A DNA stretch of 64,000 nucleotides from a bacterium (GTDB lineage: Bacteria > Gemmatimonadota > Gemmatimonadetes > Gemmatimonadales > Gemmatimonadaceae), in NCBI GenBank assembly GCA_027484025.1, contig JAIXTI010000081.1, forward strand, positions 1-64,000, read 5' to 3'. The notes under the pieces are model-generated. The model did no database searches, was not told the origin of the DNA, and saw nothing but the letters and a program-made list of their open reading frames with translations. Positions 1 to 64,000 of this stretch are shown in pieces. How positions within the stretch are numbered: the stretch's first letter is position 1; each line of letters starts with the position of its first letter. Position numbers and translations under genes: made by a program.

Positions 1-1
1 A

Positions 2-1015
2 AGCCTCGCGCGCCCTGGCTTTCTTCGCCTGACCGCCGTCGCGGACATCGATGGCGCGAAGGTGAATGAGATGGTTACGGTGGGCTTCGATGTCGACCGC
101 ATCGATGCATCGGTCACTGCGCCGGCGGACTTCCTCCCCTTCTGGCGTAACGCTCTGGCTGCAGCGCGCCGCGTGCCGCTCGCGCCGCAGCTCACGCTAC
201 GCGAGGATCTCTCCACGGCCACCGTGAACGTGTATCACGTGTCCTTCCAGAATCATCGGGAGGGCAGTCGCCTGTACGGGATGTTGTCGGTACCCAAAGC
301 TCCGGGAAAGTATCCAGCCATGCTGGTCGTGCCAGGCGCCGGTGTGCGCCCGTACTTCCCGGACACCAGAACCGCGGCGCGGGGCGTCGTGCACCTGACG
401 ATCGGTATTCACGGTATACCCGTCGACCGTGATTCGCTGCTCTACAACGAACTGCGCGCCACCGCCCTGAGTGGGTACTGGGCGTTCGGCATCGAGGACC
501 GCGACAAGTACTACTACAAGCGAGTCATCGTGGGCGCGGTACGCGCGGGTGACTTTCTCATGTCGCTCCCGCAGGTGGACAGCACACGCTACGTCGTTCG
601 CGGCGGCAGCCAGGGCGGCCTGCTCGCCATTGCCACCGCGGTCCTCGATCCGCGCGTGAAGGCGCTGGCGGTGGCACACCCGGCCATGGGGGACCACTTC
701 GGCTATCGACAGGGGCGCGCCGGCGGATGGCCCCACATCTTCGCCGATACAACGCGCATGCAGGCGAAGACCGAGATCAGCGCCACGCTTCCGTACTACG
801 ATGCGGACAACTTCGCGCGCCTACTCACGGTGCCGGGTTTCTACACGTGGGGGTACAACGACACCACGGTGCCACCAACAGCGTCGTACGCCGTGTACAA
901 CCTCATCACCGCACCGAAGGAACTGCTCATCGCGAAGGAGACCGGGCACATCGTGAACACCCAGCAAAATGCGGGAATGATGAGTTTCCTGTTCCGACAG
1001 CTGGGCGTGCGCTGA
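2..1015 (+). CDS. Acetyl xylan esterase (AXE1)-like alpha/beta hydrolase, 5' end missing
   Basis: C-terminal part of a carbohydrate or ester deacetylase of the AXE1 / cephalosporin-C deacetylase type. The reading frame is open to the left edge of the window and the residues before the GTG at 62 (ending PGFLRLTAVADIDG) look like protein, so the true start lies outside. The nucleophile elbow is GGSQGG with the Ser codon at 608-610. A later Asp sits in YNDTTVPP and the His in ETGHIVN, giving a complete triad in the family order. The N-terminal part before the hydrolase fold resembles the small beta domain that precedes AXE1 in some members. It is convergent with the glycosyltransferase gene, with only about 50 bases between stops. 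Substrate cannot be told from sequence. Confidence 0.85.
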   Translation, partial: SLARPGFLRLTAVADIDGAKVNEMVTVGFDVDRIDASVTAPADFLPFWRNALAAARRVPLAPQLTLREDLSTATVNVYHVSFQNHREGSRLYGMLSVPKAPGKYPAMLVVPGAGVRPYFPDTRTAARGVVHLTIGIHGIPVDRDSLLYNELRATALSGYWAFGIEDRDKYYYKRVIVGAVRAGDFLMSLPQVDSTRYVVRGGSQGGLLAIATAVLDPRVKALAVAHPAMGDHFGYRQGRAGGWPHIFADTTRMQAKTEISATLPYYDADNFARLLTVPGFYTWGYNDTTVPPTASYAVYNLITAPKELLIAKETGHIVNTQQNAGMMSFLFRQLGVR

Positions 1016-1067
1016 TTCCTATACTGCTGCAAAGATGCTGGATGGTCCGAACTGGTCCCAGACTGGG

Positions 1068-3194
1068 CTATGCCGCACGACGTACCGACGTCGTGAGTCG
1101 TGGGTAGGCGGTCTCGGGCGTCCGCCGCAATTCCGGCCGAATACCGCGAACGGATGGCGCCGGCGGCGTGGCCCCGAGTGACCACGCGGGCGGTCCGCTT
1201 CGCGGCTTCGAACCACCAAGCAACCGTCGCATGAATCGGTTCAACCCGGCCGACGCACTCGCCGGGGTCGCGTGCGTCTCGTACCCGTGCGCGAAGAGCT
1301 TCGCGATAAGGTATCGCTCTGCTTCCGCCGACATCTCCTCGAAGGCGATCCCGACACCGACCTCGCCGATCCAGCGCCGGACGACGGCAGTAAGCGTCCC
1401 CACATCGGACAGCTGCAGGTGCACACGCGCGCCCGGGTCGGGGCGCGCGACACCCCACTGCAACGCCGCGCCACTCGCGCTCATGTCGACCACGAGTACG
1501 CGGCGCGCCACACCGTGATCCGTGGCCACATGTTCTTCATTCACGATGAAGCGCTCCTGTTCTCGCGTGGGGCGGAACTCGAACGACATCAGCAGACAGA
1601 CGACCATCACCAAGACGGTGATGGTCCCCCATATCAGCGACGGTGCCAGAAATGCATCCGGCGGGAGCCGCTCATAGTCGGGAAGACCGTTGACTAGCAT
1701 GCCGAGCAGCAGCGCGAGGATCGTGCCTCCCGACAGCATCACGGCGCGCACATCGACGACCATCCCGGTGGCGAGCTTCCCCTTCGGAGTCACCTTGAAG
1801 CCCACCGCAAAGGGTCGTACAAGACTGTGCGCGACGGCGGGCGCAAGCCGGAAGGTGGCAAACACCGAGTGCGCGAGCGACAGCACGGTGCTGCGCTGCA
1901 CGGTCGCCAGTCGACGCGTTGCCGTCAGCGTTGCAAGCAGCATCGGTACCTGAAACCGCATCAACGCGTCACCGTCTGCCGTTGGTACGGCCACGAGTCC
2001 GAACCACAAGAACGTGATCGGGCCGGCGATCATCACTGGTAAGGCGAGGTTCGACGCCACCCAGGAAAGTGGGAGAAAGAACAGTCGGGCCAGCAGCGGG
2101 AGCCCGCGGGCGCGAATCGGCCCCTCTTTCACGAACAGCATTTGAATGCCGCCACGTGCCCAGCGGGCGCGCTGTGTGTACAGCGCCGACAGTCCTTCGG
2201 GCGCAAGCCCACGCGCCAGTCGTTCATTCAGATACACGGTCTTCCAACCGCGCTGCAGCAATGCGACGCTGGTAAGGATATCCTCGGTGATCGACGACGT
2301 AGGAATGCCACCGAGCGCCTCGAGCGCAGTGCGGCGCGTGAGGCTGTTGCTGCCACACGAAAAGGCCACCCCCCAGGCATCACGCGAAGCCATGACGTCA
2401 CTGAAAAAGAAGGTCTGATCATCCGCATGCTCACCGAAGATCCGGAGATTCGCCTGGACCGGGTCATCGTTGAAGAAATGGTGTGGCACCTGGACCAGAC
2501 CAACCGTTTCGTCGCGGAAGAATCCGACGGTACGCTGCAGGAAATCCCGCTGCGCCACGAAGTCCGCATCGAAGACCAGCACCAGGTCGCTCGACGTACG
2601 TGCCAACGCGTGATTGATGTTGCCCGCCTTGGCGTGCGCCCGGTCCGGTCGACGGTGATATACAACCCCCCACTCGACACACCGATCCGCAAGCCAATCA
2701 CGTCCGCCATCATCGAGTATGTGCACCTGAACGTGCGGGTAGTCCAGCGCCAGCGCGCCTACGAGCGTGCGCGACAATACGTCCCACTCTTCGTTGTACG
2801 TCGGAATCAGTACGTCAACGGTGGGGAGCGACGCGCCACGATCGCGCGTGAGCTGCTCATGGTACCAGCGGGCATTGTCGTCCGCCTCCGCATGACGATC
2901 GCGGCGGCGGCTCATGATGAGCAGGAACAGTACGCCCTCGAGCAGCAGCGCGAGCTCGGCAGCGAAGAAGAACCACTGCCATAGCATTTCGATGCGTGAC
3001 TGGAAGGGGGCGTCCCACATGACACCGGCGCGCCACGCGGCATAGCGCACGGCGAGGGCAATCGCGACGATCGCCAGCGTTACCCGCCAACGTGGAGTCA
3101 GTGGACCGTGCGCCGGCGCCATGCCGATGCACAGCAGAGCCACCATTGCCAGCGGAACCCATGGGGGCATACCAGCCAGCAGGTCCATATTCAT
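1068..3194 (-). CDS. Cellulose-synthase-like GT2 glycosyltransferase with C-terminal PilZ domain
   Basis: Inner-membrane processive glycosyltransferase of 708 residues, probably making an exported beta-glycan. Three membrane segments lie at about 11-30, 38-55 and 72-94. The GT2 domain (about 122-350) has DDG at 161-163, the DAD metal site at 209-211, FSCGS at 278-282, TED at 303-305 and QRARW at 341-345. These are the BcsA-type UDP-sugar, catalytic and acceptor motifs. More membrane segments follow, then a PilZ domain (about 540-640) with REQER (544-548) and DxSxxG (570-575), the two c-di-GMP contact motifs. The product need not be cellulose: no BcsB, BcsC or BcsZ is present. The gene starts 28 bases after the HlyD-like gene, so the two are probably co-transcribed. 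Confidence 0.92.
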   Translation of the reverse strand: MNMDLLAGMPPWVPLAMVALLCIGMAPAHGPLTPRWRVTLAIVAIALAVRYAAWRAGVMWDAPFQSRIEMLWQWFFFAAELALLLEGVLFLLIMSRRRDRHAEADDNARWYHEQLTRDRGASLPTVDVLIPTYNEEWDVLSRTLVGALALDYPHVQVHILDDGGRDWLADRCVEWGVVYHRRPDRAHAKAGNINHALARTSSDLVLVFDADFVAQRDFLQRTVGFFRDETVGLVQVPHHFFNDDPVQANLRIFGEHADDQTFFFSDVMASRDAWGVAFSCGSNSLTRRTALEALGGIPTSSITEDILTSVALLQRGWKTVYLNERLARGLAPEGLSALYTQRARWARGGIQMLFVKEGPIRARGLPLLARLFFLPLSWVASNLALPVMIAGPITFLWFGLVAVPTADGDALMRFQVPMLLATLTATRRLATVQRSTVLSLAHSVFATFRLAPAVAHSLVRPFAVGFKVTPKGKLATGMVVDVRAVMLSGGTILALLLGMLVNGLPDYERLPPDAFLAPSLIWGTITVLVMVVCLLMSFEFRPTREQERFIVNEEHVATDHGVARRVLVVDMSASGAALQWGVARPDPGARVHLQLSDVGTLTAVVRRWIGEVGVGIAFEEMSAEAERYLIAKLFAHGYETHATPASASAGLNRFMRRLLGGSKPRSGPPAWSLGATPPAPSVRGIRPELRRTPETAYPRLTTSVRRAA

Positions 3195-3222
3195 ACGAAT
3201 GACCGGCAGCGGCAGAACGACA

Positions 3223-4431
3223 CTATTGGTCGAGCCAGCGACTCAACACACTCAACGGGCGAAACGGCGCATGCTCGTCGAAGATGATCTTGGCCTGTCG
3301 CCCAACCTGACAGAAGTTGCCCGCCGTCTGCTCGATCGTTGACGGATCGATACTGACAATCACGGTCGCGTCACCGTCGCGATTGGGTGTGAGCAGCTGC
3401 GCCGCGGCTGCGCCGTCTGGGCGCAGGCCACCACCGCGCACGCTCAGCACACGCGCAGGGTACTCCGTGGACCGTCCCGCGAAATGCACGAGCACCGCCG
3501 TTCCGGGCACAATGCGGTCGCCGTTGTACGGCGTCACGCTTGCTTCGAGATACACTCGGCTGCAATCCACCAACGTGGCGACCGGTGTTCCTTTGAGGAC
3601 ACGCTCGCCAGGAGCGGCGGGCACAGTCCATACCACGCCGGCGGTCGGTGCAGCAAGTGAGACCAGCGCCGGTGCGACGGTATCGGATACGCCGAGACTG
3701 CCCGCCACTAGAGCATCGAGTTCCACTTTCATGCCGTCCCGCTCGGCACGCAGTCGGGCGACATCGATCGTCAGCTGGTCCAGACGCTGCTGGGAGTACG
3801 GGGCGTCCTGTCCGCTTTCGTCAACCACAATGCCAGCTCGCGCGCTCGCCAGCGCGGCGCGCAGCCGCTTGGCATCGGCGGCGGCCACTGCCGCTTCCGC
3901 ACGCGTGCGCTCCAACTCCGACTGCGGAACCCCATCGACCTTGCGCAGCGCCTCGGCCTGCTCCAACGCGAATGCACGCTCGTTCGCACGAGCCTCAGCC
4001 GCCACCACGTTGGCCTCCAGCCGCACGACAGCCGTCTGCCGATAGCGCGCGGAGCGCACCGACAGCTCCTCCTGCATGTCGATCAGTGTCGTCAACTGAC
4101 GGGCGATGATGTCAATGCGATCTCTCAGCAGCGAAACGCGGCTTCCCAGATCACCCTCGCCGGTCGCCGACCACGCATCGCGCCGAACCCGCACGAGCAG
4201 TGCGCCAGAACGAACCGCCTCGCCCAGTTTGACACCCACCGTATCGACCGTGCCATCGATAGGTGCCAGGACCTGCACGCGTGGAGCATTCACCACGGCT
4301 TCTATGGACGTACGATAGAGCGCACGCTCAGCGAACACCGAGGCGAGCACCACGATGATCACGAGTGTGAGTAGTAGCCGGAACGGCTGCGAGTCAAGAC
4401 GGAGCCAGTGAGTCACGTTGATGAGACGCAT
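3223..4431 (-). CDS. HlyD-family membrane fusion / periplasmic adaptor protein
   Basis: Predicted 402-residue inner-membrane-anchored adaptor: a short cytoplasmic N-terminus, one transmembrane helix (about 17-35), a split biotinyl-lipoyl-like domain, a long Ala/Glu/Arg-rich coiled-coil hairpin (about 90-220) and a C-terminal beta-barrel part. Such proteins bridge the inner membrane to an export route. ATG at 4431 is preferred over a TTG seven codons upstream. It precedes the PilZ glycosyltransferase by 28 bases, where a BcsB- or Alg44-like partner would be expected, so it probably acts in export of that polysaccharide. This pairing role is inferred from context; the fold assignment rests on the lipoyl-like APIDGTV / APTAGVV repeats flanking the coiled coil. 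Confidence 0.88.
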   Translation of the reverse strand: MRLINVTHWLRLDSQPFRLLLTLVIIVVLASVFAERALYRTSIEAVVNAPRVQVLAPIDGTVDTVGVKLGEAVRSGALLVRVRRDAWSATGEGDLGSRVSLLRDRIDIIARQLTTLIDMQEELSVRSARYRQTAVVRLEANVVAAEARANERAFALEQAEALRKVDGVPQSELERTRAEAAVAAADAKRLRAALASARAGIVVDESGQDAPYSQQRLDQLTIDVARLRAERDGMKVELDALVAGSLGVSDTVAPALVSLAAPTAGVVWTVPAAPGERVLKGTPVATLVDCSRVYLEASVTPYNGDRIVPGTAVLVHFAGRSTEYPARVLSVRGGGLRPDGAAAAQLLTPNRDGDATVIVSIDPSTIEQTAGNFCQVGRQAKIIFDEHAPFRPLSVLSRWLDQ

Positions 4432-4602
4432 TTCATCATGCGAATGGCACAAAAGAGAACAATGCTATTCCGCGACACTGAATGCCGACGCGCAGCTGCA
4501 ACGACACATCAGTGCATCAAGGGAAAGCGCGTTCGGAAAGGGACCAAAATGTGAGTATCGGCATGTCCTCTCAATCCTTGAGCGGCAGCGTGATATTGCC
4601 GG

Positions 4603-5802
4603 TCATTTGCGCTGCGGCGGTCGCTCCGTGTACCCCTCCCATTCCCATGGCGTCACCGTATTGCCGAATACCGCCTCCATCAATGGACGGAATACGCGGT
4701 CACCGTTGTCGCTGTTCGAGAGGAGCACGATGCAATCTTTCCGTCGCGGGAAGCAGATCATGTAGGTGCGCGCACCATCGCCATTCCCCTCCTTGAAGAA
4801 CGCCGGGCCGAACGGGGTGTTGGTCAGCAGCCCCCAGCCGAGCCCATACGCGAGGCCGACGCGCTCAGCTTCCTCGCTGAAGGGCGGATCGTCAGGAAGC
4901 AGGAATTGATGCATGCTGCGTATGCGAATCTGCGGCGTGAGCATCTGCTGCATGGCGGCTGTCCCGAGAACACGACCGTCCATGAGCGCGATCGCGAAGC
5001 GAGCGAGATCCTCGGCGCTCGAGGTCATCGACCCCGCGGCGCGCGCATTCCGGCGTGTCTTGGCGAGGAACTGTTCTTCCGTACCAAAACGATCAGCCAT
5101 GTCGGGCTCGAACTCGCTGCGGAACGCCACGGCGCTTCGCGAAAGACCGAGCGGACGGAAGATCGCGTCGTCCATAAGGAGCGGAAGCGGCTTACCGAGC
5201 CGCTCTTCCAAGGCCAGCTGCAGTACGTTGAGCCCTTCGCCCGAGTAGCGAAATGCGGTGCCGGGCTCGTGGTGCAGATGCATCTGCGAATCCGGTTCGA
5301 ACATCGCAAAGTTGCCGAGCCCTGAGGTGAGCGACAGCAGCATCCGCGGCGTCACTCGCGACCAGCGCGGATCGGCCATGAGGGCGCGCGAACGTTCGGT
5401 CCATTCGGGATACGCGGACAGCGGCTGCCGCAGCAGTGTCGCCACGGGATCATCGAGTGAGATGACGCCCTGTTCGGAGAGCTGCATGACCCAGGTTCCG
5501 AAGACGGCTTTGGTGATCGACGCCGCCCACGTGATGGACTGGCGCTCCATCGGGAGGTCCGGGTTCTTTTGCCGCAGACCGTAGGCCGCGCTCCACGACA
5601 GACGCCCGTCGTTCACCACGGCCACTTGCAGGCCGGTCACGTGGTGCTGCCGCACAAGACTGCGGACGATCGAGTCGGCGGTCGCGTGGGGGACGGCGCG
5701 ACCGTCGAGCCGGCGCAGTGTACCGGCGGATTGCGCATTAAGGAGTGACGCGGCGCCACAGAGCACAGAAAGCACCAGGGAAGCAACGCGGACCAAGGGC
5801 AA
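4603..5802 (-). CDS. Exported serine hydrolase, beta-lactamase class C fold
   Basis: A beta-lactamase/esterase-fold serine hydrolase of about 399 residues. The acylation motif is SITK in AASITKAVFG. The second motif is YSG (FRYSGEG) where the family usually has YxN, so the general base neighbourhood is altered. GNGDGA near the C-terminus sits where KTG/HxG is expected. A hydrophobic signal sequence (VRVASLVLSVLCGAASLLNA) follows the TTG at 5802. A longer open frame upstream overlaps the preceding gene and looks non-coding, so the TTG start is preferred but not certain. It lies 68 bases after the small secreted gene and may be the last gene of the metallophosphoesterase operon. Substrate unknown; peptide or ester more likely than antibiotic. 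Confidence 0.85.
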   Translation of the reverse strand: MPLVRVASLVLSVLCGAASLLNAQSAGTLRRLDGRAVPHATADSIVRSLVRQHHVTGLQVAVVNDGRLSWSAAYGLRQKNPDLPMERQSITWAASITKAVFGTWVMQLSEQGVISLDDPVATLLRQPLSAYPEWTERSRALMADPRWSRVTPRMLLSLTSGLGNFAMFEPDSQMHLHHEPGTAFRYSGEGLNVLQLALEERLGKPLPLLMDDAIFRPLGLSRSAVAFRSEFEPDMADRFGTEEQFLAKTRRNARAAGSMTSSAEDLARFAIALMDGRVLGTAAMQQMLTPQIRIRSMHQFLLPDDPPFSEEAERVGLAYGLGWGLLTNTPFGPAFFKEGNGDGARTYMICFPRRKDCIVLLSNSDNGDRVFRPLMEAVFGNTVTPWEWEGYTERPPQRK

Positions 5803-5870
5803 CTCGCTGCAGAGGATGATTGCCTCTACGCAGCGGTAGCCGAAGGGTTTCGAAGCTCCAACGACGGCAC

Positions 5871-6521
5871 TCAGCGCGATTGCAGCGGGATCAGCGGAGA
5901 GAGCTGCGCCGCCGGGAGCCATTGCTCCTTGGGTCGGAGGATCGTGAACAACACCGGTCCGAGGATGCTCGGCATCCGCACACGTACGCCTGTCGCATTC
6001 GCCCCGGCGACCAGCCGTGCCGTGGCCATCAGCCGCGACGGATGATGATCACCGGGCGTGGCGGTGACATCGGCCATGAACTCTTCGCGAAGTGCCTCTT
6101 GCACCGCGGATACCGTCGGCCACTGCCACGCCTGAAACGGACGCGAGGCGCCGTTGGGCATCCGAGCTACGAGCTCCGACTCGAGGACACGTCGAACGCT
6201 TGCGTAGCGTGTTGCGAATTGCTCCGGCGACTCGGCGGCGAGACGGGCCAGCGCGGCCCGCTGAGCCTGCGGCGTGGCCGACGCGCCGGACGTGGGAATC
6301 AATAGTCGCGACCAGGTGCACAGCAGGCGCACCTCCAGCGCACCGCCGTCACGAATGACCAGCGTGACGGCACTCTCGCGAAGCTCGTGAGCACTGAGCG
6401 GTGTCGCCCCGATGATGGTCAGCACCGTAACAACCAGGACAACCAACAGAACGAGACGCGTCCGCATCGGCGACGACCGCCACAACCGCCACCGCTGCGG
6501 TTCGACAGGGCGCGTGATCAT
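5871..6521 (-). CDS. Small exported protein, last of the ATGA-coupled operon
   Basis: Protein of 216 residues, not recognised. A basic N-terminus is followed by a strong hydrophobic segment (about 21-40) and a signal-peptidase-like site after PLSA, so the mature part begins HELRESAVTLVIRDGG. The mature domain is mixed alpha/beta with no catalytic motif I can name. The ATG at 6521 overlaps the stop of the YHYH gene as ATGA, which fixes the start; the much longer open frame upstream is antisense-type shadow. Tight translational coupling to the PEBP-YHYH gene suggests that it is a stoichiometric partner or accessory of that protein. It could be an unrelated periplasmic binding or assembly factor. 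Confidence 0.75.
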   Translation of the reverse strand: MITRPVEPQRWRLWRSSPMRTRLVLLVVLVVTVLTIIGATPLSAHELRESAVTLVIRDGGALEVRLLCTWSRLLIPTSGASATPQAQRAALARLAAESPEQFATRYASVRRVLESELVARMPNGASRPFQAWQWPTVSAVQEALREEFMADVTATPGDHHPSRLMATARLVAGANATGVRVRMPSILGPVLFTILRPKEQWLPAAQLSPLIPLQSR

Positions 6522-8011
6522 CGCGAGCGACAGTAACTGTTCGTGGCGGTCACCGCCCCGTCCGTTTGGAATTCGAAGAGCCAACAAGTCGCCGAGGTAC
6601 GCGAGTAGCGAATCACGTAGCTTCGTCCGCCATTGTCCCAACGCATCGTGCTGGTACCACCTATGGCAAGAGAGGCAGCTGAGGTTTCGAGCGTCATGTT
6701 CGACGACGGCATCGGCGTACCAGGCGGGCGCAGCGGCGCGAACTTCGACGCCTGTCCGGCGAGGTCGGGACTCGGCACGCCGTGAAAACAGCTCAGAACA
6801 TACGGACTCACGTCGGTGACATGATACGCATACGTCGTCGGTGCATTGGCGTGCGGCACCGTGTTGCCACCGCATCCCGCATCGCGGGTCGCAACGGTGC
6901 CATCGGGGTTGCGATAGCCGAAGATGGCGAAACCATCGAGCGCCCAGCCAATGGGGTGCGAATCCCAATACGCAGTGCCCTGCTCACTCATGAGACACAC
7001 CGGCGCGGCGTGGTAGTGATAATCGTCGGCCCGTCCTGCATGTCCGTTGCAGTCGTCGAGCTCGCCGAGCACCTTGGTGTCGCCGCCACCAGGTCCACTG
7101 CACCCGCCCTGTTTGCAGGGATTGAAGATAGGCACGCCGTTCACCGCAATGCCGATGGGTCCGTCGAGTGCGGAAGTCTTCGTAGCGCTCACCACGGGCT
7201 GCAATGGAATGCGCCAGGCGTTTGCCCCTGTGAAGTTCTGAGGAACAGGCACCTGCTGGTTCGTGGCCCGAATGCCGCGCATCATGGGATGCCGACTCTG
7301 AATGCCGGTAGATGCCACCGCTGCGTAGGTGGAATCGCAGGTCACGTCGACACCGTTCACCTGTCGCCATGGGGTGACAGAGGCGCGCACGTATCCGCAG
7401 TTGATCATGGCCTGTGTGCGTGTCACGCCTACGTTCATCGAAGCGGTCGCCACAGTGAGCGAGCGAATGGCGTCGAGCAGCGCCGCACCCGTTATCTGCG
7501 ACGGTGTACCGGTCACCCGACCTGCCGCCGAGAGCGCGTATACTTGAACGGTGTACTGCTTGAGGCCGGGCCCTTGCGAGCAGGGCGGCGCATAGTTGGT
7601 GCCGGCACCATCATCAGCTTGCCCCACGGTCCCAACGCTCGCACCGGTGGAAATCGACGTGGTCGTCGAGGGAATGCCGTACAGCACCCAGCTGTACTTC
7701 GTGGCCCCTGCCGTGGGGATGGTACTCATGAGCACTGCATACTCGGCCGTACCCACCGGCGCACCGCTCCAGGACAGCGGCGGGGACTTCGCCTCTCCAT
7801 CACACGTATAGGTGGTAGGCATGGTGGCGTTCGCCATATCACTGCTTTGCACCGTGAAGGTCGGTGACGTTGGTGTCGGCGTTGGTGTTGGCGTCGACGT
7901 GCCCGGAGACGTGGTCCGACTTTCACCACACCCAACCATGACCGCGACAACCAGTCCGGCTTTCAGGGAATGCCACAGCGCGTGCGCGGGTCGCTGCATT
8001 CTCATGCTCAT
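6518..8011 (-). CDS. Lipoprotein fusing a PEBP/YbhB-like domain to a YHYH domain
   Basis: Protein of 497 residues with lipobox VMVGC (Cys28) and a Pro-Thr linker (about 38-50). It then has a YbhB/RKIP-like PEBP domain (about 52-205) and a YHYH domain (about 225-420) with DDYHYH at 329-334 and IGWALDGFAIFGY at 354-366. The PEBP core keeps DGEAKSPPLSW, but the usual DPDAP ligand loop is replaced by MSTIPTAGATKYSWV, so classical anion binding may be lost. YHYH domains occur in exported proteins of unknown function; the His cluster suggests metal binding. Both ends overlap neighbours by ATGA, tying it to the metallophosphoesterase upstream and the small secreted gene downstream. A short C-terminal beta domain follows. 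Confidence 0.88.
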   Translation of the reverse strand: MSMRMQRPAHALWHSLKAGLVVAVMVGCGESRTTSPGTSTPTPTPTPTSPTFTVQSSDMANATMPTTYTCDGEAKSPPLSWSGAPVGTAEYAVLMSTIPTAGATKYSWVLYGIPSTTTSISTGASVGTVGQADDGAGTNYAPPCSQGPGLKQYTVQVYALSAAGRVTGTPSQITGAALLDAIRSLTVATASMNVGVTRTQAMINCGYVRASVTPWRQVNGVDVTCDSTYAAVASTGIQSRHPMMRGIRATNQQVPVPQNFTGANAWRIPLQPVVSATKTSALDGPIGIAVNGVPIFNPCKQGGCSGPGGGDTKVLGELDDCNGHAGRADDYHYHAAPVCLMSEQGTAYWDSHPIGWALDGFAIFGYRNPDGTVATRDAGCGGNTVPHANAPTTYAYHVTDVSPYVLSCFHGVPSPDLAGQASKFAPLRPPGTPMPSSNMTLETSAASLAIGGTSTMRWDNGGRSYVIRYSRTSATCWLFEFQTDGAVTATNSYCRSR

Positions 8012-9666
8012 CTCGCAGGTAGAAGATCGAACTGATCGGCGATGGCGGCGTTCCCAGCGGTCAGCCGGGAACGGACATAGGCCACGGTTGCCTTCGATGG
8101 CGAAACGGTGACGCGAATGTGTCCGGAGCTACCCAGCAGCACCCCGGAGAGATAGCCGTAGTCGGCGGCGCTCGCAGTCGCGTTTTCTCTGGCAAAACTC
8201 GGCTGCGGCACCTCGAGATAACGGATCCCATCGCGCAGCTGATTCACGTACAGGTGGTCGTGACCGTGGAAGACAGCCGACACACGATGACGCACGAGAA
8301 GTTCGTGGATGGGAAGCGGCCAGCCGGCGCGTCGCGCCGCAAACCCCGCGCTGCCATCGGCGTTCGCTCCACCCCACTCGAAGAACTGCGACGCTTCCGC
8401 GCCACCACGTGCTTCGAAGCCCTGACCGCCGACAAGGTGGTGAAGGAAGACGAAGGTGTACTTCGCCCGATTCTCCTCGAGCGTGCGCGTGAGCCAGTCG
8501 TACTGTTCGCGGCCCAGCGTCCATGCCCAGCTGGTGGTCGCGGCACTAGCCTTCGCGGTCGTGAACGCGAACGGATCGAGCACGATGAACTGCGCATCGC
8601 CCCACTGCCACGCATAGTAGTTGCGCGGTACCGCCGCCGTCGGGAACGATGAATAGAACGCGTTTGGCGACACGGTGGCAAACCACCGGAGGCGCTGGGA
8701 GCTGGCCCAAGCCGCATTGGCACTCAGCCATCCGGCTTCGGCATCATGATTGCCTTGCACCAGATACAGCGGCAATTGCGTCCCAACGAGCCCGAAGTAG
8801 TATCGCTGCGCCACGTAGTGTGCCGCGGCGTCGCGGAAATCCGAATACTTGTCCGACATGAACGTGTCGCCAAGATCGACGAGAAAATCGGCGCTGTCGG
8901 CCAGCATGTTGCGCAACGTGTTCGTGTATACGTTCACATCGGAGTTCTCGTCGAGATGCGAGTCCGCTTGCATCACGAACCGGTAGGTGCTGCCCGATGC
9001 CCGGGCCGTGCGTACCTGCCCTTCGTACACAAGCGCCGGAGCGGTGGCCGTGATGCGATAGCGGTATGCGCGATCGGGGACGAGACCGGAAAGCTCGAGA
9101 ACGGACGGCTCGCCAGCGGAAAGCGTCGCGCTGACGCTCCGGCCACTTTCGAGCAACGTAAGAGTGACGGTGCGCGCTGTCGCCGAGTACAGACTGAGAC
9201 TCACCGCCGTATCGGTGGGGCGAATGGGGACGACGTTGAAATCGAATGGAGGCACCGTCGTCTGAAACACCCCTGTCGGGGCCGTGGTGCGCACGGTGAT
9301 GGTCGCCGTCCCCGTCACGGTGCCCACAGCCGCTGTGACCACGGCGCTGCCGACACTCACTCCCGTGACCACCCCCGAGCCGGACACTGTGGCGACTTGC
9401 GGTGCGCTGCTGGTCCACGTCACGGTTTGCCCCGTGATCGCCGCACCGCTTGCCGAAAGAATGCTGGCCACCAATGCGCTGGTGCCGCCGGGGGCCACCG
9501 TCGCTGACGCGGGGGTTACCGCGACCTGAGTCACGACTGGAGCCTGTGGTGGCGGCACGACCACCGCGGCGGGGCTGTCTCCACCGCACGCCCCGAGCCC
9601 CACACAGACCAGCAGGGCTATGCCGTCATGAATAACGCCGCGCGATGTACGCAGGTCGGATTTCAT
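8008..9666 (-). CDS. Metallophosphoesterase lipoprotein with Ig-like (Big2) domain
   Basis: Predicted surface or periplasmic lipoprotein of 552 residues, lipobox GLGAC (Cys27). A bacterial Ig-like Big2 domain (about 44-122) precedes a fibronectin-like stretch and then a calcineurin-type metallophosphoesterase domain. The dimetal motifs are seen in order: ADSH, DLGD, GNHD, FLHH and GHDH. This indicates hydrolysis of a phosphomono- or diester outside the cytoplasm. ATG at 9666 overlaps the stop of the upstream paralogue as ATGA and is followed at once by a signal sequence; the longer open frame upstream is a shadow of that gene. It is a tandem paralogue of the gene at 9663-11162 but has the extra Ig-like domain. 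Confidence 0.92.
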   Translation of the reverse strand: MKSDLRTSRGVIHDGIALLVCVGLGACGGDSPAAVVVPPPQAPVVTQVAVTPASATVAPGGTSALVASILSASGAAITGQTVTWTSSAPQVATVSGSGVVTGVSVGSAVVTAAVGTVTGTATITVRTTAPTGVFQTTVPPFDFNVVPIRPTDTAVSLSLYSATARTVTLTLLESGRSVSATLSAGEPSVLELSGLVPDRAYRYRITATAPALVYEGQVRTARASGSTYRFVMQADSHLDENSDVNVYTNTLRNMLADSADFLVDLGDTFMSDKYSDFRDAAAHYVAQRYYFGLVGTQLPLYLVQGNHDAEAGWLSANAAWASSQRLRWFATVSPNAFYSSFPTAAVPRNYYAWQWGDAQFIVLDPFAFTTAKASAATTSWAWTLGREQYDWLTRTLEENRAKYTFVFLHHLVGGQGFEARGGAEASQFFEWGGANADGSAGFAARRAGWPLPIHELLVRHRVSAVFHGHDHLYVNQLRDGIRYLEVPQPSFARENATASAADYGYLSGVLLGSSGHIRVTVSPSKATVAYVRSRLTAGNAAIADQFDLLPAR

Positions 9667-11162
9667 GGGATTACGTAGCTGTAGGCGACCGTGCCGCTCA
9701 CACGCCCTCCGCCTTCGTCGGCAGGTCGGTACATGCGCACATACTCCACGTTTGCACCGGTCGGACCGACGGTAACGCGGGTGTACCCGGAGTTCGGGTG
9801 CTTGACACCGCTGGTGTAGGCGTCGGCATTGAACAGCGAGTAGTTGGGATCGGCGGGTTCGGAAATCGATTGATATACGACGCCATCGAGTTCCTGCCGC
9901 ACCCAGATGTGATCGTGTCCCTGGAAGAACGCGCTCACCTTGTTCTGCACGAAGAGCTGATGAATGGGCGCGGCCCATGTTGGCCGGCGTGCAGGAAACT
10001 CCGTGTTGCCATTGGGGCTCCGCCCTCCCCATTCATAAAGACGTGCGACCTCGATGCCCCCGCGCCCGGTCCCCATCACGTGGTGCGCGAACACGAACTT
10101 GTAGCGCGACGTACTCTGTTCGAGTGTACGCTTGAGCCACTGATACTGCGCATCGCCGTGCGTGACCGTCCACAGATCGGAGCGCTTGTCGCCACCGAAG
10201 AACGGATTGTCCACGCACACATCCGATCCCCAGTACGGATCGATCATCACGAAGAGCGCGTCGCCCCAGGTAAAGGCGTAGTAGTTCCGCAACAGACCGA
10301 TGTGCGGTACCTGCTCGGCGTTGCCGGAATAGAAGCCGTCCGGCGCGGGCTGTGCGTATAGACTGTTGCGCGCGACCTGCGCCCACACCGCCGGATTGTT
10401 CGGCGTCCCGTCGAGCAGGTAACGCGCAGCCTGCTCGTGATTGCCATTCACCAGGAAGACCGGACTCGACGCGCCAATCAATCCCAGATACGGACGCTGC
10501 AACGTATACCGCTGCCGGACCTGCGCCGCCGTGATAGTCGCCGGATCGAGAATATCGATGCTGAAGTCATCGCCGAGCATTACATAGAAGTCGAGCGAGT
10601 CCGCAGCGGCCGTGTTGAGTGTGCGCTGGTAGAGAGTGGCATCGAACTGACTGCGCTCACGTTCGGGATGTGAGTCGCCTTGGATGCCGAACCGGAACGT
10701 CGTGCCTCTCGCCGGCGCCGTTCGAAACGAGCGTTCGACCGATGGGCCGCTCGCCGCAGCACCGTTGAACTGCAACCGGTAGTAGTAGCGCGTCCCAGGT
10801 GTGAGGTCGCCGATTGGCACTTCTACTGGAACGTCCGGCGCGAGGGCAACGGTACCCGTGCGCCTGGTGTAACGACCGGGCGCCGTACCGATCAGCAGAG
10901 AAACGTCTCCGCCTTGGTCGGCGCTCCAGACATTGGCACCGACGCTGCGGTCAGGGGGCCGCCCCAAGACAACCGAACCACGAAAGGCTCCCTCGGTCCC
11001 CGTGGGCAACACGGCAGGAGTACTGGGCTCCTGCTGGGCAGGGGCCGTCGCTGCGTCGGGCGAGCGACAGGCGAGACCGACGAGCAGGATCGATGCCCGG
11101 CAGATCACATGGGAGAGACCACGCGCAGGACGCGGTGCGGCCAAGGCGGGACGTATGGACAT
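9663..11162 (-). CDS. Metallophosphoesterase lipoprotein, first gene of coupled operon
   Basis: Exported calcineurin-like phosphoesterase of 499 residues with lipobox LVGLAC (Cys32). A fibronectin/purple-acid-phosphatase-like N-terminal beta domain (about 60-150, ending PGTRYYYRLQF) precedes the catalytic domain. The motifs are GDSH, LGDD, NGNHE, FAHH and QGHDH, a full set of metal ligands. Substrate is not predictable. The ATG lacks an obvious Shine-Dalgarno sequence. About 220 bases separate it from the next minus-strand gene upstream, so the operon promoter should lie in 11163-11382. The stop overlaps the next start (ATGA at 9663-9666), the first of three such junctions in this cluster. 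Confidence 0.92.
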   Translation of the reverse strand: MSIRPALAAPRPARGLSHVICRASILLVGLACRSPDAATAPAQQEPSTPAVLPTGTEGAFRGSVVLGRPPDRSVGANVWSADQGGDVSLLIGTAPGRYTRRTGTVALAPDVPVEVPIGDLTPGTRYYYRLQFNGAAASGPSVERSFRTAPARGTTFRFGIQGDSHPERERSQFDATLYQRTLNTAAADSLDFYVMLGDDFSIDILDPATITAAQVRQRYTLQRPYLGLIGASSPVFLVNGNHEQAARYLLDGTPNNPAVWAQVARNSLYAQPAPDGFYSGNAEQVPHIGLLRNYYAFTWGDALFVMIDPYWGSDVCVDNPFFGGDKRSDLWTVTHGDAQYQWLKRTLEQSTSRYKFVFAHHVMGTGRGGIEVARLYEWGGRSPNGNTEFPARRPTWAAPIHQLFVQNKVSAFFQGHDHIWVRQELDGVVYQSISEPADPNYSLFNADAYTSGVKHPNSGYTRVTVGPTGANVEYVRMYRPADEGGGRVSGTVAYSYVIP

Positions 11163-11382
11163 GGGAGGGAGACGAGGTACAAGGGGAGTCGCCTTCCTTT
11201 GGACGCCGCCCGTCCCGCGTCGTTAACGCCGCACACCATTCCCCGTCCCACGCGATAAGACCGCCGGCCACTGAGACCCAAGCTCCACGGCGCCGCGCAG
11301 GCAGACCAATGGCCTGTCGTCGACCGCAGGGGCCGAGGTGTTCGGACATCACTCAGTGCAGCACGTTCGCCAGCAGGAGATG

Positions 11383-11823
11383 CTACGAGTCTTTCAGCAA
11401 CAGCACACTCTCACCGCGCTCCAACGTGTCCGCCGCCTGAGGATCGGGATACCGCCGCTTGAGATTCGCGAGACCAAGCGCGAGACCCACCGGCGGCAGC
11501 AGCAGTATGAGTGCAGGGACACCCACGATCACCGCGGCGCAGCCGCCGGCCACAGCCGCGACGAGCGGTTCCGCCACCGTACGCCACAGTGGGGCGCGCC
11601 GGAGTTCGGACCACGTGATGAGTGGACTCAAAACCCCCGTCACAACGCCGAAGACCGCAGCGTTCCACAGGTAGTTGTCGAGCGTCGCCGGCGGTGCACC
11701 CGCCGCGATCTTGCCGAGTCGCGTGAGTATGACTCCGAACACCGCACCGGACGTCGCTCCTGCCGCCACGAGGCTCAACTGCAGCACGCGTCGCGTGGTA
11801 AACAGCTTCTTGAACAGTGACAT
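11383..11823 (-). CDS. Small membrane protein of unknown function
   Basis: Not recognised. A 146-residue protein starting at ATG 11823, with basic N-terminus MSLFKKLFTTRR and three or four hydrophobic segments (about 15-35, 50-70, 85-110, with Pro-rich LLLPPVGLALG near 106-116). The C-terminal tail is polar (KRRYPDPQAADTLERG). The composition and hydrophobic spacing look like a real inner-membrane protein; no motif gives a role. It stands about 100 bases downstream of the hydrolase gene on the same strand and could share its transcript. Confidence 0.7.
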   Translation of the reverse strand: MSLFKKLFTTRRVLQLSLVAAGATSGAVFGVILTRLGKIAAGAPPATLDNYLWNAAVFGVVTGVLSPLITWSELRRAPLWRTVAEPLVAAVAGGCAAVIVGVPALILLLPPVGLALGLANLKRRYPDPQAADTLERGESVLLLKDS

Positions 11824-11928
11824 CGCCGGCCGTGTCGTGGTGTACGCTCGAAGCGGAGCGCTTTTGGATTTCGAAGAATAACTGTTGTGCGCCTCGATAG
11901 CACGCAGAGCGACTCGCGCCGTGATCGT

Positions 11929-12639
11929 CTACGTCCCGTGCTGCGCCAGCCAGTCGTGTGTCAACGACATGGCTTGCGCCCACTGCGCCGCGGAGAGCAA
12001 GTGACCGGCCCCTGCGAGCACGTCGTGACGGTGTATTCGCGTGGCGCCCTCGCCCTCGATAAGGGCAGCATGAAATCGCATGACCGCTGGCGGCGGCACA
12101 CTCACATCGTGCTCGGCGGTAACGCTGAGCATCGCCACATTCCGGAAACGCTCCGGAGTCAGGTGCGCACTGGTGGCCGATGGCCATTCCGGGCTGCCAA
12201 GCAGCGCAACCGCCGAGCGCACCTCAATGTCCGCAGCGATGGCGCGATACACGAGAAACGCTCCCATCGAAATACCGACGACAGAGACGGACGCCTGATC
12301 GGCCTGGTAATCATCAGCGAGCGCACGCAGCAGCGCCGGGAGCTCGTCCACCGTCTGCTCGACCTGTTCGAGCATGAGCGGCAGCGCGCCTCCATCGCGG
12401 GCGATGCGCTTGGCGATGGCCGAATCCGCGCGCGCTCCGTGTCCGACGGCATCAACCCCAATCGCCAGGAAGCCAGCCCGCGCGCATCGCTCGAGCTCCG
12501 CCGCGTGCGCGAGCGCATCGGCGCGAAAGCCATGGAACCAGAGTACGGTTGGCAGCGGCTTCGGAATGTTCGCCGGCGGACGCGACATCAGCACCGGTAC
12601 GCCCGCTACACGGTGTCCCGATGCTCGACCGTCAGTCAT
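11929..12639 (-). CDS. Cytoplasmic alpha/beta hydrolase (dienelactone-hydrolase/esterase-like)
   Basis: Protein of 236 residues without signal peptide. The oxyanion region WFHGFRAD, the nucleophile elbow GISMGA, an Asp in AEHDVSVPP and a His in GAGHLLS make a complete Ser-Asp-His triad in DLH/BAAT-type order. Likely an acyl or lipid esterase; the substrate cannot be read. The start ATG at 12639 overlaps the stop of the upstream 133-residue gene by eight bases (ATGACTGA), so translation is probably coupled. Confidence 0.9.
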   Translation of the reverse strand: MTDGRASGHRVAGVPVLMSRPPANIPKPLPTVLWFHGFRADALAHAAELERCARAGFLAIGVDAVGHGARADSAIAKRIARDGGALPLMLEQVEQTVDELPALLRALADDYQADQASVSVVGISMGAFLVYRAIAADIEVRSAVALLGSPEWPSATSAHLTPERFRNVAMLSVTAEHDVSVPPPAVMRFHAALIEGEGATRIHRHDVLAGAGHLLSAAQWAQAMSLTHDWLAQHGT

Positions 12640-13033
12640 TCGGCCGCGTGTAGATGCTGATCATCCCGCCGCCCTGTTCGAGCGGATCAACCCAGTCACG
12701 AGCACGCGGGAACGCCGGCAGCGCCGATTCGGCATGACCAAGCAGATCATCCCACCCGGGCGCATCATCGTGCGCGGTGAAGGTCTTCCCACCACGCAAA
12801 TGCAATCGCAGTGTCACGACAAAGCCCACCCGCTCGGCCTCCGCCCGCTGCACATCATCCCATTCGCCGGCGGCAATGGGTCGCGTGCCACGCAGCAGGC
12901 TGAAATCCACCTCGGTGGCGACGAGCAGTTCGGGTTTCATGTGGAAGGGCTGGAGACGGATGACCAACAGGGGCTGCCCCGATTCTGCAGCCGTTGCGAA
13001 GATTGTCAACCGGCTGGCGCGCCACTCCGACAT
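12632..13033 (-). CDS. Conserved-looking small cytoplasmic protein, unknown function
   Basis: Not recognised. A 133-residue protein beginning MSEWRASRLTIFATAAESG at ATG 13033. No signal peptide or membrane segment; a central beta-rich part (FHMKPELLVATEVDF, RVGFVVTLRLHLRGGKTFT) is followed by a Trp/Asp-containing tail. The start is chosen because upstream codons lie opposite the DUF305 gene and look like shadow. It is divergent from the DUF305 lipoprotein (90 bases between starts) and its stop overlaps the hydrolase start, so the pair 13033-11929 is a two-gene unit. Confidence 0.7.
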   Translation of the reverse strand: MSEWRASRLTIFATAAESGQPLLVIRLQPFHMKPELLVATEVDFSLLRGTRPIAAGEWDDVQRAEAERVGFVVTLRLHLRGGKTFTAHDDAPGWDDLLGHAESALPAFPRARDWVDPLEQGGGMISIYTRPND

Positions 13034-13123
13034 TGGCGGACGGCGAACTGTGGAGGCATGTTCTGACGGAGCGCTTTCTGCCGGCATCACTGCCGTGCTC
13101 CACCTCCCCCAACCGCTGCCGCT

Positions 13124-13795
13124 GTGTCTTTCCCAAGCCTTCGCCACCGTGTCGGCGTGGTGGCCGCCCTGCTGAGTGTCGGCGCCATGGCCGCGTGCAC
13201 CGGAGCGCGCGCGACGCGCCCGCTGACGCCGGCGCAACTCGCCGACCGCGATCATGGCATTCCACCCTACACGGCAGCCGACGTCGCCTTCATGCAGGGG
13301 ATGATCGGGCACCATGCCCAGGCCATTACCATGTCGGCGATGGCCGAGCCAAACGGCGCCGGGCCCGAGGTCAAGGTGCTCGCCGGCCGCATCGCGGTGG
13401 CGCAAACCGACGAGATCGCCTTCATGCAAAGCTGGCTGCGCGCGCGCAAACAGGAAGTGCCGCAACCGGGCGATGCCCATGCCGCGCACGATGCGCACGC
13501 GGGGCACGCTGGCATGGCCATGTCAGGTACCAGCACCGGTAGCATGCCCGGTATGCTCAATGCCGCGCAGCTCGATACGCTGCGCTCGTCCAAGGGCGCC
13601 GCGTTCGACTGGTACTTCCTGACGTACATGATTCAGCACCACCGCGGCGCCATCAGCATGGTGGATGAACTCATGCAGGCCAACGGTGCCGCACAAGACG
13701 ACGATGTCTTCAAGTTCGTGTCCGATGTCGTCGCGGATCAGAGTACGGAAGTCGATCGCATGGAGCTGATGCTGCGCAAGCGCTCGCGCCCGTGA
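13124..13795 (+). CDS. DUF305-family lipoprotein, His/Met-rich
   Basis: Exported protein of 223 residues with lipobox GAMAAC (Cys25) after a GTG start at 13124; no ATG is available before the signal sequence. Two DUF305 signature stretches are present, FMQGMIGHHAQAITMS and MIQHHRGAISMVDE, each with HH pairs, separated by a His/Ala/Met-rich linker (HAAHDAHAGHAGMAMS). DUF305 proteins have a ferritin-like helical fold and are often near copper-handling genes; the His and Met density here fits metal binding, but this is inference. The LVIVD-repeat gene follows 62 bases downstream and may be co-expressed. Confidence 0.88.
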   Translation: MSFPSLRHRVGVVAALLSVGAMAACTGARATRPLTPAQLADRDHGIPPYTAADVAFMQGMIGHHAQAITMSAMAEPNGAGPEVKVLAGRIAVAQTDEIAFMQSWLRARKQEVPQPGDAHAAHDAHAGHAGMAMSGTSTGSMPGMLNAAQLDTLRSSKGAAFDWYFLTYMIQHHRGAISMVDELMQANGAAQDDDVFKFVSDVVADQSTEVDRMELMLRKRSRP

Positions 13796-13857
13796 TTCGT
13801 GTTCAGCCGCTGAACAACCGCTCGTCCACCACACATCACTCCCTTCCCTCCTTCGCC

Positions 13858-15630
13858 ATGCGCTCACCGCTTCGCCAACTCGTTGGCTGTACCGCTCTCG
13901 CAGTGGTTGGTGCCACGATCCCCACCATGTTGCTCGCGCAAGGCGCGCCCGATGCGCGCGTAGGGCTCAAGGCCGGATGGTTCGACGCCGGACAGGCCGC
14001 GTGGAACATGAAACTGGTGTCCACCACGCCGCCGTCTGACCCCTTCCTCAGCAAGGTGGCGCCGGATGCCCGCCTCAAGAATTCCGACCTGGCATTCAGC
14101 GGCACGCGCGTCTTCCAGGGGAACTACAGCGGCTGGCAGGTGTGGGACATCGCCAACCCACGCAAACCCAAGTTGGCCGCCGCCGTCGTGTGTCCCGGAT
14201 CGCAGAGCGACGTAACCGTGTACGGCAACCTGCTCTTCGTGTCGGCGGAAGCCGTAGCCGGTCGTGTCGACTGCGGGCTCGCCGGCGTGGAAGCCGAAGT
14301 GAGCAAGGAACGTGCACGCGGCATTCGCATCTTCGACATCAGTGATCTCAAGAAGCCGCGCTCCGTGAAGGTGGTGCAAACGTGCCGCGGGTCGCACACC
14401 AATACGCTCGTCACCGATCCCAACGATCCGGAGAACGTCTACATCTACGTGTCCGGATCGGCTGGTGTCCGCTCGAGTGACGAGCTTGACGGGTGCTCCT
14501 CGAAATCGCCCGACGTCGATCCGAACTCGGCGCTCTTCCGCATCGAAGTGATCAAGGTCCCGGTAAAGAATCCGGAGGCGGCCGCCATTGTGAGCTCGCC
14601 GCGCATCTTCGAAGGACTCTCCGAAGCCGTACGCCACGGTGATGCGCCAGCCGACCGCCGCGTGCGAGCCGAGGGTGCGCCGGAGCGGCCATCGGTGGCG
14701 GGGCGCGGCCCCACGCAGTGTCACGACATCACGACGTATCCAGCCGCCGGTGTCGCCGGTGGTGCCTGCAGCGGCTACGGCATTCTGCTCGACATTCGCG
14801 ACATCAAGAACCCCAAGCGCCTGTACGCTGCCGCCGACACCAACATGTCGGCGTGGCACTCGGCCACTTTCAGCAATGACGGCAGCAAGGTGCTCTTCAG
14901 CGATGAATGGGGCGGCGGCACTGCCCCTCGCTGTCGCGCCACCGACAAGAAAGAGTGGGGCGCCGATGCGATGTTCGTGCGCCAAGGCGACTCGCTCGTG
15001 TTCCAGAGCTACTTCAAGCTTCCAGCGGCACAATCGACGCAGGAGAACTGCGTCGCGCACAACGGCTCGCTGATTCCCGTGCCGGGACGCGAAATCATGG
15101 TGCAGTCGTGGTATCAGGGCGGCATCAATGTGTTCGACTGGACCGACCCCAACCACGCGTACGAAATCGCCTACTTCGATCGTGGCCCGCTCGACTCCAC
15201 CAAGCTGGTGAGCGCCGGTCACTGGTCGGCGTACTGGTACAACGGCTACATCTACGGCTCCGAGATCGCGCGCGGTCTCGACGTTCTCGAACTCGCCCCG
15301 AGCGAATTCCTCACGCAGAACGAACTCGACGCGGCCAAGCTGGTACAGTTCACCTACTTCAATCCGCAGGAGCAGCCCAAGCTCGTCTGGCCGGCGGCGT
15401 TTGTCGTCGCGCGCGCGTACACCGATCAGATCGCGCGCAACAGCAGCGTGCAGAAGCCTTGGATTGCCAATGTGGTCTCTCAACTGGCGGCAGCCGAAAA
15501 GGCCAAAGGTGCGGCGCGTGCGACACAACTCACCGCACTCGCCGCGCAGCTCGATCGTGATGCCGCCAGCAGCGCGGAGTCGGCACGGGTACGTGCCCTC
15601 AGCACGGTCGTGAAGGGACTCGCCAAGTAA
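13858..15630 (+). CDS. Exported LVIVD-repeat beta-propeller protein
   Basis: Protein of about 590 residues. ATG at 13858 is followed by a clear signal peptide (MRSPLRQLVGCTALAVVGA, cleaved after LLAQ). Repeated blades carry the LVIVD-type pattern: GWQVWDIANPRKPKL, GIRIFDISDLKKPR, GILLDIRDIKNPKR and INVFDWTDPNHAYE. This predicts a surface or periplasmic propeller without evident catalytic residues, probably for ligand or partner binding. A helical C-terminal segment (about 510-590) is added. A GTG at 13792 would overlap the DUF305 stop, but the signal sequence argues for 13858. A strong terminator follows at 15650. Confidence 0.87.
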   Translation: MRSPLRQLVGCTALAVVGATIPTMLLAQGAPDARVGLKAGWFDAGQAAWNMKLVSTTPPSDPFLSKVAPDARLKNSDLAFSGTRVFQGNYSGWQVWDIANPRKPKLAAAVVCPGSQSDVTVYGNLLFVSAEAVAGRVDCGLAGVEAEVSKERARGIRIFDISDLKKPRSVKVVQTCRGSHTNTLVTDPNDPENVYIYVSGSAGVRSSDELDGCSSKSPDVDPNSALFRIEVIKVPVKNPEAAAIVSSPRIFEGLSEAVRHGDAPADRRVRAEGAPERPSVAGRGPTQCHDITTYPAAGVAGGACSGYGILLDIRDIKNPKRLYAAADTNMSAWHSATFSNDGSKVLFSDEWGGGTAPRCRATDKKEWGADAMFVRQGDSLVFQSYFKLPAAQSTQENCVAHNGSLIPVPGREIMVQSWYQGGINVFDWTDPNHAYEIAYFDRGPLDSTKLVSAGHWSAYWYNGYIYGSEIARGLDVLELAPSEFLTQNELDAAKLVQFTYFNPQEQPKLVWPAAFVVARAYTDQIARNSSVQKPWIANVVSQLAAAEKAKGAARATQLTALAAQLDRDAASSAESARVRALSTVVKGLAK

Positions 15631-15649
15631 ACGGTACGACGCATGGCAG

Positions 15650-15688
15650 AACGGGCGGCGTGATCATGAAGATCACGCCGCCCGTTTT
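15650..15688. terminator. Strong bidirectional terminator hairpin
   Basis: Perfect 16-base-pair stem: arms 15650-15665 and 15671-15686 around a 5-base loop, followed by TTTT. It sits between the convergent LVIVD-repeat and SusD genes, ending the plus-strand unit and probably the minus-strand unit as well. Confidence 0.9.
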
Positions 15689-15716
15689 GCGTACCAGTGC
15701 TGCTACCGACTGAAAA

Positions 15717-17105
15717 TCAGCTACCGAGTACGTTCACGCAGCCGCGTGGCAGCGCGCTCGTACGCTGGTTGCACTCGTCCACCGGAATGGGCACGAGCGG
15801 GAAAACGCGGTGCGTCGGCAATTGCTTGCGCAGCTCGCCAAGGCGGTTGTAGCGACGCGAATCCACCCACCGATGCCCGTACTCGAAAAAGAGTGAGTAG
15901 CGGCGCTCGTACAGCAGCTCGGTGACCAGATCACCACTGAAGTCTGCGGCCAACGGCGCGAGTCCGCCGGAGTTGGTGCGGACGAAGTTGATGTCCGTGA
16001 TCGCCGCGGCTCGGTTGTTCAACCCGATATAGGCCTCGGCGCGCATGAGGATGAGCTCTTCGTTTCGGATGAGTGGAATGGGCGTGACGTTGGTCGGATA
16101 GACCGTCGGACGGACATTCGAACTGATCCCCTGCGTGGCAAGCAGTACACTGCCCACGATTGCCTTGGACGAGGCGCGCAGGTCACGCGAGCCATCGGCG
16201 CGAAGACGCGCTTCGGTGAGGAACTCCGGAACCGCGACAATGGCCCGTGGCGCCGGATCGAAGAGCGGGTTCGTGGCATCGCCAGACGCGGTGCTATACA
16301 CATGGAACACACCGGTGTTGAGCGACGCCGCCGAGCCGGAGGCGGTGCTGATGAACGATTCGTTCAGTGCCGTGAGCGCATCGGCCCACCGTCCGCGATA
16401 CGTCTCGAGGCGTGCCTTGAGTGCACGGTTTACCCTAAGGAAGGTGGCCGGCGTGTTGAATCCCGCAAAGCCCGTCGTGAGCGTGAAGGGGAACGCCGTA
16501 CCACCCGCCGCGAGGTCGGTGCGTGCTTCGTCGAACAACGCCGCGGTGCGGGTATAGCCTTCGTCACGCGTGACGAACGCACCCTGCTCCGTCGGGTTCT
16601 TCGGTACGTCGAACACGAGACCGAATGTATCGCGGACACGTAGCTGGTTCAGATACTCGAGCGCGATGAAGGTCTTGACGAACCCCTTCACGGCACTGCG
16701 CTGGGCTGCAGTGTAGTCGGGCACCTTGTCGACCACATCGAGCACAGTGTACGCCGTTCGCAGATTGCGGTAGCTGTTGGTCCAGCCTACGTCGACGCCG
16801 AAACCACCGGGCTCGAGCGGACCGATGAGCAGGGCGAGTACGTTGCGCGGCTCGGCGCCGTCGAGATTCATGATCTCGCGGCCGAAGACCCCCAGGGTAC
16901 TGGCCCATGTGCCGGCGCCGGCGCGTGAGCCGGCAATCACGCCCGCCACGGTGGTGTTCACCGTCGACGCGTTGGGACTGTCCTCGAGCTGCGAGGTGTT
17001 CGGACTGTTGAAGTTGCCGATGTCGGCAGCATTACAGGCAACGGCGGTGGCGCAGCCGGCCAGGAGCGCGATCGCGCGCATCCAGGACTTGCGATTCGCG
17101 GTCAT
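15717..17105 (-). CDS. SusD/RagB-family outer-membrane nutrient-binding lipoprotein
   Basis: Protein of 462 residues: signal sequence with lipobox AVAC (Cys24), then an alpha-helical TPR-like body typical of SusD. The C-terminal family signature is clear in LIRNEELILMRAEAYI and LLYERRYSLFFEYGHRWVDSRRYNRL. It forms the lid of the SusC transporter and selects the substrate. The gene begins 2 bases after the SusC stop, the usual SusCD arrangement. The substrate may be peptide or ester rather than glycan, because no glycoside hydrolase is near; this is inferred from the CocE-type neighbour. Confidence 0.92.
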   Translation of the reverse strand: MTANRKSWMRAIALLAGCATAVACNAADIGNFNSPNTSQLEDSPNASTVNTTVAGVIAGSRAGAGTWASTLGVFGREIMNLDGAEPRNVLALLIGPLEPGGFGVDVGWTNSYRNLRTAYTVLDVVDKVPDYTAAQRSAVKGFVKTFIALEYLNQLRVRDTFGLVFDVPKNPTEQGAFVTRDEGYTRTAALFDEARTDLAAGGTAFPFTLTTGFAGFNTPATFLRVNRALKARLETYRGRWADALTALNESFISTASGSAASLNTGVFHVYSTASGDATNPLFDPAPRAIVAVPEFLTEARLRADGSRDLRASSKAIVGSVLLATQGISSNVRPTVYPTNVTPIPLIRNEELILMRAEAYIGLNNRAAAITDINFVRTNSGGLAPLAADFSGDLVTELLYERRYSLFFEYGHRWVDSRRYNRLGELRKQLPTHRVFPLVPIPVDECNQRTSALPRGCVNVLGS

Positions 17106-17107
17106 GA

Positions 17108-20077
17108 TCAGAAGTCCACGCTGAAGTTGAGCCAGAAGCTGCGGCTGGCGGGATAAGCGGCGAGTTCACGATTGCGCTGAATGGCATCGGGCACACCGCC
17201 CGCACCGAAGTTCTGCGCTTCCGGATCGCCACCGCGGAACTTCGTCCACCACACCAGATTGCGGCCGCTCAGCGACAGCTTCGCATTGCTCGCGCCACTC
17301 CACAGCGCTGCCGTCCACGCCTGTGGCAGATCCCACCCCAGCGTGACTTCGCGCAGCTTGATGTACGACGCGTCCTGGTAGTAGATGCGTGTAACCTGCA
17401 GGTAGCTCGTCCGACGGACTTCACCCACCTTGCGGCCCAGGTCATCGAGCTCGTCATAGTCACGCGAGTTCTGTCCGAGGTCGTAGTGACGCCACGTGCC
17501 GTTGGCGAGCATGCCGCCCTTCTGCTGGTCGACGAGTGCGTAGAGCGAAATGCCCTTGTAGCGCACTTCGTTGCTGAGGCCTGCCGTCCAGAGCGGGTTA
17601 CCATCGCCCATGACGACCGGCACGACCACACGGCCGCCCGACTGCGGCAGCGTGTCGTTACCAATGAGCTGTGTCGCCGACTTGCCCTGCTCGATACGCA
17701 CCGCACCAACCTGCGGCGTACCCAGCAGGAACGTCGGCACCGGGAGGCTCGTCACCTTGGAGCGGTTGGTACCCCAGTTGAGTCGCGACGACCAGCTGAA
17801 GGTCGGGGTCTGCACCGGGAAGGCGTTGATCGACACCTCGGCACCAGTCACCTGCATCTCGGCGCCGTTCGACGTTTCACTGCTGAAGCCCGTCGTCGGG
17901 GCGAGCGTGCGCGTGATGAGCAGGTCGGAGATGTTGCGGCGGAAACCGGTCACGGCGAAGGTGGCCCGGTTGCGCAGCAGGTTCAGGTCGATACCGCCTT
18001 CGAACTCGCGCTGACGCTCCGGACGCAGATCCGACGCGGCGCGCACGGAGCCGACGCGGAACGCGCCCAACCCACCCACACTCGAGAGATCGAGATTCGT
18101 GAACTTCTGCCCGTACAGCGGCTGGTTACCGGTTTCACCATACGCGACACGCAGCTTGGCTTCGTCGATGATCCCTTCGAGGAGGTTCGGGAAACGATAG
18201 GAGCTGGCGGCCTTGGGGAAGAGGAAGAACTTGCCCGGATCGCCATTGTTGCTGCTGCGATCAGCGCGGGCGCCAACCGTGAGCAACAACTTCTCGTTCC
18301 ACAGCGCTTCGGTCTGCGCGAAGACACCGAAATCCTGCACACGCAGGCGAGACTCATCGATGTCACGTACCGTGCCCGACGTGACCACTTCGAGACCGCC
18401 GAGAAGGTTCTGCGCCGAGGCACGCGTCTGATTGAAGTCGCGATCTTCGAACTGCGTACCCACCTGCGACGTGACCTTGAACGAGGAGTTGGGCGTCCAG
18501 CCGTGCACCACGTTCAGGTTGAGGTTGCGCTGGAGGTTTGTCGTTTTGGAGTTGCCGCTGGTCCCGGGCAATCCGTCGACCGGCTCGAACTGCAGCGTGG
18601 GCGGCGAGTAAATGAGATTGCTCTGATTGAGCAGGTCCACACCACCGAAGGCAATGAACTGCAACGTTTGGCGTTCACCCGTCATGAGGTCGGCGGTGAG
18701 GCGGCCGGTCGTGATGTTGCGCCACACGTTCTCGCCGTTCTTGAACTGGTCGATGGTTTGCAGCGGGTTGGACGGATAGAACTGATTCACCGGCCACGTT
18801 CCATCGGCGTTGCGACGGAGATCGAGGAAGCTGGGAATCTTGGTGAGCGAGTACGCGATGGAGTTGCCGGCGTTGTCATTGCCGAACAGACCACGATCAT
18901 TCGCGTTGTTCAGGATTTCGTTACCGACCTGCAAGTTGAGACGCTTCGAAATGCGCTGATCGAGGTTCACCCGCACGTTGGTCTTGCGGGAGAAGGTGTT
19001 GTCCACGATGCCCTCTTCGTTGCGGCGGCTCGCCGACACGAAATACTTGGTGGCATCGGTGCCGCCGCTCACGCTGAGCGAGAGGTCGGAGTTGACGGGC
19101 GTATTGCCGTAGGCCAGCGATTCGTAATCGAGAAAGCGATTCGCGTCGTAGAACGGCGTAATGCCGGCGCCGAATACACGCACCGCGTCGTCGAGCGTCT
19201 GGAAGCGGCGTGAGCCGTTGCGATAGGCCAGCTCGGAGGTGCCGGCGCCCATGCGCAGCGCGAAACGCGGCTTGCCCGCCTTGCCGCGCTTGGTCGTGAT
19301 GATGATGACACCACCCGACGCCTTGGATCCGTAAATGGCCGCCGCCGCCGATCCCTTGAGGACATCGACATTCTCGATGTCATTCGGGTTGAGGTCGGCA
19401 ATGCGATTGACCGGCGCCTCCTGGTTGCCAACGGAAATACCGGTGCCCGCCGCGCGCGTCACCTTGTTCGTGCCCGAGCCAATGGAAACGTCGGTGACGA
19501 TGACGCCGTCGATGACGTACAGCGGCTGCGCCGATCCGAGAATGGAGGAGATACCGCGAATGCGGATACGATTGCCGCCGCCCGGGGCACCGGTGGACTG
19601 CGCGATCTGCGCGCCCGCGATCTTGCCTTGCATCGCGTTTTCGATGGACTGCGCCGACACCTTGTTCATGTCGGCGCCGCTCACGCTGGCCACGTCGTTG
19701 GCGAGGTTACGCCGCGAAATGCCGCTGGCCTGACCGGTCACGACCACCTGATCGAGATTGAGCACATCCTTCTTGAGTACGATCTCGAGCGTGTTGCGAT
19801 TCGCTTCGAGCGTGATGCGCGTGAGCGGATAGCCGATGCGACGCACCACCAGCACGATCTCGCGGGATGGCACCCCGACAATCGAGAACGCGCCATCGTC
19901 GCGCGTCAGCGTGCCGATGTTGGTGCCTTGCACCTGCAGCTGCGCCGCGGCAATCGGCGCGCGGGATCCTTCTTCGAGCACCTTACCGGTGATCGTTCGC
20001 GTTTGCGCGAGCAGTGTACTGGCGGACAGCGCGAGGCCTGCCATAAGCAGCCCTGCGCGCTTGAGAACTCCGGTCAT
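17108..20077 (-). CDS. SusC/RagA-family TonB-linked outer-membrane transporter
   Basis: Outer-membrane importer of 989 residues. ATG at 20077 has a good ribosome site (AGGAGA) and a signal peptide ending LLAQ; codons further upstream are leader. Order: carboxypeptidase-regulatory-like beta-sandwich (about 27-105, TITGKVLEEGSRAPIAAA), TonB plug (about 110-230, with RIRGISSILGSAQPLYVIDG), then a 22-strand barrel ending in an aromatic residue (LNFSVDF). It works with SusD to import an oligomer using TonB energy. CocE lies 78 bases upstream on the same strand, suggesting one CocE-SusC-SusD transcript. Confidence 0.93.
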   Translation of the reverse strand: MTGVLKRAGLLMAGLALSASTLLAQTRTITGKVLEEGSRAPIAAAQLQVQGTNIGTLTRDDGAFSIVGVPSREIVLVVRRIGYPLTRITLEANRNTLEIVLKKDVLNLDQVVVTGQASGISRRNLANDVASVSGADMNKVSAQSIENAMQGKIAGAQIAQSTGAPGGGNRIRIRGISSILGSAQPLYVIDGVIVTDVSIGSGTNKVTRAAGTGISVGNQEAPVNRIADLNPNDIENVDVLKGSAAAAIYGSKASGGVIIITTKRGKAGKPRFALRMGAGTSELAYRNGSRRFQTLDDAVRVFGAGITPFYDANRFLDYESLAYGNTPVNSDLSLSVSGGTDATKYFVSASRRNEEGIVDNTFSRKTNVRVNLDQRISKRLNLQVGNEILNNANDRGLFGNDNAGNSIAYSLTKIPSFLDLRRNADGTWPVNQFYPSNPLQTIDQFKNGENVWRNITTGRLTADLMTGERQTLQFIAFGGVDLLNQSNLIYSPPTLQFEPVDGLPGTSGNSKTTNLQRNLNLNVVHGWTPNSSFKVTSQVGTQFEDRDFNQTRASAQNLLGGLEVVTSGTVRDIDESRLRVQDFGVFAQTEALWNEKLLLTVGARADRSSNNGDPGKFFLFPKAASSYRFPNLLEGIIDEAKLRVAYGETGNQPLYGQKFTNLDLSSVGGLGAFRVGSVRAASDLRPERQREFEGGIDLNLLRNRATFAVTGFRRNISDLLITRTLAPTTGFSSETSNGAEMQVTGAEVSINAFPVQTPTFSWSSRLNWGTNRSKVTSLPVPTFLLGTPQVGAVRIEQGKSATQLIGNDTLPQSGGRVVVPVVMGDGNPLWTAGLSNEVRYKGISLYALVDQQKGGMLANGTWRHYDLGQNSRDYDELDDLGRKVGEVRRTSYLQVTRIYYQDASYIKLREVTLGWDLPQAWTAALWSGASNAKLSLSGRNLVWWTKFRGGDPEAQNFGAGGVPDAIQRNRELAAYPASRSFWLNFSVDF

Positions 20078-20154
20078 GAAGCGTCTCCTGTGAGGGAAGG
20101 AGGGATCGAGCAGCGAGTGGTGTGCGGGACAGCGGCGATACGCGGGGTGCCGGG

Positions 20155-22059
20155 TTATGGGGTGAGAATGGGAAGCATGAGGTGCGACGGACGGGCCGTT
20201 GAGCGGAAGACCGTCATGGTGGCCCGTTGGAAGTCGGCGTCGGTGGCCTTGTAGATGTTGGGCACGAACCGTTGCGGATTGCGATCGACCGCGGGGTACC
20301 ACGTGCTCTGCACATGGACCACGATGCGATGCCCTTTGCGAAAGGTGTGAAACACATCGTCGAGCGGCACACGCATGGTGTCGGCAACGCCGGCCGTGAG
20401 CGGCACACTCCGGTCATAGCCACGGCGCCAGCGCGCACGCGCCACACCCGGACGGACCAGACGCTCGTAGCCATCCAGACGTGGGCCGCCGTCGAACTCC
20501 GGCGCAGCATCTGCGGGGTACTGATCGATGATCTTCACCACGAAGTCGGCATCGGTCCCCGTGCTCGCCACGTGCAGGAGCGCCGACACCGGTCCTGCGA
20601 CGGTGACGTCTTCCGTGAGCACCTCCGACCGATACACCAGCACGTCTGGACGACGCGACGCAAAGCGCTGGTCTTCGGTCGGGTACATGGCATTGAAGCC
20701 GAATGTATTGCCCATGGTGTAGGGCACCGGCTTGGCGGGATCACTGACGTACTGGTCAGCAGCGGTGTTGCCTGCCACGGTTGGCGCGCGAAACTCGGCG
20801 CGTCCGTTCTCGCGCAGATACAGTGCCCGCGATTGCGCAGACTTCGGCGGCCACGCATCGAACTTGCGCCAGCGGTTCGTGCCGGCTTCGAACACCAGCG
20901 CGCCACCGAAGCTGCCGCCGCGGCAATCGTCTTTGAGGAGGCAGCGGAACGTGGGCTTGCCAATCGAGTCACGGAAGAACGCGCCCGTCGGGCCACCGTT
21001 GGAGAACGCCCCGAAGGTGGGAAAGTCCGCGCGATTCCATCCACCGTGCGACCACGGCCCCACTACGAACATCTGTCGCGTACCCGCACTCTGTTCACGC
21101 AGACTTTTGTTGAGGCGCAGCATGCCATAGGGATCTTCGACGTCGTACCAGCCGCCCACGAGGAGCACCGCCGGCGAGACGTTCTTCACATGCTTCCAGA
21201 GTGCGCGGGACTGCCAGAAGGCATCGTAGTCCGGATGCGCGGTTATGGAGTCCCAGAACGCCACCCGTCCCTGCAACGGCCCGGGTCCGTACTTGGACAT
21301 CGCCCCAACGCCGAGGTGCCACGCGTACCCATCGGTGGTGCCGGCATCAGGGCCGGCCGGATAGCTGGTCAGCGGACCCGAACGCGGCTGATCGAAGTTC
21401 TTCATGAAGTTGTACGTCTGCGACAACTTGAAGAGCCCGTTCATGTGTCGGTCGTCGCCCATCCACCAGTCGATCATCGGCGCTGATGGATACGCCAGCT
21501 TGAGCGCCGGATGCGCGTCGAGCATGCCGGCCGCGACAAAGAAGCCGGGCGCGGAATTGCCCCACGTGCCTACTCGACCATTGTGGTGCGCGACGTTCTT
21601 GAGAATCCACTCGATTGTGTCGTACGTGTCGGTGGATTCGTCGACCACCCCACTGCCCCGCTGCGGTCCGCGGTGTGGCGTCATGAAGGCGTACTGCCCC
21701 TCGCTCATGTAGCGACCGCGGACATCCTGATTGACGAAGATCCACCCTTCGCTGTCGAGATCAGGAAACGGGCCCAGCTGTACGGGGTACGCATCGGCGC
21801 CGTATGGAGCAATGCCGTACGGCGTACGCATGAGTAGAATGGGCACCCTCGCGCCCGTATCCCGGGGAGCGAAGATCGTCGTGAACAGCTTGGTGCCGTC
21901 GCGCATGGGGATATACAACTCCCGCTTCACGTACTGCGCGCGAACGCGCGCGACCGCCGACGGGTTGGGCGCCGCCCGGCGATCCTGCGCCGGTAACACA
22001 GTCGAACTCCACGCAAGCGTCAACGACGCCCACGCCACGCACGCACGACGGCCGAACAT
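20155..22059 (-). CDS. CocE/NonD-family exported hydrolase (S15-like peptidase/esterase)
   Basis: Protein of 634 residues with signal peptide. ATG at 22059 is preceded by AGGAGA at a good distance; an open frame 11 codons longer lacks support. The N-terminal X-Pro dipeptidyl-peptidase-like alpha/beta hydrolase domain has a nucleophile elbow WGNSAPGFF, where most relatives have GxSYxG, so the Tyr next to Ser is replaced. Asp is in YDVEDPYGM and His in GPWSHGGW. A C-terminal jelly-roll domain (from about 400) is typical of CocE, glutaryl-acylase and X-Pro peptidases. It probably cleaves acyl or peptidyl substrates before SusCD uptake. Confidence 0.9.
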   Translation of the reverse strand: MFGRRACVAWASLTLAWSSTVLPAQDRRAAPNPSAVARVRAQYVKRELYIPMRDGTKLFTTIFAPRDTGARVPILLMRTPYGIAPYGADAYPVQLGPFPDLDSEGWIFVNQDVRGRYMSEGQYAFMTPHRGPQRGSGVVDESTDTYDTIEWILKNVAHHNGRVGTWGNSAPGFFVAAGMLDAHPALKLAYPSAPMIDWWMGDDRHMNGLFKLSQTYNFMKNFDQPRSGPLTSYPAGPDAGTTDGYAWHLGVGAMSKYGPGPLQGRVAFWDSITAHPDYDAFWQSRALWKHVKNVSPAVLLVGGWYDVEDPYGMLRLNKSLREQSAGTRQMFVVGPWSHGGWNRADFPTFGAFSNGGPTGAFFRDSIGKPTFRCLLKDDCRGGSFGGALVFEAGTNRWRKFDAWPPKSAQSRALYLRENGRAEFRAPTVAGNTAADQYVSDPAKPVPYTMGNTFGFNAMYPTEDQRFASRRPDVLVYRSEVLTEDVTVAGPVSALLHVASTGTDADFVVKIIDQYPADAAPEFDGGPRLDGYERLVRPGVARARWRRGYDRSVPLTAGVADTMRVPLDDVFHTFRKGHRIVVHVQSTWYPAVDRNPQRFVPNIYKATDADFQRATMTVFRSTARPSHLMLPILTP

Positions 22060-22200
22060 GGTCTCTCCTGGGGAGGGATGAGGGACCGGCAAGGCACTGC
22101 CGAGTAGCTGAACTCACGCGGTGACGCCCGCGCTGCGAAACTACGGCTCGCGGGCGTCCACGGTCAGTAGTACGGCCACCGGGGTGCGGATCGTTGACGC

Positions 22201-22236
22201 GCGACGCCGGACGAGCATCTGCCCGTCCGGCGTCGC
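22201..22236 (-). terminator. Hairpin after serine hydrolase gene
   Basis: Perfect 13-base-pair stem (22201-22213 with 22224-22236, 10-base loop) ten bases beyond the stop of the minus-strand hydrolase at 22247. There is no T-run, so termination may be partial, leaving some read-through into the CocE-SusCD genes. Confidence 0.6.
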
Positions 22237-22246
22237 TGGACTGCCG

Positions 22247-23785
22247 TCAGCGGGTGAGGCGAAACTGCACGCCGGCAATCCGGAACGGCGCGACGGGCTC
22301 GAACGACATCAGCATCGTGAGTTCGCCCTGGTGCACCGAGTTGACCTGCATGGCGAAGGAGTTGTCGGGCGCGATTCGCACGCCGACAAATGTCAGCTTC
22401 CCCATGTCCCCGAAAATCTGTTCATAGCGACTGACGCGCTCGTCGAGGCTGCGACCGTCCTTCGTGATCTGGGTGTCGATGAACGCGCGCATGGTGGCCA
22501 CATCGCCGCTGGAGAAGGCGCGGAGATAGGCGGCAGCCGCACGTCCCTGTGGCGTGTCCGGAAGCGTCGCCTGCAGCGGGCCTTCCGGCAGTGGTGGCAT
22601 GTCGCCGCCTTGGCCGGGAGCACGCATGATGATACGCGGTCCACCAACACGCTCGTCACCAGGGGCACCGGGACCGCCCGGGCCGCCACCGCCGCCAAGC
22701 CAGGACTCCACCGATTCAACGATCATGCCAGCAGTGGGCGGATCGAGGTTCGCGAGCACGATGACGTCGTAGCCACCCGGAAGTCCCTCGGCGATGAACG
22801 CATTCGACCCGGGGCTCCCACCGGCTGCCATCTCCTGCCCAGGACGCGCGGGGACACCAAGCGTGCCGGCACGACGCGCGTTCAAGAACCGGAGCAGATC
22901 GTGCACGTTGGCATAGGCTCCGCCGGCAGCGCTCCCGCGCCGCGGCTGCATGGGCGCGCTACGACGCAACGGCGGTAGCACGGCCGGAGGGGGGGCGTTG
23001 GGGGGCACCCCCCACGTGTATCCATTGGCGGCATTTGCCGGCAACGAGTCGATGGCGGGAAACGCACTGGCCGTCATGCCGGCGGCAGCGAAGACGTGCC
23101 GGCGGATGTACTCGTGATAAACTTCTCCCGACACACGCTCCACGATTTCGCCGAGCACCACATAGCCCGCGTTGGAGTATTCCTGATCCGTGCCAGGTTC
23201 GAACGCCAGCGGCTTGCTCGTGGCCGCCGGAATGTTGTCGCGGTTGCTGCGCAGCGTGAGCGGGTTGGCAAAAATGTCGCCTTCGATGCCGGAGCGATGC
23301 GAGAGCAGGTGACGGATGGTGACCTTGCGCGCCACAACGCGATCTGGGTAATCGGGCCAGTAGGTGGCAATGGTGCTATCGAGCGACAGCTTGCCTGCCG
23401 CCGCCAACTGACCGACGGCAATCTGGGTGAACAGCTTGCCAATCGAACTCACGTTCATGATGGTGCCGATCGTCATCGGGCGCTGCGCTTCGCGATCGGC
23501 AAAGCCGTAAGCACCTTCGAACACTGGCTTTCCTTCTTGCGCCAGCAGGATCGTACCGGAGAAGCGACCCTCCTTGGTCAGTGACTCGACCAGGGTCTTC
23601 ACCTTCTCGCGAAGGTCCGCCTGAGAGATCGGCGGCGGTCCCATCTCACGCCTCACCATGGCCGGCGGCGCGCCAGCCTGTGCACCAGCCCGCGGCGACA
23701 GGACGACACTCGCCCCGGTCACGACAAGGGCGCATTGGAGGATGAGCGCGCAGCGCGGGCGCGGCCAAACGTGCATAACGTTCAT
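22247..23785 (-). CDS. Exported beta-lactamase-fold serine hydrolase with C-terminal NTF2/SnoaL-like domain
   Basis: Protein of 512 residues. The start ATG at 23785 has GGAGA upstream and begins the signal sequence. The catalytic domain (about 60-370) carries SIGK in NVSSIGKLF and YSN in QEYSNAGYVV, the class C/esterase pair. A Gly/Pro-rich linker (GGGGPGGPGAPG) joins a C-terminal domain of about 100 residues of the kind often appended to such hydrolases (GRAAAAYLRAFSSGDVATM). Divergent from the response-regulator gene with 146 bases between, so it is a likely target of that regulator. Substrate unknown. Confidence 0.9.
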   Translation of the reverse strand: MNVMHVWPRPRCALILQCALVVTGASVVLSPRAGAQAGAPPAMVRREMGPPPISQADLREKVKTLVESLTKEGRFSGTILLAQEGKPVFEGAYGFADREAQRPMTIGTIMNVSSIGKLFTQIAVGQLAAAGKLSLDSTIATYWPDYPDRVVARKVTIRHLLSHRSGIEGDIFANPLTLRSNRDNIPAATSKPLAFEPGTDQEYSNAGYVVLGEIVERVSGEVYHEYIRRHVFAAAGMTASAFPAIDSLPANAANGYTWGVPPNAPPPAVLPPLRRSAPMQPRRGSAAGGAYANVHDLLRFLNARRAGTLGVPARPGQEMAAGGSPGSNAFIAEGLPGGYDVIVLANLDPPTAGMIVESVESWLGGGGGPGGPGAPGDERVGGPRIIMRAPGQGGDMPPLPEGPLQATLPDTPQGRAAAAYLRAFSSGDVATMRAFIDTQITKDGRSLDERVSRYEQIFGDMGKLTFVGVRIAPDNSFAMQVNSVHQGELTMLMSFEPVAPFRIAGVQFRLTR

Positions 23786-23931
23786 ACAGGGATCTCCGAA
23801 TTGATGCGGAAGGGATACGCGTTCTGCTGACAACTAACCACGTGGTCGTGAAGACCGTATGAAGATCGCAAGGTGCACTGTGTTCGTTTGCTCTTCACAC
23901 GGTGTTAACATCTGCGTGCTATGGATACTGC

Positions 23932-24654
23932 ATGACGTCTCCTGCCGCCCCTGAACCACGACGGGCCACCGTGCTCGTGGTGGAAGATGACGCCAAGACG
24001 GCCGACCTGGTGGCGCTGTACCTGACGCACGCCGGCCACCGGGTGTCGACGGAGCGCTCGGGTCGCCAGGCGTTGGAACGCCTGCAGACGGAGACCTTCG
24101 ACTTGCTGGTGCTCGATATCATGCTGCCCGGGGTAAGTGGCCTGCAGATCGCACAGCAGGTCCGCACCACGGCGTCGACGCCCATCATTTTTCTCACCGC
24201 GCGCACCATGGAGGAAGACCGGCTGCAGGGGTTCTCCATGGGGGCCGACGACTATGTCACCAAGCCGTTCAGCCCGCGAGAACTGGTCGCGCGCGTGGAA
24301 GCGGTGCTGCGACGTTCACCGCCGGTGGAGTCGGCGCCGGTACGATACGCCGACCTGGTGCTCGACCACGCCCGCCGCGACCTGCGGGTCGCCGATGTGC
24401 CGGTAGATCTGACTCCCAGCGAGTACGCGGTGCTCGCCGCCCTGCTGGCGCGTCCCGGACTCGTGTTCTCACGTGCGGAGCTGCTGACCCGGTTACCCAC
24501 GGACGGCGGCCATCAGCTCGATCGCACCGTGGATGTACATGTGAGCAGCATTCGCAAGAAGCTGGCACACGGTGAACTTGGCGCGGGCTATATCGAGACA
24601 GTCTTTGGTGTGGGATATCGCATGCCGCAACGCCGTAGCGGAGACCGGCGCTGA
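23932..24654 (+). CDS. OmpR/PhoB-family response regulator
   Basis: Two-component transcription factor of 240 residues. Receiver domain: acidic pocket EDD (18-20), phosphoacceptor Asp62 in LVLDIMLPG, Thr89 in FLTART, Lys111 in VTKPFSP. Winged-helix DNA-binding domain from about 135 (VDLTPSEYAVL... RTVDVHVSSIRKKL). ATG at 23932 is preferred over GTG at 23902. It is joined to the sensor kinase by TGATG (stop and start share one base), so they are co-translated. It sits divergently from the serine hydrolase and CocE-SusCD genes, which are plausible targets. Confidence 0.95.
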   Translation: MTSPAAPEPRRATVLVVEDDAKTADLVALYLTHAGHRVSTERSGRQALERLQTETFDLLVLDIMLPGVSGLQIAQQVRTTASTPIIFLTARTMEEDRLQGFSMGADDYVTKPFSPRELVARVEAVLRRSPPVESAPVRYADLVLDHARRDLRVADVPVDLTPSEYAVLAALLARPGLVFSRAELLTRLPTDGGHQLDRTVDVHVSSIRKKLAHGELGAGYIETVFGVGYRMPQRRSGDRR

Positions 24655-26072
24655 TGCGCAGTCTGCGTGCACGCATTTTCCTGTCGGTATGGCCGCTGTT
24701 CGTGGTGGCCATCCTTGTAGTCGGCGCCCTCTCGAGTCGATCCGCCCGGCTCGAGCTGGCGCAGTTCGAAGCACGATTACCGTCGCCGGGTGCAGGCGCC
24801 ACGCAGCAGCGTCTCGCGGACAGTCTCGTCGCCGCGTGGCCCGTGCTGCGTACGCCAGAAGGCAGTGCCAGACTGCGACGGCTGTCGGTGCAAACGGGCG
24901 ACTCGCTCGAACTGCTCGTGCTCGATACCGCGGGCACGTTCGTCGCATCATCGGTGCCCTCGTTACGGGAGGCCGATATCAGGATGACCCCGAACGGCGA
25001 TATCGATCTCACGCGCACGATCGATCACGACGGGGAACGACAGCTGCAGCGCCTGATGGTGAGCGGTGTGCCGCTGATTTCGGCAGCGCAAACACGCGTG
25101 GGCGTTGTGTATCAACTTCCGGGTAGCTTGCCTCGGCCCTCCGGCGCACAGCGCATGCTGGCCGGCATTCAGCGCTCGGTGTGGCTGGCGGTGCTGGTGG
25201 CGTGTACACTGGCCGCAGTAGGCACCTGGCTGCTGGCGTATCCCGTGGTCGCGCAGGTGCAGCGACTCACGGCAGCGGCGAGCAGCGTGCAGGCCAAGGC
25301 GCTGTCCACACGCGTGCAAGTAACGTCGAACGACGAACTCGGAACGCTCGAGCAGTCGTTCAATCGCATGGCGGAGTCGCTCGAGCAGACCGAGCTCGCC
25401 AAACGACAATTGATCTCCGATCTTGCGCACGAACTGCGCACACCGCTCACCAATGTCATTGGGCTGTTGGAAGCGATGCGCGATGGATTGCGCACACCCG
25501 ACGCCGTTACCCTGCAATCGACCCACGACGAAGCGTTGTTGTTGAAGCAACTCATCGATGAGCTGCAGCAGCTGGCCCTGGCGGATGCCGGTGGGCTGAC
25601 CTTCGACCTTCGCGACGTCGATGCGGCGGCGGAAGTGCAACGCGCGCTCAACGCGTTTCAATCGTCATCACCAGCCATTCGCATGGTGGTCCCCGAGCAC
25701 TCAATGCGCGTACACGCAGATCCGTTCCGACTCGCGCAGGTGCTGCGGAACGTGCTACAGAACGCCATAACCCACACACCATCGGCTGGTCGGATCTCCG
25801 CGACGCTGCGGTCGGATGGCGACAAGTGCGTGATCGAAGTGGCAGACACCGGCCGCGGGATTCCCGCCGATCAACTGCCGCTGATCTGGGACCGCTTCTC
25901 GCGAGTTGATCCCTCACGCGATCGCGCGACGGGCGGCATGGGGCTCGGCCTCGCGCTCTCGAAGCGCATGGTCGAGGGGATGGGCGGTACGATCAGCGCT
26001 ACGAGTACGGTAGGGATTGGAACGACGGTGGTCATTCGCCTGCCGCGCGTCGACGACGGGCGCGTGCTCTAG
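24654..26072 (+). CDS. Membrane sensor histidine kinase
   Basis: Partner of the preceding response regulator, 472 residues. Transmembrane helices at about 8-28 and 175-198 flank a periplasmic sensor region of about 145 residues with no recognised motif. A HAMP linker (about 196-250) is followed by DHp with the phosphorylated His259 in LAHELRTP. The ATPase domain shows NVLQNAITHT (N box), DTGRGIP (G1) and GGMGLGLALSKRM (G2). All residues needed for kinase activity are present. The signal could be a product of the nearby exported hydrolases; this is inference from position only. Confidence 0.95.
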   Translation: MRSLRARIFLSVWPLFVVAILVVGALSSRSARLELAQFEARLPSPGAGATQQRLADSLVAAWPVLRTPEGSARLRRLSVQTGDSLELLVLDTAGTFVASSVPSLREADIRMTPNGDIDLTRTIDHDGERQLQRLMVSGVPLISAAQTRVGVVYQLPGSLPRPSGAQRMLAGIQRSVWLAVLVACTLAAVGTWLLAYPVVAQVQRLTAAASSVQAKALSTRVQVTSNDELGTLEQSFNRMAESLEQTELAKRQLISDLAHELRTPLTNVIGLLEAMRDGLRTPDAVTLQSTHDEALLLKQLIDELQQLALADAGGLTFDLRDVDAAAEVQRALNAFQSSSPAIRMVVPEHSMRVHADPFRLAQVLRNVLQNAITHTPSAGRISATLRSDGDKCVIEVADTGRGIPADQLPLIWDRFSRVDPSRDRATGGMGLGLALSKRMVEGMGGTISATSTVGIGTTVVIRLPRVDDGRVL

Positions 26073-26133
26073 GCGGCCCGGATACGCGCCGACGTGAAAC
26101 CTCCTCCGTAAGGGATCGTACCGATACCCTACG

Positions 26134-27324
26134 ATGACCCAACAACAGCATTCGCGCGCCCCCGTGTGGCGAAAGGCGCCGTGGTTCACTCTGGCCACCT
26201 GTGTTATTGGTGCAAGTGCGCACGCGCAGACGCCAACTGCCGTGGTGTCGCGCGCCGTGGAACAGGCGGGCACCATCTTCCCAGGCCTGTGTACCGCGGT
26301 GGTCGACCGCGACAGCACGAGATTCCTTCGCGCCGTTGGCTACGCCGACGTGGCGGCACGGCGCGCATACACCGACTCCACCGTGCAGCCCGTCGGATCG
26401 ATCACCAAGACGTTGATCGGGATGCTGCTCGCGTCGGCAGCGACCGATGGCACGATCGTCCTCGACGCACCAGTCGCCCCCCTGCTGCCGTTTCCTGTCG
26501 GCGACGCTTCCGGCGTTGGCAGTGCGATGACATGGCGCCAGCTGGCAACACACACGACTGGCCTACGCGATCGCGAGCAGGGCTACCGCGCCGCGTATGT
26601 TCCGGCCGCATCGGCGGACACATCGTTGAGCCGCTACCTGCAGCGTTATCTCGCACCGACGGGCACCCTGTATCGGGCCGAGCACATCGCACGCGTGCGA
26701 GATCGGCGGCAGTTCTCCTATAGCAACATCGGCGCGGCCGTTGCCGCGTTGGCGCTCGAGACGGCACGCGGCGCGTCGTTCGCTACGCTGGCCACGCGAG
26801 AGATCTTCGGCCCGCTCGGCATGCAGCAGTCACGATTCACCGCCGCGCCGGCTTCGCCTCACGATGCGGTCTTGTACGACGCGACACGGCAGGTGGTCGA
26901 ACCGTACGTCCTCACCACGTATCCCGACGGCGGACTCCGAACCTCGTGCGCCGATCTCGCACGCCTTGCCACCGGCGTCCTCGCCGCGGAACAGGGCCGC
27001 CCAAACAGCATGATGTCCAAAGCGGCCGCCCGGCTCATGCTGTCACCGCAGTTCCCCGACTCGGCCATGCCCTCTGGCGTCGATCCACGTGAGCCCAATC
27101 AAGGACTCTTCTGGCAGTTCCGTCGCACTGGCGGGATTGGCCATTCGGGAAGTGATCCCGGCGTCACGGCCTTTCTGCTGATCGATCCCACGACAGGCAC
27201 GGGTCGACTGTTCATGACGAACGTTGATTTCGGCGAGGGGAAAACGGCCGAGCGGTATGCGGCCGCCTTTACGGCGGTGTGGGGAGCGCTGGCACAGTAT
27301 CAGGCGACCATCGTGTCGCGTTAG
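26134..27324 (+). CDS. Exported serine hydrolase, beta-lactamase class C fold
   Basis: Protein of 396 residues with signal sequence (cleavage near AHAQ). Acylation motif SITK in VGSITKTLIG, second motif YSN in FSYSNIGAAV, and HSG in GGIGHSGSDPG in the place of KTG. This is the esterase/D-aminopeptidase-like pattern. The gene begins 61 bases after the histidine kinase and is followed after 3 bases by the aspartic-protease-like gene, so four genes from 23932 may form one unit. Confidence 0.9.
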   Translation: MTQQQHSRAPVWRKAPWFTLATCVIGASAHAQTPTAVVSRAVEQAGTIFPGLCTAVVDRDSTRFLRAVGYADVAARRAYTDSTVQPVGSITKTLIGMLLASAATDGTIVLDAPVAPLLPFPVGDASGVGSAMTWRQLATHTTGLRDREQGYRAAYVPAASADTSLSRYLQRYLAPTGTLYRAEHIARVRDRRQFSYSNIGAAVAALALETARGASFATLATREIFGPLGMQQSRFTAAPASPHDAVLYDATRQVVEPYVLTTYPDGGLRTSCADLARLATGVLAAEQGRPNSMMSKAAARLMLSPQFPDSAMPSGVDPREPNQGLFWQFRRTGGIGHSGSDPGVTAFLLIDPTTGTGRLFMTNVDFGEGKTAERYAAAFTAVWGALAQYQATIVSR

Positions 27325-27327
27325 CAC

Positions 27328-28533
27328 ATGAACGGTGTTTCTGGTGGGATGGTCATGCGAACGCTGTGCGCCTTCCTGATCGCGGTGATGGCCATGGGTC
27401 ACGCCGCAGTTGGCGTGGCCCAGTCTCCGTTGCCGGTTCTCCGCGGCAGCTCGCGCACCATGCGCGTGCTGGACGGACATAGCCGCATGGAGTGGTGGGT
27501 GGATACGTCGTCGCAACCGGACACGTATCACATGGCGTTCCCACTCGCTGGTGGGACTGTCACGTTCATCTCCGATCTCGACACGTTGACGGTGTCCGTG
27601 AAGCCCGGTGAGCAGCGAGATTTCATGGTGCAGCTCACGGACGGCACGCGCTGCCTCACGCGGGTCAGCGCCGTGCCGACGTACCCTCGCGCTCGTGTCC
27701 TGCGCGGCGATTCACTCGCCGTGCAGGTCATTCCGTTCACGATGCGGGACAATCGCGTGTACGTGCAGGGGTCAATCAACGGCTCGGCGCCACTGCAGAT
27801 GCAGTTCGACCTCGGCGCTGGCGCCGTCAATTTCAGCAAGCGATCGCGAGCGAAGGCGCCGATTTCGTGGGACGCAAGCGACGTGCTGATGAACTCCGAC
27901 GGACGCCACATGGTACCCGCGAGTACGCGCAATACCATCCGCATTGGCGCCCTCGAATGGACCAGCCAGCGGGTGATTCAGACGGAGAACATGGCGTCGT
28001 ACGAGGACGTCATCATTGGCAACTCGCTGTTCCGTGATCGGACCGTCGAGATCGACTACGATCGCATGGAAATGCGCGTGCACGCCGTGCCACCACCCAT
28101 TCCGTCCTCGTTCACGCGGCACGATCTCGCTCTCGATGGCGGCGTACGCCCGCTCATGCAGGCGGACTTGCTGGTAGACTCGCAATACGTCACCGACTGG
28201 TATCTCTTCGACACCGGGCTGACGAGCACCCTGCGCCTTTCAGCGCGTCAAAACAAAGCGCATCGTCTTTCCGCGCGCCTGGGGGCGTGGATCGGCTTCG
28301 GCGGCCGCAAAGTATTCCGCGCGCGCAGGTTCCGGATTGGCGGCATGGAGATGCCCGCCGGTATGGCCGTCGTCGAGACCTACGACGATGTCAACCAGGG
28401 ACTGATCGCTGGCGGCGCGATCGGGAATGCGTGGCTTCGTCGCTTCAACGTGATTCTCGACAACCGGCGCGGCGCCATCTGGCTGGCGCCGACTCGCGAA
28501 GTGCAACTGGCGGCAGAGGCGCGCCGTTTGTGA
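27328..28533 (+). CDS. Exported two-lobed retropepsin-like (clan AA) protein
   Basis: A 401-residue exported protein (hydrophobic signal about 12-31). It contains two copies of a retropepsin-like lobe. The first has FDLGAGAVNFS (161-170), a degraded DTGA site in which Thr is replaced by Leu. The second has LFDTGLTSTLRL (294-305), with an intact DTG at 295-297. Each is followed by a hydrophobic-Gly segment (DVIIGNSLF and GLIAGGAIGNAWL) like the psi-loop partner. An N-terminal domain of about 120 residues is unrecognised. Activity could need dimerisation through the intact second lobe, or the protein may be a binder only. It starts 3 bases after the hydrolase stop, so the two are co-translated. 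The start could also be 27349. Confidence 0.82.
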   Translation: MNGVSGGMVMRTLCAFLIAVMAMGHAAVGVAQSPLPVLRGSSRTMRVLDGHSRMEWWVDTSSQPDTYHMAFPLAGGTVTFISDLDTLTVSVKPGEQRDFMVQLTDGTRCLTRVSAVPTYPRARVLRGDSLAVQVIPFTMRDNRVYVQGSINGSAPLQMQFDLGAGAVNFSKRSRAKAPISWDASDVLMNSDGRHMVPASTRNTIRIGALEWTSQRVIQTENMASYEDVIIGNSLFRDRTVEIDYDRMEMRVHAVPPPIPSSFTRHDLALDGGVRPLMQADLLVDSQYVTDWYLFDTGLTSTLRLSARQNKAHRLSARLGAWIGFGGRKVFRARRFRIGGMEMPAGMAVVETYDDVNQGLIAGGAIGNAWLRRFNVILDNRRGAIWLAPTREVQLAAEARRL

Positions 28534-28577
28534 CGCCATCCGCGCGGCGAGCGCGTCTCGCCGAAGGCCAGACACGC

Positions 28578-29651
28578 TTACTTTCGGGCGGCACTCACCC
28601 GGTCGAAATAGTCGATGATCTTGCGCGACGTGCGCCCGATCATGTCCTCTGCCTCACCGTACTGCCCCGTGATATCGTTGGTAAAGAACACGATGAGCAC
28701 GGTCCCGGAACGGGCATACACCATGCCCACGTCATTCGCGATCGTCGGACCGTCGCCGGTCTTGTGCGCCACCGGCACATCGAGATAGTGCGGGATTCGG
28801 CGCACGCCAAGCTGCTGGCGACGAAGCATGGTGCGCATGGTGGCCGACGCCGATGCCGACGCGAGCGTTCCCCGCTCGATGCCTTCGAGCAGACGCGCCG
28901 TCTCTCGGGGATTCATATCCCCGAGCCAGTACGAGCGGTCGCGGACGGTCAGTCGACTGCGGGCGTCGGCCAATTTCGCGCGCTGCGCCGGATCGCGAAC
29001 GAGCGCCACCCACTTGGTCCGCTCACCGGTAAACAGCGGCGCATACAGCTCGAACAGCGGATTGTCGGTCGACGCGTACTGCAGGGCGGTCGTCTCTTCG
29101 GCGGTGAGGCTGGCAAACTCCGGATTGAGCACGGCCAACAGCTTGCGGCGATACTCGTATCCGCGCGACACCATACGCGTTTGCGCGTATCCGGATGCCG
29201 CCAGCCAGGCGTTGAGGCTATCGACGCCACCCACCAGCGTCGTCATAAGGTCGGTGGCGGTATTGTCGCTGGTGATGATCATCTGCGTGATCAGATCGCG
29301 CACCGTCGGCTTGAGGCCCATGTCGAGGTACTGATACACGCCCGTCCCGTCGCGCAGCGTCGCGCGGGTAATCTCCACGCGCTCGTCGAGATTCAGCTTG
29401 TGCTGATCGGCCAGCTGAAACGCGCGGATCATGATGGGGATCTTGATGACGCTCGCGCTGCTGAAGCCTTGGTCGGCGTTGACCAGTGCTTCCTCGCCGG
29501 TGCGCAAGTTCTTGACGTACACGCCGGCTTTGGCCGGGTACTTCGCCAGATCGGTTTCGAGGAGTCGCGTGAGTTCGCTCTGTCCCGCCTGCGCCGTTGC
29601 GCGCGATGGTAGAGCGAGTGTCACCAGTAGGGCCAGCAGTGCACGGCGCAT
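28578..29651 (-). CDS. Class A beta-lactamase-like exported serine hydrolase
   Basis: Protein of 357 residues with signal peptide (MRRALLALLVTLALPSRATA). Motifs are in class A order: SVIK (67-70), SDN (128-130), KTG (297-299). The segment DMNPRETARLL matches the conserved helix after the omega loop, but I cannot place the deacylating Glu166 with confidence, and the protein is longer than usual class A enzymes (about 290). It may be a penicillin-binding or D,D-peptidase-like protein rather than a resistance enzyme. Convergent with the aspartic-protease-like gene (44 bases between stops). Confidence 0.88.
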   Translation of the reverse strand: MRRALLALLVTLALPSRATAQAGQSELTRLLETDLAKYPAKAGVYVKNLRTGEEALVNADQGFSSASVIKIPIMIRAFQLADQHKLNLDERVEITRATLRDGTGVYQYLDMGLKPTVRDLITQMIITSDNTATDLMTTLVGGVDSLNAWLAASGYAQTRMVSRGYEYRRKLLAVLNPEFASLTAEETTALQYASTDNPLFELYAPLFTGERTKWVALVRDPAQRAKLADARSRLTVRDRSYWLGDMNPRETARLLEGIERGTLASASASATMRTMLRRQQLGVRRIPHYLDVPVAHKTGDGPTIANDVGMVYARSGTVLIVFFTNDITGQYGEAEDMIGRTSRKIIDYFDRVSAARK

Positions 29652-29758
29652 TCAGGATTCCCGTTTGATATCGATGACGTACGGCGGCGTTGACGGCAGC
29701 AGACTATAGCATGCGGCCATCGCCAGAGACCAGCAAGCTTCTGCCTTGCGGCGAGGCG

Positions 29759-30289
29759 CTAGTCCGCGTTGTCCGGCAGCACAGTTGGCGGCGTGATCGC
29801 GTCGAGCGCCGCGAGAAACTGCGCGGGTTCATCGACATGCAACCCCAGACGCGTCATCGGACGATAGAGTATTCCGCCACGCAGCCGCACGGAAACCTCC
29901 GCGTGCAGTTCGAGCAGAACGTTTGGTTCGGCCGGCGCCATGAGGTTGAGGTACTTCGGCGTGTCGCGCGCGGGCACGTCGCGCCAGGTTGACTGTATGG
30001 CGTTGCGCACGTGGCTGCGCGCTACCGTGGCCGTAGCACGTCCCGGTACGCGCAGGTGAATCGCCGATGGCGTGACCTGCAGTCGCGCCGTGCCCCACGC
30101 ACGAAACTCGACGGCGAGATAGATCATTGTGATCGCACTGAGCACGGTCATCGACCACGCCCAGACCGGATGTCGCGCCTGCAAGAATGCGTGCAGCGCT
30201 ATCGTTTCGACCACGATAGCGAGCGCCAGTCCGGCGGTAAGCGCGCCGGATCGTGCTGCGCGAAAACTGAAGGCGGCCGTACCGTTCAT
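29759..30289 (-). CDS. Small membrane protein, possibly with PH-like domain
   Basis: A 176-residue protein taken from ATG 30289. Two hydrophobic helices (about 15-37 and 42-60) are followed by a cytoplasmic beta-rich domain (TARLQVTPSAIHLRVPGRAT... RLGLHVDEPAQFLAALDAI) that resembles bacterial PH-like domains; that match is a guess from pattern. No catalytic residues. It lies 88 bases downstream of the M50-like protease gene on the same strand. Confidence 0.65.
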   Translation of the reverse strand: MNGTAAFSFRAARSGALTAGLALAIVVETIALHAFLQARHPVWAWSMTVLSAITMIYLAVEFRAWGTARLQVTPSAIHLRVPGRATATVARSHVRNAIQSTWRDVPARDTPKYLNLMAPAEPNVLLELHAEVSVRLRGGILYRPMTRLGLHVDEPAQFLAALDAITPPTVLPDNAD

Positions 30290-30377
30290 GCCGAAGTCGC
30301 CATCGACCGCTGCTCTACGGAACACCACTCGACAATGCGCCGCGCGCACCTCATCGATTCCGGATGCATTCGGCGCC

Positions 30378-30995
30378 TCACGGCAGCAACCACGGCCCGA
30401 GCCCTTTCATCCAGAGCGCCCACCCCGTCGCCGTACCGACGAAAAGGCCCAGCCACGTTGCACCACGTGCATCACGCTGGAGATGGCGACCGATCCACCA
30501 CAACACGGCGATGCACAACGCCGATGTCGCCGCGAGGAGCAGGTCACCCGACCACCCCAGCGCCGCACCAGCCTTGTATTCGTCGAACGCCGGCGGTGCC
30601 AGCTGCGCGCCCACGAAGCGGATGATGCCGGTGACGAGCGTATAGGGTATCCCCACGGCAAACCGAGTCACCGCGGTGACTGCCAACGCGAGCGCCCACG
30701 GCGTCGCCGCGCGCCACCCAATCCAGACGCAGGCCACCAGCGCGAGCACGGCGCTGACGATTGGCCCCGCCAGGGTGGCCAGCCCTAACGCGCTGTCCGG
30801 TAAGCCAGCGGCAGCGCCGGGGTCCACGCTGCTGAAGTGCAGCACGGGATTCGGGAATCCCACCGCGCGCGCGACCAGCAGATGGCCAAGTTCGTGGATC
30901 ACGATGGTTAACGGCGCAAGCAGGACACTCCAGCCCGCGCACTGCCAGAAGCAACGTGTGCTTGATGTCGTGCGGGGCGCTGGTATCGAATCCAT
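30378..30995 (-). CDS. M50-like integral membrane metalloprotease
   Basis: A 205-residue protein with about five hydrophobic segments. HELGH (residues 34-38) in the first membrane helix is the zinc-binding motif of site-2-protease-like (M50) enzymes. A third ligand (usually an Asp in a later LDG/NxxPxxxxDG motif) is not evident; the nearest acidic residues are in DPGAAAGLPDS and AFDEYKAG. No PDZ domain. It could be a minimal intramembrane protease or an inactive relative. Confidence 0.75.
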   Translation of the reverse strand: MDSIPAPRTTSSTRCFWQCAGWSVLLAPLTIVIHELGHLLVARAVGFPNPVLHFSSVDPGAAAGLPDSALGLATLAGPIVSAVLALVACVWIGWRAATPWALALAVTAVTRFAVGIPYTLVTGIIRFVGAQLAPPAFDEYKAGAALGWSGDLLLAATSALCIAVLWWIGRHLQRDARGATWLGLFVGTATGWALWMKGLGPWLLP

Positions 30996-31033
30996 CGCAA
31001 GATCGGGTGGCAGTGGCGGATCTATAGCGTCAC

Positions 31034-31055
31034 CGCGCGCTCCTTACAGCGCGCG
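31034..31055 (-). terminator. Hairpin after FecA-like receptor gene
   Basis: Perfect 8-base-pair GC stem (31034-31041 with 31048-31055, 6-base loop) between the receptor stop at 31103 and the protease start at 30995. No T-run; modest support as a terminator. Confidence 0.5.
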
Positions 31056-31102
31056 TCGGTCAACATCTATCCTTGTAGCAAGGACACACACGGACGTACG
31101 GC

Positions 31103-33355
31103 CTATCGCGTCAGTTCCACCGTCACCCGCGCCGCCCGCCCGTCGCTCGGCCACACCCCGGGCCCCGGATACATCGTCGGACGCTTCGTAAAGTACTGCG
31201 CGTTGGTGAGGTTGCTGATGCCACCACCCACGCGAAGCCAGTGTGCCACCCGCATCGATCCGTTGACGTCCAGCAACGTATATGCCGGGACCAGCCCACG
31301 CGCGCCGTTCGCGGTTGGTGTGACGGTATTCAGTGGATCCGCGTACGTGTCACTCGTGTAACTCAGCTGCCCCGTCAGGCTCCACTGCGTGCCCGTCGCC
31401 GTGATGCCGTTCCGACTGATCCAGCGCGGCACACTCTCCACACGCTTCCCCGTCAGCGCCGTATTGACGCCCGCATTATTGATCGTCCCGGCGCGATAGG
31501 TCGCATCGAAGAACGACGTCGCCGTGAAGAGTTGCACCGTGGCGCGCCCGCCTGCGTACACTAGTGCATCGAGGCGAGCCTCGACGCCGCGCGTTACCGA
31601 CGAGCCGACGTTCGTCTTGAACACGAATGACTCACGCGTCTGCTGGTCGGTCTGCACCACGGCCCCGTAGCGATCGTCGTACCGCAGCACGAATGCTCCC
31701 AGATCGTACGAGAGGCGACTACGGAGCGTGCCGCGCACTCCGCTCTCGAGCGTGTACCCCTTGGCGTCACGCAGATTGGGATCAGTGCGCTCAATGGCGC
31801 TTTCCGGCAACACGTCCTTCAGAATCTGCGGCCGGTAGGACTGCGTGATTCCGCCGTACACTTCGCCCTGACCGCGAAGCCGGTACGACGTGCGCACCCC
31901 GAACAACGGAAAGTTGTGGCGCAGCATCTGCGGCACGTTGGCCGGATCGTAGTAGTCCAACCGTCCACGCATGCGGGTGGCGCCACGCTCGACACGCACC
32001 CCCGGCACCACCATCCAGCGATCAGTGATCCGCACCAGCTGCTCGGCAAAGAGCGCAATGTGGCGCGTGGCGTAACGCACATCGCGCGCGAAGTCGCCGC
32101 TGCTCCGAGTCAGATCCCAGTTCGAAGCGGTGGTGCCACGCCCCAGTTGCCGGCGTTGCGTGTCGTTGTCGGACAGCGCAACACCCATTGCCAGTGGATG
32201 CGACCTGCCACTGATAGTCCAGTCGTGCACCAGACGCACTTCGCCCGTCAGGCTCGCAAAGTTGTCGATATCCACCTGACGGGGGGCGAATGCCCCGGTC
32301 AGTGGATTCACCGTATCGCGCGCCGTCGCAAAGCCGATGAACTGCACACTGTTCCGCGCCCCGAACACACCACTCAGCTGCGACAGCACGCGCGTGTGCG
32401 GCGTCGGCGTCCATTCGGCGGACAGGGATGGCACCACGATGTCGGGGCCGTAGTAGTTGCGGGTGCGCGTGGCCAAACGTGGATCGGCCTCGAACTGCGC
32501 ATCGGTAAGGGGCCCCGGAATGCGATAGCGATAAGTGGAGCGCCCGACTTGCGCGCGCAAGGTCAGCGTCGGCGATGCACGCCAGATCACCCGCGCGAAC
32601 TGCGCGTCACCCTCCGACTCGGCGGCGTCTCGATACCCGTCAGCGCGTCGCAGGTTGAGGTAGGCATAGTAGTCCAGCTTCCCCACCCGACCGCCGACGG
32701 CGTTATACGTCGAGCGGAGTCCAAACGACCCGAGTGTGTTGTTGCTCTCAACGCTCACGGCACGGGTGGTGTCAGCCGATTTGGTGATGTAGTTCACCAT
32801 GCCACCGAACTGCGAACCGTACTGCAGCGCGGCGGTACCGCGCACCAGTTCGACCCGTTCAATGGACTCCAGTGGCGGGCTGTAGTGACTGGCGGGGTAC
32901 CCGAACAAATCCGAGTTGATCACCACGCCATCCTGCCGGGCGTTCAGCTCCCACGAGCGATGCGCATCGAGGCCGCGTGTCGAGATGTTGATCTGGTTGC
33001 CCGAGCCGTCCATGTCGTAGACGAACACCCCGGGGATTTTCGCGAACAGCTGACGCCCGGTCTTCTCGGTCAGGTTCGCGTCCATCCCGCGGACCTGAAG
33101 CACCTCGCTTTTCACGCCGGCCAGCAGCCACGCGCCATTCACCTCCGGTGCCGCGCGCACACTGCCCGCAGGCGGTGTGGCACGCACCGTAACACCGCCG
33201 ATGATGGCCGGCTTTGCCGCCACTCGGTCTTTCGTGCTGTCGCGCGGCGACACGCCCTGCGCGAACGCGGCGGCCGGCACGGTGAGTACGCCGAGTGTCA
33301 GCAGAATTCGGGGAAAGGGCGCAAGGCGCGGTGACAAGCGACGGATCTTGGGCAC
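31103..33355 (-). CDS. TonB-dependent outer-membrane receptor, FecA-like
   Basis: Protein of 750 residues starting at GTG 33355 with signal peptide ending AAFAQ. The plug domain (about 80-195) contains RGMDANLTEKTGRQLFAKIPGVFVYD and ERVELVRGTAALQYGSQFGGMVNY, followed by a barrel ending VTVELTR. The sequence style and absence of a carboxypeptidase-like N-terminal domain fit ferric-siderophore or dicitrate receptors. There is no obvious N-terminal signalling domain and no sigma/anti-sigma pair. It starts 19 bases after the TPR gene and is probably co-transcribed with it. Confidence 0.9.
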   Translation of the reverse strand: MPKIRRLSPRLAPFPRILLTLGVLTVPAAAFAQGVSPRDSTKDRVAAKPAIIGGVTVRATPPAGSVRAAPEVNGAWLLAGVKSEVLQVRGMDANLTEKTGRQLFAKIPGVFVYDMDGSGNQINISTRGLDAHRSWELNARQDGVVINSDLFGYPASHYSPPLESIERVELVRGTAALQYGSQFGGMVNYITKSADTTRAVSVESNNTLGSFGLRSTYNAVGGRVGKLDYYAYLNLRRADGYRDAAESEGDAQFARVIWRASPTLTLRAQVGRSTYRYRIPGPLTDAQFEADPRLATRTRNYYGPDIVVPSLSAEWTPTPHTRVLSQLSGVFGARNSVQFIGFATARDTVNPLTGAFAPRQVDIDNFASLTGEVRLVHDWTISGRSHPLAMGVALSDNDTQRRQLGRGTTASNWDLTRSSGDFARDVRYATRHIALFAEQLVRITDRWMVVPGVRVERGATRMRGRLDYYDPANVPQMLRHNFPLFGVRTSYRLRGQGEVYGGITQSYRPQILKDVLPESAIERTDPNLRDAKGYTLESGVRGTLRSRLSYDLGAFVLRYDDRYGAVVQTDQQTRESFVFKTNVGSSVTRGVEARLDALVYAGGRATVQLFTATSFFDATYRAGTINNAGVNTALTGKRVESVPRWISRNGITATGTQWSLTGQLSYTSDTYADPLNTVTPTANGARGLVPAYTLLDVNGSMRVAHWLRVGGGISNLTNAQYFTKRPTMYPGPGVWPSDGRAARVTVELTR

Positions 33356-33374
33356 CTTGTAGATCGCCGTGTTG

Positions 33375-34121
33375 TCAGCGAAGCGTCTTCAGCAGCTCGG
33401 CCCCTTCCTGCTTCCGCTGCTCGTCACCCGGCTCCTGATTGCTGAGCGCGCCGAGCTGCTGCAACACAGCGCGCGCGTCGGCTGAGCGATCGTTGGCGAT
33501 GAGCGCGCGCGCGTACTCGAGCTGAAACATCACGAAGCCCGGGCGCAGTGTCGTGGCGCGCGCGAGATGCGTGAGCGCGTCGGCGGTGTTGCCGAAGCCC
33601 AGGCCCAGTGGCATGCGCAGCGGTCGCGGCGTATCGGTGAGCTTGAGATGCGTACGGCCGAGAATGTAGTGCGCACTGGCGAGCGTCATGGGCGGCACGC
33701 CGCGCATGCCAATGACCTTTTCGGTGTCGTCACGCGTTTGGATCACGAAGTCCGCCGCATCGAGCACGCCTGAAAAGAGCGCGACCTTGCCGTTGGCCGC
33801 GGCTCGGCGGACATAGCCGTCCGGCGCGGTCGGGTTGGCCTTGATGGCGCGTTCGGCGAGCGCGAGGGCCTCGCGATAGAGCTTGTCCTGCGTTTTGCTC
33901 TTTTCAGGCTGCGCGTCGCCCTGCAGCAGACGCACGCGCGAGGCGCGCCAGAGCACCTCGAAGTCGCGGGGCGCCGCGGCGAGGGCCTGATCGATCTGCG
34001 CGATAGCCGCGGGGACCTGGCCCGACGCCACGAGCGTATCAACGCGAGCGATCGGGGCGGACTGCGCCGCCAGCGGCGCGGCAGAAGCAAGCGAGACGAC
34101 GAGCAGGAAAAAGCGGCGCAT
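33375..34121 (-). CDS. Exported TPR-like protein
   Basis: A 248-residue periplasmic protein. ATG 34121 starts a signal peptide (MRRFFLLVVSLASAAPLAAQ). The mature part is helical with TPR-like pairs (VPAAIAQIDQALAAAPRDFEVLWRAS; ALALAERAIKANPTAPDGYVRR; ALTHLARATTLRPGFVMFQL). Proteins of this kind act as scaffolds. It leads a two-gene unit with the FecA-like receptor and may assist it. A perfect TATAAT box lies 59 bases upstream. Confidence 0.85.
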   Translation of the reverse strand: MRRFFLLVVSLASAAPLAAQSAPIARVDTLVASGQVPAAIAQIDQALAAAPRDFEVLWRASRVRLLQGDAQPEKSKTQDKLYREALALAERAIKANPTAPDGYVRRAAANGKVALFSGVLDAADFVIQTRDDTEKVIGMRGVPPMTLASAHYILGRTHLKLTDTPRPLRMPLGLGFGNTADALTHLARATTLRPGFVMFQLEYARALIANDRSADARAVLQQLGALSNQEPGDEQRKQEGAELLKTLR

Positions 34122-34158
34122 ACTGGGTGCGATCCGTAACCGAAGGGGGCGGGGACGT

Positions 34159-34187
34159 TTGCCGAGTGATTTGATCTGCATTATAAC
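34159..34187 (+). promoter_or_regulatory. Sigma-70-type promoter for the 34212 gene
   Basis: TTGCCG at 34159-34164, 17-base spacer, TATAAC at 34182-34187. It lies 25 bases before the ATG of the plus-strand gene and overlaps the minus-strand -10 box. Confidence 0.5.
34180..34185 (-). promoter_or_regulatory. TATAAT -10 box for TPR/receptor unit
   Basis: Perfect TATAAT read on the minus strand, 59 bases before the TPR start at 34121. The -35 region is poor, so activity may need an activator. It shares four bases with the divergent promoter. Confidence 0.45.
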
Positions 34188-34211
34188 TTCGCCTCCCTCC
34201 TCCGTCCCGCC

Positions 34212-35126
34212 ATGACTCGACTGTCGCCGCTTCGGCTCTCTCTCCAGCGCCCACGCGCGCTCTCGGCCACCACCCCGTCGTTGGTCGCGCTCATCTGGCT
34301 GTCGGCGTGGGCCACACCGGCGGCGGCGCAGCGGGAGCGCCTGACCGTGCGCCTCGAGCGCGTCGGCAGCACGCAGGTGACGCGTCCAGCGGGAACCACG
34401 GTGGGCAATGACTTCTGGCAGGAATCACTGCAACTGTACTTGGGTCAGCGATTTATACGCCAGCAAGGCAACACCATTGCCGTAGTTGGGGGTCAGTGGA
34501 GGATAGTCAACGCCACGCTGCCTCGCCAAAGCGCCTCGCAGAACGACGTGACCACGCTGCACGTTGCCGCCGCCGACCTCATGCTGTTGCGCACCTTCGG
34601 CAGCAAACACACGCTGGTGAGCGTGCTGCGCCCGGGGCTCTACGGCGACGCCGTCCGCGTGGAAGGCGCTGCCTTCGTCGACCGCATCGTCTCGCCGCGA
34701 ACGACGGTGGGCCTCGGGCTCTCGTATGCGTCCAGCTTCGGCAAACTGCTCCCTATCCCGGTCGTGCACGTGGTTTCGCGGCCCAAGCGGCGCCTCTTGG
34801 TAGACGCTCTGCTGCCAGCCCGCGGCGACCTCTGGTGGATGCCACGCAAGGGGCTCGACGTAGGCCTCAACGCCTCTCTGGTCGGCGCCCAGTACGGTCT
34901 CTCGGCGGCCCAGCAGGTAGCGGGCGGCACCGATCTCTGGCTGGCCAACGCGACCGTTGGGCCCCAGCTGCGGTGGGCGCCACGCGGCGGCAAGTGGCAG
35001 CTCACGGGTGACGCCGGTATGACCGTATTGCGGCGCCTCGAGTACGCGCGCGACGGCCGCAGCGTCGCGGACCTCGCGCCGGGCAACGTGCCGTTTCTTC
35101 GCGTGGGCGCCAACCGTCTCTTCTAG
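34212..35126 (+). CDS. Exported outer-membrane beta-barrel-like protein, unknown function
   Basis: A 304-residue protein with signal sequence (cleavage after AAAQ near 40). The mature protein alternates polar and hydrophobic residues in barrel-like strands (SLQLYLGQRFIRQQ; TVGLGLSYASSF; LDVGLNASLVGAQYGL) and ends in Phe, as outer-membrane barrels do. It resembles DUF6268-type proteins, a weak match from memory. Divergent from the TPR/FecA-like unit with overlapping promoters. Confidence 0.75.
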   Translation: MTRLSPLRLSLQRPRALSATTPSLVALIWLSAWATPAAAQRERLTVRLERVGSTQVTRPAGTTVGNDFWQESLQLYLGQRFIRQQGNTIAVVGGQWRIVNATLPRQSASQNDVTTLHVAAADLMLLRTFGSKHTLVSVLRPGLYGDAVRVEGAAFVDRIVSPRTTVGLGLSYASSFGKLLPIPVVHVVSRPKRRLLVDALLPARGDLWWMPRKGLDVGLNASLVGAQYGLSAAQQVAGGTDLWLANATVGPQLRWAPRGGKWQLTGDAGMTVLRRLEYARDGRSVADLAPGNVPFLRVGANRLF

Positions 35127-35188
35127 AGCGAGCCCGTCCGGCGCTGCCACGTGGGCAGCGCGCGGCGTTTCCTTCGTTCCATGTTTTC

Positions 35189-36760
35189 ATGATGCGTGTG
35201 CGCCGTCGATCTGTTGCCGTGGCCCTGACCACCGTCGCCCTGTTGGCGGTGCCGGTCGTCTGGATGACCCGAAGCGACGCACCGGTGCGGGAGACTCGGC
35301 GCGTGGTCGCCGACGCCGCATTCTGTGCCTCGCGACAGCAGCTCGCGCTACCGCTCTCACAGCATCTGGCACCGGTGGCCGAACGCCTGCGCGCCAGCAC
35401 CGGCGTCTTTACGCTCGAAGAAGGCGATGTCTCCATGATCGCGCGGGCCTGGCTGACGGAGACCGCCGAACGCACGATCGATATTCAGTACTTCATTTTC
35501 ACCGCGGACAACGTCGGACTCATCGCGGCCGACTATCTGCTGCGAGCCGCCGATCGGGGCGTGCGCGTGCGCGTGTTGGTCGATGACTTCATGCTCGAAG
35601 CCGACGGGGAGACGCTGTTGGCGCTCGATGCGCATCCCAATCTCGAGATTCGGCTGTACAACCCGACGACCAACATCGGGAAGTCGCTCTCGACGAAGCT
35701 GTTCAACCTGACCACCGACTTCCGCGGCTTCAATCAGCGGATGCACAACAAGACGTTCATCGTCGATTCGCAGGTCGTGATAACCGGTGGCCGCAACATT
35801 GCCGACGAGTATTTCGACTACGATCACGCGTACAACTTCCGTGATCGCGACGTCTTGTTGCTCGGAACCGTGGCGCGCACTGTGCAGCGCTCCTTCACGC
35901 AGTTCTGGAATGACCCGCTCAGTGTGCCGGTGGCTTCACTCGTGCGGGCGACGGTGTCCCCGGCAGATACGGCCGCAGCGTATCGGTATCTGCATGACTA
36001 TGCCTGCGACCCGCGCAACTTCTGGCCGCAGGTGCGCGAGCGCATCGCGCAAGTTCCTGCCACCTTCGACCGGATGCAGCAGTCCGGCGCCCTCGTGTGG
36101 ACGGACAGCGCGGAGTTCGTCACCGATCTTCCCGGCAAGAACGCCGGCACCGATGGTCTCAGTGGCGGTGGACTGAGCACCGATGCGCTGATCCAACTGG
36201 TACGTAACGCGAAGACATCGATCACCATTCAGTCACCGTATCTCGTGACTACGGCGCTCAGTCAGGCGCTCTTTCGCGACGCGGTCGCGCGTGGTGTACG
36301 GGTACGTATCCTCACCAACAGCCTCGCCTCCACCGATAACCTCGACGCGTTCAGCGGTTACCAGCGCGAGCGGGCCGCGCTGTTGGCGCTGGGGGTTGAA
36401 CTCTACGAGTTCAAACCCGATGCCGCCGTGCGGCGGCGAATCATGACAGGAGCCCTGCAGGCGACGATTGACTATGCCCCCGTGTTCGGACTGCACGCCA
36501 AGTCGATGGTGGTCGACAATCACATCGCCGTCATCGGTACGTTCAACCTCGACCCGCGCAGCGCCAATCTCAACACCGAGTGTCTCGCCATCATTCATGA
36601 GGCGCGAATAGCCGGCGATCTGACGCGCGCCATGGAGGAAGACATGCGTCCCGAAAACGCGTGGCGCACGACGGCCACATTCAATCCCGATGGAAACGTT
36701 CGGTTCGGCAAACGGTTGGCGGTCTGGTTCCGCCGCGTCGTCCCCAAAGCGGTACTCTAG
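35189..36760 (+). CDS. Phospholipase D / cardiolipin-synthase-like protein
   Basis: A 523-residue membrane-anchored protein (helix about 9-27) with two HKD motifs: HNKTFIVDSQVVITGGRN and HAKSMVVDNHIAVIGTFN. Both His, Lys and Asp of each are intact. The family catalyses phosphatidyl transfer or phosphodiester hydrolysis; domain order fits the YmdC/ClsC type rather than a nuclease. Two ATGs in tandem at 35189 and 35192 are possible starts. The hybrid kinase follows 116 bases downstream. Confidence 0.9.
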   Translation: MMRVRRRSVAVALTTVALLAVPVVWMTRSDAPVRETRRVVADAAFCASRQQLALPLSQHLAPVAERLRASTGVFTLEEGDVSMIARAWLTETAERTIDIQYFIFTADNVGLIAADYLLRAADRGVRVRVLVDDFMLEADGETLLALDAHPNLEIRLYNPTTNIGKSLSTKLFNLTTDFRGFNQRMHNKTFIVDSQVVITGGRNIADEYFDYDHAYNFRDRDVLLLGTVARTVQRSFTQFWNDPLSVPVASLVRATVSPADTAAAYRYLHDYACDPRNFWPQVRERIAQVPATFDRMQQSGALVWTDSAEFVTDLPGKNAGTDGLSGGGLSTDALIQLVRNAKTSITIQSPYLVTTALSQALFRDAVARGVRVRILTNSLASTDNLDAFSGYQRERAALLALGVELYEFKPDAAVRRRIMTGALQATIDYAPVFGLHAKSMVVDNHIAVIGTFNLDPRSANLNTECLAIIHEARIAGDLTRAMEEDMRPENAWRTTATFNPDGNVRFGKRLAVWFRRVVPKAVL

Positions 36761-36876
36761 CGCGGCGTGGAAAAGGGGTCAGAGTCGTTGGTCCGCCAAT
36801 TAGCTACTTGCTCGAGCAACCAATAGCCCGTACGTTCGAAAGGCAGTTCACGCTGCCACCGCTGTCCCGGAATTCG

Positions 36877-38262
36877 ATGTTTTGGCACGCCCGCCTTGTC
36901 CGGCTTGGACGCCTCCGCACGATGCTCGCCTTGACGACGTTCAGCGTCGCCGCATCGGTTGCGCTTGTCGCTGGGTTCTTCGTGCTCTTCAAGGCGCCAC
37001 CGGAGAAGGCATGGGCCTACTTCATTCCTGCCGTGATCGTCCCGGCGTTGGTGGCGCCGCCGGTCATTCATGTGCTGCTGAGCATGGCCCTCGCGCTCGA
37101 CGCGGCGCATACCAATGCCGCGCAGCAGCAGGAACAGCTCCAGACGATCCGACAGCTGGATCTCATCGGGCGATTGGCCAGCGGACTGGCCCACGACTTC
37201 AACAATCTGCTGACGGTCGTACGGGCCAACGTCGACGCGCTCGGCGGGGCCACGACGAATGCCGAACTCGCCGCGATCGATGATGCCGCGCTGCGCGGCG
37301 CGCGGCTGACGCGACGGCTGCTCTCCATCAGTCGACACGAACAGGTGGTGCTGGTGCCGCAACCGTTGGCGCCGCTCCTGCGCGAAACCGAAGAGATGTT
37401 GCGGCGCGTGCTACCAGCGAGTGTGCCGCTGGAGCTGCCAGCCAATGTTCCGGCAACCGTATTGCACCTCGACCGCGACGCTATCCAACAGGCACTACTC
37501 AACCTGGTACTCAATGCGCGCGATGCCGTGGATGATCATGGCCAGCTCGCGATCGAGGTGCAGGAACGAGCGCTCCCTGATGGATCATGGATCGTCATCG
37601 AGGTGCGCGACAATGGCCCCGGGATGTCGCCGGAAGTGCTCGGACATGCCACCGAACCGTTCTACACCACCAAGGCAGCCCACCAAGGCACCGGGCTGGG
37701 ACTGGCCATCGTGCAGCGGACCATCGAGGACCACGGTGGCCGCCTGGTGATCGAGAGTGCACCGGGCGAGGGGACGAGCGCCGCGTTGTGGTTTCCCCTG
37801 ACACCTACCGGAATCACGACCGTTGCGCGCGAGACCTCACGCCTCACGCCGACACCGCGCGCTCCACAAGCCACCGCCCACAACGGACCGTATCGACTGT
37901 TGGTGGTTGACGATGATCCGCAGGTGCGACGCGTCACCGAACGTTCGTTGCAACGACTCGGCCACCACGTCGTCAGCGTCAGTGACATCGCTGCGGCGAA
38001 GTCGCATCTCGAAAGCGATGCTGACGTGCAGGTCATCATCTCGGATGTCATGATGCCCGGTGGCACCGGGTTCGACCTCGTGCGTGACTTGCGCCGAAAC
38101 GGCAATCACACTCCGGTGCTGCTCGTCTCCGGCTTCACGCATGACGCGCTCGCTCACGATCTCGAGGCCGATGCCCGTGTAGCCCGGTTAGCGAAGCCGT
38201 GGGATCTGCCGTCGCTCGTGGCAGGAATTGAACAGGTCAGGAGTGGTCTGCCGCGCGCGTGA
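36877..38262 (+). CDS. Hybrid histidine kinase with C-terminal receiver
   Basis: A 461-residue protein from ATG 36877. Two N-terminal membrane helices (about 12-32 and 45-65) with almost no periplasmic loop, a short coiled coil, then a His-kinase core with the H box GLAHDFNNLL (NtrB/HisKA-like), NLVLNARDAV, DNGPGMSP and GTGLGLAIV. A receiver domain follows (VVDDDPQVRR, phosphoacceptor Asp in ISDVMMPGG, Lys in LAKPWD). No output domain and no adjacent response regulator, so a partner lies elsewhere. The open frame extends upstream into the PLD gene, but that part is shadow. Confidence 0.9.
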   Translation: MFWHARLVRLGRLRTMLALTTFSVAASVALVAGFFVLFKAPPEKAWAYFIPAVIVPALVAPPVIHVLLSMALALDAAHTNAAQQQEQLQTIRQLDLIGRLASGLAHDFNNLLTVVRANVDALGGATTNAELAAIDDAALRGARLTRRLLSISRHEQVVLVPQPLAPLLRETEEMLRRVLPASVPLELPANVPATVLHLDRDAIQQALLNLVLNARDAVDDHGQLAIEVQERALPDGSWIVIEVRDNGPGMSPEVLGHATEPFYTTKAAHQGTGLGLAIVQRTIEDHGGRLVIESAPGEGTSAALWFPLTPTGITTVARETSRLTPTPRAPQATAHNGPYRLLVVDDDPQVRRVTERSLQRLGHHVVSVSDIAAAKSHLESDADVQVIISDVMMPGGTGFDLVRDLRRNGNHTPVLLVSGFTHDALAHDLEADARVARLAKPWDLPSLVAGIEQVRSGLPRA

Positions 38263-38452
38263 TGAGCAGGTAGGAATTGCTCTCAGGCGCACATAGAGAA
38301 GCATCACGTGCGCCACCGTTGCGGACTCGCGCCGACTCCCCATACTTCCCCGTCATCCGTCGCGCGTGGTCTTTCTTTTCGCCGCGACTGGAGGGATCGC
38401 TCTCCCCACCACTCTCTCGCCCGTTCCCACCGCTCGCGTGGCCACTTCCCCA

Positions 38453-39805
38453 ATGTGTTCGACGACCGCGCGTGCCCTCCGCGCCGGACTGCTCAGTGTA
38501 ACGCTGCTCGCGTCGTCGCTCGGCGCCCAAGCCAAACGCGCCGAACCCACGCCCTGTCCCGACGGCATTCCGGCAACGGTGCAGTGCAGCCTCGGCACCG
38601 ATAGCGCGGGGGCCTTCTACTGGATCGCGATGCCGGCGTCGTGGAACAAGCGGTTGGTTGTGCACGCGCACGGTGGACCGGACCTCGGTGCACCGGATCC
38701 CAAGGGGAGTGCCGATGACCTGACCCGTTGGAATATCTGGACGCGCCTCGGCTTTGCCGTAGTCGCGAGTACGTATCATCAAGGTGGCGTCGCGGTGCGT
38801 TCAGCCGCCGAGGATGTGGAGCGCTCCCGACAGCTCTTCATTGCGCAGTTCGGCCAGCCTGAGCGCACCATCCTGCACGGCCAGTCGTGGGGGGCGGGCG
38901 TCGCAGCGCGCACGGCCGAGTGGTTCGGCGCACGCGATGCACAGGGGCGCGTGCCGTACGACGCGGTGCTGCTCACCAGCGGCGTGCTTGGAGGGGCGAC
39001 CTACTCGTACGATTTCCGCATGGATCTTCGCGTAGTGTATCAGGCGGTGTGCAGCAATCATCCGCGAGCAGACGAGCCGCAGTATGCGCTCTGGCAAGGC
39101 CTCCCCGTTGGCGCAACGCTTACGCGCGCGCAGCTGGCCGATCGTGTCGATGCGTGTACCGGTGTTCGCAAAGCCGCCGCGAACCGCACGCCGGAGCAAA
39201 CCAGGAATCTCGCCACTATTCTCGCCGCCGTCCGCGTGCCGGAACGCACACTCATTGCGCATTTGAATTGGGGCACGTGGCATTTTCAGGATATCGTCTC
39301 CAAGCGCACGAACGGTCGCAATCCGTTCTCGACCGCCGGTGTGCAGTATACCGGAGGCGCCGCGTTGAATGAGGCGGTCGCGCGCTACAGCGCCGATGCC
39401 GATGCCGTAGCGACACTGGCGGCCGATGCCGACCCGACGGGCCGCATTGGCGTGCCCGTACTCACCATGCATGGTATTGACGACCCCACCGCGTTCGTGG
39501 AGCTCGAGGATACGTTCAATCGCACCATGGAGCGGGCCGGGCGTGGTAAAGCGCTCGTGCAGTTGTTCACGCAGGATCGCGAACACAGCTATCTGAGCGA
39601 CGCGCAGTACGTCAGCGCGATGCTCGCGCTACTCGCATGGGTGGAGCAAGGGACGGTGCCTACACCAAACGGGGTGGCGTCAGCGTGCGCGCAGACTGCG
39701 GCCGCGTACGATCCGGCCACCGGGTGTCGCTTTGTGCCAGCGTATACACCAGCACCGCTGTCCGCGCGTGTCCCGCCGCGCCAGAAGCCTCGCCTACCCC
39801 AGTAG
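38453..39805 (+). CDS. Exported alpha/beta hydrolase
   Basis: A 450-residue protein with signal sequence after ATG 38453 (MCSTTARALRAGLLSVTLLA). Core hydrolase signs: HAHGGPD oxyanion region, nucleophile elbow GQSWGAGV, an Asp in HGIDDPTAFVE and a His in DREHSYLSD. The insert between strands is long. The substrate is unknown. It is followed after 27 bases by ppk1; both may be on one transcript. Confidence 0.82.
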   Translation: MCSTTARALRAGLLSVTLLASSLGAQAKRAEPTPCPDGIPATVQCSLGTDSAGAFYWIAMPASWNKRLVVHAHGGPDLGAPDPKGSADDLTRWNIWTRLGFAVVASTYHQGGVAVRSAAEDVERSRQLFIAQFGQPERTILHGQSWGAGVAARTAEWFGARDAQGRVPYDAVLLTSGVLGGATYSYDFRMDLRVVYQAVCSNHPRADEPQYALWQGLPVGATLTRAQLADRVDACTGVRKAAANRTPEQTRNLATILAAVRVPERTLIAHLNWGTWHFQDIVSKRTNGRNPFSTAGVQYTGGAALNEAVARYSADADAVATLAADADPTGRIGVPVLTMHGIDDPTAFVELEDTFNRTMERAGRGKALVQLFTQDREHSYLSDAQYVSAMLALLAWVEQGTVPTPNGVASACAQTAAAYDPATGCRFVPAYTPAPLSARVPPRQKPRLPQ

Positions 39806-39832
39806 CCACCGCACGCTCTATCTTGGGGCGCG

Positions 39833-41929
39833 ATGACTTCTGCCCAACAATTGCTCAGTCAGTCCGAAGACGACGAGGATCTGCTCGAGGCCGAGCTGAG
39901 CCTGCTGGCGTTTCAGCACCGCGTCCTCTCGATGGCGGCCAGCCCGGACGTGCCGCTCATCGAGCGCTTCCGGTTCTTGGGGATCGTCACGAGCAATCTT
40001 GACGAGTTGTACATGGTTCGCATGGCCGAGTTGCGGCGGTCGGCGGTTGACGCCGTCGGCGACAACGGCGTGGCGGCCCGGACGCTGGCCCGTGTGGAAT
40101 CGGCCGTGGAAGGCATCATGGCCCGCATGGACCAGCTGGCCGCGGCCTGTCTTGCTGAGGCCGCGGCGTACGGGGTGAAACTGGTTCGGTGGGAGGCGCT
40201 GACGCCGTCGGAGCAGCGGGCGTTGCAGGAGGTCTATGAGCGCGACATCCATCCCACGTTACGGTCGCATGCGGTCACGCTGAGCGCCGGACACCCCATC
40301 CCGCATCTCGCGCATCTGGGGCTGTTCATCGCCGTCGTGTACCGCGAACATGCCGAAGCTCGGCTCCGGGTGGCCGAACACGAGTTGCCAGGCGATGTCC
40401 CGCGACTGCTCCCGGTGCCCGGCCGCAGTAGCCATGTCATCCCCCTCGAGGATGTGTTGCGCGCCAACGTCTCGTCGCTGTATGCCGACGTACAGGTGGA
40501 GAGCGCGCATCTGTTCCGCGTCACCCGCGGCGGTGATCTGCAGCTCACCGACGACGATGGGCAGGATCTGCTCGACGCGGTCGATCGCGCCACGATGCGC
40601 CGTCCGCTCAATCCGGCGGTGCGGGTGGAAGTGGACCGCAGCATGCCAAGTGCGGTGAGTGATCTGCTGCTGGAAAGCCTGCATCGCGAAGCGTCGGCCC
40701 GGGATCAGTTGCTCACGGTGTCGGCCGTGCAAGTAGTAGACGGTCTGCTCGACCTGCGGTGCCTGACGCAGTTGCCCTTTGCTGCCGCTACCGTTGAACT
40801 GTCCTGGCCCGAACTGCCCCATGCGTCACCGGTTGCTGGCCGTTCGCTGTTCGAGGCCATCGGCGAGGGCGATGTGCTCGCCCATCACCCGTTCGACAGT
40901 TTCAACGACTCTGTCGTCCGATTTTTTGAAGAAGCCGCCGCCGATCCCGACGTGACATCGATTTCGGCGACGCTCTATCGGGTTGGAAACCCATCTCCCG
41001 TGGCCGGCGCGTTGCTCCTGGCGGCCCAAGCGGGGAAGCAGGTCTTTGCACTCGTCGAACTGCAAGCGCGATTTGACGAAGAGCACAACGTGCGCTGGGC
41101 GCGGGCCATCGAACGCGCAGGCGGACACGTGGTGTACGGATTACCGGGCCTCAAGGTACACGCCAAAGCCGCGCTGGTCGTGCGCCGCGAAGGCGAACGC
41201 TTGCGTCGCTACGTGCACATTGGCACGGGAAACTACAATCCTCGCAGCGGGCGTCTCTACACCGATCTGTCGCTCTTCTCCGCACGCGCATCGCTGGGAG
41301 AAGACATCACCGCGTTCTTCCGCGCCGTCAGTGGCGACGATGGAGGCACGCCGCGCGCGCCGGCCGCACTCCCACGTGAAGCGTTGGTGGCGCCGGTACA
41401 GTTGCGCGCCGCGTTGCTCGACCGAATTGCCCGCGAGACCACACACGCGCGCGCCGGGCGCGCCAGCGGGATCACCGCCAAGGTCAACGCCCTAGCCGAC
41501 CGCGAAATGGTGCGGGCGCTGTATACCGCCTCGCAAGCGGGAGTGCCGGTGCAGCTCGTTGTGCGCGGCATTTGCACCTTGCGTCCGCAGGTCGCCGGGC
41601 TTTCCGAGAACATTCGCGTAGTGAGCGTCGTCGGGCGCTTTCTTGAACACTCGCGCGTCTACCGGTTCCAGAACGACAACGCGCCGGAGTATCTGATTGG
41701 CTCGAGTGATCTTCGCCCGCGCAACTTGCGGCGGCGGGTGGAGCTGCTGGTGCCAATCGTCTCGTCAGCACATCGGCAGCAACTCGACGAACTGCTGGCC
41801 CGATACCTCAATGACCCATCGGGATGGCAGTTGCACCCGGATGGCCACTACACGCCGGCCAATGGCGATGGTCCATCCGCGCAGCAGCAGTATCTGCGGG
41901 ACGCGTTCACCACGGTATCGCGTCCGTGA
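39833..41929 (+). CDS. ppk1: Polyphosphate kinase 1
   Basis: Makes and breaks polyphosphate from ATP gamma-phosphate. 698 residues, the usual size. The N-terminal domain has the family signature RFRFLGIVTSNLDELYMVRM. The phosphorylated His443 is in LKVHAKAALVVRR and the second catalytic His606 in GRFLEHSRVY. Other conserved stretches are GTGNYNPRSGRLYTD and LRPRNLRRRVELLVP. Cytoplasmic, membrane-associated. No ppx gene is in the window. It is followed after 88 bases, across a hairpin, by a phytase-like protein gene, a suggestive phosphate neighbourhood. Confidence 0.97.
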   Translation: MTSAQQLLSQSEDDEDLLEAELSLLAFQHRVLSMAASPDVPLIERFRFLGIVTSNLDELYMVRMAELRRSAVDAVGDNGVAARTLARVESAVEGIMARMDQLAAACLAEAAAYGVKLVRWEALTPSEQRALQEVYERDIHPTLRSHAVTLSAGHPIPHLAHLGLFIAVVYREHAEARLRVAEHELPGDVPRLLPVPGRSSHVIPLEDVLRANVSSLYADVQVESAHLFRVTRGGDLQLTDDDGQDLLDAVDRATMRRPLNPAVRVEVDRSMPSAVSDLLLESLHREASARDQLLTVSAVQVVDGLLDLRCLTQLPFAAATVELSWPELPHASPVAGRSLFEAIGEGDVLAHHPFDSFNDSVVRFFEEAAADPDVTSISATLYRVGNPSPVAGALLLAAQAGKQVFALVELQARFDEEHNVRWARAIERAGGHVVYGLPGLKVHAKAALVVRREGERLRRYVHIGTGNYNPRSGRLYTDLSLFSARASLGEDITAFFRAVSGDDGGTPRAPAALPREALVAPVQLRAALLDRIARETTHARAGRASGITAKVNALADREMVRALYTASQAGVPVQLVVRGICTLRPQVAGLSENIRVVSVVGRFLEHSRVYRFQNDNAPEYLIGSSDLRPRNLRRRVELLVPIVSSAHRQQLDELLARYLNDPSGWQLHPDGHYTPANGDGPSAQQQYLRDAFTTVSRP

Positions 41930-41942
41930 CCACGACGTAGAC

Positions 41943-41971
41943 TCGTCTTCACGATCCCGTGACGAAGACGA
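41943..41971 (+). terminator. Hairpin after ppk1
   Basis: Inverted repeat: TCGTCTTC at 41943-41950 pairs with GAAGACGA at 41964-41971, starting 14 bases after the ppk1 stop. There is no T-run. Confidence 0.45.
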
Positions 41972-42017
41972 CACATCATTGCGGCTTATCCCTCACACTC
42001 CCCTAGAGAGAGCAGCC

Positions 42018-43313
42018 ATGAATATCCGATGTGTCCGTCCCTTCTACGCCGTTGTTGCCGCGCTGCTCTCGAGTGGGTGCAATGATGATTCCTCGACCGC
42101 ACCCGGCGAGAACGTGACCTACCCCGCAAAAGCAGTGGATGCCGCGCCGGTGACGTGGGGTACGCAGGGTGGCGTCGCGATCTCCGGTGGGTACGGCTCG
42201 GCGGTCGTCGTCGATCCCACGGATCCCTCGGTTTTCTGGATCATGACCGACCGCGGGCCGAACACCACTACGGCTGTCGCCAACCGGCTGCTCTTTCCGC
42301 TCCCGAACTTTGTCCCGACCATCGGCAAGTTTCGCATCGCCGGAGATTCGCTGCGTCGCATTGGCGTCGTGGACCTCAAGAACGCGTCGGGTGTGAGCAT
42401 CAGCGGCCGACCAAACCCGGCTGGGCAAGGCGCGACTGGCGAGTCTGGTATTGATCCAGCGGGCGCCCCGATCACGCCGGACCCGGACGGGATGGACAGC
42501 GAAGGGCTGGCGTTGGTAAAGGATGGGACGTTTTGGGTGTCTGACGAGTACGGGCCACACATCGTGCACTTCGATGCTGGCGGACGAACCATCGAGCGTA
42601 TCAATCCGTTCGGATCGGGCACCGGTGGTCGGCGGTTACCGCAGGTACTAGCCTTGCGCCGCCCGAACCGCGGCATGGAAGGCTTGGCCATCACTCCCGA
42701 TGAACGGACGCTGGTGGGGGCGATGCAGTCGCCGCTCGACAATCCCACCGCAACCATTGGACGGGCCAGCGATGCGCACCGCATTGTCACCTTTGACATC
42801 GCCACGGGCGCGACCAAGACGTTTGTCTATGAAGTGGATGCTGTTGGGAACCTGATCTGCGAAATCCAGGCGCTCACGGCCACCACGTTTCTCGTCATCG
42901 AACGTGATGGACTTTATCAAGGTGGTTCGCCTGCCGCGGCGAGCAAGCGCATCTACAAGATCGATATCAGTGGCGCGACGGACGTGAGTGACCCGACCAA
43001 CTCGGCGGCGGGCAAGCTCTTTGGCGGCAAAGTGCTCGAAGCGTTGTCCAAAGGGGAGCGTGCAAGCAACAGCATTACGCCCGTCAGTAAGACGCTGGTC
43101 TATGACCTACTCACCCATCCCGGCGGATATCCACACGACAAGCTCGAAGGCGTGACGCTGGTGGGGCGCGACCTGCTGGTGGTCTCCAATGACGATGATT
43201 TTGGTGTCGTCGACGGCGGCAACAGCACGTTCATCTCGAAGCTGCTCCCCGCGACGCAGCAGCGCGACCGTGTCGTGCTGTACTTCATCAAGTTGAACAC
43301 GCCGCTCAAGTAA
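42018..43313 (+). CDS. Exported phytase-like esterase domain lipoprotein
   Basis: A 431-residue protein; ATG 42018 has a purine-rich AGAGAGAGC upstream and lipobox SSGC (Cys20). The body matches the esterase-like domain of phytase-like proteins: WIMTDRGPN near the start, GMDSEGLALVKDGTFWVSDEYGP, RGMEGLAITPDERTL and KLEGVTLVG are its repeated signatures. It is a beta-propeller with a probable calcium site; a phosphatase role is not proven for this family. A strong hairpin ends the unit. Confidence 0.88.
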   Translation: MNIRCVRPFYAVVAALLSSGCNDDSSTAPGENVTYPAKAVDAAPVTWGTQGGVAISGGYGSAVVVDPTDPSVFWIMTDRGPNTTTAVANRLLFPLPNFVPTIGKFRIAGDSLRRIGVVDLKNASGVSISGRPNPAGQGATGESGIDPAGAPITPDPDGMDSEGLALVKDGTFWVSDEYGPHIVHFDAGGRTIERINPFGSGTGGRRLPQVLALRRPNRGMEGLAITPDERTLVGAMQSPLDNPTATIGRASDAHRIVTFDIATGATKTFVYEVDAVGNLICEIQALTATTFLVIERDGLYQGGSPAAASKRIYKIDISGATDVSDPTNSAAGKLFGGKVLEALSKGERASNSITPVSKTLVYDLLTHPGGYPHDKLEGVTLVGRDLLVVSNDDDFGVVDGGNSTFISKLLPATQQRDRVVLYFIKLNTPLK

Positions 43314-43327
43314 ACAGGCCGCAGGAT

Positions 43328-43362
43328 CGGAAGCCGCTTATGTCTGTCGTGAGCGGCTTCCG
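43328..43362. terminator. Terminator hairpin between convergent genes
   Basis: Perfect 11-base-pair stem: 43328-43338 pairs with 43352-43362, loop of 13. It lies 14 bases past the plus-strand stop and 7 bases from the minus-strand stop, so it can serve both. Confidence 0.75.
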
Positions 43363-43369
43363 TGCGTGT

Positions 43370-43843
43370 TTACCCCGGCCTCACGCCGAGCAGCCAGAGC
43401 ACACCGATCACGACGAGCCCCCACAGCGACACGAGCGAGCGCAAGCGCAACTCCTCGGGGGAGCGTCGTCCCAACAGTATGCCGTACCATGGCCCTTTGC
43501 GTTGGGCTCTCACCGCGGCACGATCGGCATAGCCATATCGGGGGAGCAACACCATCAGTGCCAGGAGTGCTCCTCCTGCCGCACAGAAGACAGGGATGAG
43601 CCACAGAAGGATGATCACTTCGCCAAGGCGCCCCCAGGCGGCGCCTTCCCCCCCGGCGTGGCTGCGCACGTCCTGAATGAGTGGGACGGCAATCGGGACA
43701 ATGACGAGCGCCAACGTGAGTGGTAGCCACAGCAACCACGGCCGCAGCGTCCGACGTCTGTTGAAAACGAGCAAAGCACCGAGACCGGCGAACACGGCCG
43801 GAACGAATACCACTTGGAACACGCCGGAATCGGATGGACTCAT
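43370..43843 (-). CDS. Small membrane protein of unknown function
   Basis: Not recognised. 157 residues from ATG 43843 with four hydrophobic segments (about 8-28, 36-58, 75-100, 130-152) and a basic loop (YADRAAVRAQRKGPWYG). A TTG seven codons upstream overlaps the stop of the previous gene (TTGA) and is an alternative start. It is coupled by position to the HELTH protein upstream; a joint role is possible. Confidence 0.7.
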   Translation of the reverse strand: MSPSDSGVFQVVFVPAVFAGLGALLVFNRRRTLRPWLLWLPLTLALVIVPIAVPLIQDVRSHAGGEGAAWGRLGEVIILLWLIPVFCAAGGALLALMVLLPRYGYADRAAVRAQRKGPWYGILLGRRSPEELRLRSLVSLWGLVVIGVLWLLGVRPG

Positions 43844-43860
43844 GATGAATGCGTCGACTC

Positions 43861-44370
43861 TCAACGAACCGCGAGAATGGTTTTCGGGAACCAGCGCGGA
43901 TCGTGGCGCTCACTCTCGGTTATGCGGCCATGCTGCATGAGCAGCGCATGCGTGAGTTCGTGAACCCACACCTGCTCAGACAGTAGACTGGCCGGCGAGA
44001 CGATCACGACCGAGGCCACCAGACTGTCGTGTCCCGCGATCGCGCGCACACTTTCGAGCCGCGCGTCGCACCGCCCGCCATCACAGGCAATCTGATTCGT
44101 AAACTCGCCGGCGAGCACGACCAGAGGATCCGGCCCGCGCCATGTAAGTCCCGTTCGTCGCTCGACCTCGCCGCGCAGACGCCCATACGTCTTCGGAAGC
44201 TGCACGAGGTCGCCCCGATGAGCGCCAACCAGCTCGTTCGCGAGCGCCCGCTGCGCGCTCGACAGCGCGGCGACAACGCCGCGCCCCTCAGCCATCTGCG
44301 CTGGCAGCTGCCGCGACGCGATGGACAGGAGCAACGTTCCAACTAGCAGGCTGGTACGGCAGACTGGCAT
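43861..44370 (-). CDS. Exported small zincin-like protein with HELTH motif
   Basis: A 169-residue protein with signal peptide (cleavage near LPAQ). HELTH at 137-141 in EQVWVHELTHALLMQHG is an HExxH zinc site at the C-terminal end, and the short tail RITESERHDPRWF could provide a further ligand. Two Cys (96 and 101) could form a disulfide. The arrangement resembles minimal gluzincin/SprT-like peptidases, but the family is not named with certainty. A 15-base palindrome precedes the gene. Confidence 0.78.
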   Translation of the reverse strand: MPVCRTSLLVGTLLLSIASRQLPAQMAEGRGVVAALSSAQRALANELVGAHRGDLVQLPKTYGRLRGEVERRTGLTWRGPDPLVVLAGEFTNQIACDGGRCDARLESVRAIAGHDSLVASVVIVSPASLLSEQVWVHELTHALLMQHGRITESERHDPRWFPKTILAVR

Positions 44371-44392
44371 GACGGCTCCGAAGCGCGGGTAT

Positions 44393-44407
44393 GGTCATAC
44401 AATGACC
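44393..44407. promoter_or_regulatory. Palindrome upstream of HELTH gene (candidate operator)
   Basis: GGTCAT-ACA-ATGACC, a perfect 6-3-6 inverted repeat, 23-37 bases before the minus-strand ATG at 44370. Position fits an operator or a promoter-overlapping site. Confidence 0.4.
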
Positions 44408-44451
44408 GCGCCATGCCGTCCGGCGTCACACTATCGGAGGTCGCCCCCCCG

Positions 44452-44521
44452 CAACGGCGGGAACGACAACAGCCGCCGTGCCCTCCGCACGACGGCTGCC
44501 GCCCTACCCAGACCGCCGTTG
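44452..44521 (-). terminator. Nested hairpin after TonB receptor gene
   Basis: Outer stem CAACGGCGG (44452-44460) with CCGCCGTTG (44513-44521). Inside it CAGCCGCCGTG pairs with CACGACGGCTG with one mismatch. It lies 29 bases beyond the receptor stop at 44550. Confidence 0.6.
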
Positions 44522-44549
44522 AGGCGTGCTGGTCCCATCAACGTCGGTC

Positions 44550-46970
44550 CTAGAAGCGCGTGCTGAGGGTCAAGAAGACCTGACGCGGCGCACCGGTGAG
44601 CAGCGTCTGGTTGTCACCACTGGCGGTGTACCCGTTCGAACCCATCGTCGCGACGTAGCGCTCGTCGAACAGGTTGTTCAGGTTGAGCTGCGCCTCGAGG
44701 CCGCGGAGCGCACCCACACGACCGAAGTCATAGCGCAGTGATGCATCCGACACGAAGTACGACGCCACCTTGCCGGCGCCGTCACCCGCCCTGTCGAGAT
44801 CGTTGGTGTACGTGAAGTACCGCTCGCCAACGAAGCGACCGCCGAGCGAACCCGAGAAGTGCGCCTTGTTGTACGACAAGCTCGCGTTCAGCAACTGCTT
44901 CGGCGCGTCCTGCACCGTCTTGCCCTTGGTGAAGACCTCGGTCTTTGGATCGTTTTCGTTGGTGCGATAATTCGAACCGAACTTCGAGCTGTTGTAGGAC
45001 GCCGACGCATACAGGCGGAAGCCTTTCGTGAGGTCGGCATTGACTACACCTTCGACGCCAGCCGTATTCACGCTGCCCACGTTGCCGAAGCCGGTGGCGC
45101 ACGTCACGGTCGCCGGGCAAAGTGCGATGCCGAGGAGACGATTGCGGTAGTCGATCGCGTACCCGGTGAAGCCCGCTTCGATGCGGCCACGGCGCGTGCG
45201 CACACCGCCCTCGATCGTCGTGGCGCGCTCCGGCTTTGCCGTTTGCTTGAAGTAGTCGAACGTGGTCGGGTTGGCGTTGTACACGCCGCCAGCGGGACTG
45301 TACGGAAACTGATTGACGTTCTCCGCCCAGTTGAGGAACAGTTCATTGTTCTCCGTGGCCCGGAACACCGCTCCCACCTGCGGCAGCACGCCACCCTTGG
45401 TGGGCGCAGAAAGCGACGGACGCGTCGGGTCGGCGAAGATCGGCGCCACCACGCCATCGGTCGGGGTGTTGCCGTTATTGGTGAAGTCGGCACCGACATT
45501 CAGGTACTTGGCACCGTAGGTCAGCGTGAGTCGGTCGCGCATCAGCTTATTCGTGTTCTGCGCATAAACCATTGTGGTCATGATCTCGGCCGTGCGGTCG
45601 TAGTCGAGGCGCAGCACGTTCGAGTAATCCACCTCGGGGCTCGACGCGTAGTTCCTCATGCGCCAGCGCGGACGACGGTTGCTCGAGTTGTTGTTCTCCA
45701 GCCACGTGCCCACTTCGAAGGTGTTGCCTACGCCGGCCATCGTGAACACCGACGTCAGCTTGCCTACGACACCCATACGGTTCGCTTCGTACTGCGTCTG
45801 GCGGAACATGATCGGATCGGGGCTGTAGCTGGCACCGTAGCTCGGGGCATGCCAGTCACCACCACCACGGTTGAGGTGCAGATAGGGCTGGACTTCAAAC
45901 CGGACCGCATCGTTCACACGGAACTCGCCCTTGAGATACGCGAGATGGTCGAGACGCGCCCCCTGCGCCGAATTGAAGTACGCGGCGTCCGTGAGCGGGT
46001 TGTACGTCCGCGTGCTCAACTCGGCGAATTGCTTCGCCGTCGCCCAATCCGAGAAATAGTCGAACATCGGACCGAACTGGACACCGGGTGCCTGCACCGA
46101 TCCATTGAACACGCCGAGCGAGAGGTCCATGTAATCGGACTCCTTGCGGTTGGCGTAGTTGTAGAAGCCGGTCACACGATTCGAACCGAGGTACAGCGTT
46201 CCCTTGGCATTGATCTGCTCGTGCCAGGTCTGCCCTGCACCGCCAATGAAGCCGTTCTGTCCGAAGAGCAGCGACTGATTGCCCGGAAAGCTCGAGTACC
46301 GATCACCGCCACCCTTCCATTTGTTGCCGTCGAAACGGGAGACGGACACAAAACCATTGAAGCCGTTGTTGCCGAACTGCTTGAAGCCGAGATCATAGCG
46401 CAGCATCGTACGACGCGAGCTGTACTGCCCGCCCATTTGCTGCAGCAGAAAGGTGGGCTTGGCCGAGGCATCGGCGCTGGCATACTGCACGACGCCACCG
46501 AGGTTGTTGCCGCTGGCGGTACCGAGGCCACCGGTCCCCTGCGTCACCTGCGTCGACGACAGATTGGAGGCGTCCACCGCGCGGCCGATCCCGAGGCCGT
46601 TGAAGTTACCGTACGACATGTCACCGAGAGGTATGCCGTCCATCGTCTGACCGATCTGCTGCGTCTGGAAGCCGCGCATCGTGATGCGGTTCGACCACTC
46701 GTACATCCCGAAACCGTCGACCGACTGCATGTTCACACCCGGGAGGCGCTCGATGACCTTGAGTGCGCTTGTACCTGGCGCCGTCGATTTCAGCTGCAGC
46801 GAATCCACCGCCGCCGCAGCGCGGGCACTGCCGCGGCCCGTAACGCTGGTGACCTTCACCGTATTGAGCTGCTGCGCTGTGTCACGCTTCGCCGGCTGTT
46901 GAGCGGGCAGCGCATGCGCCGCGACTACCGAGAGGGACGCGAAGAGAACGAACCGTCGCGTAGATGGCAT
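44550..46970 (-). CDS. TonB-dependent outer-membrane receptor
   Basis: An 806-residue protein. ATG 46970 begins the signal peptide (MPSTRRFVLFASLSVVAAHALPAQ). Plug domain about 45-180 with LKVIERLPGVNMQSVDGFGMYEW and the GGLGTASGNNLGGVVQY loop. The 22-strand barrel ends LFDERYVATMG... TLSTRF, with a terminal Phe. No carboxypeptidase-like N-terminal extension, so not SusC type; the ligand is unknown. A monocistronic minus-strand unit, divergent from the 152-residue lipoprotein. Confidence 0.92.
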   Translation of the reverse strand: MPSTRRFVLFASLSVVAAHALPAQQPAKRDTAQQLNTVKVTSVTGRGSARAAAAVDSLQLKSTAPGTSALKVIERLPGVNMQSVDGFGMYEWSNRITMRGFQTQQIGQTMDGIPLGDMSYGNFNGLGIGRAVDASNLSSTQVTQGTGGLGTASGNNLGGVVQYASADASAKPTFLLQQMGGQYSSRRTMLRYDLGFKQFGNNGFNGFVSVSRFDGNKWKGGGDRYSSFPGNQSLLFGQNGFIGGAGQTWHEQINAKGTLYLGSNRVTGFYNYANRKESDYMDLSLGVFNGSVQAPGVQFGPMFDYFSDWATAKQFAELSTRTYNPLTDAAYFNSAQGARLDHLAYLKGEFRVNDAVRFEVQPYLHLNRGGGDWHAPSYGASYSPDPIMFRQTQYEANRMGVVGKLTSVFTMAGVGNTFEVGTWLENNNSSNRRPRWRMRNYASSPEVDYSNVLRLDYDRTAEIMTTMVYAQNTNKLMRDRLTLTYGAKYLNVGADFTNNGNTPTDGVVAPIFADPTRPSLSAPTKGGVLPQVGAVFRATENNELFLNWAENVNQFPYSPAGGVYNANPTTFDYFKQTAKPERATTIEGGVRTRRGRIEAGFTGYAIDYRNRLLGIALCPATVTCATGFGNVGSVNTAGVEGVVNADLTKGFRLYASASYNSSKFGSNYRTNENDPKTEVFTKGKTVQDAPKQLLNASLSYNKAHFSGSLGGRFVGERYFTYTNDLDRAGDGAGKVASYFVSDASLRYDFGRVGALRGLEAQLNLNNLFDERYVATMGSNGYTASGDNQTLLTGAPRQVFLTLSTRF

Positions 46971-47171
46971 GTGCACTCCGGGAGGGGGAAGAGTAGGGTC
47001 CCCTATCATCGGTTCGTTCTGTGACAGCCCCGCGATGACGCGGTAACGATCAGCACGCCATGCGTCACGAAGAACGTCAGCCAACCTCAAGCGTACGCAC
47101 GTGACATTCGCGAAAGCGTCCAGCGTGATGCACTGTTCCTATTCAATGTTGGCCTGATGTGAACGGCTCGC

Positions 47172-47200
47172 GGCGGTCACCGACCGCCACCAAGGAGGGT
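47172..47200 (+). promoter_or_regulatory. 5' leader hairpin and strong ribosome site
   Basis: GGCGGTC-ACC-GACCGCC (47172-47188) forms a perfect 7-base-pair stem directly before AAGGAGGG at 47192-47199, itself four bases before the ATG at 47204. The ribosome site is the strongest in the window, which fixes this start. Confidence 0.55.
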
Positions 47201-47203
47201 TCC

Positions 47204-47662
47204 ATGCGCAAAATGTTCTGTTTGGCCTTCGTACTCGTTGCCTGCTCGAAGGCAGAAACTCCCGCTGCAGATACCACGGCAGCAGCGATGACTCCAGCCC
47301 CGGTTCTGCTCACCGCCTCCGACGTCTCTGGCAAGTGGAACGGGATGTCGATGGGTGAGACGAGTGATTCCGTGACCGCACGTTGGACCAGCGAAAGCGT
47401 CGACGATGCGAGCGGCAAGCTGACGATCGAAGGATCGAAGGACGCCATACCATTCACGCGGACGTTCGATGGCGACAGCATGATCGCGACGTCGACGGCG
47501 CCCTATTCGAGCCCGGCGAATCCGAAGGGCCCCCTGATGAACTTCCGCTCCGTCGGTCGCATGAAAGACGGGAAGCTCGTAGGCACCTTGGTGAACACGC
47601 TCGCTGACAAGCCGGACTCGGTCGTTGCACGTGGCCGGTGGGAAGCATCACGCGCGCCGTAA
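47204..47662 (+). CDS. Small lipoprotein, unknown function
   Basis: A 152-residue exported protein: signal sequence with lipobox LVAC (Cys14). The mature part is a small beta-rich domain (LLTASDVSGKWNGMSMGETSDS; VSGKW-like start resembles lipocalin-type or TIGR-style stress lipoproteins, not certain). Its last 160 bases lie opposite the 3' end of the glycerophosphodiesterase gene. The start is supported by the AAGGAGGG ribosome site. Confidence 0.8.
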   Translation: MRKMFCLAFVLVACSKAETPAADTTAAAMTPAPVLLTASDVSGKWNGMSMGETSDSVTARWTSESVDDASGKLTIEGSKDAIPFTRTFDGDSMIATSTAPYSSPANPKGPLMNFRSVGRMKDGKLVGTLVNTLADKPDSVVARGRWEASRAP

Positions 47663-48657
47663 CCACGCGACGCCAACAGCGCACGTAGCAGATCCGGCCG
47701 ATCGGTGGTGATGCCGTCAACACCGAGTTCGATCATGGCTTTCATATCGGTCGGATCATCCACCGTCCACGGATAGACGCGGAGGCCCAGTGCATGGGCC
47801 TCCGCGATTCGTTCGGCGGTGAGGTTGCGAAAGTTCGGCGACCAGTGCTTGCCGCCAGCGGCCGCAATCGCGCGCGGCACAGACCCGCCATGCGCGTCCA
47901 CGTCGATCCCGCCCATCCAGATCGCGGCGCCCGCGCGGCCAATCTCGATCGTGTTCCAGTCCGTCGAGTCCCGCCCTTCGAAAGTGAGATAACTCGTGGG
48001 GATGTCAGCCGCGATCTGTTGCACGCGCATGACCGCGCGCCAATCGAACGCGATGATCTGCGCTCGGTTTGCAACACCGCGGCTCCGTAACTGCGCGACG
48101 GTGCGCTCGGCGAGCAGCGCAGCCGGAGCAGACAGCTCCGGGCGCGTGGGATCGGTCTTGATTTCCACGACGAGTCGCGTGGGTGGCGCGCACTCGGCCT
48201 TGAAGAGGGTGATCACCTCATCGAGCGTGGGGACACGCTCTCCGCTACGCGGTTCCTGCAGCGGATGACGCTTGGCATAGTCGGACCCGGGCCGCAGCTG
48301 CCCCACGTCGTACGTACGGAGCTGCGCGACCGTCATCTGTCGCAACAGCGGGCGCGGCTCGCCAATGCTGTACGCGCCAGCGGCATCACGCGTGAGATCC
48401 GGATGCAGCGTGTAGTCGTGGTGCACGACGAGCACACTGTCGGCAGTGAGATGCACGTCGAGTTCGATGCCCGTGACACCAATGGCGCAGGCCCGCCGGA
48501 ACGCCGCCAACGTATTCTCCGGCGCCAGGCCAGCGGCACCACGATGGCCGATGATCTCAACCGCACGGCGCTCGCTTGTGGCTTGACCAGACAGTGGCGT
48601 TGCGGCGGCGGCGACAGCGACCAGCAAGGCGGCGGTACGTGAACGTGTGTTCGTCAT
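47503..48657 (-). CDS. Exported glycerophosphodiester phosphodiesterase
   Basis: Hydrolyses glycerophosphodiesters to glycerol-3-phosphate and alcohol. 384 residues with signal peptide after ATG 48657 (a GTG at 48675 is also possible). The GDPD core shows IGHRGAAGLAPENT, GIELDVHLT with metal-binding Glu and Asp, HHDYTL, VEIKTD and a C-terminal GVDGITTDRPD. The core ends near 47650; a tail of about 50 residues (SHRPRATTESGLSAS...) continues across the 3' end of the opposite lipoprotein gene and has no family equivalent. Confidence 0.9.
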   Translation of the reverse strand: MTNTRSRTAALLVAVAAAATPLSGQATSERRAVEIIGHRGAAGLAPENTLAAFRRACAIGVTGIELDVHLTADSVLVVHHDYTLHPDLTRDAAGAYSIGEPRPLLRQMTVAQLRTYDVGQLRPGSDYAKRHPLQEPRSGERVPTLDEVITLFKAECAPPTRLVVEIKTDPTRPELSAPAALLAERTVAQLRSRGVANRAQIIAFDWRAVMRVQQIAADIPTSYLTFEGRDSTDWNTIEIGRAGAAIWMGGIDVDAHGGSVPRAIAAAGGKHWSPNFRNLTAERIAEAHALGLRVYPWTVDDPTDMKAMIELGVDGITTDRPDLLRALLASRGYGARDASHRPRATTESGLSASVFTKVPTSFPSFMRPTERKFIRGPFGFAGLE

Positions 48658-49095
48658 GGTCAAGGGCAGGGTCACGCAATGAGACGATCGATCATCATCA
48701 ATTTGTGGCGCGCCTCATGCGCCGGACGTGTGCTTAACACGAAGTTTACCGAATCTTGGCCTGCTGGTGACGCATCAGATGTGTAGAACCCGTCGCCGAA
48801 TGTGTGAGGTGAAGAGCTGGAAGGGTAGGTGGCATCCCCTTCGAGAGACGTTGCCATGGCCGAGGCTGCGCCACAATGCGTAGCATGACCGCCACACTTC
48901 GCGTACGCATCGGTATGCGCCTCGATAATCAGCCGCTGTGATTTCAGGAGGGAGTCTGCAGAGCGTCTCTTTATACAACCGAATCGGCATACTTCTTGCC
49001 CCACTTTCCTGATGACTTCGGTGTAGGCCCCGCACCGAGTCTGTTGCTGGGCACCTGCCCCCTCCGTTCGCTCATCTCGCCCCCAGAGGTACACA
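48658..49095. other. 438-base intergenic region
   Basis: Divergent spacer between GDPD and the first PEP-CTERM gene. It holds the candidate sigma-54 site at 48985-49000 and TTTATACAA at 48970. A 140-codon open frame on the minus strand has no signal, motif or ribosome site and is not considered a gene. Confidence 0.6.
48985..49000 (+). promoter_or_regulatory. Candidate sigma-54 (-24/-12) promoter
   Basis: CGGCAT-ACTTC-TTGCC compares with TGGCAC-N5-TTGCA. The invariant GG (48986-48987) and GC (48998-48999) are at the correct spacing; two less conserved bases of the -24 box differ. It lies about 85 bases before the GTG of the PEP-CTERM gene. Control of PEP-CTERM genes by RpoN with PrsK/PrsR is known in other bacteria. 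Confidence 0.35.
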
Positions 49096-49698
49096 GTGCG
49101 TCATCTCCGCCTCCTCCTTGCCGCCTCCACCTTGGGGCTGGCATCGACTGCCGGCGCCCAGACGGTCATCAATTTCGACAATTTGAGCGACGGAACGGTG
49201 GTAACGAACCAGTACTCGGGTGTGGTGTTCTCTTCGAGCCTGGGCAACGTGAACTACATCACGAGCCAGAGCGGGTACAACGGATCGAAGCCCAACTTCA
49301 TCTGTTCCGGTCCGATCAACAGCAGCATCGATTGCGCGGCACCGACAACCGTGACGTTCCTCAGTGCGGTAAGCGGTGTATCGCTGAAGGGCATGGGAAT
49401 CAACGACGTGGGTAACGTGAAGGTGGCGCAGGTCAATCTCTTCAATGGCCTCAGCTTCCTTGGTTCGCAGAACATTCTCGGAAACGGTGAAGGAATCGAC
49501 CCGGTGTTTATCGATCTCTCGTCGTGGGGTACGATCACGAGCTTCGAGTTGACGAACATCACGGACGGCGGCGGTATCGGTTGGGATGATATCGCTTATA
49601 CGGCCGGCCCGAGGTCCAGCGTACCGGAACCCTCGTCAGTCGCGCTCATGATTGCGGGCCTCGCTGGAATCGCCGCAGTCCGTCGCCGTCGTGCGTGA
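49096..49698 (+). CDS. PEP-CTERM sorted exported protein
   Basis: A 200-residue protein: GTG start, signal peptide (MRHLRLLLAASTLGLASTAGA), a beta-rich Asn/Ser/Gly body, and the C-terminal sorting signal VPEPSS - hydrophobic helix - RRRRA. Exosortase recognises such tails and releases or anchors the protein at the surface with exopolysaccharide. No exosortase is in this window, so it acts in trans. The first line of the mature part (VINFDNLSDGTVVTNQYSGV) is a common PEP-CTERM opening. A terminator follows. Confidence 0.9.
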   Translation: MRHLRLLLAASTLGLASTAGAQTVINFDNLSDGTVVTNQYSGVVFSSSLGNVNYITSQSGYNGSKPNFICSGPINSSIDCAAPTTVTFLSAVSGVSLKGMGINDVGNVKVAQVNLFNGLSFLGSQNILGNGEGIDPVFIDLSSWGTITSFELTNITDGGGIGWDDIAYTAGPRSSVPEPSSVALMIAGLAGIAAVRRRRA

Positions 49699-49747
49699 AT
49701 GATTTCCTGGGGACGGTGACACCATCCCTTGGGTAACCGGTGCAGCC

Positions 49748-49779
49748 AAACGGGCGACGTCTCCTTACGTCGCCCGTTT
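49748..49779 (+). terminator. Terminator after first PEP-CTERM gene
   Basis: Perfect 13-base-pair stem: AAACGGGCGACGT (49748-49760) with ACGTCGCCCGTTT (49767-49779), 6-base loop, ending in T residues. Confidence 0.85.
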
Positions 49780-49929
49780 GTGTTCGTGTCAAGCTTGCAG
49801 CACGCACCCTCCGAGTACGGTTCAGCCTCGATGCGGCTGACCTCAGCGACTGTGTCCCGTGCGTCGCGAGAAAGACGTCAGTGACTATGCGGTACACCGG
49901 CACAACGCCGCCCCGCGTTCACGCGCTTG

Positions 49930-51507
49930 TTATTCCGGCACCACCACATCCAGCGCCGCCGTCTCGATCACGCCACTCATGCGCCGCACTTGGACGAAGA
50001 TGCGATAGCGTCCCGCCGATGGAATCGCGACCGGAAAGCTGACCACGCCCTGCGCCGCGACCGCACCTGCACCTGCACCTGCACCTGCACCTGCACCTGC
50101 ACTCGCTGACGCCGCACCTCCCCCGTGCGATGCGTGCATGTCGGCCATTGCCGCCATGGGCTGCGAATCCCCATGCATTAACGTATCGCCCGCCTCGCGC
50201 CGCACGAGCCGTTCCTGGGCCGCCATCGAGCTGGTACCCATCGGGTGCAAGTGCATGAACACCCCGCCATCCGTACGTAGCAGCATCGCGTGGCCGGCCA
50301 TGCCAAGCCACGGCGCCAACGGCATGGGAGATCCATCGGCATTGGTGAGACGCGCGGTGATCAGCACATCGCTCCCCACCGCCGGGGTCTTGTCGAGTGC
50401 GATCGCGAAGGTGGCGCCGTCGCTCAGCGCTGCGGCGCCCGCATTGACCGTGGGCGGCAACAGCGACCACGCGTCGTCACCATCAGCGTTCGGCGACGAT
50501 TCACCGGCCGCCACCGTGACCGTATCGACGATAGTGCGCGTCGCACCGCTCTCATGGACTACGTCGGCGAACAGCCAGTACGTCCCCGCAGGCACCGCGG
50601 TGAGCGGCGTGGTGAACGTGCGCTCGTCGCGGCGGACCGGATGCAAATGCGCCACCGCGCCCTTGCCGCCCGCCTCTACCAGAAAGAGGTGCATCAGCTT
50701 GCCGTGGTCCGGCATGAGCGGTGTGCTCTGCCCTCCACGTAAACGCTCACCGGGCTTGGCAAAGCGCCACGAACTGTCGGTCACCGTCAGCGTCAGTGTG
50801 CGCTCGGCGCCCGCACTCACAGTGCCCTCGGCGCGCACCGGACGAAGCAGGGCATCCCGGTAATCAGCTTCCACCGCCGTCCACCACTTCCAGCCACCAG
50901 TCACCATGACGGCGAGCATCACGAACGCCATCGCCGAGGCCAACCGTGCACGACGATAGCGCGGCCCATCGGGGGTGAGTCCTGCGGGAAGCGTGGCTTC
51001 ACGCGAGGCGGCGCCAATGACCGACACGAGTCCGAACACCAGGAACGCGCCGAGCGCTGCCAGCACCCAGCCAAGCCAGTCGGGCATGCCGAGCGTGGCC
51101 GTGGCAGCACTGGTATACGGCACGATGAATGTGCCACTGCCCGCCGGCCCGGTTGCCGCCACGTGAATGGCGTACGACCCGCTGCTCATGATCCAGATCT
51201 GTGTTTGGAACGTGCCCGGTTCGCCCGGAACAGCCGGTGCCGCTTCGGGAGCAGGGGCGCCCTTGGTGCCGTAACGCCAGAGCGCAGGCTGCACCGTGAC
51301 GGCCGACGGACGCGTCGATGGGGTCGTGGTGCGAATGACCACGTCTACCAAGCCGGGAATTACCGCCGGCGGACGCACGAGCACGCGCAATCCGTAGGGC
51401 CCCGCCACGCCATCCTGCACCACCATGGTGCTTCCCACGTGCGCACTGCTGGTCAGCCACAACGCGGAGAGCATCAGCAGTGATACGAATCGACCGCGAA
51501 CGTTCAT
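49930..51507 (-). CDS. His/Met-rich exported membrane-anchored protein
   Basis: A 525-residue protein, not assigned to a named family. Signal sequence at 1-22, a beta domain (about 35-140), a transmembrane helix (about 145-168) and a second (about 187-206), then a long exported part. This part repeats the pattern HLFLVEAGGKGAVAHLHPV and HAMLLRTDGGVFMHLHPMG, each with several His, followed by a Met/His-rich stretch (MHGDSQPMAAMADMHASHGGG). An Ala-Gly run is encoded by a hexanucleotide repeat. The features suggest metal (copper-type) handling, by inference. ATG 51507 overlaps the stop of the upstream membrane protein (ATGA). Confidence 0.78.
   Translation of the reverse strand: MNVRGRFVSLLMLSALWLTSSAHVGSTMVVQDGVAGPYGLRVLVRPPAVIPGLVDVVIRTTTPSTRPSAVTVQPALWRYGTKGAPAPEAAPAVPGEPGTFQTQIWIMSSGSYAIHVAATGPAGSGTFIVPYTSAATATLGMPDWLGWVLAALGAFLVFGLVSVIGAASREATLPAGLTPDGPRYRRARLASAMAFVMLAVMVTGGWKWWTAVEADYRDALLRPVRAEGTVSAGAERTLTLTVTDSSWRFAKPGERLRGGQSTPLMPDHGKLMHLFLVEAGGKGAVAHLHPVRRDERTFTTPLTAVPAGTYWLFADVVHESGATRTIVDTVTVAAGESSPNADGDDAWSLLPPTVNAGAAALSDGATFAIALDKTPAVGSDVLITARLTNADGSPMPLAPWLGMAGHAMLLRTDGGVFMHLHPMGTSSMAAQERLVRREAGDTLMHGDSQPMAAMADMHASHGGGAASASAGAGAGAGAGAGAVAAQGVVSFPVAIPSAGRYRIFVQVRRMSGVIETAALDVVVPE
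50063..50102. repeat. (GCACCT) hexanucleotide repeat, six copies plus four bases
   Basis: Six perfect GCACCT units (50063-50098) plus GCAC. Read on the minus strand it encodes alternating Ala and Gly in the exported His/Met-rich protein. Slippage would change length in steps of two residues without frameshift. Confidence 0.95.
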
Positions 51508-52685
51508 CGCTTCACCTCGCGCAGCCATCCACCCCACGCCAGACCCACACGCGCCGAAATGATGGCGGCGAGCACGCCGTAGGTCACCGTCTTGTTGAGG
51601 GCAACGACGACACCACCTTCATCCACCCAGAACTCACGCGGCCCTACCAACCATTCAGCCGGCACGCTGTACGGAGCGAAGCCCCCACCGAAAAACGGAT
51701 GCCGACCAATCTCGGTGGCGAGCAGCGACCCGAACGGCCACTGCACGGCCAGGAACGCCACCATGAACGACACGCCGAGTACGAGCGACGTCAGCCACGC
51801 GTTGCGATGCGCCATGCGCTGCAGTACGAGGTCGATGGCCAGCGCCGGTGCAATGAGCAGCAGGGGGAAGTTCATCGGCACCATGTGCGTGACCTCATGC
51901 CCGATGGGACCGAGCTTGGGTGTGGCGCCGAACAGCGGAAAGATCCACAGCTGCACGGCCATGATGGTCATGTAGAATGCCGCTGTGGCGGTCGCCGGCC
52001 AGCGCAGGCGCGATGCGCGCGACGCCGCCACGAGAAACAGGGGGTAGACCGCGCCGGCGACGATGTAGAAGAGCGAGTTGTGCATGATGTCCACCTCGCT
52101 GTACTCGGTCGCCGCGATGGCCGCGAGGGTGAGCAAGACGCCGCTCGCAAACGCCACGACCGTCGCTCGCGCCGTGGTATCCCCCTCGACGTTCTGCGAC
52201 GACACGGCCATCGTCTGCGCGCCGATGAGAATGCCGAACAACCCGGTGAGCAGCACGACATGCGGCGGACTCAGAATCTGCACATCGAGCCCGTAGGCGT
52301 TGTGCCACCAATCGTCGAAGGGCGCCGAGGTGAGCATGGCGAGCGCCCCCCAGATGCAGATCCAGCCGCCGATAGGGCCGGTGAAGAAGCGCCACAGTCG
52401 TACGCCGTCAGTGGCGTGTGTCTCCGCGCGCCAGAACGAATTCGCGAGGACCCGCGCGCCGCACGAAAGACCGGCCAGCGTTCCGCCGAAGTAAATGGCC
52501 ATGTGCGCTGGCGTCCAGAACGTGTCGCGGCCGATGGTCATGTGCCACGAAATGTCCCAGATGAGGCCGACCAGAATGCTGGTGGCGCCGAGGACGACGG
52601 CTGCCAGATGCAGTGGAATCGCCTGCGCCGCGCCGACGGAGCTCGCGGATGCGGTGCTGCTGGGTGTGTAGAGCGACGTAGCCAT
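51504..52685 (-). CDS. Polytopic membrane protein, unknown function
   Basis: Not recognised. 393 residues with about ten hydrophobic segments. Polar residues inside or near the segments include DISWHMTIGRDTFWTPAHM (about 44-62), DDWWHN, MHNSLFYI and GHEVTHMVPM: several His and Met that could bind metal or haem. No transporter signature is visible. Stop and next start overlap (ATGA at 51504-51507), coupling it to the His/Met-rich exported protein; a two-component metal or redox system is a reasonable guess only. Confidence 0.8.
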   Translation of the reverse strand: MATSLYTPSSTASASSVGAAQAIPLHLAAVVLGATSILVGLIWDISWHMTIGRDTFWTPAHMAIYFGGTLAGLSCGARVLANSFWRAETHATDGVRLWRFFTGPIGGWICIWGALAMLTSAPFDDWWHNAYGLDVQILSPPHVVLLTGLFGILIGAQTMAVSSQNVEGDTTARATVVAFASGVLLTLAAIAATEYSEVDIMHNSLFYIVAGAVYPLFLVAASRASRLRWPATATAAFYMTIMAVQLWIFPLFGATPKLGPIGHEVTHMVPMNFPLLLIAPALAIDLVLQRMAHRNAWLTSLVLGVSFMVAFLAVQWPFGSLLATEIGRHPFFGGGFAPYSVPAEWLVGPREFWVDEGGVVVALNKTVTYGVLAAIISARVGLAWGGWLREVKR

Positions 52686-52736
52686 GGTCCGGACGGGTCA
52701 GGAGTGCGTGAAGAAGCACACGTCAAGCATACGCGA

Positions 52737-53303
52737 TTACTTCGCGAACAGCAGGGCCGGCGGAATGGGATTGCCCGGCGTCTCAGCTTCCCAGTAGATC
52801 GTGACCACCCACCAGCGCGTGCCGTCGAAGAAGAGCTGGAAGGAGTTCACACCACGCGCGAACGGTGTGGGATCACTGAGGGCGCGCTTCGAGTCGTACG
52901 CGCTCATGAGGTGCACGACGTTGCCGTAGCGCTCGAGCTTGCGACCGATCTCGCGCTCGAAGAAGCCGCTCCGCTCGAGCTGCGGGCCGGCGTTCGCGAT
53001 GTACTCCTCTGCGGTCCACACGCGCAGGACGCCCGCGCCGTTCGGTTGCTTTCCGGTGGGAATGAGCCGTGCACCGGGTGCCATGAGTGAGCGGAAGCGA
53101 TTCCAGTCGCGCGCCTGACCGGCCGGCCCCGAAATCACGTCGTAGACCGCCCGCATGATCGCATCGATGCTCTCCACATCGCCGGGACGTGCCGCCGGCG
53201 CCGTGCGTGCCGTGTCGCGGGGCGCTGTTTGTTGGGCCACGGCGAGCGCGGGGGTGAGCAGCAGGGTTCCAGCGAAGAGCGCGAGTGGAAGTGAACGACG
53301 CAT
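52737..53303 (-). CDS. Exported NTF2/SnoaL-like protein
   Basis: A 188-residue protein with signal peptide (MRRSLPLALFAGTLLLTPALAVA). The mature part is a cone-shaped NTF2-like fold by pattern: AIMRAVYDVISGPAGQARDW, then FRSLMAPGARLIPTG and SFQLFFDGTRWWVVTIYWE. No conserved catalytic residue identifies a reaction. It lies 51 bases upstream of the membrane protein start on the same strand; it could belong to either neighbouring unit. Confidence 0.85.
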   Translation of the reverse strand: MRRSLPLALFAGTLLLTPALAVAQQTAPRDTARTAPAARPGDVESIDAIMRAVYDVISGPAGQARDWNRFRSLMAPGARLIPTGKQPNGAGVLRVWTAEEYIANAGPQLERSGFFEREIGRKLERYGNVVHLMSAYDSKRALSDPTPFARGVNSFQLFFDGTRWWVVTIYWEAETPGNPIPPALLFAK

Positions 53304-53395
53304 GGTCCTGAGGTATGAGGGAGGTGTGGCGCGCAGACATCGCGCGTCGGTATGTGGCCCCGTACGTGGACGGGCGGACCCCGGTTTCCCGGTGC

Positions 53396-53424
53396 GCAGC
53401 AGGGCGTGCGGCCCGCCCTGCTGC
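53396..53424 (-). terminator. Hairpin after DUF1028 gene
   Basis: Perfect 10-base-pair stem GCAGCAGGGC (53396-53405) with GCCCTGCTGC (53415-53424), beginning 5 bases after the DUF1028 stop. No T-run. It separates the FKBP/S9/DUF1028 unit from the NTF2-like gene. Confidence 0.6.
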
Positions 53425-53429
53425 GTGCC

Positions 53430-54527
53430 TTACCGGCGCACCATCGTGACATCCAGCAGCTGCTGGCGCACGGCCGCGGCCTTGCCGGCGCGCTCGAGCG
53501 CGGCCCACAGTCGCGCCACCGTTTCGATGTCCACCAGTCCGGCCGGTGAGCCGCCACCTTGGTATCCCCGGACGTTGGGCGTGCCCATGTTCTCACTTCG
53601 ACGGAATTCGTTCACCGCGCTCACCGCATCAGCGGTGTACAGCGTGGCGTCCGTGTCCGTGGCGCTCACGGGTTCCCCCTTTTTGTAGAAGCCAAGGGCG
53701 TTCAGCATGACCTTCAGTTGATAGATGTCTCCACCGGCGTATTGCTGCAGCGTACGGTAGCCCAGTGTCTGCGAAATGGCGTTGTACACGCGTCGCATTT
53801 CGCTCACGGGTTCCGCGTGTTCGCAGACACTGATGTTGACCGTCTGACCATCGGCACGCCGCGACATCCCCGGACGGGCATCGGCGACCACGACCGCAGC
53901 GGACGTGCGTAATCCATGGCGCTTGTCTCCGCCGAGCACGTAGCCGGCGTCGAGCGCATCGATGAGACGGTCCGCCAGATGCCGCGGAGTACCCTCGCTG
54001 GCCTCAAAGCTCTTGGCCACGGCCGCAATCACTTCAGCGCCCACCAGAATATTGCCCTGGGTCACGTAGTTCCGGCCTGCGCGATGACCCGCCCATGCAC
54101 TGGGGTTCGTGCCGGTATGCTGCGCAGATCGCCCGTCGGCGGCAATCACGCCAACCTGTCGCGATTGAAAACCCGTGTCGGCCGCAAGCAGTCGTTTGAG
54201 CGCCGCGTCCGGGGCCTCTCCGCGTGCCAGAGCGTCGAGCAGTTCAGTACCATACTCCGTGCGCGTATTGGCCTGAGTAGCCACGGCGCCCACGCCCTTG
54301 CGCACCCAAGGGACGCCATTGCCCACACACGGCACCCGCGTGGTCACGGCCACCCCGACCTCACCGGTGCGCGGATCGACGGCGGCTATGGAGAAGGTGT
54401 GGAAGACCAGCCCATCACGCCATTCATAGGGTTCTTGCGCCTGCGCGGTGCGCGGCGCGCCCACGACGGCCATCGTGAACGCGAACGACAGCAGTCGGAC
54501 GATGGGTCGGCGAGCAAGGGCAAACAT
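53430..54527 (-). CDS. Exported DUF1028 Ntn-hydrolase-like protein
   Basis: A 365-residue protein. The family opening FHTFSIAAVDPRTGEVGVAVTTR follows a signal peptide, and GVGAVATQANTRTEYG and NILVGAEVIAAVAKSFE are further DUF1028 blocks. A C-terminal helical part (about 270-365) resembles a peptidoglycan-binding-like extension (YQLKVMLNALGFYKKGEP). The start is either 54527 or the ATG at 54566, which forms TGATG with the S9 stop; 54527 gives the better signal peptide. The reaction of DUF1028 proteins is unproven. Confidence 0.85.
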   Translation of the reverse strand: MFALARRPIVRLLSFAFTMAVVGAPRTAQAQEPYEWRDGLVFHTFSIAAVDPRTGEVGVAVTTRVPCVGNGVPWVRKGVGAVATQANTRTEYGTELLDALARGEAPDAALKRLLAADTGFQSRQVGVIAADGRSAQHTGTNPSAWAGHRAGRNYVTQGNILVGAEVIAAVAKSFEASEGTPRHLADRLIDALDAGYVLGGDKRHGLRTSAAVVVADARPGMSRRADGQTVNISVCEHAEPVSEMRRVYNAISQTLGYRTLQQYAGGDIYQLKVMLNALGFYKKGEPVSATDTDATLYTADAVSAVNEFRRSENMGTPNVRGYQGGGSPAGLVDIETVARLWAALERAGKAAAVRQQLLDVTMVRR

Positions 54528-54565
54528 GGAGAACCCGGAAGAGGTGAGCGAGTGTTCGGCGCGCA

Positions 54566-56773
54566 TCAGCGCGGGCCAGCGCCGAGATGCCGATCGAAGT
54601 GCGTAACCAGCTTGTTCATGAGGTACCGCGCGTAGTACGGCCGCTGCGTCCAGCCATGTGTCGCCGCGGGTGCCATCGCGAAGTCGAAATCCTTGCCGAG
54701 CCGCATGAACTCCTCGGCCATCGCCACGATGCTTGCAAAGGGCACCACGTCGTCCTGCATGCCGTGAATGAGCAGCAGATGATCGCGCAGGTTGCCCGCG
54801 TATTGCAGCGCCCCGCGCTTGAACGTTTCCGGGTGTGATTGTGGGCGGCGTACGATGGCTACATCGTCGCTGCCGAACTGGAACGGGTCGACCGCCGCGG
54901 CCGCGGCGACGCCGGCCTGGAACAGCCCGGGCTTCTTGAGCAACGAGTAGATCGTGAGCGTCCCGCCGTAGCTGCTCCCCCAGATACCAAACCGCTGCGG
55001 ATCGACATACGGCAGCGTCTTGAGTGAACGCACCACCGCCTCGAGATCTTCGAGATCACCGCCGCCCCAATCCATCAGGAACGCCTCGCGAAACGCGCGC
55101 CCGTATCCGGTGCTGCCCCGCACATCCACCTGCACCACCAGATACCCTTTCTCGACGGCGAGATATTGCTGCAGCATGCCGTTCATGCCGCCCCACCGGT
55201 TGCGCACGGTGTTCGAATACACGGGGCCGAACAGCACGGGATATCGCTTCGTCGAGTCGAGCCCGGGCGGCACCAGCAGACGCACCCGCAAGCCGACACT
55301 GTCGCCGCCACGCGCCACCGTGAAGTAACGCGGCGTGACGAGCGGCAACGCGTCGAATTGGGCTGTGGTAGAAGTCGTGATGCGCCGCTCCGTCGCGCCG
55401 GCAACCGCGTCGAGCAGGTACAACTCGGTAGGTTCACGATCGCTCGAGTGCAGCAGCGCGATCGTGCGCCCATCGGGTGAGGTGAACGGCGTATGCGACC
55501 CGGGCTTGGTCGTCAGCTGCCTCGGCGCGCCACCACGCTCGCTGACACGGAACACATGGCGTTCCGCCGGGCGCGGAGCACTGCTTACGTAGTCGATGCT
55601 GCGGGTCGCGCTCCGTGCAATACCCTCGCCCGCAACATCCTCCGTGGACGGCGTGAGCGCGACCGGCACCGAGTCACCCGCGGTCACGCGATACAACCGG
55701 TAGCGGTCGTCGAGATCACCGGTGAACAGAATGGCTTTGCCGTCGGCGCTCCACGCGGAGTGAATGTCGTTGTACACCCGTGTGTCGCGCCGGTCGCGCC
55801 ACGCAAGCCGCGGGGTCGGTGCGGTCGTGGTCAGCGTGTACACGGTACGGGTGATGGCATCGTCGCTCTCGCGATCGATGAACAACGTGCCGGTTGGCGA
55901 CCACGCGAAGTTCACGATGCGCGTGCTGCTCGAATCGGACAGCGGCACGAAGCGCAGGGTGCGCGACCCGACATCGAGCAGTGCCACGCGGCGCACTTCG
56001 TTTGCCTGTCCCGGTGCACCACGTCGCACACGATTGAGCTGTGGCGCTTCGCCCAGGTAGTACGGCATGCCGTACACCGGCACACCACGGCGATCCACAT
56101 GATGCACGGCAATGGTGCGCCCGTCAGGGCTCCACGCATGCGACGGACTCGGCCCGCTCCAGGTGGCGCTGCCGACTTCCACGTCGCGCCGGAAGTAGGT
56201 GCCCAGTGGCACGGCCCCAATTGGCGCTACGCTCTCGCGCGTGATGCGCTCCGCGTTCCCACCGGCCATTGGTGTAAGCCACAAGTCACCGTCGCGCAGG
56301 AACGAGAGCCACCGGCCATCGGGGGACATCGTGAGTTCCGCCGCGCCACCCCCATCGTTGGTGCGCGCGCGCACCGCGCCCGTGGCGACCGTGACATGGT
56401 ATAGATCGTTGCGCTGCGCAAAGACGATGGCATCGCCGGCTGGCGTCCACACGAACTCGCTCACGCTGGCGCTGTTCGGTGCCGGCAGCACGCGTCGTGG
56501 CGCGCCACCCGCGCGCGCAACGATCCACAAGGTGCGCCCCGCCTCGCCCGGCGGGTTCCAGAGAAACGCGAGCTGCGCGCTCGTGGACGCCCACGCGGGG
56601 GCGGCCGGCGCGGTACCGGTGTACGCCGGCCCCATCGTGATGCGCTCGAGCGTCAGGCGCTCGGTGCGGGGAGCGGTAGCAGCGACAGACTGCGCGTGGG
56701 CCGCCTCCGCGACGAGTCCCAATGACAGCAGTGGCAGCAAGTACCTGGAGAGGCGCACGCGTGCGGTGCTCAT
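54566..56773 (-). CDS. Prolyl oligopeptidase family S9 (DPP-IV-like) exported peptidase
   Basis: A 735-residue protein with signal peptide (cleaved after HAQ near 28). The N-terminal beta-propeller has many WSPDGR/TSPDGR blades, followed by the alpha/beta hydrolase: nucleophile in WGSSYGG, Asp in GMQDDVVPF, His in ATHGWTQR. It cleaves oligopeptides, typically after Pro or Ala. No Glu-Glu motif for DPP-IV exopeptidase specificity could be placed with certainty. Its ATG overlaps the FKBP stop (ATGA), so they are co-translated. Confidence 0.93.
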   Translation of the reverse strand: MSTARVRLSRYLLPLLSLGLVAEAAHAQSVAATAPRTERLTLERITMGPAYTGTAPAAPAWASTSAQLAFLWNPPGEAGRTLWIVARAGGAPRRVLPAPNSASVSEFVWTPAGDAIVFAQRNDLYHVTVATGAVRARTNDGGGAAELTMSPDGRWLSFLRDGDLWLTPMAGGNAERITRESVAPIGAVPLGTYFRRDVEVGSATWSGPSPSHAWSPDGRTIAVHHVDRRGVPVYGMPYYLGEAPQLNRVRRGAPGQANEVRRVALLDVGSRTLRFVPLSDSSSTRIVNFAWSPTGTLFIDRESDDAITRTVYTLTTTAPTPRLAWRDRRDTRVYNDIHSAWSADGKAILFTGDLDDRYRLYRVTAGDSVPVALTPSTEDVAGEGIARSATRSIDYVSSAPRPAERHVFRVSERGGAPRQLTTKPGSHTPFTSPDGRTIALLHSSDREPTELYLLDAVAGATERRITTSTTAQFDALPLVTPRYFTVARGGDSVGLRVRLLVPPGLDSTKRYPVLFGPVYSNTVRNRWGGMNGMLQQYLAVEKGYLVVQVDVRGSTGYGRAFREAFLMDWGGGDLEDLEAVVRSLKTLPYVDPQRFGIWGSSYGGTLTIYSLLKKPGLFQAGVAAAAAVDPFQFGSDDVAIVRRPQSHPETFKRGALQYAGNLRDHLLLIHGMQDDVVPFASIVAMAEEFMRLGKDFDFAMAPAATHGWTQRPYYARYLMNKLVTHFDRHLGAGPR

Positions 56774-57645
56774 GATTTCATTTCCTTGGCGGGTCGGTGG
56801 TCCAGGTAGTTTACGAAGCGCTTCCGGAGCGCCGCCAGCGCCGACTCCGCACTGGCGTAGTCGGCTTGATGATAGGCACTCCGGCGCGGATTGAGTCGCT
56901 GCGCCGCCTCGTAACTTGCCACCGCCTCCGCCACCAGGCCGCGCTGCTCCTGCAGCCGCGCCAACGCCAGCCGGAGACGATAGGCGTCGGGCATCAGCGT
57001 CGTCCCGAACGCAAGGATCTTCTCCTCGTTGGCCGGATCGTATTGCGCCGCGCGCTTGGCGTCGGCCAGCAGGTGATAGTCGTACAGATGATACGACGAG
57101 AGATCCGGCTTCGTGCGCAGCGCGGCGATCGTCGAGTCGATGTTGTCCATGCCATCCTGCAGGGCACCGTGCACCGAGTGCGTGTGCACCGCGAGGACCT
57201 CGTAGTCGAAGACCAGCGTGGAGTTCGGTGGAATGCCATCGGTGCCACGTGTGCCGTACGCGATGCCCGGGGGCATAATCATGATGACGCGGTCACCCTG
57301 ACGGACGTGCGTCATTCCCTCGCCGAAGCCGCGTATCACGGGGTCATAGCCCATGCGATACGCGAAGGGCTCCCCGTCGGTGCGGGAGTTCCAGAACTCC
57401 TTGCCGTCGACGAATCGACCGATACCGTGCACCACGAGCACGTCGCCGCGGCGCGGAACCGAACCCGTACCGCGTTGCGTGAACAGATACCGCAGACCGC
57501 TCGCCGTACTGATCGTGTCGGCTTCCGCGGGCCGAGGAACTTGGGCAGATTGTGCGCGCACTGAACGCGCGGCAAGCAGCGCGAGGACCGTGAGGCCGAC
57601 CGAGCAGCGCCGCGTCAGCGTATGTGATTTCGAACCGGGCGTCAT
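56770..57645 (-). CDS. Exported FKBP-type peptidyl-prolyl isomerase with helical C-terminal part
   Basis: A 291-residue protein with signal sequence after ATG 57645. The FKBP domain (about 48-155) has the opening SGLRYLFTQRGTGSVPRRGDVLVVH, then FGEGMTHVRQGDRVIMIMPPGIAYG and PPNSTLVFDYEVL. A helical, TPR-like tail (about 175-280) follows. It speeds proline isomerisation in periplasmic proteins or acts as a chaperone. The operon with an S9 prolyl peptidase hints at joint handling of Pro-rich peptides. Confidence 0.92.
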   Translation of the reverse strand: MTPGSKSHTLTRRCSVGLTVLALLAARSVRAQSAQVPRPAEADTISTASGLRYLFTQRGTGSVPRRGDVLVVHGIGRFVDGKEFWNSRTDGEPFAYRMGYDPVIRGFGEGMTHVRQGDRVIMIMPPGIAYGTRGTDGIPPNSTLVFDYEVLAVHTHSVHGALQDGMDNIDSTIAALRTKPDLSSYHLYDYHLLADAKRAAQYDPANEEKILAFGTTLMPDAYRLRLALARLQEQRGLVAEAVASYEAAQRLNPRRSAYHQADYASAESALAALRKRFVNYLDHRPAKEMKS

Positions 57646-57798
57646 CCGAGAAGACTACGACGGGCGGTAAGGAATGTCTAACGCTGAATGCCCGACGAAC
57701 GGGACGTCGCAGCAGACGCTCCAAACGTGGCTGACTTGCGCTGAGGAGGCGTGTCGGTTGACCTTCCCGTTGCAACGCGTCATGAGACCTCCCAAGCG

Positions 57799-58149
57799 AT
57801 GACTATGACTCTGTACGGCATCCGCAACTGCGACACGATGAAGAAGGCCCGCGCTTGGCTCGAGGCGCGCGGCGTCGCGTATACGTTTCACGACTACAAG
57901 GTCGCGGGCATCGATGCGGCGACGCTCCGCACGTGGGCGACATCCGTCGGCTGGGAGAAACTGCTCAACCGCGCGGGCACGACATTCCGTGGGCTGGCAG
58001 AGGCGGACAAGGCCAATTTGGATGAGACCAAAGCGATCGCGCTGATGGTCGCCAACCCGAGTCTGATCAAACGTCCGGTGTTGACGGGCGTGTCTGGGGC
58101 ACCGCTGGTGGGATTCAGTGAGGCGGCCTATGGGGCGGCGCTCCCCTGA
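57799..58149 (+). CDS. Spx/MgsR/YffB-type ArsC-like protein
   Basis: A 116-residue cytoplasmic thioredoxin-fold protein of the arsenate-reductase-like family. The opening LYGIRNCDTMKKARAWLEA holds a single Cys in place of CxxC, as in YffB. The segment KLLNRAGTTFRGL and the end NPSLIKRPVLTGVSG are typical. YffB proteins are glutathione-linked reductases of uncertain substrate; arsenate reduction is not implied. Start ATG 57799; ATG 57805 is equally possible. Convergent with the serine hydrolase, 4 bases between stops. Confidence 0.9.
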   Translation: MTMTLYGIRNCDTMKKARAWLEARGVAYTFHDYKVAGIDAATLRTWATSVGWEKLLNRAGTTFRGLAEADKANLDETKAIALMVANPSLIKRPVLTGVSGAPLVGFSEAAYGAALP

Positions 58150-58153
58150 TCAA

Positions 58154-59278
58154 CTACGGCCGCTCCACCAACGCCTTGATCAATCGGTCCTTGAAACTGT
58201 CGAGCTTCCCGAACGCGTCGGGATCGAAGCGATCCGTATTGCTGAGAATGATCAAGGTCTTGTTGATGCCGGGCATGCGAATGAACGTGTGATTGAAGCC
58301 AAACGATCGGCCACGCCGTTCCACCACGCGCGGTGAACTCGGGAGAAAATAATAATCGTACACCCAGCTCCCATAGGCCACATAGCCGAGCTCGGGGTGC
58401 GACGTGTACATCTCGGCGATACTCGCCTTCTTGAGCAATCGTTCGCTGTAGAGTGCCTGATCAAAGCGCAGCAGGTCCGCCACGGTGCCGTACATCGCGC
58501 CCGCGGCGCCGGCATTCTCGACATAGTCCGACGGCTCGGGGGTGAGACGGCCGGTGGAGTCTGCGAGATAGCCTTGTACGATGCCGGTGCTGGCGCGCGA
58601 CGCCATGCCGGTGTGCTTCATGCCGAGCGGTGTGAGAATGCGCTCCGGCAGCACGGCCGCGAAGGGCTTGCCGGTGATCTTCTCGATGATCAGCTGGAGC
58701 AGGAGGTAGTCGAGATTGGCATACGCGAACTCGCCGTAGGGGCGATACGGCAGCTTTGCCGTCTCCATTACCATTGCCCGTGCGCTGCGCGGCGTGGCGT
58801 ACAGCGCGTCCGGCTCCTCGGGAGACCCGGCGCGGTGCAGCAGCAAATCGTGCACGGTGATCTGCTCGGCGCGCGGGATTTTCAGGTCGGGCAACACCTC
58901 CGCAATAGTCGACGATACGCGGAGTCGCTGTGCTTCCACCAACTGCATGACGAGGACCGCAGCAAACGCCTTGGTGATCGATGCGAGTCGGAAGCGCGCA
59001 GTTACGGCCATTGGCACGCCTGTACCGGCTGATCCCAGCGCGGCCTGAAACACGGTGGTGCCTTGCTCCGCCACCAATACGACGCCGGAAAACTGACGCT
59101 GGGCGACTTCGGCGCGCACAATGCTGTCGAAGGCCGCGGTGGATGCTGACGCGGACGCGCGCGCCAATGCAGCGGATTGCGACACAGCAGGCTGGGCGCT
59201 TAGCAGCCCCGCGAGACTACTGAGCACGGCGAGACGGCGAGTGCGCATGGGATATGTGACGTGGCTAGTCGGCATCAT
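58154..59278 (-). CDS. Exported serine hydrolase, beta-lactamase class C fold
   Basis: A 374-residue protein with signal sequence and motifs SITK in RLASITKAFA and YAN in EFAYANLDYLLL. The C-terminal part contains GFNHTFIRMPG in the place of the KTG/HxG strand. Third gene of a compact unit: it starts (ATGATG) 3 bases after the NTF2-like stop. ATG 59248 would give a shorter signal peptide and is an alternative start. Substrate unknown. Confidence 0.9.
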   Translation of the reverse strand: MMPTSHVTYPMRTRRLAVLSSLAGLLSAQPAVSQSAALARASASASTAAFDSIVRAEVAQRQFSGVVLVAEQGTTVFQAALGSAGTGVPMAVTARFRLASITKAFAAVLVMQLVEAQRLRVSSTIAEVLPDLKIPRAEQITVHDLLLHRAGSPEEPDALYATPRSARAMVMETAKLPYRPYGEFAYANLDYLLLQLIIEKITGKPFAAVLPERILTPLGMKHTGMASRASTGIVQGYLADSTGRLTPEPSDYVENAGAAGAMYGTVADLLRFDQALYSERLLKKASIAEMYTSHPELGYVAYGSWVYDYYFLPSSPRVVERRGRSFGFNHTFIRMPGINKTLIILSNTDRFDPDAFGKLDSFKDRLIKALVERP

Positions 59279-59281
59279 GAC

Positions 59282-59734
59282 TTACGGCTCCGCTGGGTAG
59301 TACCACACGCGATGCACTTGTCCGGCGCGCACCTCGTAGACGACGACACTCGACTGTCCGCCCGCACCAGCGGTCGGCGAATTCCACCGCGTGCGCTCGT
59401 GCGTGGTGACCCATGGTCCCAGGGCGTGCGCGGCCAGAAGCTGCGACTTGGCGGTGGGGACTTCGCGAAAGTAACTGGTGAGCAGGCGCTGAAAAGCGTC
59501 GCGTCCTCGTCCGCCGAGCGTGGTGGAGTCTCCTGCGACGTTAAGCCACACCATCTTGGGTGAGACGTATGACATCATCGCGGTAAGATTCTTCGCGTTG
59601 AACGCCGACACGTACGCGCGCACGACCGTGATGGGGCTAGTGTCTCGTGGCGTAACGGCCGCACGGGCCTGCGCAAGCGCGTCCGTCGCGCACAGCAGCA
59701 TCAGGAGGAGTACAAAAAGCGCCGGGCGCGCCAC
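59282..59734 (-). CDS. Small exported NTF2/SnoaL-like protein
   Basis: A 150-residue protein from GTG 59734, whose signal sequence (VARPALFVLLLMLLCATDALAQ) follows at once. The NTF2-like fold shows in VVRAYVSAFNAKNLTAMMSYVSPKMVWL and SVVVYEVRAGQVHRVWYYP. The longer open frame upstream runs antisense to RfbB leader and Ada-like genes and is shadow. It begins one base after the TAG stop of the Ada-like gene. Confidence 0.78.
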   Translation of the reverse strand: MARPALFVLLLMLLCATDALAQARAAVTPRDTSPITVVRAYVSAFNAKNLTAMMSYVSPKMVWLNVAGDSTTLGGRGRDAFQRLLTSYFREVPTAKSQLLAAHALGPWVTTHERTRWNSPTAGAGGQSSVVVYEVRAGQVHRVWYYPAEP

Positions 59735-59735
59735 G

Positions 59736-60011
59736 CTACAGGCGCCCCGAACGCATGGCTTCCTCGACCCAGATGCCGTACTCCGCCTGCATACACGTTT
59801 CACAGGGTCGGTAGCCGGCCGCGATCGCGGTCGCCTCGTCGGCGAAGAAGACCCGATGCTTCGCATATCCCGTAGGGAGCGAGCCGATCGCGCTCCGGCA
59901 GTCGAGGTGCCCATAGATCTTCCGCTTGCGGTTCCCCCCAAGCGTGCCCGGTACGACACTGAGGACTTCGTTTCCGTCTGGGTCAATCAGCGTGTAATGT
60001 TTTTCGGTCAT
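59736..60011 (-). CDS. Stand-alone Ada-type zinc-binding domain protein
   Basis: A 91-residue protein from ATG 60011. Four Cys in the Ada metal-binding pattern: LDCRSA, then YRPCETC with a further helix, preceded by KRKIYGHLD and YAKHRVFFADEATAIAAGYRP. In Ada the domain senses methyl phosphotriesters in DNA; here it is alone, with no methyltransferase or AraC part. Such single-domain proteins are common but of unknown function. Heads a three-gene unit; divergent from the dehydratase gene (56 bases). Confidence 0.85.
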   Translation of the reverse strand: MTEKHYTLIDPDGNEVLSVVPGTLGGNRKRKIYGHLDCRSAIGSLPTGYAKHRVFFADEATAIAAGYRPCETCMQAEYGIWVEEAMRSGRL

Positions 60012-60067
60012 GGCCGAAAGATGAGACGGTGCGTGCCAGATGTCTAACGAACAAGAGTTGCCCAGCA

Positions 60068-61270
60068 ATGAAGTCTTCATCCCGACCACACGACGCCGCC
60101 GCCGGGGCGCCGGCTGCGCATCGCCAGCGGCGCCGCCTGCTCATCACCGGTGGCGCGGGCTTCATCGGTGGCAACTTCGTCCACTACTGGGCGCGCACGC
60201 GCGCCACCGATTTCGTGGTGGTGCTCGACGCCCTCACCTATGCTGGGAACCGCGCGACCATTGCGTCGCTCATCGATGCAGGAGCGGTGACCTTCGTACA
60301 CGGAGACATTTGCGACGCGGCAGTGGTTTCGAAGCTTTTGGCCGAGCATGACATCGATACGGTGGTGCACTTTGCGGCCGAGTCGCACGTGGATCGCTCT
60401 ATTGCCGACCCGGGGACGTTCGTGAAGACGAACGTCATCGGGACCCACACGCTGCTCGACGCGGCCCGCCGCGCGTGGTGTGTCGATGGCCAGTGGACGG
60501 GTGGGGTGCGCTTTCATCATGTGTCCACCGATGAAGTGTACGGGACGCTCTCGCCCACGGATCCCCCGTTCAGCGAAACGACCGCCTACGCGCCCAACTC
60601 GCCGTACGCCGCCAGCAAGGCGGGCAGTGATCACCTTGTGCGCGCCTCTGTGCACACGTACGGCATGCCGGCCACGATCAGCAACTGCTCCAACAACTAC
60701 GGGCCCTATCACTTCCCCGAGAAGCTCATTCCGCTGCTGATCGTCAATGCCCTTCACGGCAAGGCACTGCCGGTGTACGGCGATGGCCAACAGGTGCGCG
60801 ACTGGCTGTTTGTGGAAGATCACTGCGTCGCGATCGCCAAGATCCTCGAGGCCGATGTTGCCGGCGACACGTTCAACGTGGGCGGACGCGCGGAGCACAT
60901 GAACATCGACATCGTGCAGCACGTCTGCGCATTGCTCGACGCCCAGTTCGCGACGGATGCGTCACTGGCGGCGCGCTTCCCCGACTGTCCCGCGGCGCGC
61001 GGCACGGCGTGCGCCACGCTCATCACGCACGTACGGGACCGGCCGGGTCACGACCGGCGCTACGCGATCGATCCCACCAAGATCGCGTCGCGGCTGGGCT
61101 TCGAGCCGGCCGAGTCGCTCACGACGGGGCTGCGCCGTACGGTCGAGTGGTATTTGGCGAACGAGGCGTGGTGGCGAGGGGTGATGGACGGCAGCTACCG
61201 GGCGTGGATGGATGCCAACTACGCGGAGCGCGGGTACACTGTCACGAAAGGCACCGCGGCGGCGCTGTAA
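60068..61270 (+). CDS. rfbB: dTDP-glucose 4,6-dehydratase
   Basis: Converts dTDP-glucose to dTDP-4-keto-6-deoxyglucose, the second step to dTDP-rhamnose and related sugars. 400 residues. NAD site GGAGFIGGNFV, DALTYAGN, HFAAESHVDRS, catalytic STDEVYG and YAASKAG (Tyr-x3-Lys), and substrate loop NCSNNYGPYHFPEKLIP. It is longer than usual (about 330-360) because of a Cys/Arg-rich insert of about 30 residues (ARFPDCPAARGTACATLI) before RPGHDRRYAID. No rfbA, C or D is adjacent, so it is an orphan copy. Confidence 0.95.
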   Translation: MKSSSRPHDAAAGAPAAHRQRRRLLITGGAGFIGGNFVHYWARTRATDFVVVLDALTYAGNRATIASLIDAGAVTFVHGDICDAAVVSKLLAEHDIDTVVHFAAESHVDRSIADPGTFVKTNVIGTHTLLDAARRAWCVDGQWTGGVRFHHVSTDEVYGTLSPTDPPFSETTAYAPNSPYAASKAGSDHLVRASVHTYGMPATISNCSNNYGPYHFPEKLIPLLIVNALHGKALPVYGDGQQVRDWLFVEDHCVAIAKILEADVAGDTFNVGGRAEHMNIDIVQHVCALLDAQFATDASLAARFPDCPAARGTACATLITHVRDRPGHDRRYAIDPTKIASRLGFEPAESLTTGLRRTVEWYLANEAWWRGVMDGSYRAWMDANYAERGYTVTKGTAAAL

Positions 61271-61342
61271 CGTTGCCAGTTGATGACCCGATCGGTATCG
61301 TTGCTCGTCTGACGCATCATTCCCTTCCATACCGGAGCTCAG

Positions 61343-62044
61343 ATGGGCCGCAATCGCATCGCGTACGTATTGGTAGGGCTCGCCTTACTCGCCTCCCCAG
61401 CATCCGCGCAGACGCTGCTTTTTCAGGACACCTTCAACGGCCTGAACGGTGGCAACAGCCAGCTCAACTATACCGGCTTCCCCAACTGGTCGGTGACCGG
61501 GAAGGTGGATCTCGTGAAGAGCGGCGACTTCGGGATCACCTGTAACGGGCAGTGTGTCGACCTCGACGGCTCAACAGGACCCGGCACGATCACCACGGTG
61601 CAATCGTTCGCCTTCAACTCCGGCGACGTGCTCCGGTTTTCGGCGCTCATGGGCGGTTCGCAGCGTGTTCAGAATGGTACCGACGCGTTCACGTTCTCAG
61701 CACTCTTTGCTGGCCCAACCTCGGGGAGCGATTTTACGGCTATCTCCGGGGGTAGTTCTTTCAGCTTTGGATCGTTTGCCTCGTTACCTGGTCTCGACGT
61801 TTCGGAGCTTACGTACGGCTCCAACTCTCCGTTCACGTGGTATGCGCTTCAGTTCACGGCGTCGACGTCCGGATCCGTTCGCTTCGCGCTGAGCACTTCC
61901 AGCGCCGACAACATTGGTCCGCTGGTAGACGAGGCCAAGGTCGAACGGATCTCCTCCGCCGTTCCCGAACCGGGCACGTTCGCATTGATGGCGGCGGGGC
62001 TCTCGGCACTGGCGTTGGTACGTCGGCGTCGCCGGACGCTCTAA
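61343..62044 (+). CDS. PEP-CTERM sorted exported protein
   Basis: A 233-residue protein: signal peptide (MGRNRIAYVLVGLALLASPASA), a beta-rich Ser/Gly/Phe body with two Cys in TCNGQCVD, and C-terminal sorting signal VPEPGT - hydrophobic helix - RRRRRTL. Exosortase-dependent; the second such substrate in the window. It lies 72 bases after the dehydratase gene. Function of the body is unknown. Confidence 0.9.
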   Translation: MGRNRIAYVLVGLALLASPASAQTLLFQDTFNGLNGGNSQLNYTGFPNWSVTGKVDLVKSGDFGITCNGQCVDLDGSTGPGTITTVQSFAFNSGDVLRFSALMGGSQRVQNGTDAFTFSALFAGPTSGSDFTAISGGSSFSFGSFASLPGLDVSELTYGSNSPFTWYALQFTASTSGSVRFALSTSSADNIGPLVDEAKVERISSAVPEPGTFALMAAGLSALALVRRRRRTL

Positions 62045-62126
62045 ACGATTCGTTGAAAGGGGCAGCGGCGCGAACTGAAACCGCTCGCTGTGATGGCAAA
62101 ACCCTGACGACGCCTAGTCGAGTATC

Positions 62127-62173
62127 AAAGAGGGGCGGAAGCTCTCAGCATCGCTGAGCTTCCGCCCCTCTTT
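62127..62173. terminator. Bidirectional terminator
   Basis: Perfect 15-base-pair stem (62130-62144 with 62156-62170, 11-base loop) flanked by AAA on the left and TTT on the right. It can end the PEP-CTERM gene on one strand and the NTF2-like gene on the other. Confidence 0.88.
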
Positions 62174-62246
62174 CGTGCGTGTTCGTGGGCCACAGTCGCG
62201 GGCCGTGGACATCAGCGCCGCAACACGAGCGTCTGGAACGAGCCGA

Positions 62247-62720
62247 TCAACCCGCAGGCGGATTCCACTGAAAGTTCGACGCATGATGGTGCACGATGAG
62301 CCACGTGTCACCCTCGCGATGCAGGACGAACGTCCGTCTCGCGAACGAGAGCGGTTCCTTGATCGGAGTGGGAGGCACATCGCGCAGGTGCGCCGTGACA
62401 ATGGCCATGTCCCCGAACATCTGCGCTGTCACGGCAGCCGGTGTAATGGTGATCGGCCCTGACCTGCGACCGAATATTGCCGCAAACGCCTCCCGAATCT
62501 GCGGCTTCCCCGTCAGCCGATACGGTGCATCACCCACGGGCATGAATAGCGTCGCCTCCTCGGCGAAGGTACTCACCATGAGGTCGAGATCTGCCGTTTC
62601 GTTCGCCCGAATGAACGTGCGAACCGTTGCCAACGCTCCGCCCTCGTCGGCCGCCGGCTGCGCGTGAAGGGTGGGCGCCAGGAGCAAGCCACTGAGGAGC
62701 ACCGCATGCAGTAGGCGCAT
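62247..62720 (-). CDS. Exported NTF2/SnoaL-like protein
   Basis: A 157-residue protein from ATG 62720 with signal peptide (MRLLHAVLLSGLLLAPTLHAQ). DUF4440/SnoaL-like fold: ATVRTFIRANETADLDLMVSTFAEEATLFMPVG and DTWLIVHHHASNFQW. The triple His near the C-terminus is usual in this family. Third NTF2-like protein in the window. Probably monocistronic. Confidence 0.88.
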   Translation of the reverse strand: MRLLHAVLLSGLLLAPTLHAQPAADEGGALATVRTFIRANETADLDLMVSTFAEEATLFMPVGDAPYRLTGKPQIREAFAAIFGRRSGPITITPAAVTAQMFGDMAIVTAHLRDVPPTPIKEPLSFARRTFVLHREGDTWLIVHHHASNFQWNPPAG

Positions 62721-62901
62721 CTGCAACTCCGCGCGTCTGAAGGTTGGGTTGGTCGCACCGTCTATGGCCACTAACCTTACGCCCACCCACAGTGTGCGCC
62801 AGCACGAGACGCGCGATCGCGCTGTATTCTCCAGCGACCCCGATCGTAGTGCCCTTGCCTATGCGCGACCGGTGTTCTGAGTCCACGTATATCCTCTCGT
62901 C

Positions 62902-63828
62902 ATGCCTGACCTCCTGCACCGCCTCCTCCGGGTCGGCGCGATCGCCATCACTGTGGCCTGCTCCGGTGCCGCGTCCTCCACGGCCACGATCGCCCCGACG
63001 CCAAGCGATGTCGACGCTGACGGGGTGCAGATGCTCTTCCCCTCGGCACCGGGTGCGTCGTTCCGCCTCGGGACCAGCGATCCGAATCGCACCGCGCGGC
63101 TCGTGATCGAAAAGGGAACGACCGCGACCGCCGGCGTAGACGGTGGTATTCGCTTCTGGAATCTGCCGTCGTATCCGCTCGAGTACTCGAGCGGCGGCAC
63201 CGGTGTCACGAGCCGCCTGCACATTCAGGCGAGCGACGCCGCGCAGCAGTTCACTTGGCGCACGCAGCGTGGCTTTCTCGCCGCGCCCACCGATCTCAAG
63301 AACCAGGAGTTCACGATCTACGCGCGGGTGCATGGCCTCACCGATCTGGCGCGCGCGATGCTTACCATGAAGGTGCGCGGCGGCGGACACAGTGCGAACA
63401 ACGGAGATCTCGCATCGTGTGTCATGATCACCGTCGCCCCGGCCACGGCGCCGGGCGGGCCCACACGCTTCGGCAAGGAGCTCGTGCACCCCGACTACGA
63501 CTACGTGCGGCTCACGCCGCGCTTCGACGCGTCACTCGTCGAGAATCAGTGGCTCGGCATCAAGATGGTGAGCTGGAACGATCCGACCGACAGCACGCGG
63601 GTGGTGAATCGCCTCTATCTCGACACCGACCCATTCGATCGGGCCAGTGGTCGGCCGCGCAACGGCTGGCGCTTGTACAGCGAATACATCGATGTGGCTG
63701 GCAAGAGCTCCGGACGCTACAACACCGTCGTGAACTGGGGTGGATGGCAGACCACGATGCGCCTCGACGGTTACCGCAGCGTCGACTTCGCGCTGCTCTC
63801 GGCGCGGGAGATCGTGCCACCGCGATAA
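62902..63828 (+). CDS. Exported lipoprotein, concanavalin-like fold suspected
   Basis: Not recognised. 308 residues with lipobox TVAC (Cys20). The body is beta-rich with aromatic residues and patches like FWNLPSYPLEYSSGG, FTIYARVHGLTDLARAMLTMKVRGGGH and MVSWNDPTDSTRVVNRLYLDTDPF, in the style of carbohydrate-binding or lyase jelly-rolls, but no catalytic set could be placed. Monocistronic, divergent from the NTF2-like gene. Confidence 0.78.
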   Translation: MPDLLHRLLRVGAIAITVACSGAASSTATIAPTPSDVDADGVQMLFPSAPGASFRLGTSDPNRTARLVIEKGTTATAGVDGGIRFWNLPSYPLEYSSGGTGVTSRLHIQASDAAQQFTWRTQRGFLAAPTDLKNQEFTIYARVHGLTDLARAMLTMKVRGGGHSANNGDLASCVMITVAPATAPGGPTRFGKELVHPDYDYVRLTPRFDASLVENQWLGIKMVSWNDPTDSTRVVNRLYLDTDPFDRASGRPRNGWRLYSEYIDVAGKSSGRYNTVVNWGGWQTTMRLDGYRSVDFALLSAREIVPPR

Positions 63829-63911
63829 CAAGGTGCGACATCGACGCGGAGGGCATTCGCTTGGCCATCGTTCTCCGGCGCTATCGTCACCGGGCGAGAC
63901 GCGCCTCCTGA

Positions 63912-64000
63912 CTACGATGCGGCGCGGCGCTGCTGCCGAGGCTCCTGATCGTCAGACTCGTGCCGCCAGTCGTCGCCCAGAACGGCGAGTGTATTCCATC
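63912..64000 (-). CDS. Possible C-terminal end of a gene entering from the right edge
   Basis: On the minus strand a frame is open from the window edge to TAG at 63912-63914, ending LAVLGDDWRHESDDQEPRQQ and a short basic tail. GC-rich codon use fits a real hydrophilic C-terminus, but 28 codons are too few to be sure. Confidence 0.3.
   Translation of the reverse strand, partial: WNTLAVLGDDWRHESDDQEPRQQRRAAS

Follow-up and report, generated by a model that had tools for sequence, protein, structure and literature searches.

Layout of the four-gene operon

The window, a 64,000-nucleotide stretch of DNA from a member of the Gemmatimonadaceae, carries on its reverse strand four consecutive genes for exported proteins. 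These are (i) gene A (9663..11162), encoding an exported metallophosphoesterase (MPE) of 499 aa whose catalytic domain spans residues 156-419; (ii) gene B (8008..9666), encoding a lipoprotein MPE of 552 aa with an N-terminal Big_2 domain; (iii) gene C (6518..8011), encoding a lipoprotein of 497 aa with a PEBP domain (residues 63-191) and a YHYH domain (residues 266-367); and (iv) gene D (5871..6521), encoding an exported protein of 216 aa with an anglerase-like fold, whose predicted mature form starts with His.

The stop codon of each gene overlaps the ATG of the next one as ATGA (9663..9666 for A/B, including the start of B at 9666; 8008..8011 for B/C; 6518..6521 for C/D; all on the reverse strand). 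The three overlaps that the preliminary description had placed at 9663, 8008 and 6518 were thus exact to the base. The C/D overlap is the most ambiguous of the three, because another in-frame ATG of D, at 6467, would give a signal peptide of 26 residues as opposed to 44 residues from the ATGA start. At locus L034, in a genome of the same genus (G146), all three junctions are likewise ATGA, and the B/C junction is ATGA at L051 as well. In other genomes, the 66 C-D junctions include 26 with ATGA or GTGA and a further five with a 1-base overlap. Both the junctions in G146 and the frequent overlaps elsewhere argue against a chance origin of the ATGA coupling.

The transcript may extend beyond D, since a further gene on the same strand (4603..~5802) follows after about 70 bp. 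It encodes an exported serine hydrolase of beta-lactamase fold (PF00144, 166.7 bits), but no consistent homologue was found near C-D in other loci, so that it is not a conserved partner. A scan for sigma-70 promoters returned none versus 1.2 expected and was uninformative. A two-component system as universal regulator was rejected, as it was seen in only a subset of loci; the histidine kinases nearby scored best against the heavy-metal sensor model TIGR01386, but below its cut-off. Neighbouring genes were taken from HMM-anchored calls in preference to single ORFs, whose number is inflated by shadow frames in high-GC DNA.

Domains and predicted metal sites of the four products

Pfam agreed with the initial naming of two MPEs and a PEBP-YHYH fusion. 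The Metallophos family was matched with 30.0 bits by A and 35.8 bits by B (cut-off 21.5), with Big_2 as an additional match in B. In A, every MPE metal motif is present (GDSH, GDD, GNHE, HH, and GHDH). In an alignment of 37 A/B proteins, the motif columns (D-x-H, GDxx, GNH[DE], HH, and GHDH), intact in both A and B, are conserved, with D115, H117, G149 D150, G192 N193 H194, H312, and H368 D369 H370 invariant. The closest sequence relatives in the PDB are purple acid phosphatases. As for the three lipoboxes proposed initially, that of B (LGAC) is canonical and that of C (MVGC) plausible, whereas that of A (GLAC) is poor; several relatives of A have canonical ones.

C matched PBP with 60.5 bits and YHYH with 68.3 bits (YHYH cut-off 25). 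Its YHYH motif (Y331 H332 Y333 H334; 7010..7021, reverse strand) is near-invariant together with D319, H324, and D359 (137-138 of 138-139 YHYH sequences). This domain has been predicted to bind metal via three His and one Asp and, in phage tails, to act as a Zn-dependent hydrolase (PMC7824862). The AlphaFold2 (AF2) model of C (pLDDT 87) showed the PEBP fold at Z 21-22; the structure matches listed were taken up by the PEBP domain, so that the lack of a listed fold for the YHYH half carries no weight. In the PEBP domain, the ligand motifs DPDxP and GxHR (HxxR) are lost, with STIPTAG and GLKQY in their place; the consensus across 69 homologues is TTLPGDG and GAKxYTF. A phage or plasmid origin of C was rejected: there were no matches in 50,697 phage records, and five plasmid records carried PEBP and/or YHYH arranged otherwise.

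D had no match in Pfam, nor did the DUF6702 model match any of 61 D members. It carries a predicted cleavage site of the signal peptidase I type (A|H) and no lipobox. The predicted first residue of the mature protein is His45 (codon at 6387..6389, reverse strand). It is the sole invariant residue besides Met among the 61 homologues, all of which have this predicted His1, preceded by A or G in 57 of 60. A putative second metal ligand is variable (His116 in 51 of 61, His114 in 39 of 59).

In the AF2 model of D (pLDDT 93.7), three helices separate strand 2 from strand 3 of an Ig-like beta-sandwich. The best PDB match of this model was 9gce, with the N-termini in register (133 residues aligned, rmsd 4.2) and a Z of 9.5 that lies only modestly over background; the next were the Zn-binding proteins PA4063 and ZrgA (Z ~7). 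Foldseek alone returned only background for D, without a significant match, and 9gce was raised only by a second look with VIA. 9GCE is the copper-binding "anglerase" domain of HupE/UreJ-2 (PMC12537917). In the same study, RbAng-1a was found to bind Cu via His1 (Kd 74 nM), and its description includes three helices at the same position of the fold. At the level of sequence, hhalign gave no significant support for D as a member of the HupE N-domain family (probabilities 0.1% and 0.8%); in the 0.8% alignment, His1 was paired with His1. The absence of profile similarity to HupE N-domains, the modest Z, and the unfixed second ligand speak against the metallochaperone reading proposed below.

Distribution, linkage and neighbours

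Members of Gemmatimonadota, Pseudomonadota, and Acidobacteriota also have the four genes, arranged in three different orders, and D lies next to C at 66 of 74 loci. In two Acidobacteriota MAGs (L086 and L111), MPE-TIG-PEBP-YHYH fusions are each followed by D. This recurrence in three arrangements, together with the fusion of an MPE to PEBP-YHYH, indicates a functional unit and not a chance assembly. Co-occurrence was assessed in 393 genomes (148 Gemmatimonadaceae and 245 Burkholderiaceae). In the former, C was found in seven genomes, D in eight, and both in seven (Fisher p ~3 × 10−11); in the latter, C and D were found in four genomes each (p ~7 × 10−9), both values being without phylogenetic correction. 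The genomes in these counts are not independent of each other. The initial view of the block as one functional unit is therefore well supported by linkage, natural fusions, and co-occurrence, and linkage was kept among relatives, though in three gene orders.

The C-D pair is the core of the operon and is inherited together, while the MPE pair is accessory and accompanies C-D in only some genomes. Two MPEs lie within 9 kb of C-D in just 16 of 46 well-covered loci. A-type MPEs are absent from eight of the 11 C-D genomes; MPEs are common to six of the seven C genomes in Gemmatimonadaceae and three of the four in Burkholderiaceae. One Burkholderiaceae genome (G241) has MPEs without D. Thus D, initially regarded as a small minor partner, belongs to the core, and the evidence points to metal handling, which the preliminary description did not consider.

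YHYH genes elsewhere also have metal-handling neighbours. A stand-alone YHYH gene is followed by SCO1/SenC in eight of 10 Gemmatimonadaceae loci, and the same succession was seen in another family of Gemmatimonadota. Separate HupE genes with an N-terminal His adjoin C-D at L064, L122, L060, and L061, and stand-alone YHYH genes at L232, L235, L241, and L246.

Proposed function and relation to known systems

We propose, with a probability of roughly 45%, that D is an extracytoplasmic metallochaperone, probably for Cu, that serves the YHYH metalloprotein C, and that the phosphoesterases share the substrate of C. D would take up a transition metal, most likely Cu, via its N-terminal His and pass this metal on to the YHYH site in C, as the dedicated extracytoplasmic metallochaperone of this protein. 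Cu is favored because the structural relative of D binds it, and the role in serving C because YHYH genes elsewhere stand beside SCO1/SenC or N-terminal-His HupE genes, which appear to fill the role of D for other YHYH proteins. With respect to the metal, the nearest relatives of D at Z ~7 bind Zn, and for YHYH the earlier prediction was a Zn-dependent hydrolase and no Cu protein. Both A and B or, in some Acidobacteriota, the MPE fused to C may act with C on a common extracellular substrate, probably an organophosphate ester, and the ATGA coupling would hold the four products in proportion. Such a joint substrate is not obligatory, given the many C-D genomes without A-type MPEs.

An unlikely alternative, close to the initial proposal of phosphorylated-substrate processing, is an envelope machine for extracellular phosphorus scavenging, in which A and B dephosphorylate, the PEBP domain of C binds the phospho-group, and the part of D is a minor, structural one. 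The intact MPE sites, the kinship of A and B to purple acid phosphatases, and the existence of MPE-PEBP-YHYH fusions are in its favor, but other residues stand in place of the PEBP ligand motifs throughout the 69 homologues, so that only the phosphoesterases point to a phosphorylated substrate. Moreover, most C-D loci are without the MPE pair, and neither the invariant N-terminal His of D nor the repeated occurrence of SCO1 and HupE beside YHYH genes would be explained. It is more doubtful that D handles Zn, Ni, or Fe/Mn, as metallochaperone or scavenger, with the dinuclear centres in A and B as its clients instead of the YHYH domain. PA4063 and ZrgA as second-best structural matches, the Ang-2 HupE genes neighbouring metallophosphatases (PMC12537917), and the high overlap of MPEs and D among Gemmatimonadaceae genomes agree with this, but D tracks C, not the MPEs, in C-D genomes without A-type MPEs as well as in G241. 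That the linkage reflects co-transfer in a horizontally moving cassette more than joint function is highly improbable: occurrence is patchy (seven of 148 and four of 245 genomes) and A and C of the window resemble their counterparts in a genome from a different genus (86% and 80%) more than those within their own genus (79-80% and 72%), but gene fusions, re-association in three orders, conserved overlapping junctions, and the retention of MPEs on other contigs in G045/G145 are not expected from passive co-transfer.

YHYH (PF14240) is widespread in bacteria, phage tails, and diatoms, and in the literature on this family we found no functionally characterized member. Its position beside three kinds of extracytoplasmic metal-handling protein offers a first testable functional context, to which D adds a free-standing, fold-level relative of the copper-fishing anglerase domain. 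If the metallochaperone reading is true, C and D would be a new chaperone-client pair for metal in the envelope, with a link to the chemistry of phosphoesters outside the cell in bacteria that are common in fresh water and soil. More speculatively, and with a low probability, YHYH proteins might constitute a class of secreted metalloenzymes that is new and plausibly Cu-dependent, each receiving its metal outside the cytoplasm from a partner of its own (a free anglerase-like D, an anglerase-HupE permease, or SCO1/SenC). In the present type of operon, such an enzyme would act together with the phosphoesterases, and the substrate would be shared.

The operon is a new combination assembled from known kinds of parts. 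A and B resemble purple acid phosphatases and calcineurin-like MPEs in their MPE motifs and an N-domain like Pur_ac_phosph_N, but lack the GDxxY tyrosine ligand of the former (GDDFS in A, GDTFM in B; consensus GDTFxx). C shares its fold with the bacterial PEBP proteins YbhB, YbcL, and CT736, from which it differs by the replaced ligand-site motifs and the YHYH fusion. SCO1/SenC copper chaperones, which adjoin stand-alone YHYH genes in Gemmatimonadota in the place that D takes beside PEBP-YHYH, have a thioredoxin fold unrelated to D. Compared with the PF14240 proteins described earlier (PMC7824862), C has the domain with its conserved three His and Asp, but is fused to PEBP, membrane-anchored, and provided with its own N-terminal-His partner. 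Finally, D is like the anglerase domains Ang-1 and Ang-2 of HupE/UreJ-2 (PMC12537917; 9GCE) in export, the invariant His1 of the predicted mature protein, and the beta-sandwich with three helices; it differs in being free-standing, without a permease domain or detectable sequence similarity, and in its pairing with a PEBP-YHYH lipoprotein, YHYH being absent from that study.

Four overlapping exported genes

All four open reading frames of the preliminary description and their three ATGA overlaps were confirmed exactly on the minus strand. They encode the exported metallophosphoesterases (MPEs) A (9663-11162) and B (8008-9666), the lipoprotein C (6518-8011) and the small exported protein D (5871-6521). 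Pfam detected Metallophos in A and B (with Big_2 additionally in B) and PBP plus YHYH in C, with no match for D. Both A and B retain intact metal-binding motifs. Three lipoboxes had also been proposed; B and C carry lipobox-like sites, whereas A's own site is weak. Canonical lipoboxes were seen in several A relatives. Coupling at the junctions is conserved: all three are likewise ATGA in a genome of the same genus (G146, L034), and across phyla the C-D junction is ATGA/GTGA in 26 of 66 cases and a 1-base overlap in 5 more. A serine hydrolase gene (4603 to about 5802) lies ~70 bp past D and may share a common transcript with the operon; as a neighbour it is not conserved.

Linkage across genomes

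Relatives sought in named genomes yielded 79 loci, mostly from MAGs, spanning Gemmatimonadota, Burkholderiales, other Gammaproteobacteria, Alphaproteobacteria, Acidobacteriota and Leptospiraceae. Of 74 loci having downstream sequence, 66 carried D directly after C by profile HMMs, and at least two A/B-type phosphoesterases lay within 9 kb in 16/46 loci (5 kb on both sides), where A/B labels beyond Gemmatimonadota denote the best-scoring HMM, not strict orthology. The order is A-B-C-D (window, L034, L049, L050, L073, L083, L105, L112), C-D-A-B (L074, L087, L093, L096, L100, L116), or AB and CD form divergent blocks (L067, L076, L080, L103, L113). In two Acidobacteriota MAGs, MPE, TIG, PEBP and YHYH are fused in one ORF (L086, 1228 aa; L111, 1829 aa), followed in both by D; on plasmids of Rhodobacterales, separate genes side by side encode PEBP and YHYH.

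Among 148 Gemmatimonadaceae genomes, C was present in 7 and D in 8 (7 common to both), and A in 7, of which 6 also had C, counting two genomes with A on a different contig (Fisher p = 3e-11 for C-D and 4e-9 for C-A, uncorrected for phylogeny, the genomes not being independent samples). Of 245 Burkholderiaceae genomes, the identical 4 carried C and D, and MPEs occurred in 4, 3 of them shared with C-D (p = 7e-9 and 7e-6, to be read likewise). A-type MPEs were missing from 8 of 11 further C-D genomes. Thus, the core consists of C-D; the phosphoesterase pair often accompanies it but is dispensable.

A and C of the window resemble those of G114, which belongs to a different genus, more closely (86% and 80%) than those of genomes within their own genus (79-80% and 72%), suggesting transfer or taxonomic misplacement.

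Metal-handling neighbours

In 8 of 10 Gemmatimonadaceae loci with a stand-alone YHYH gene, SCO1/SenC comes next (Pfam confirmation for one), and the same order was seen in a second family of the phylum. The Gemmatimonadota loci with this arrangement are L040-L043, L045-L048, L178, L179, L181-L184, L186 and L194-L196. HupE/UreJ_2 genes with a predicted mature N-terminal His adjoin C-D (L064, L122, L060, L061) or stand-alone YHYH (L232, L235, L241, L246). Because SCO1 or HupE genes are few in a 4-5 Mb genome, we infer a probability well under 1% for such adjacency within about 1.5 kb by chance. Several C-D loci include a two-component system, whose kinase scored best against the heavy-metal sensor TIGR01386, below cut-off.

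In L042, a MORN-repeat-like lipoprotein (about 7322-7729), recognised by eye only, appears to lie between YHYH and SCO1/SenC. Besides C, the window's genome encodes a stand-alone YHYH protein (G000:C127:81282-81818); SCO1 was not found in the stretch retrieved around it. The gene following YHYH in L234 and L237 resembles the N-terminal-His domain without permease. Another recurrent neighbour of C-D is a long exported protein that matches LTXXQ/Metal_resist weakly (L067, L074, L075, L087, L094, L116); in L116 it separates D from the phosphoesterases. Secreted proteins of a family marked by the motif DNWF...EDSV...ERSFNAE also recur in the vicinity of C or YHYH genes (L095, L097, L064, L075, L109, L115, L120, L124, L249). 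In the window, a DUF305 protein (13124-13795, plus strand; 133.9 bits) lies about 2 kb from A; the DUF305 family includes the copper-binding CopM.

Proposed function and known systems

On the best-supported reading, D serves C as an extracytoplasmic metallochaperone and the phosphoesterases work on the same substrate. What the computation itself establishes is the export signals, the invariant His1 of D, its resemblance in fold, the tie between C and D, and the fusions with MPE. On this reading, D would bind metal, probably copper, and would deliver it to the YHYH half of C; A and B would act on the putative substrate of C. One rival is phosphorus scavenging, in line with the envelope assembly for a phosphorylated substrate that the preliminary description proposed. 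Alternatively, D may be a chaperone for the metals of the phosphoesterases themselves. Finally, passive co-transfer could account for the four-gene linkage.

The PEBP half of C has the YbhB/YbcL fold (Z 21-22), with the PEBP ligand motifs replaced family-wide in its homologues. In the YHYH half, an Asp, His, YHYH, Asp set is kept in 137-138 of 138-139 sequences, the same kind of residues on which Iyer and colleagues based their prediction of a metal-dependent hydrolase (PMC7824862).

For D, no credible Pfam match was found in 61 homologues. Apart from Met, only the histidine immediately after the A-x-A-like signal-peptide site (His1) is invariant among them; His116 is kept in 51/61 and His114 in 39/59. 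The AlphaFold2 model is confident (pLDDT 93.7). Foldseek by itself gave no significant match for this model; VIA-align ranked 9gce top (Z 9.5, 133 aligned, rmsd 4.2), above Zn-binding PA4063 and ZrgA (Z about 7) and unrelated Ig folds. The 9gce structure shows the Ang-1 "anglerase" domain from a HupE/UreJ-2 permease; this domain binds Cu via its N-terminal His (Kd 74 nM). Its authors also describe three helices between strands 2 and 3 and a DALI match to 8F1B, and name metallophosphatases as gene neighbours of Ang-2 (PMC12537917). On the fold match and His1, D would be anglerase-like in its working; it is not assigned as a member, since sequence-profile comparison with HupE N-domains gave no connection. 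D lacks the fused permease of the anglerase, but shares with it a predicted mature N-terminal His and, in the model, three helices between strands 2 and 3.
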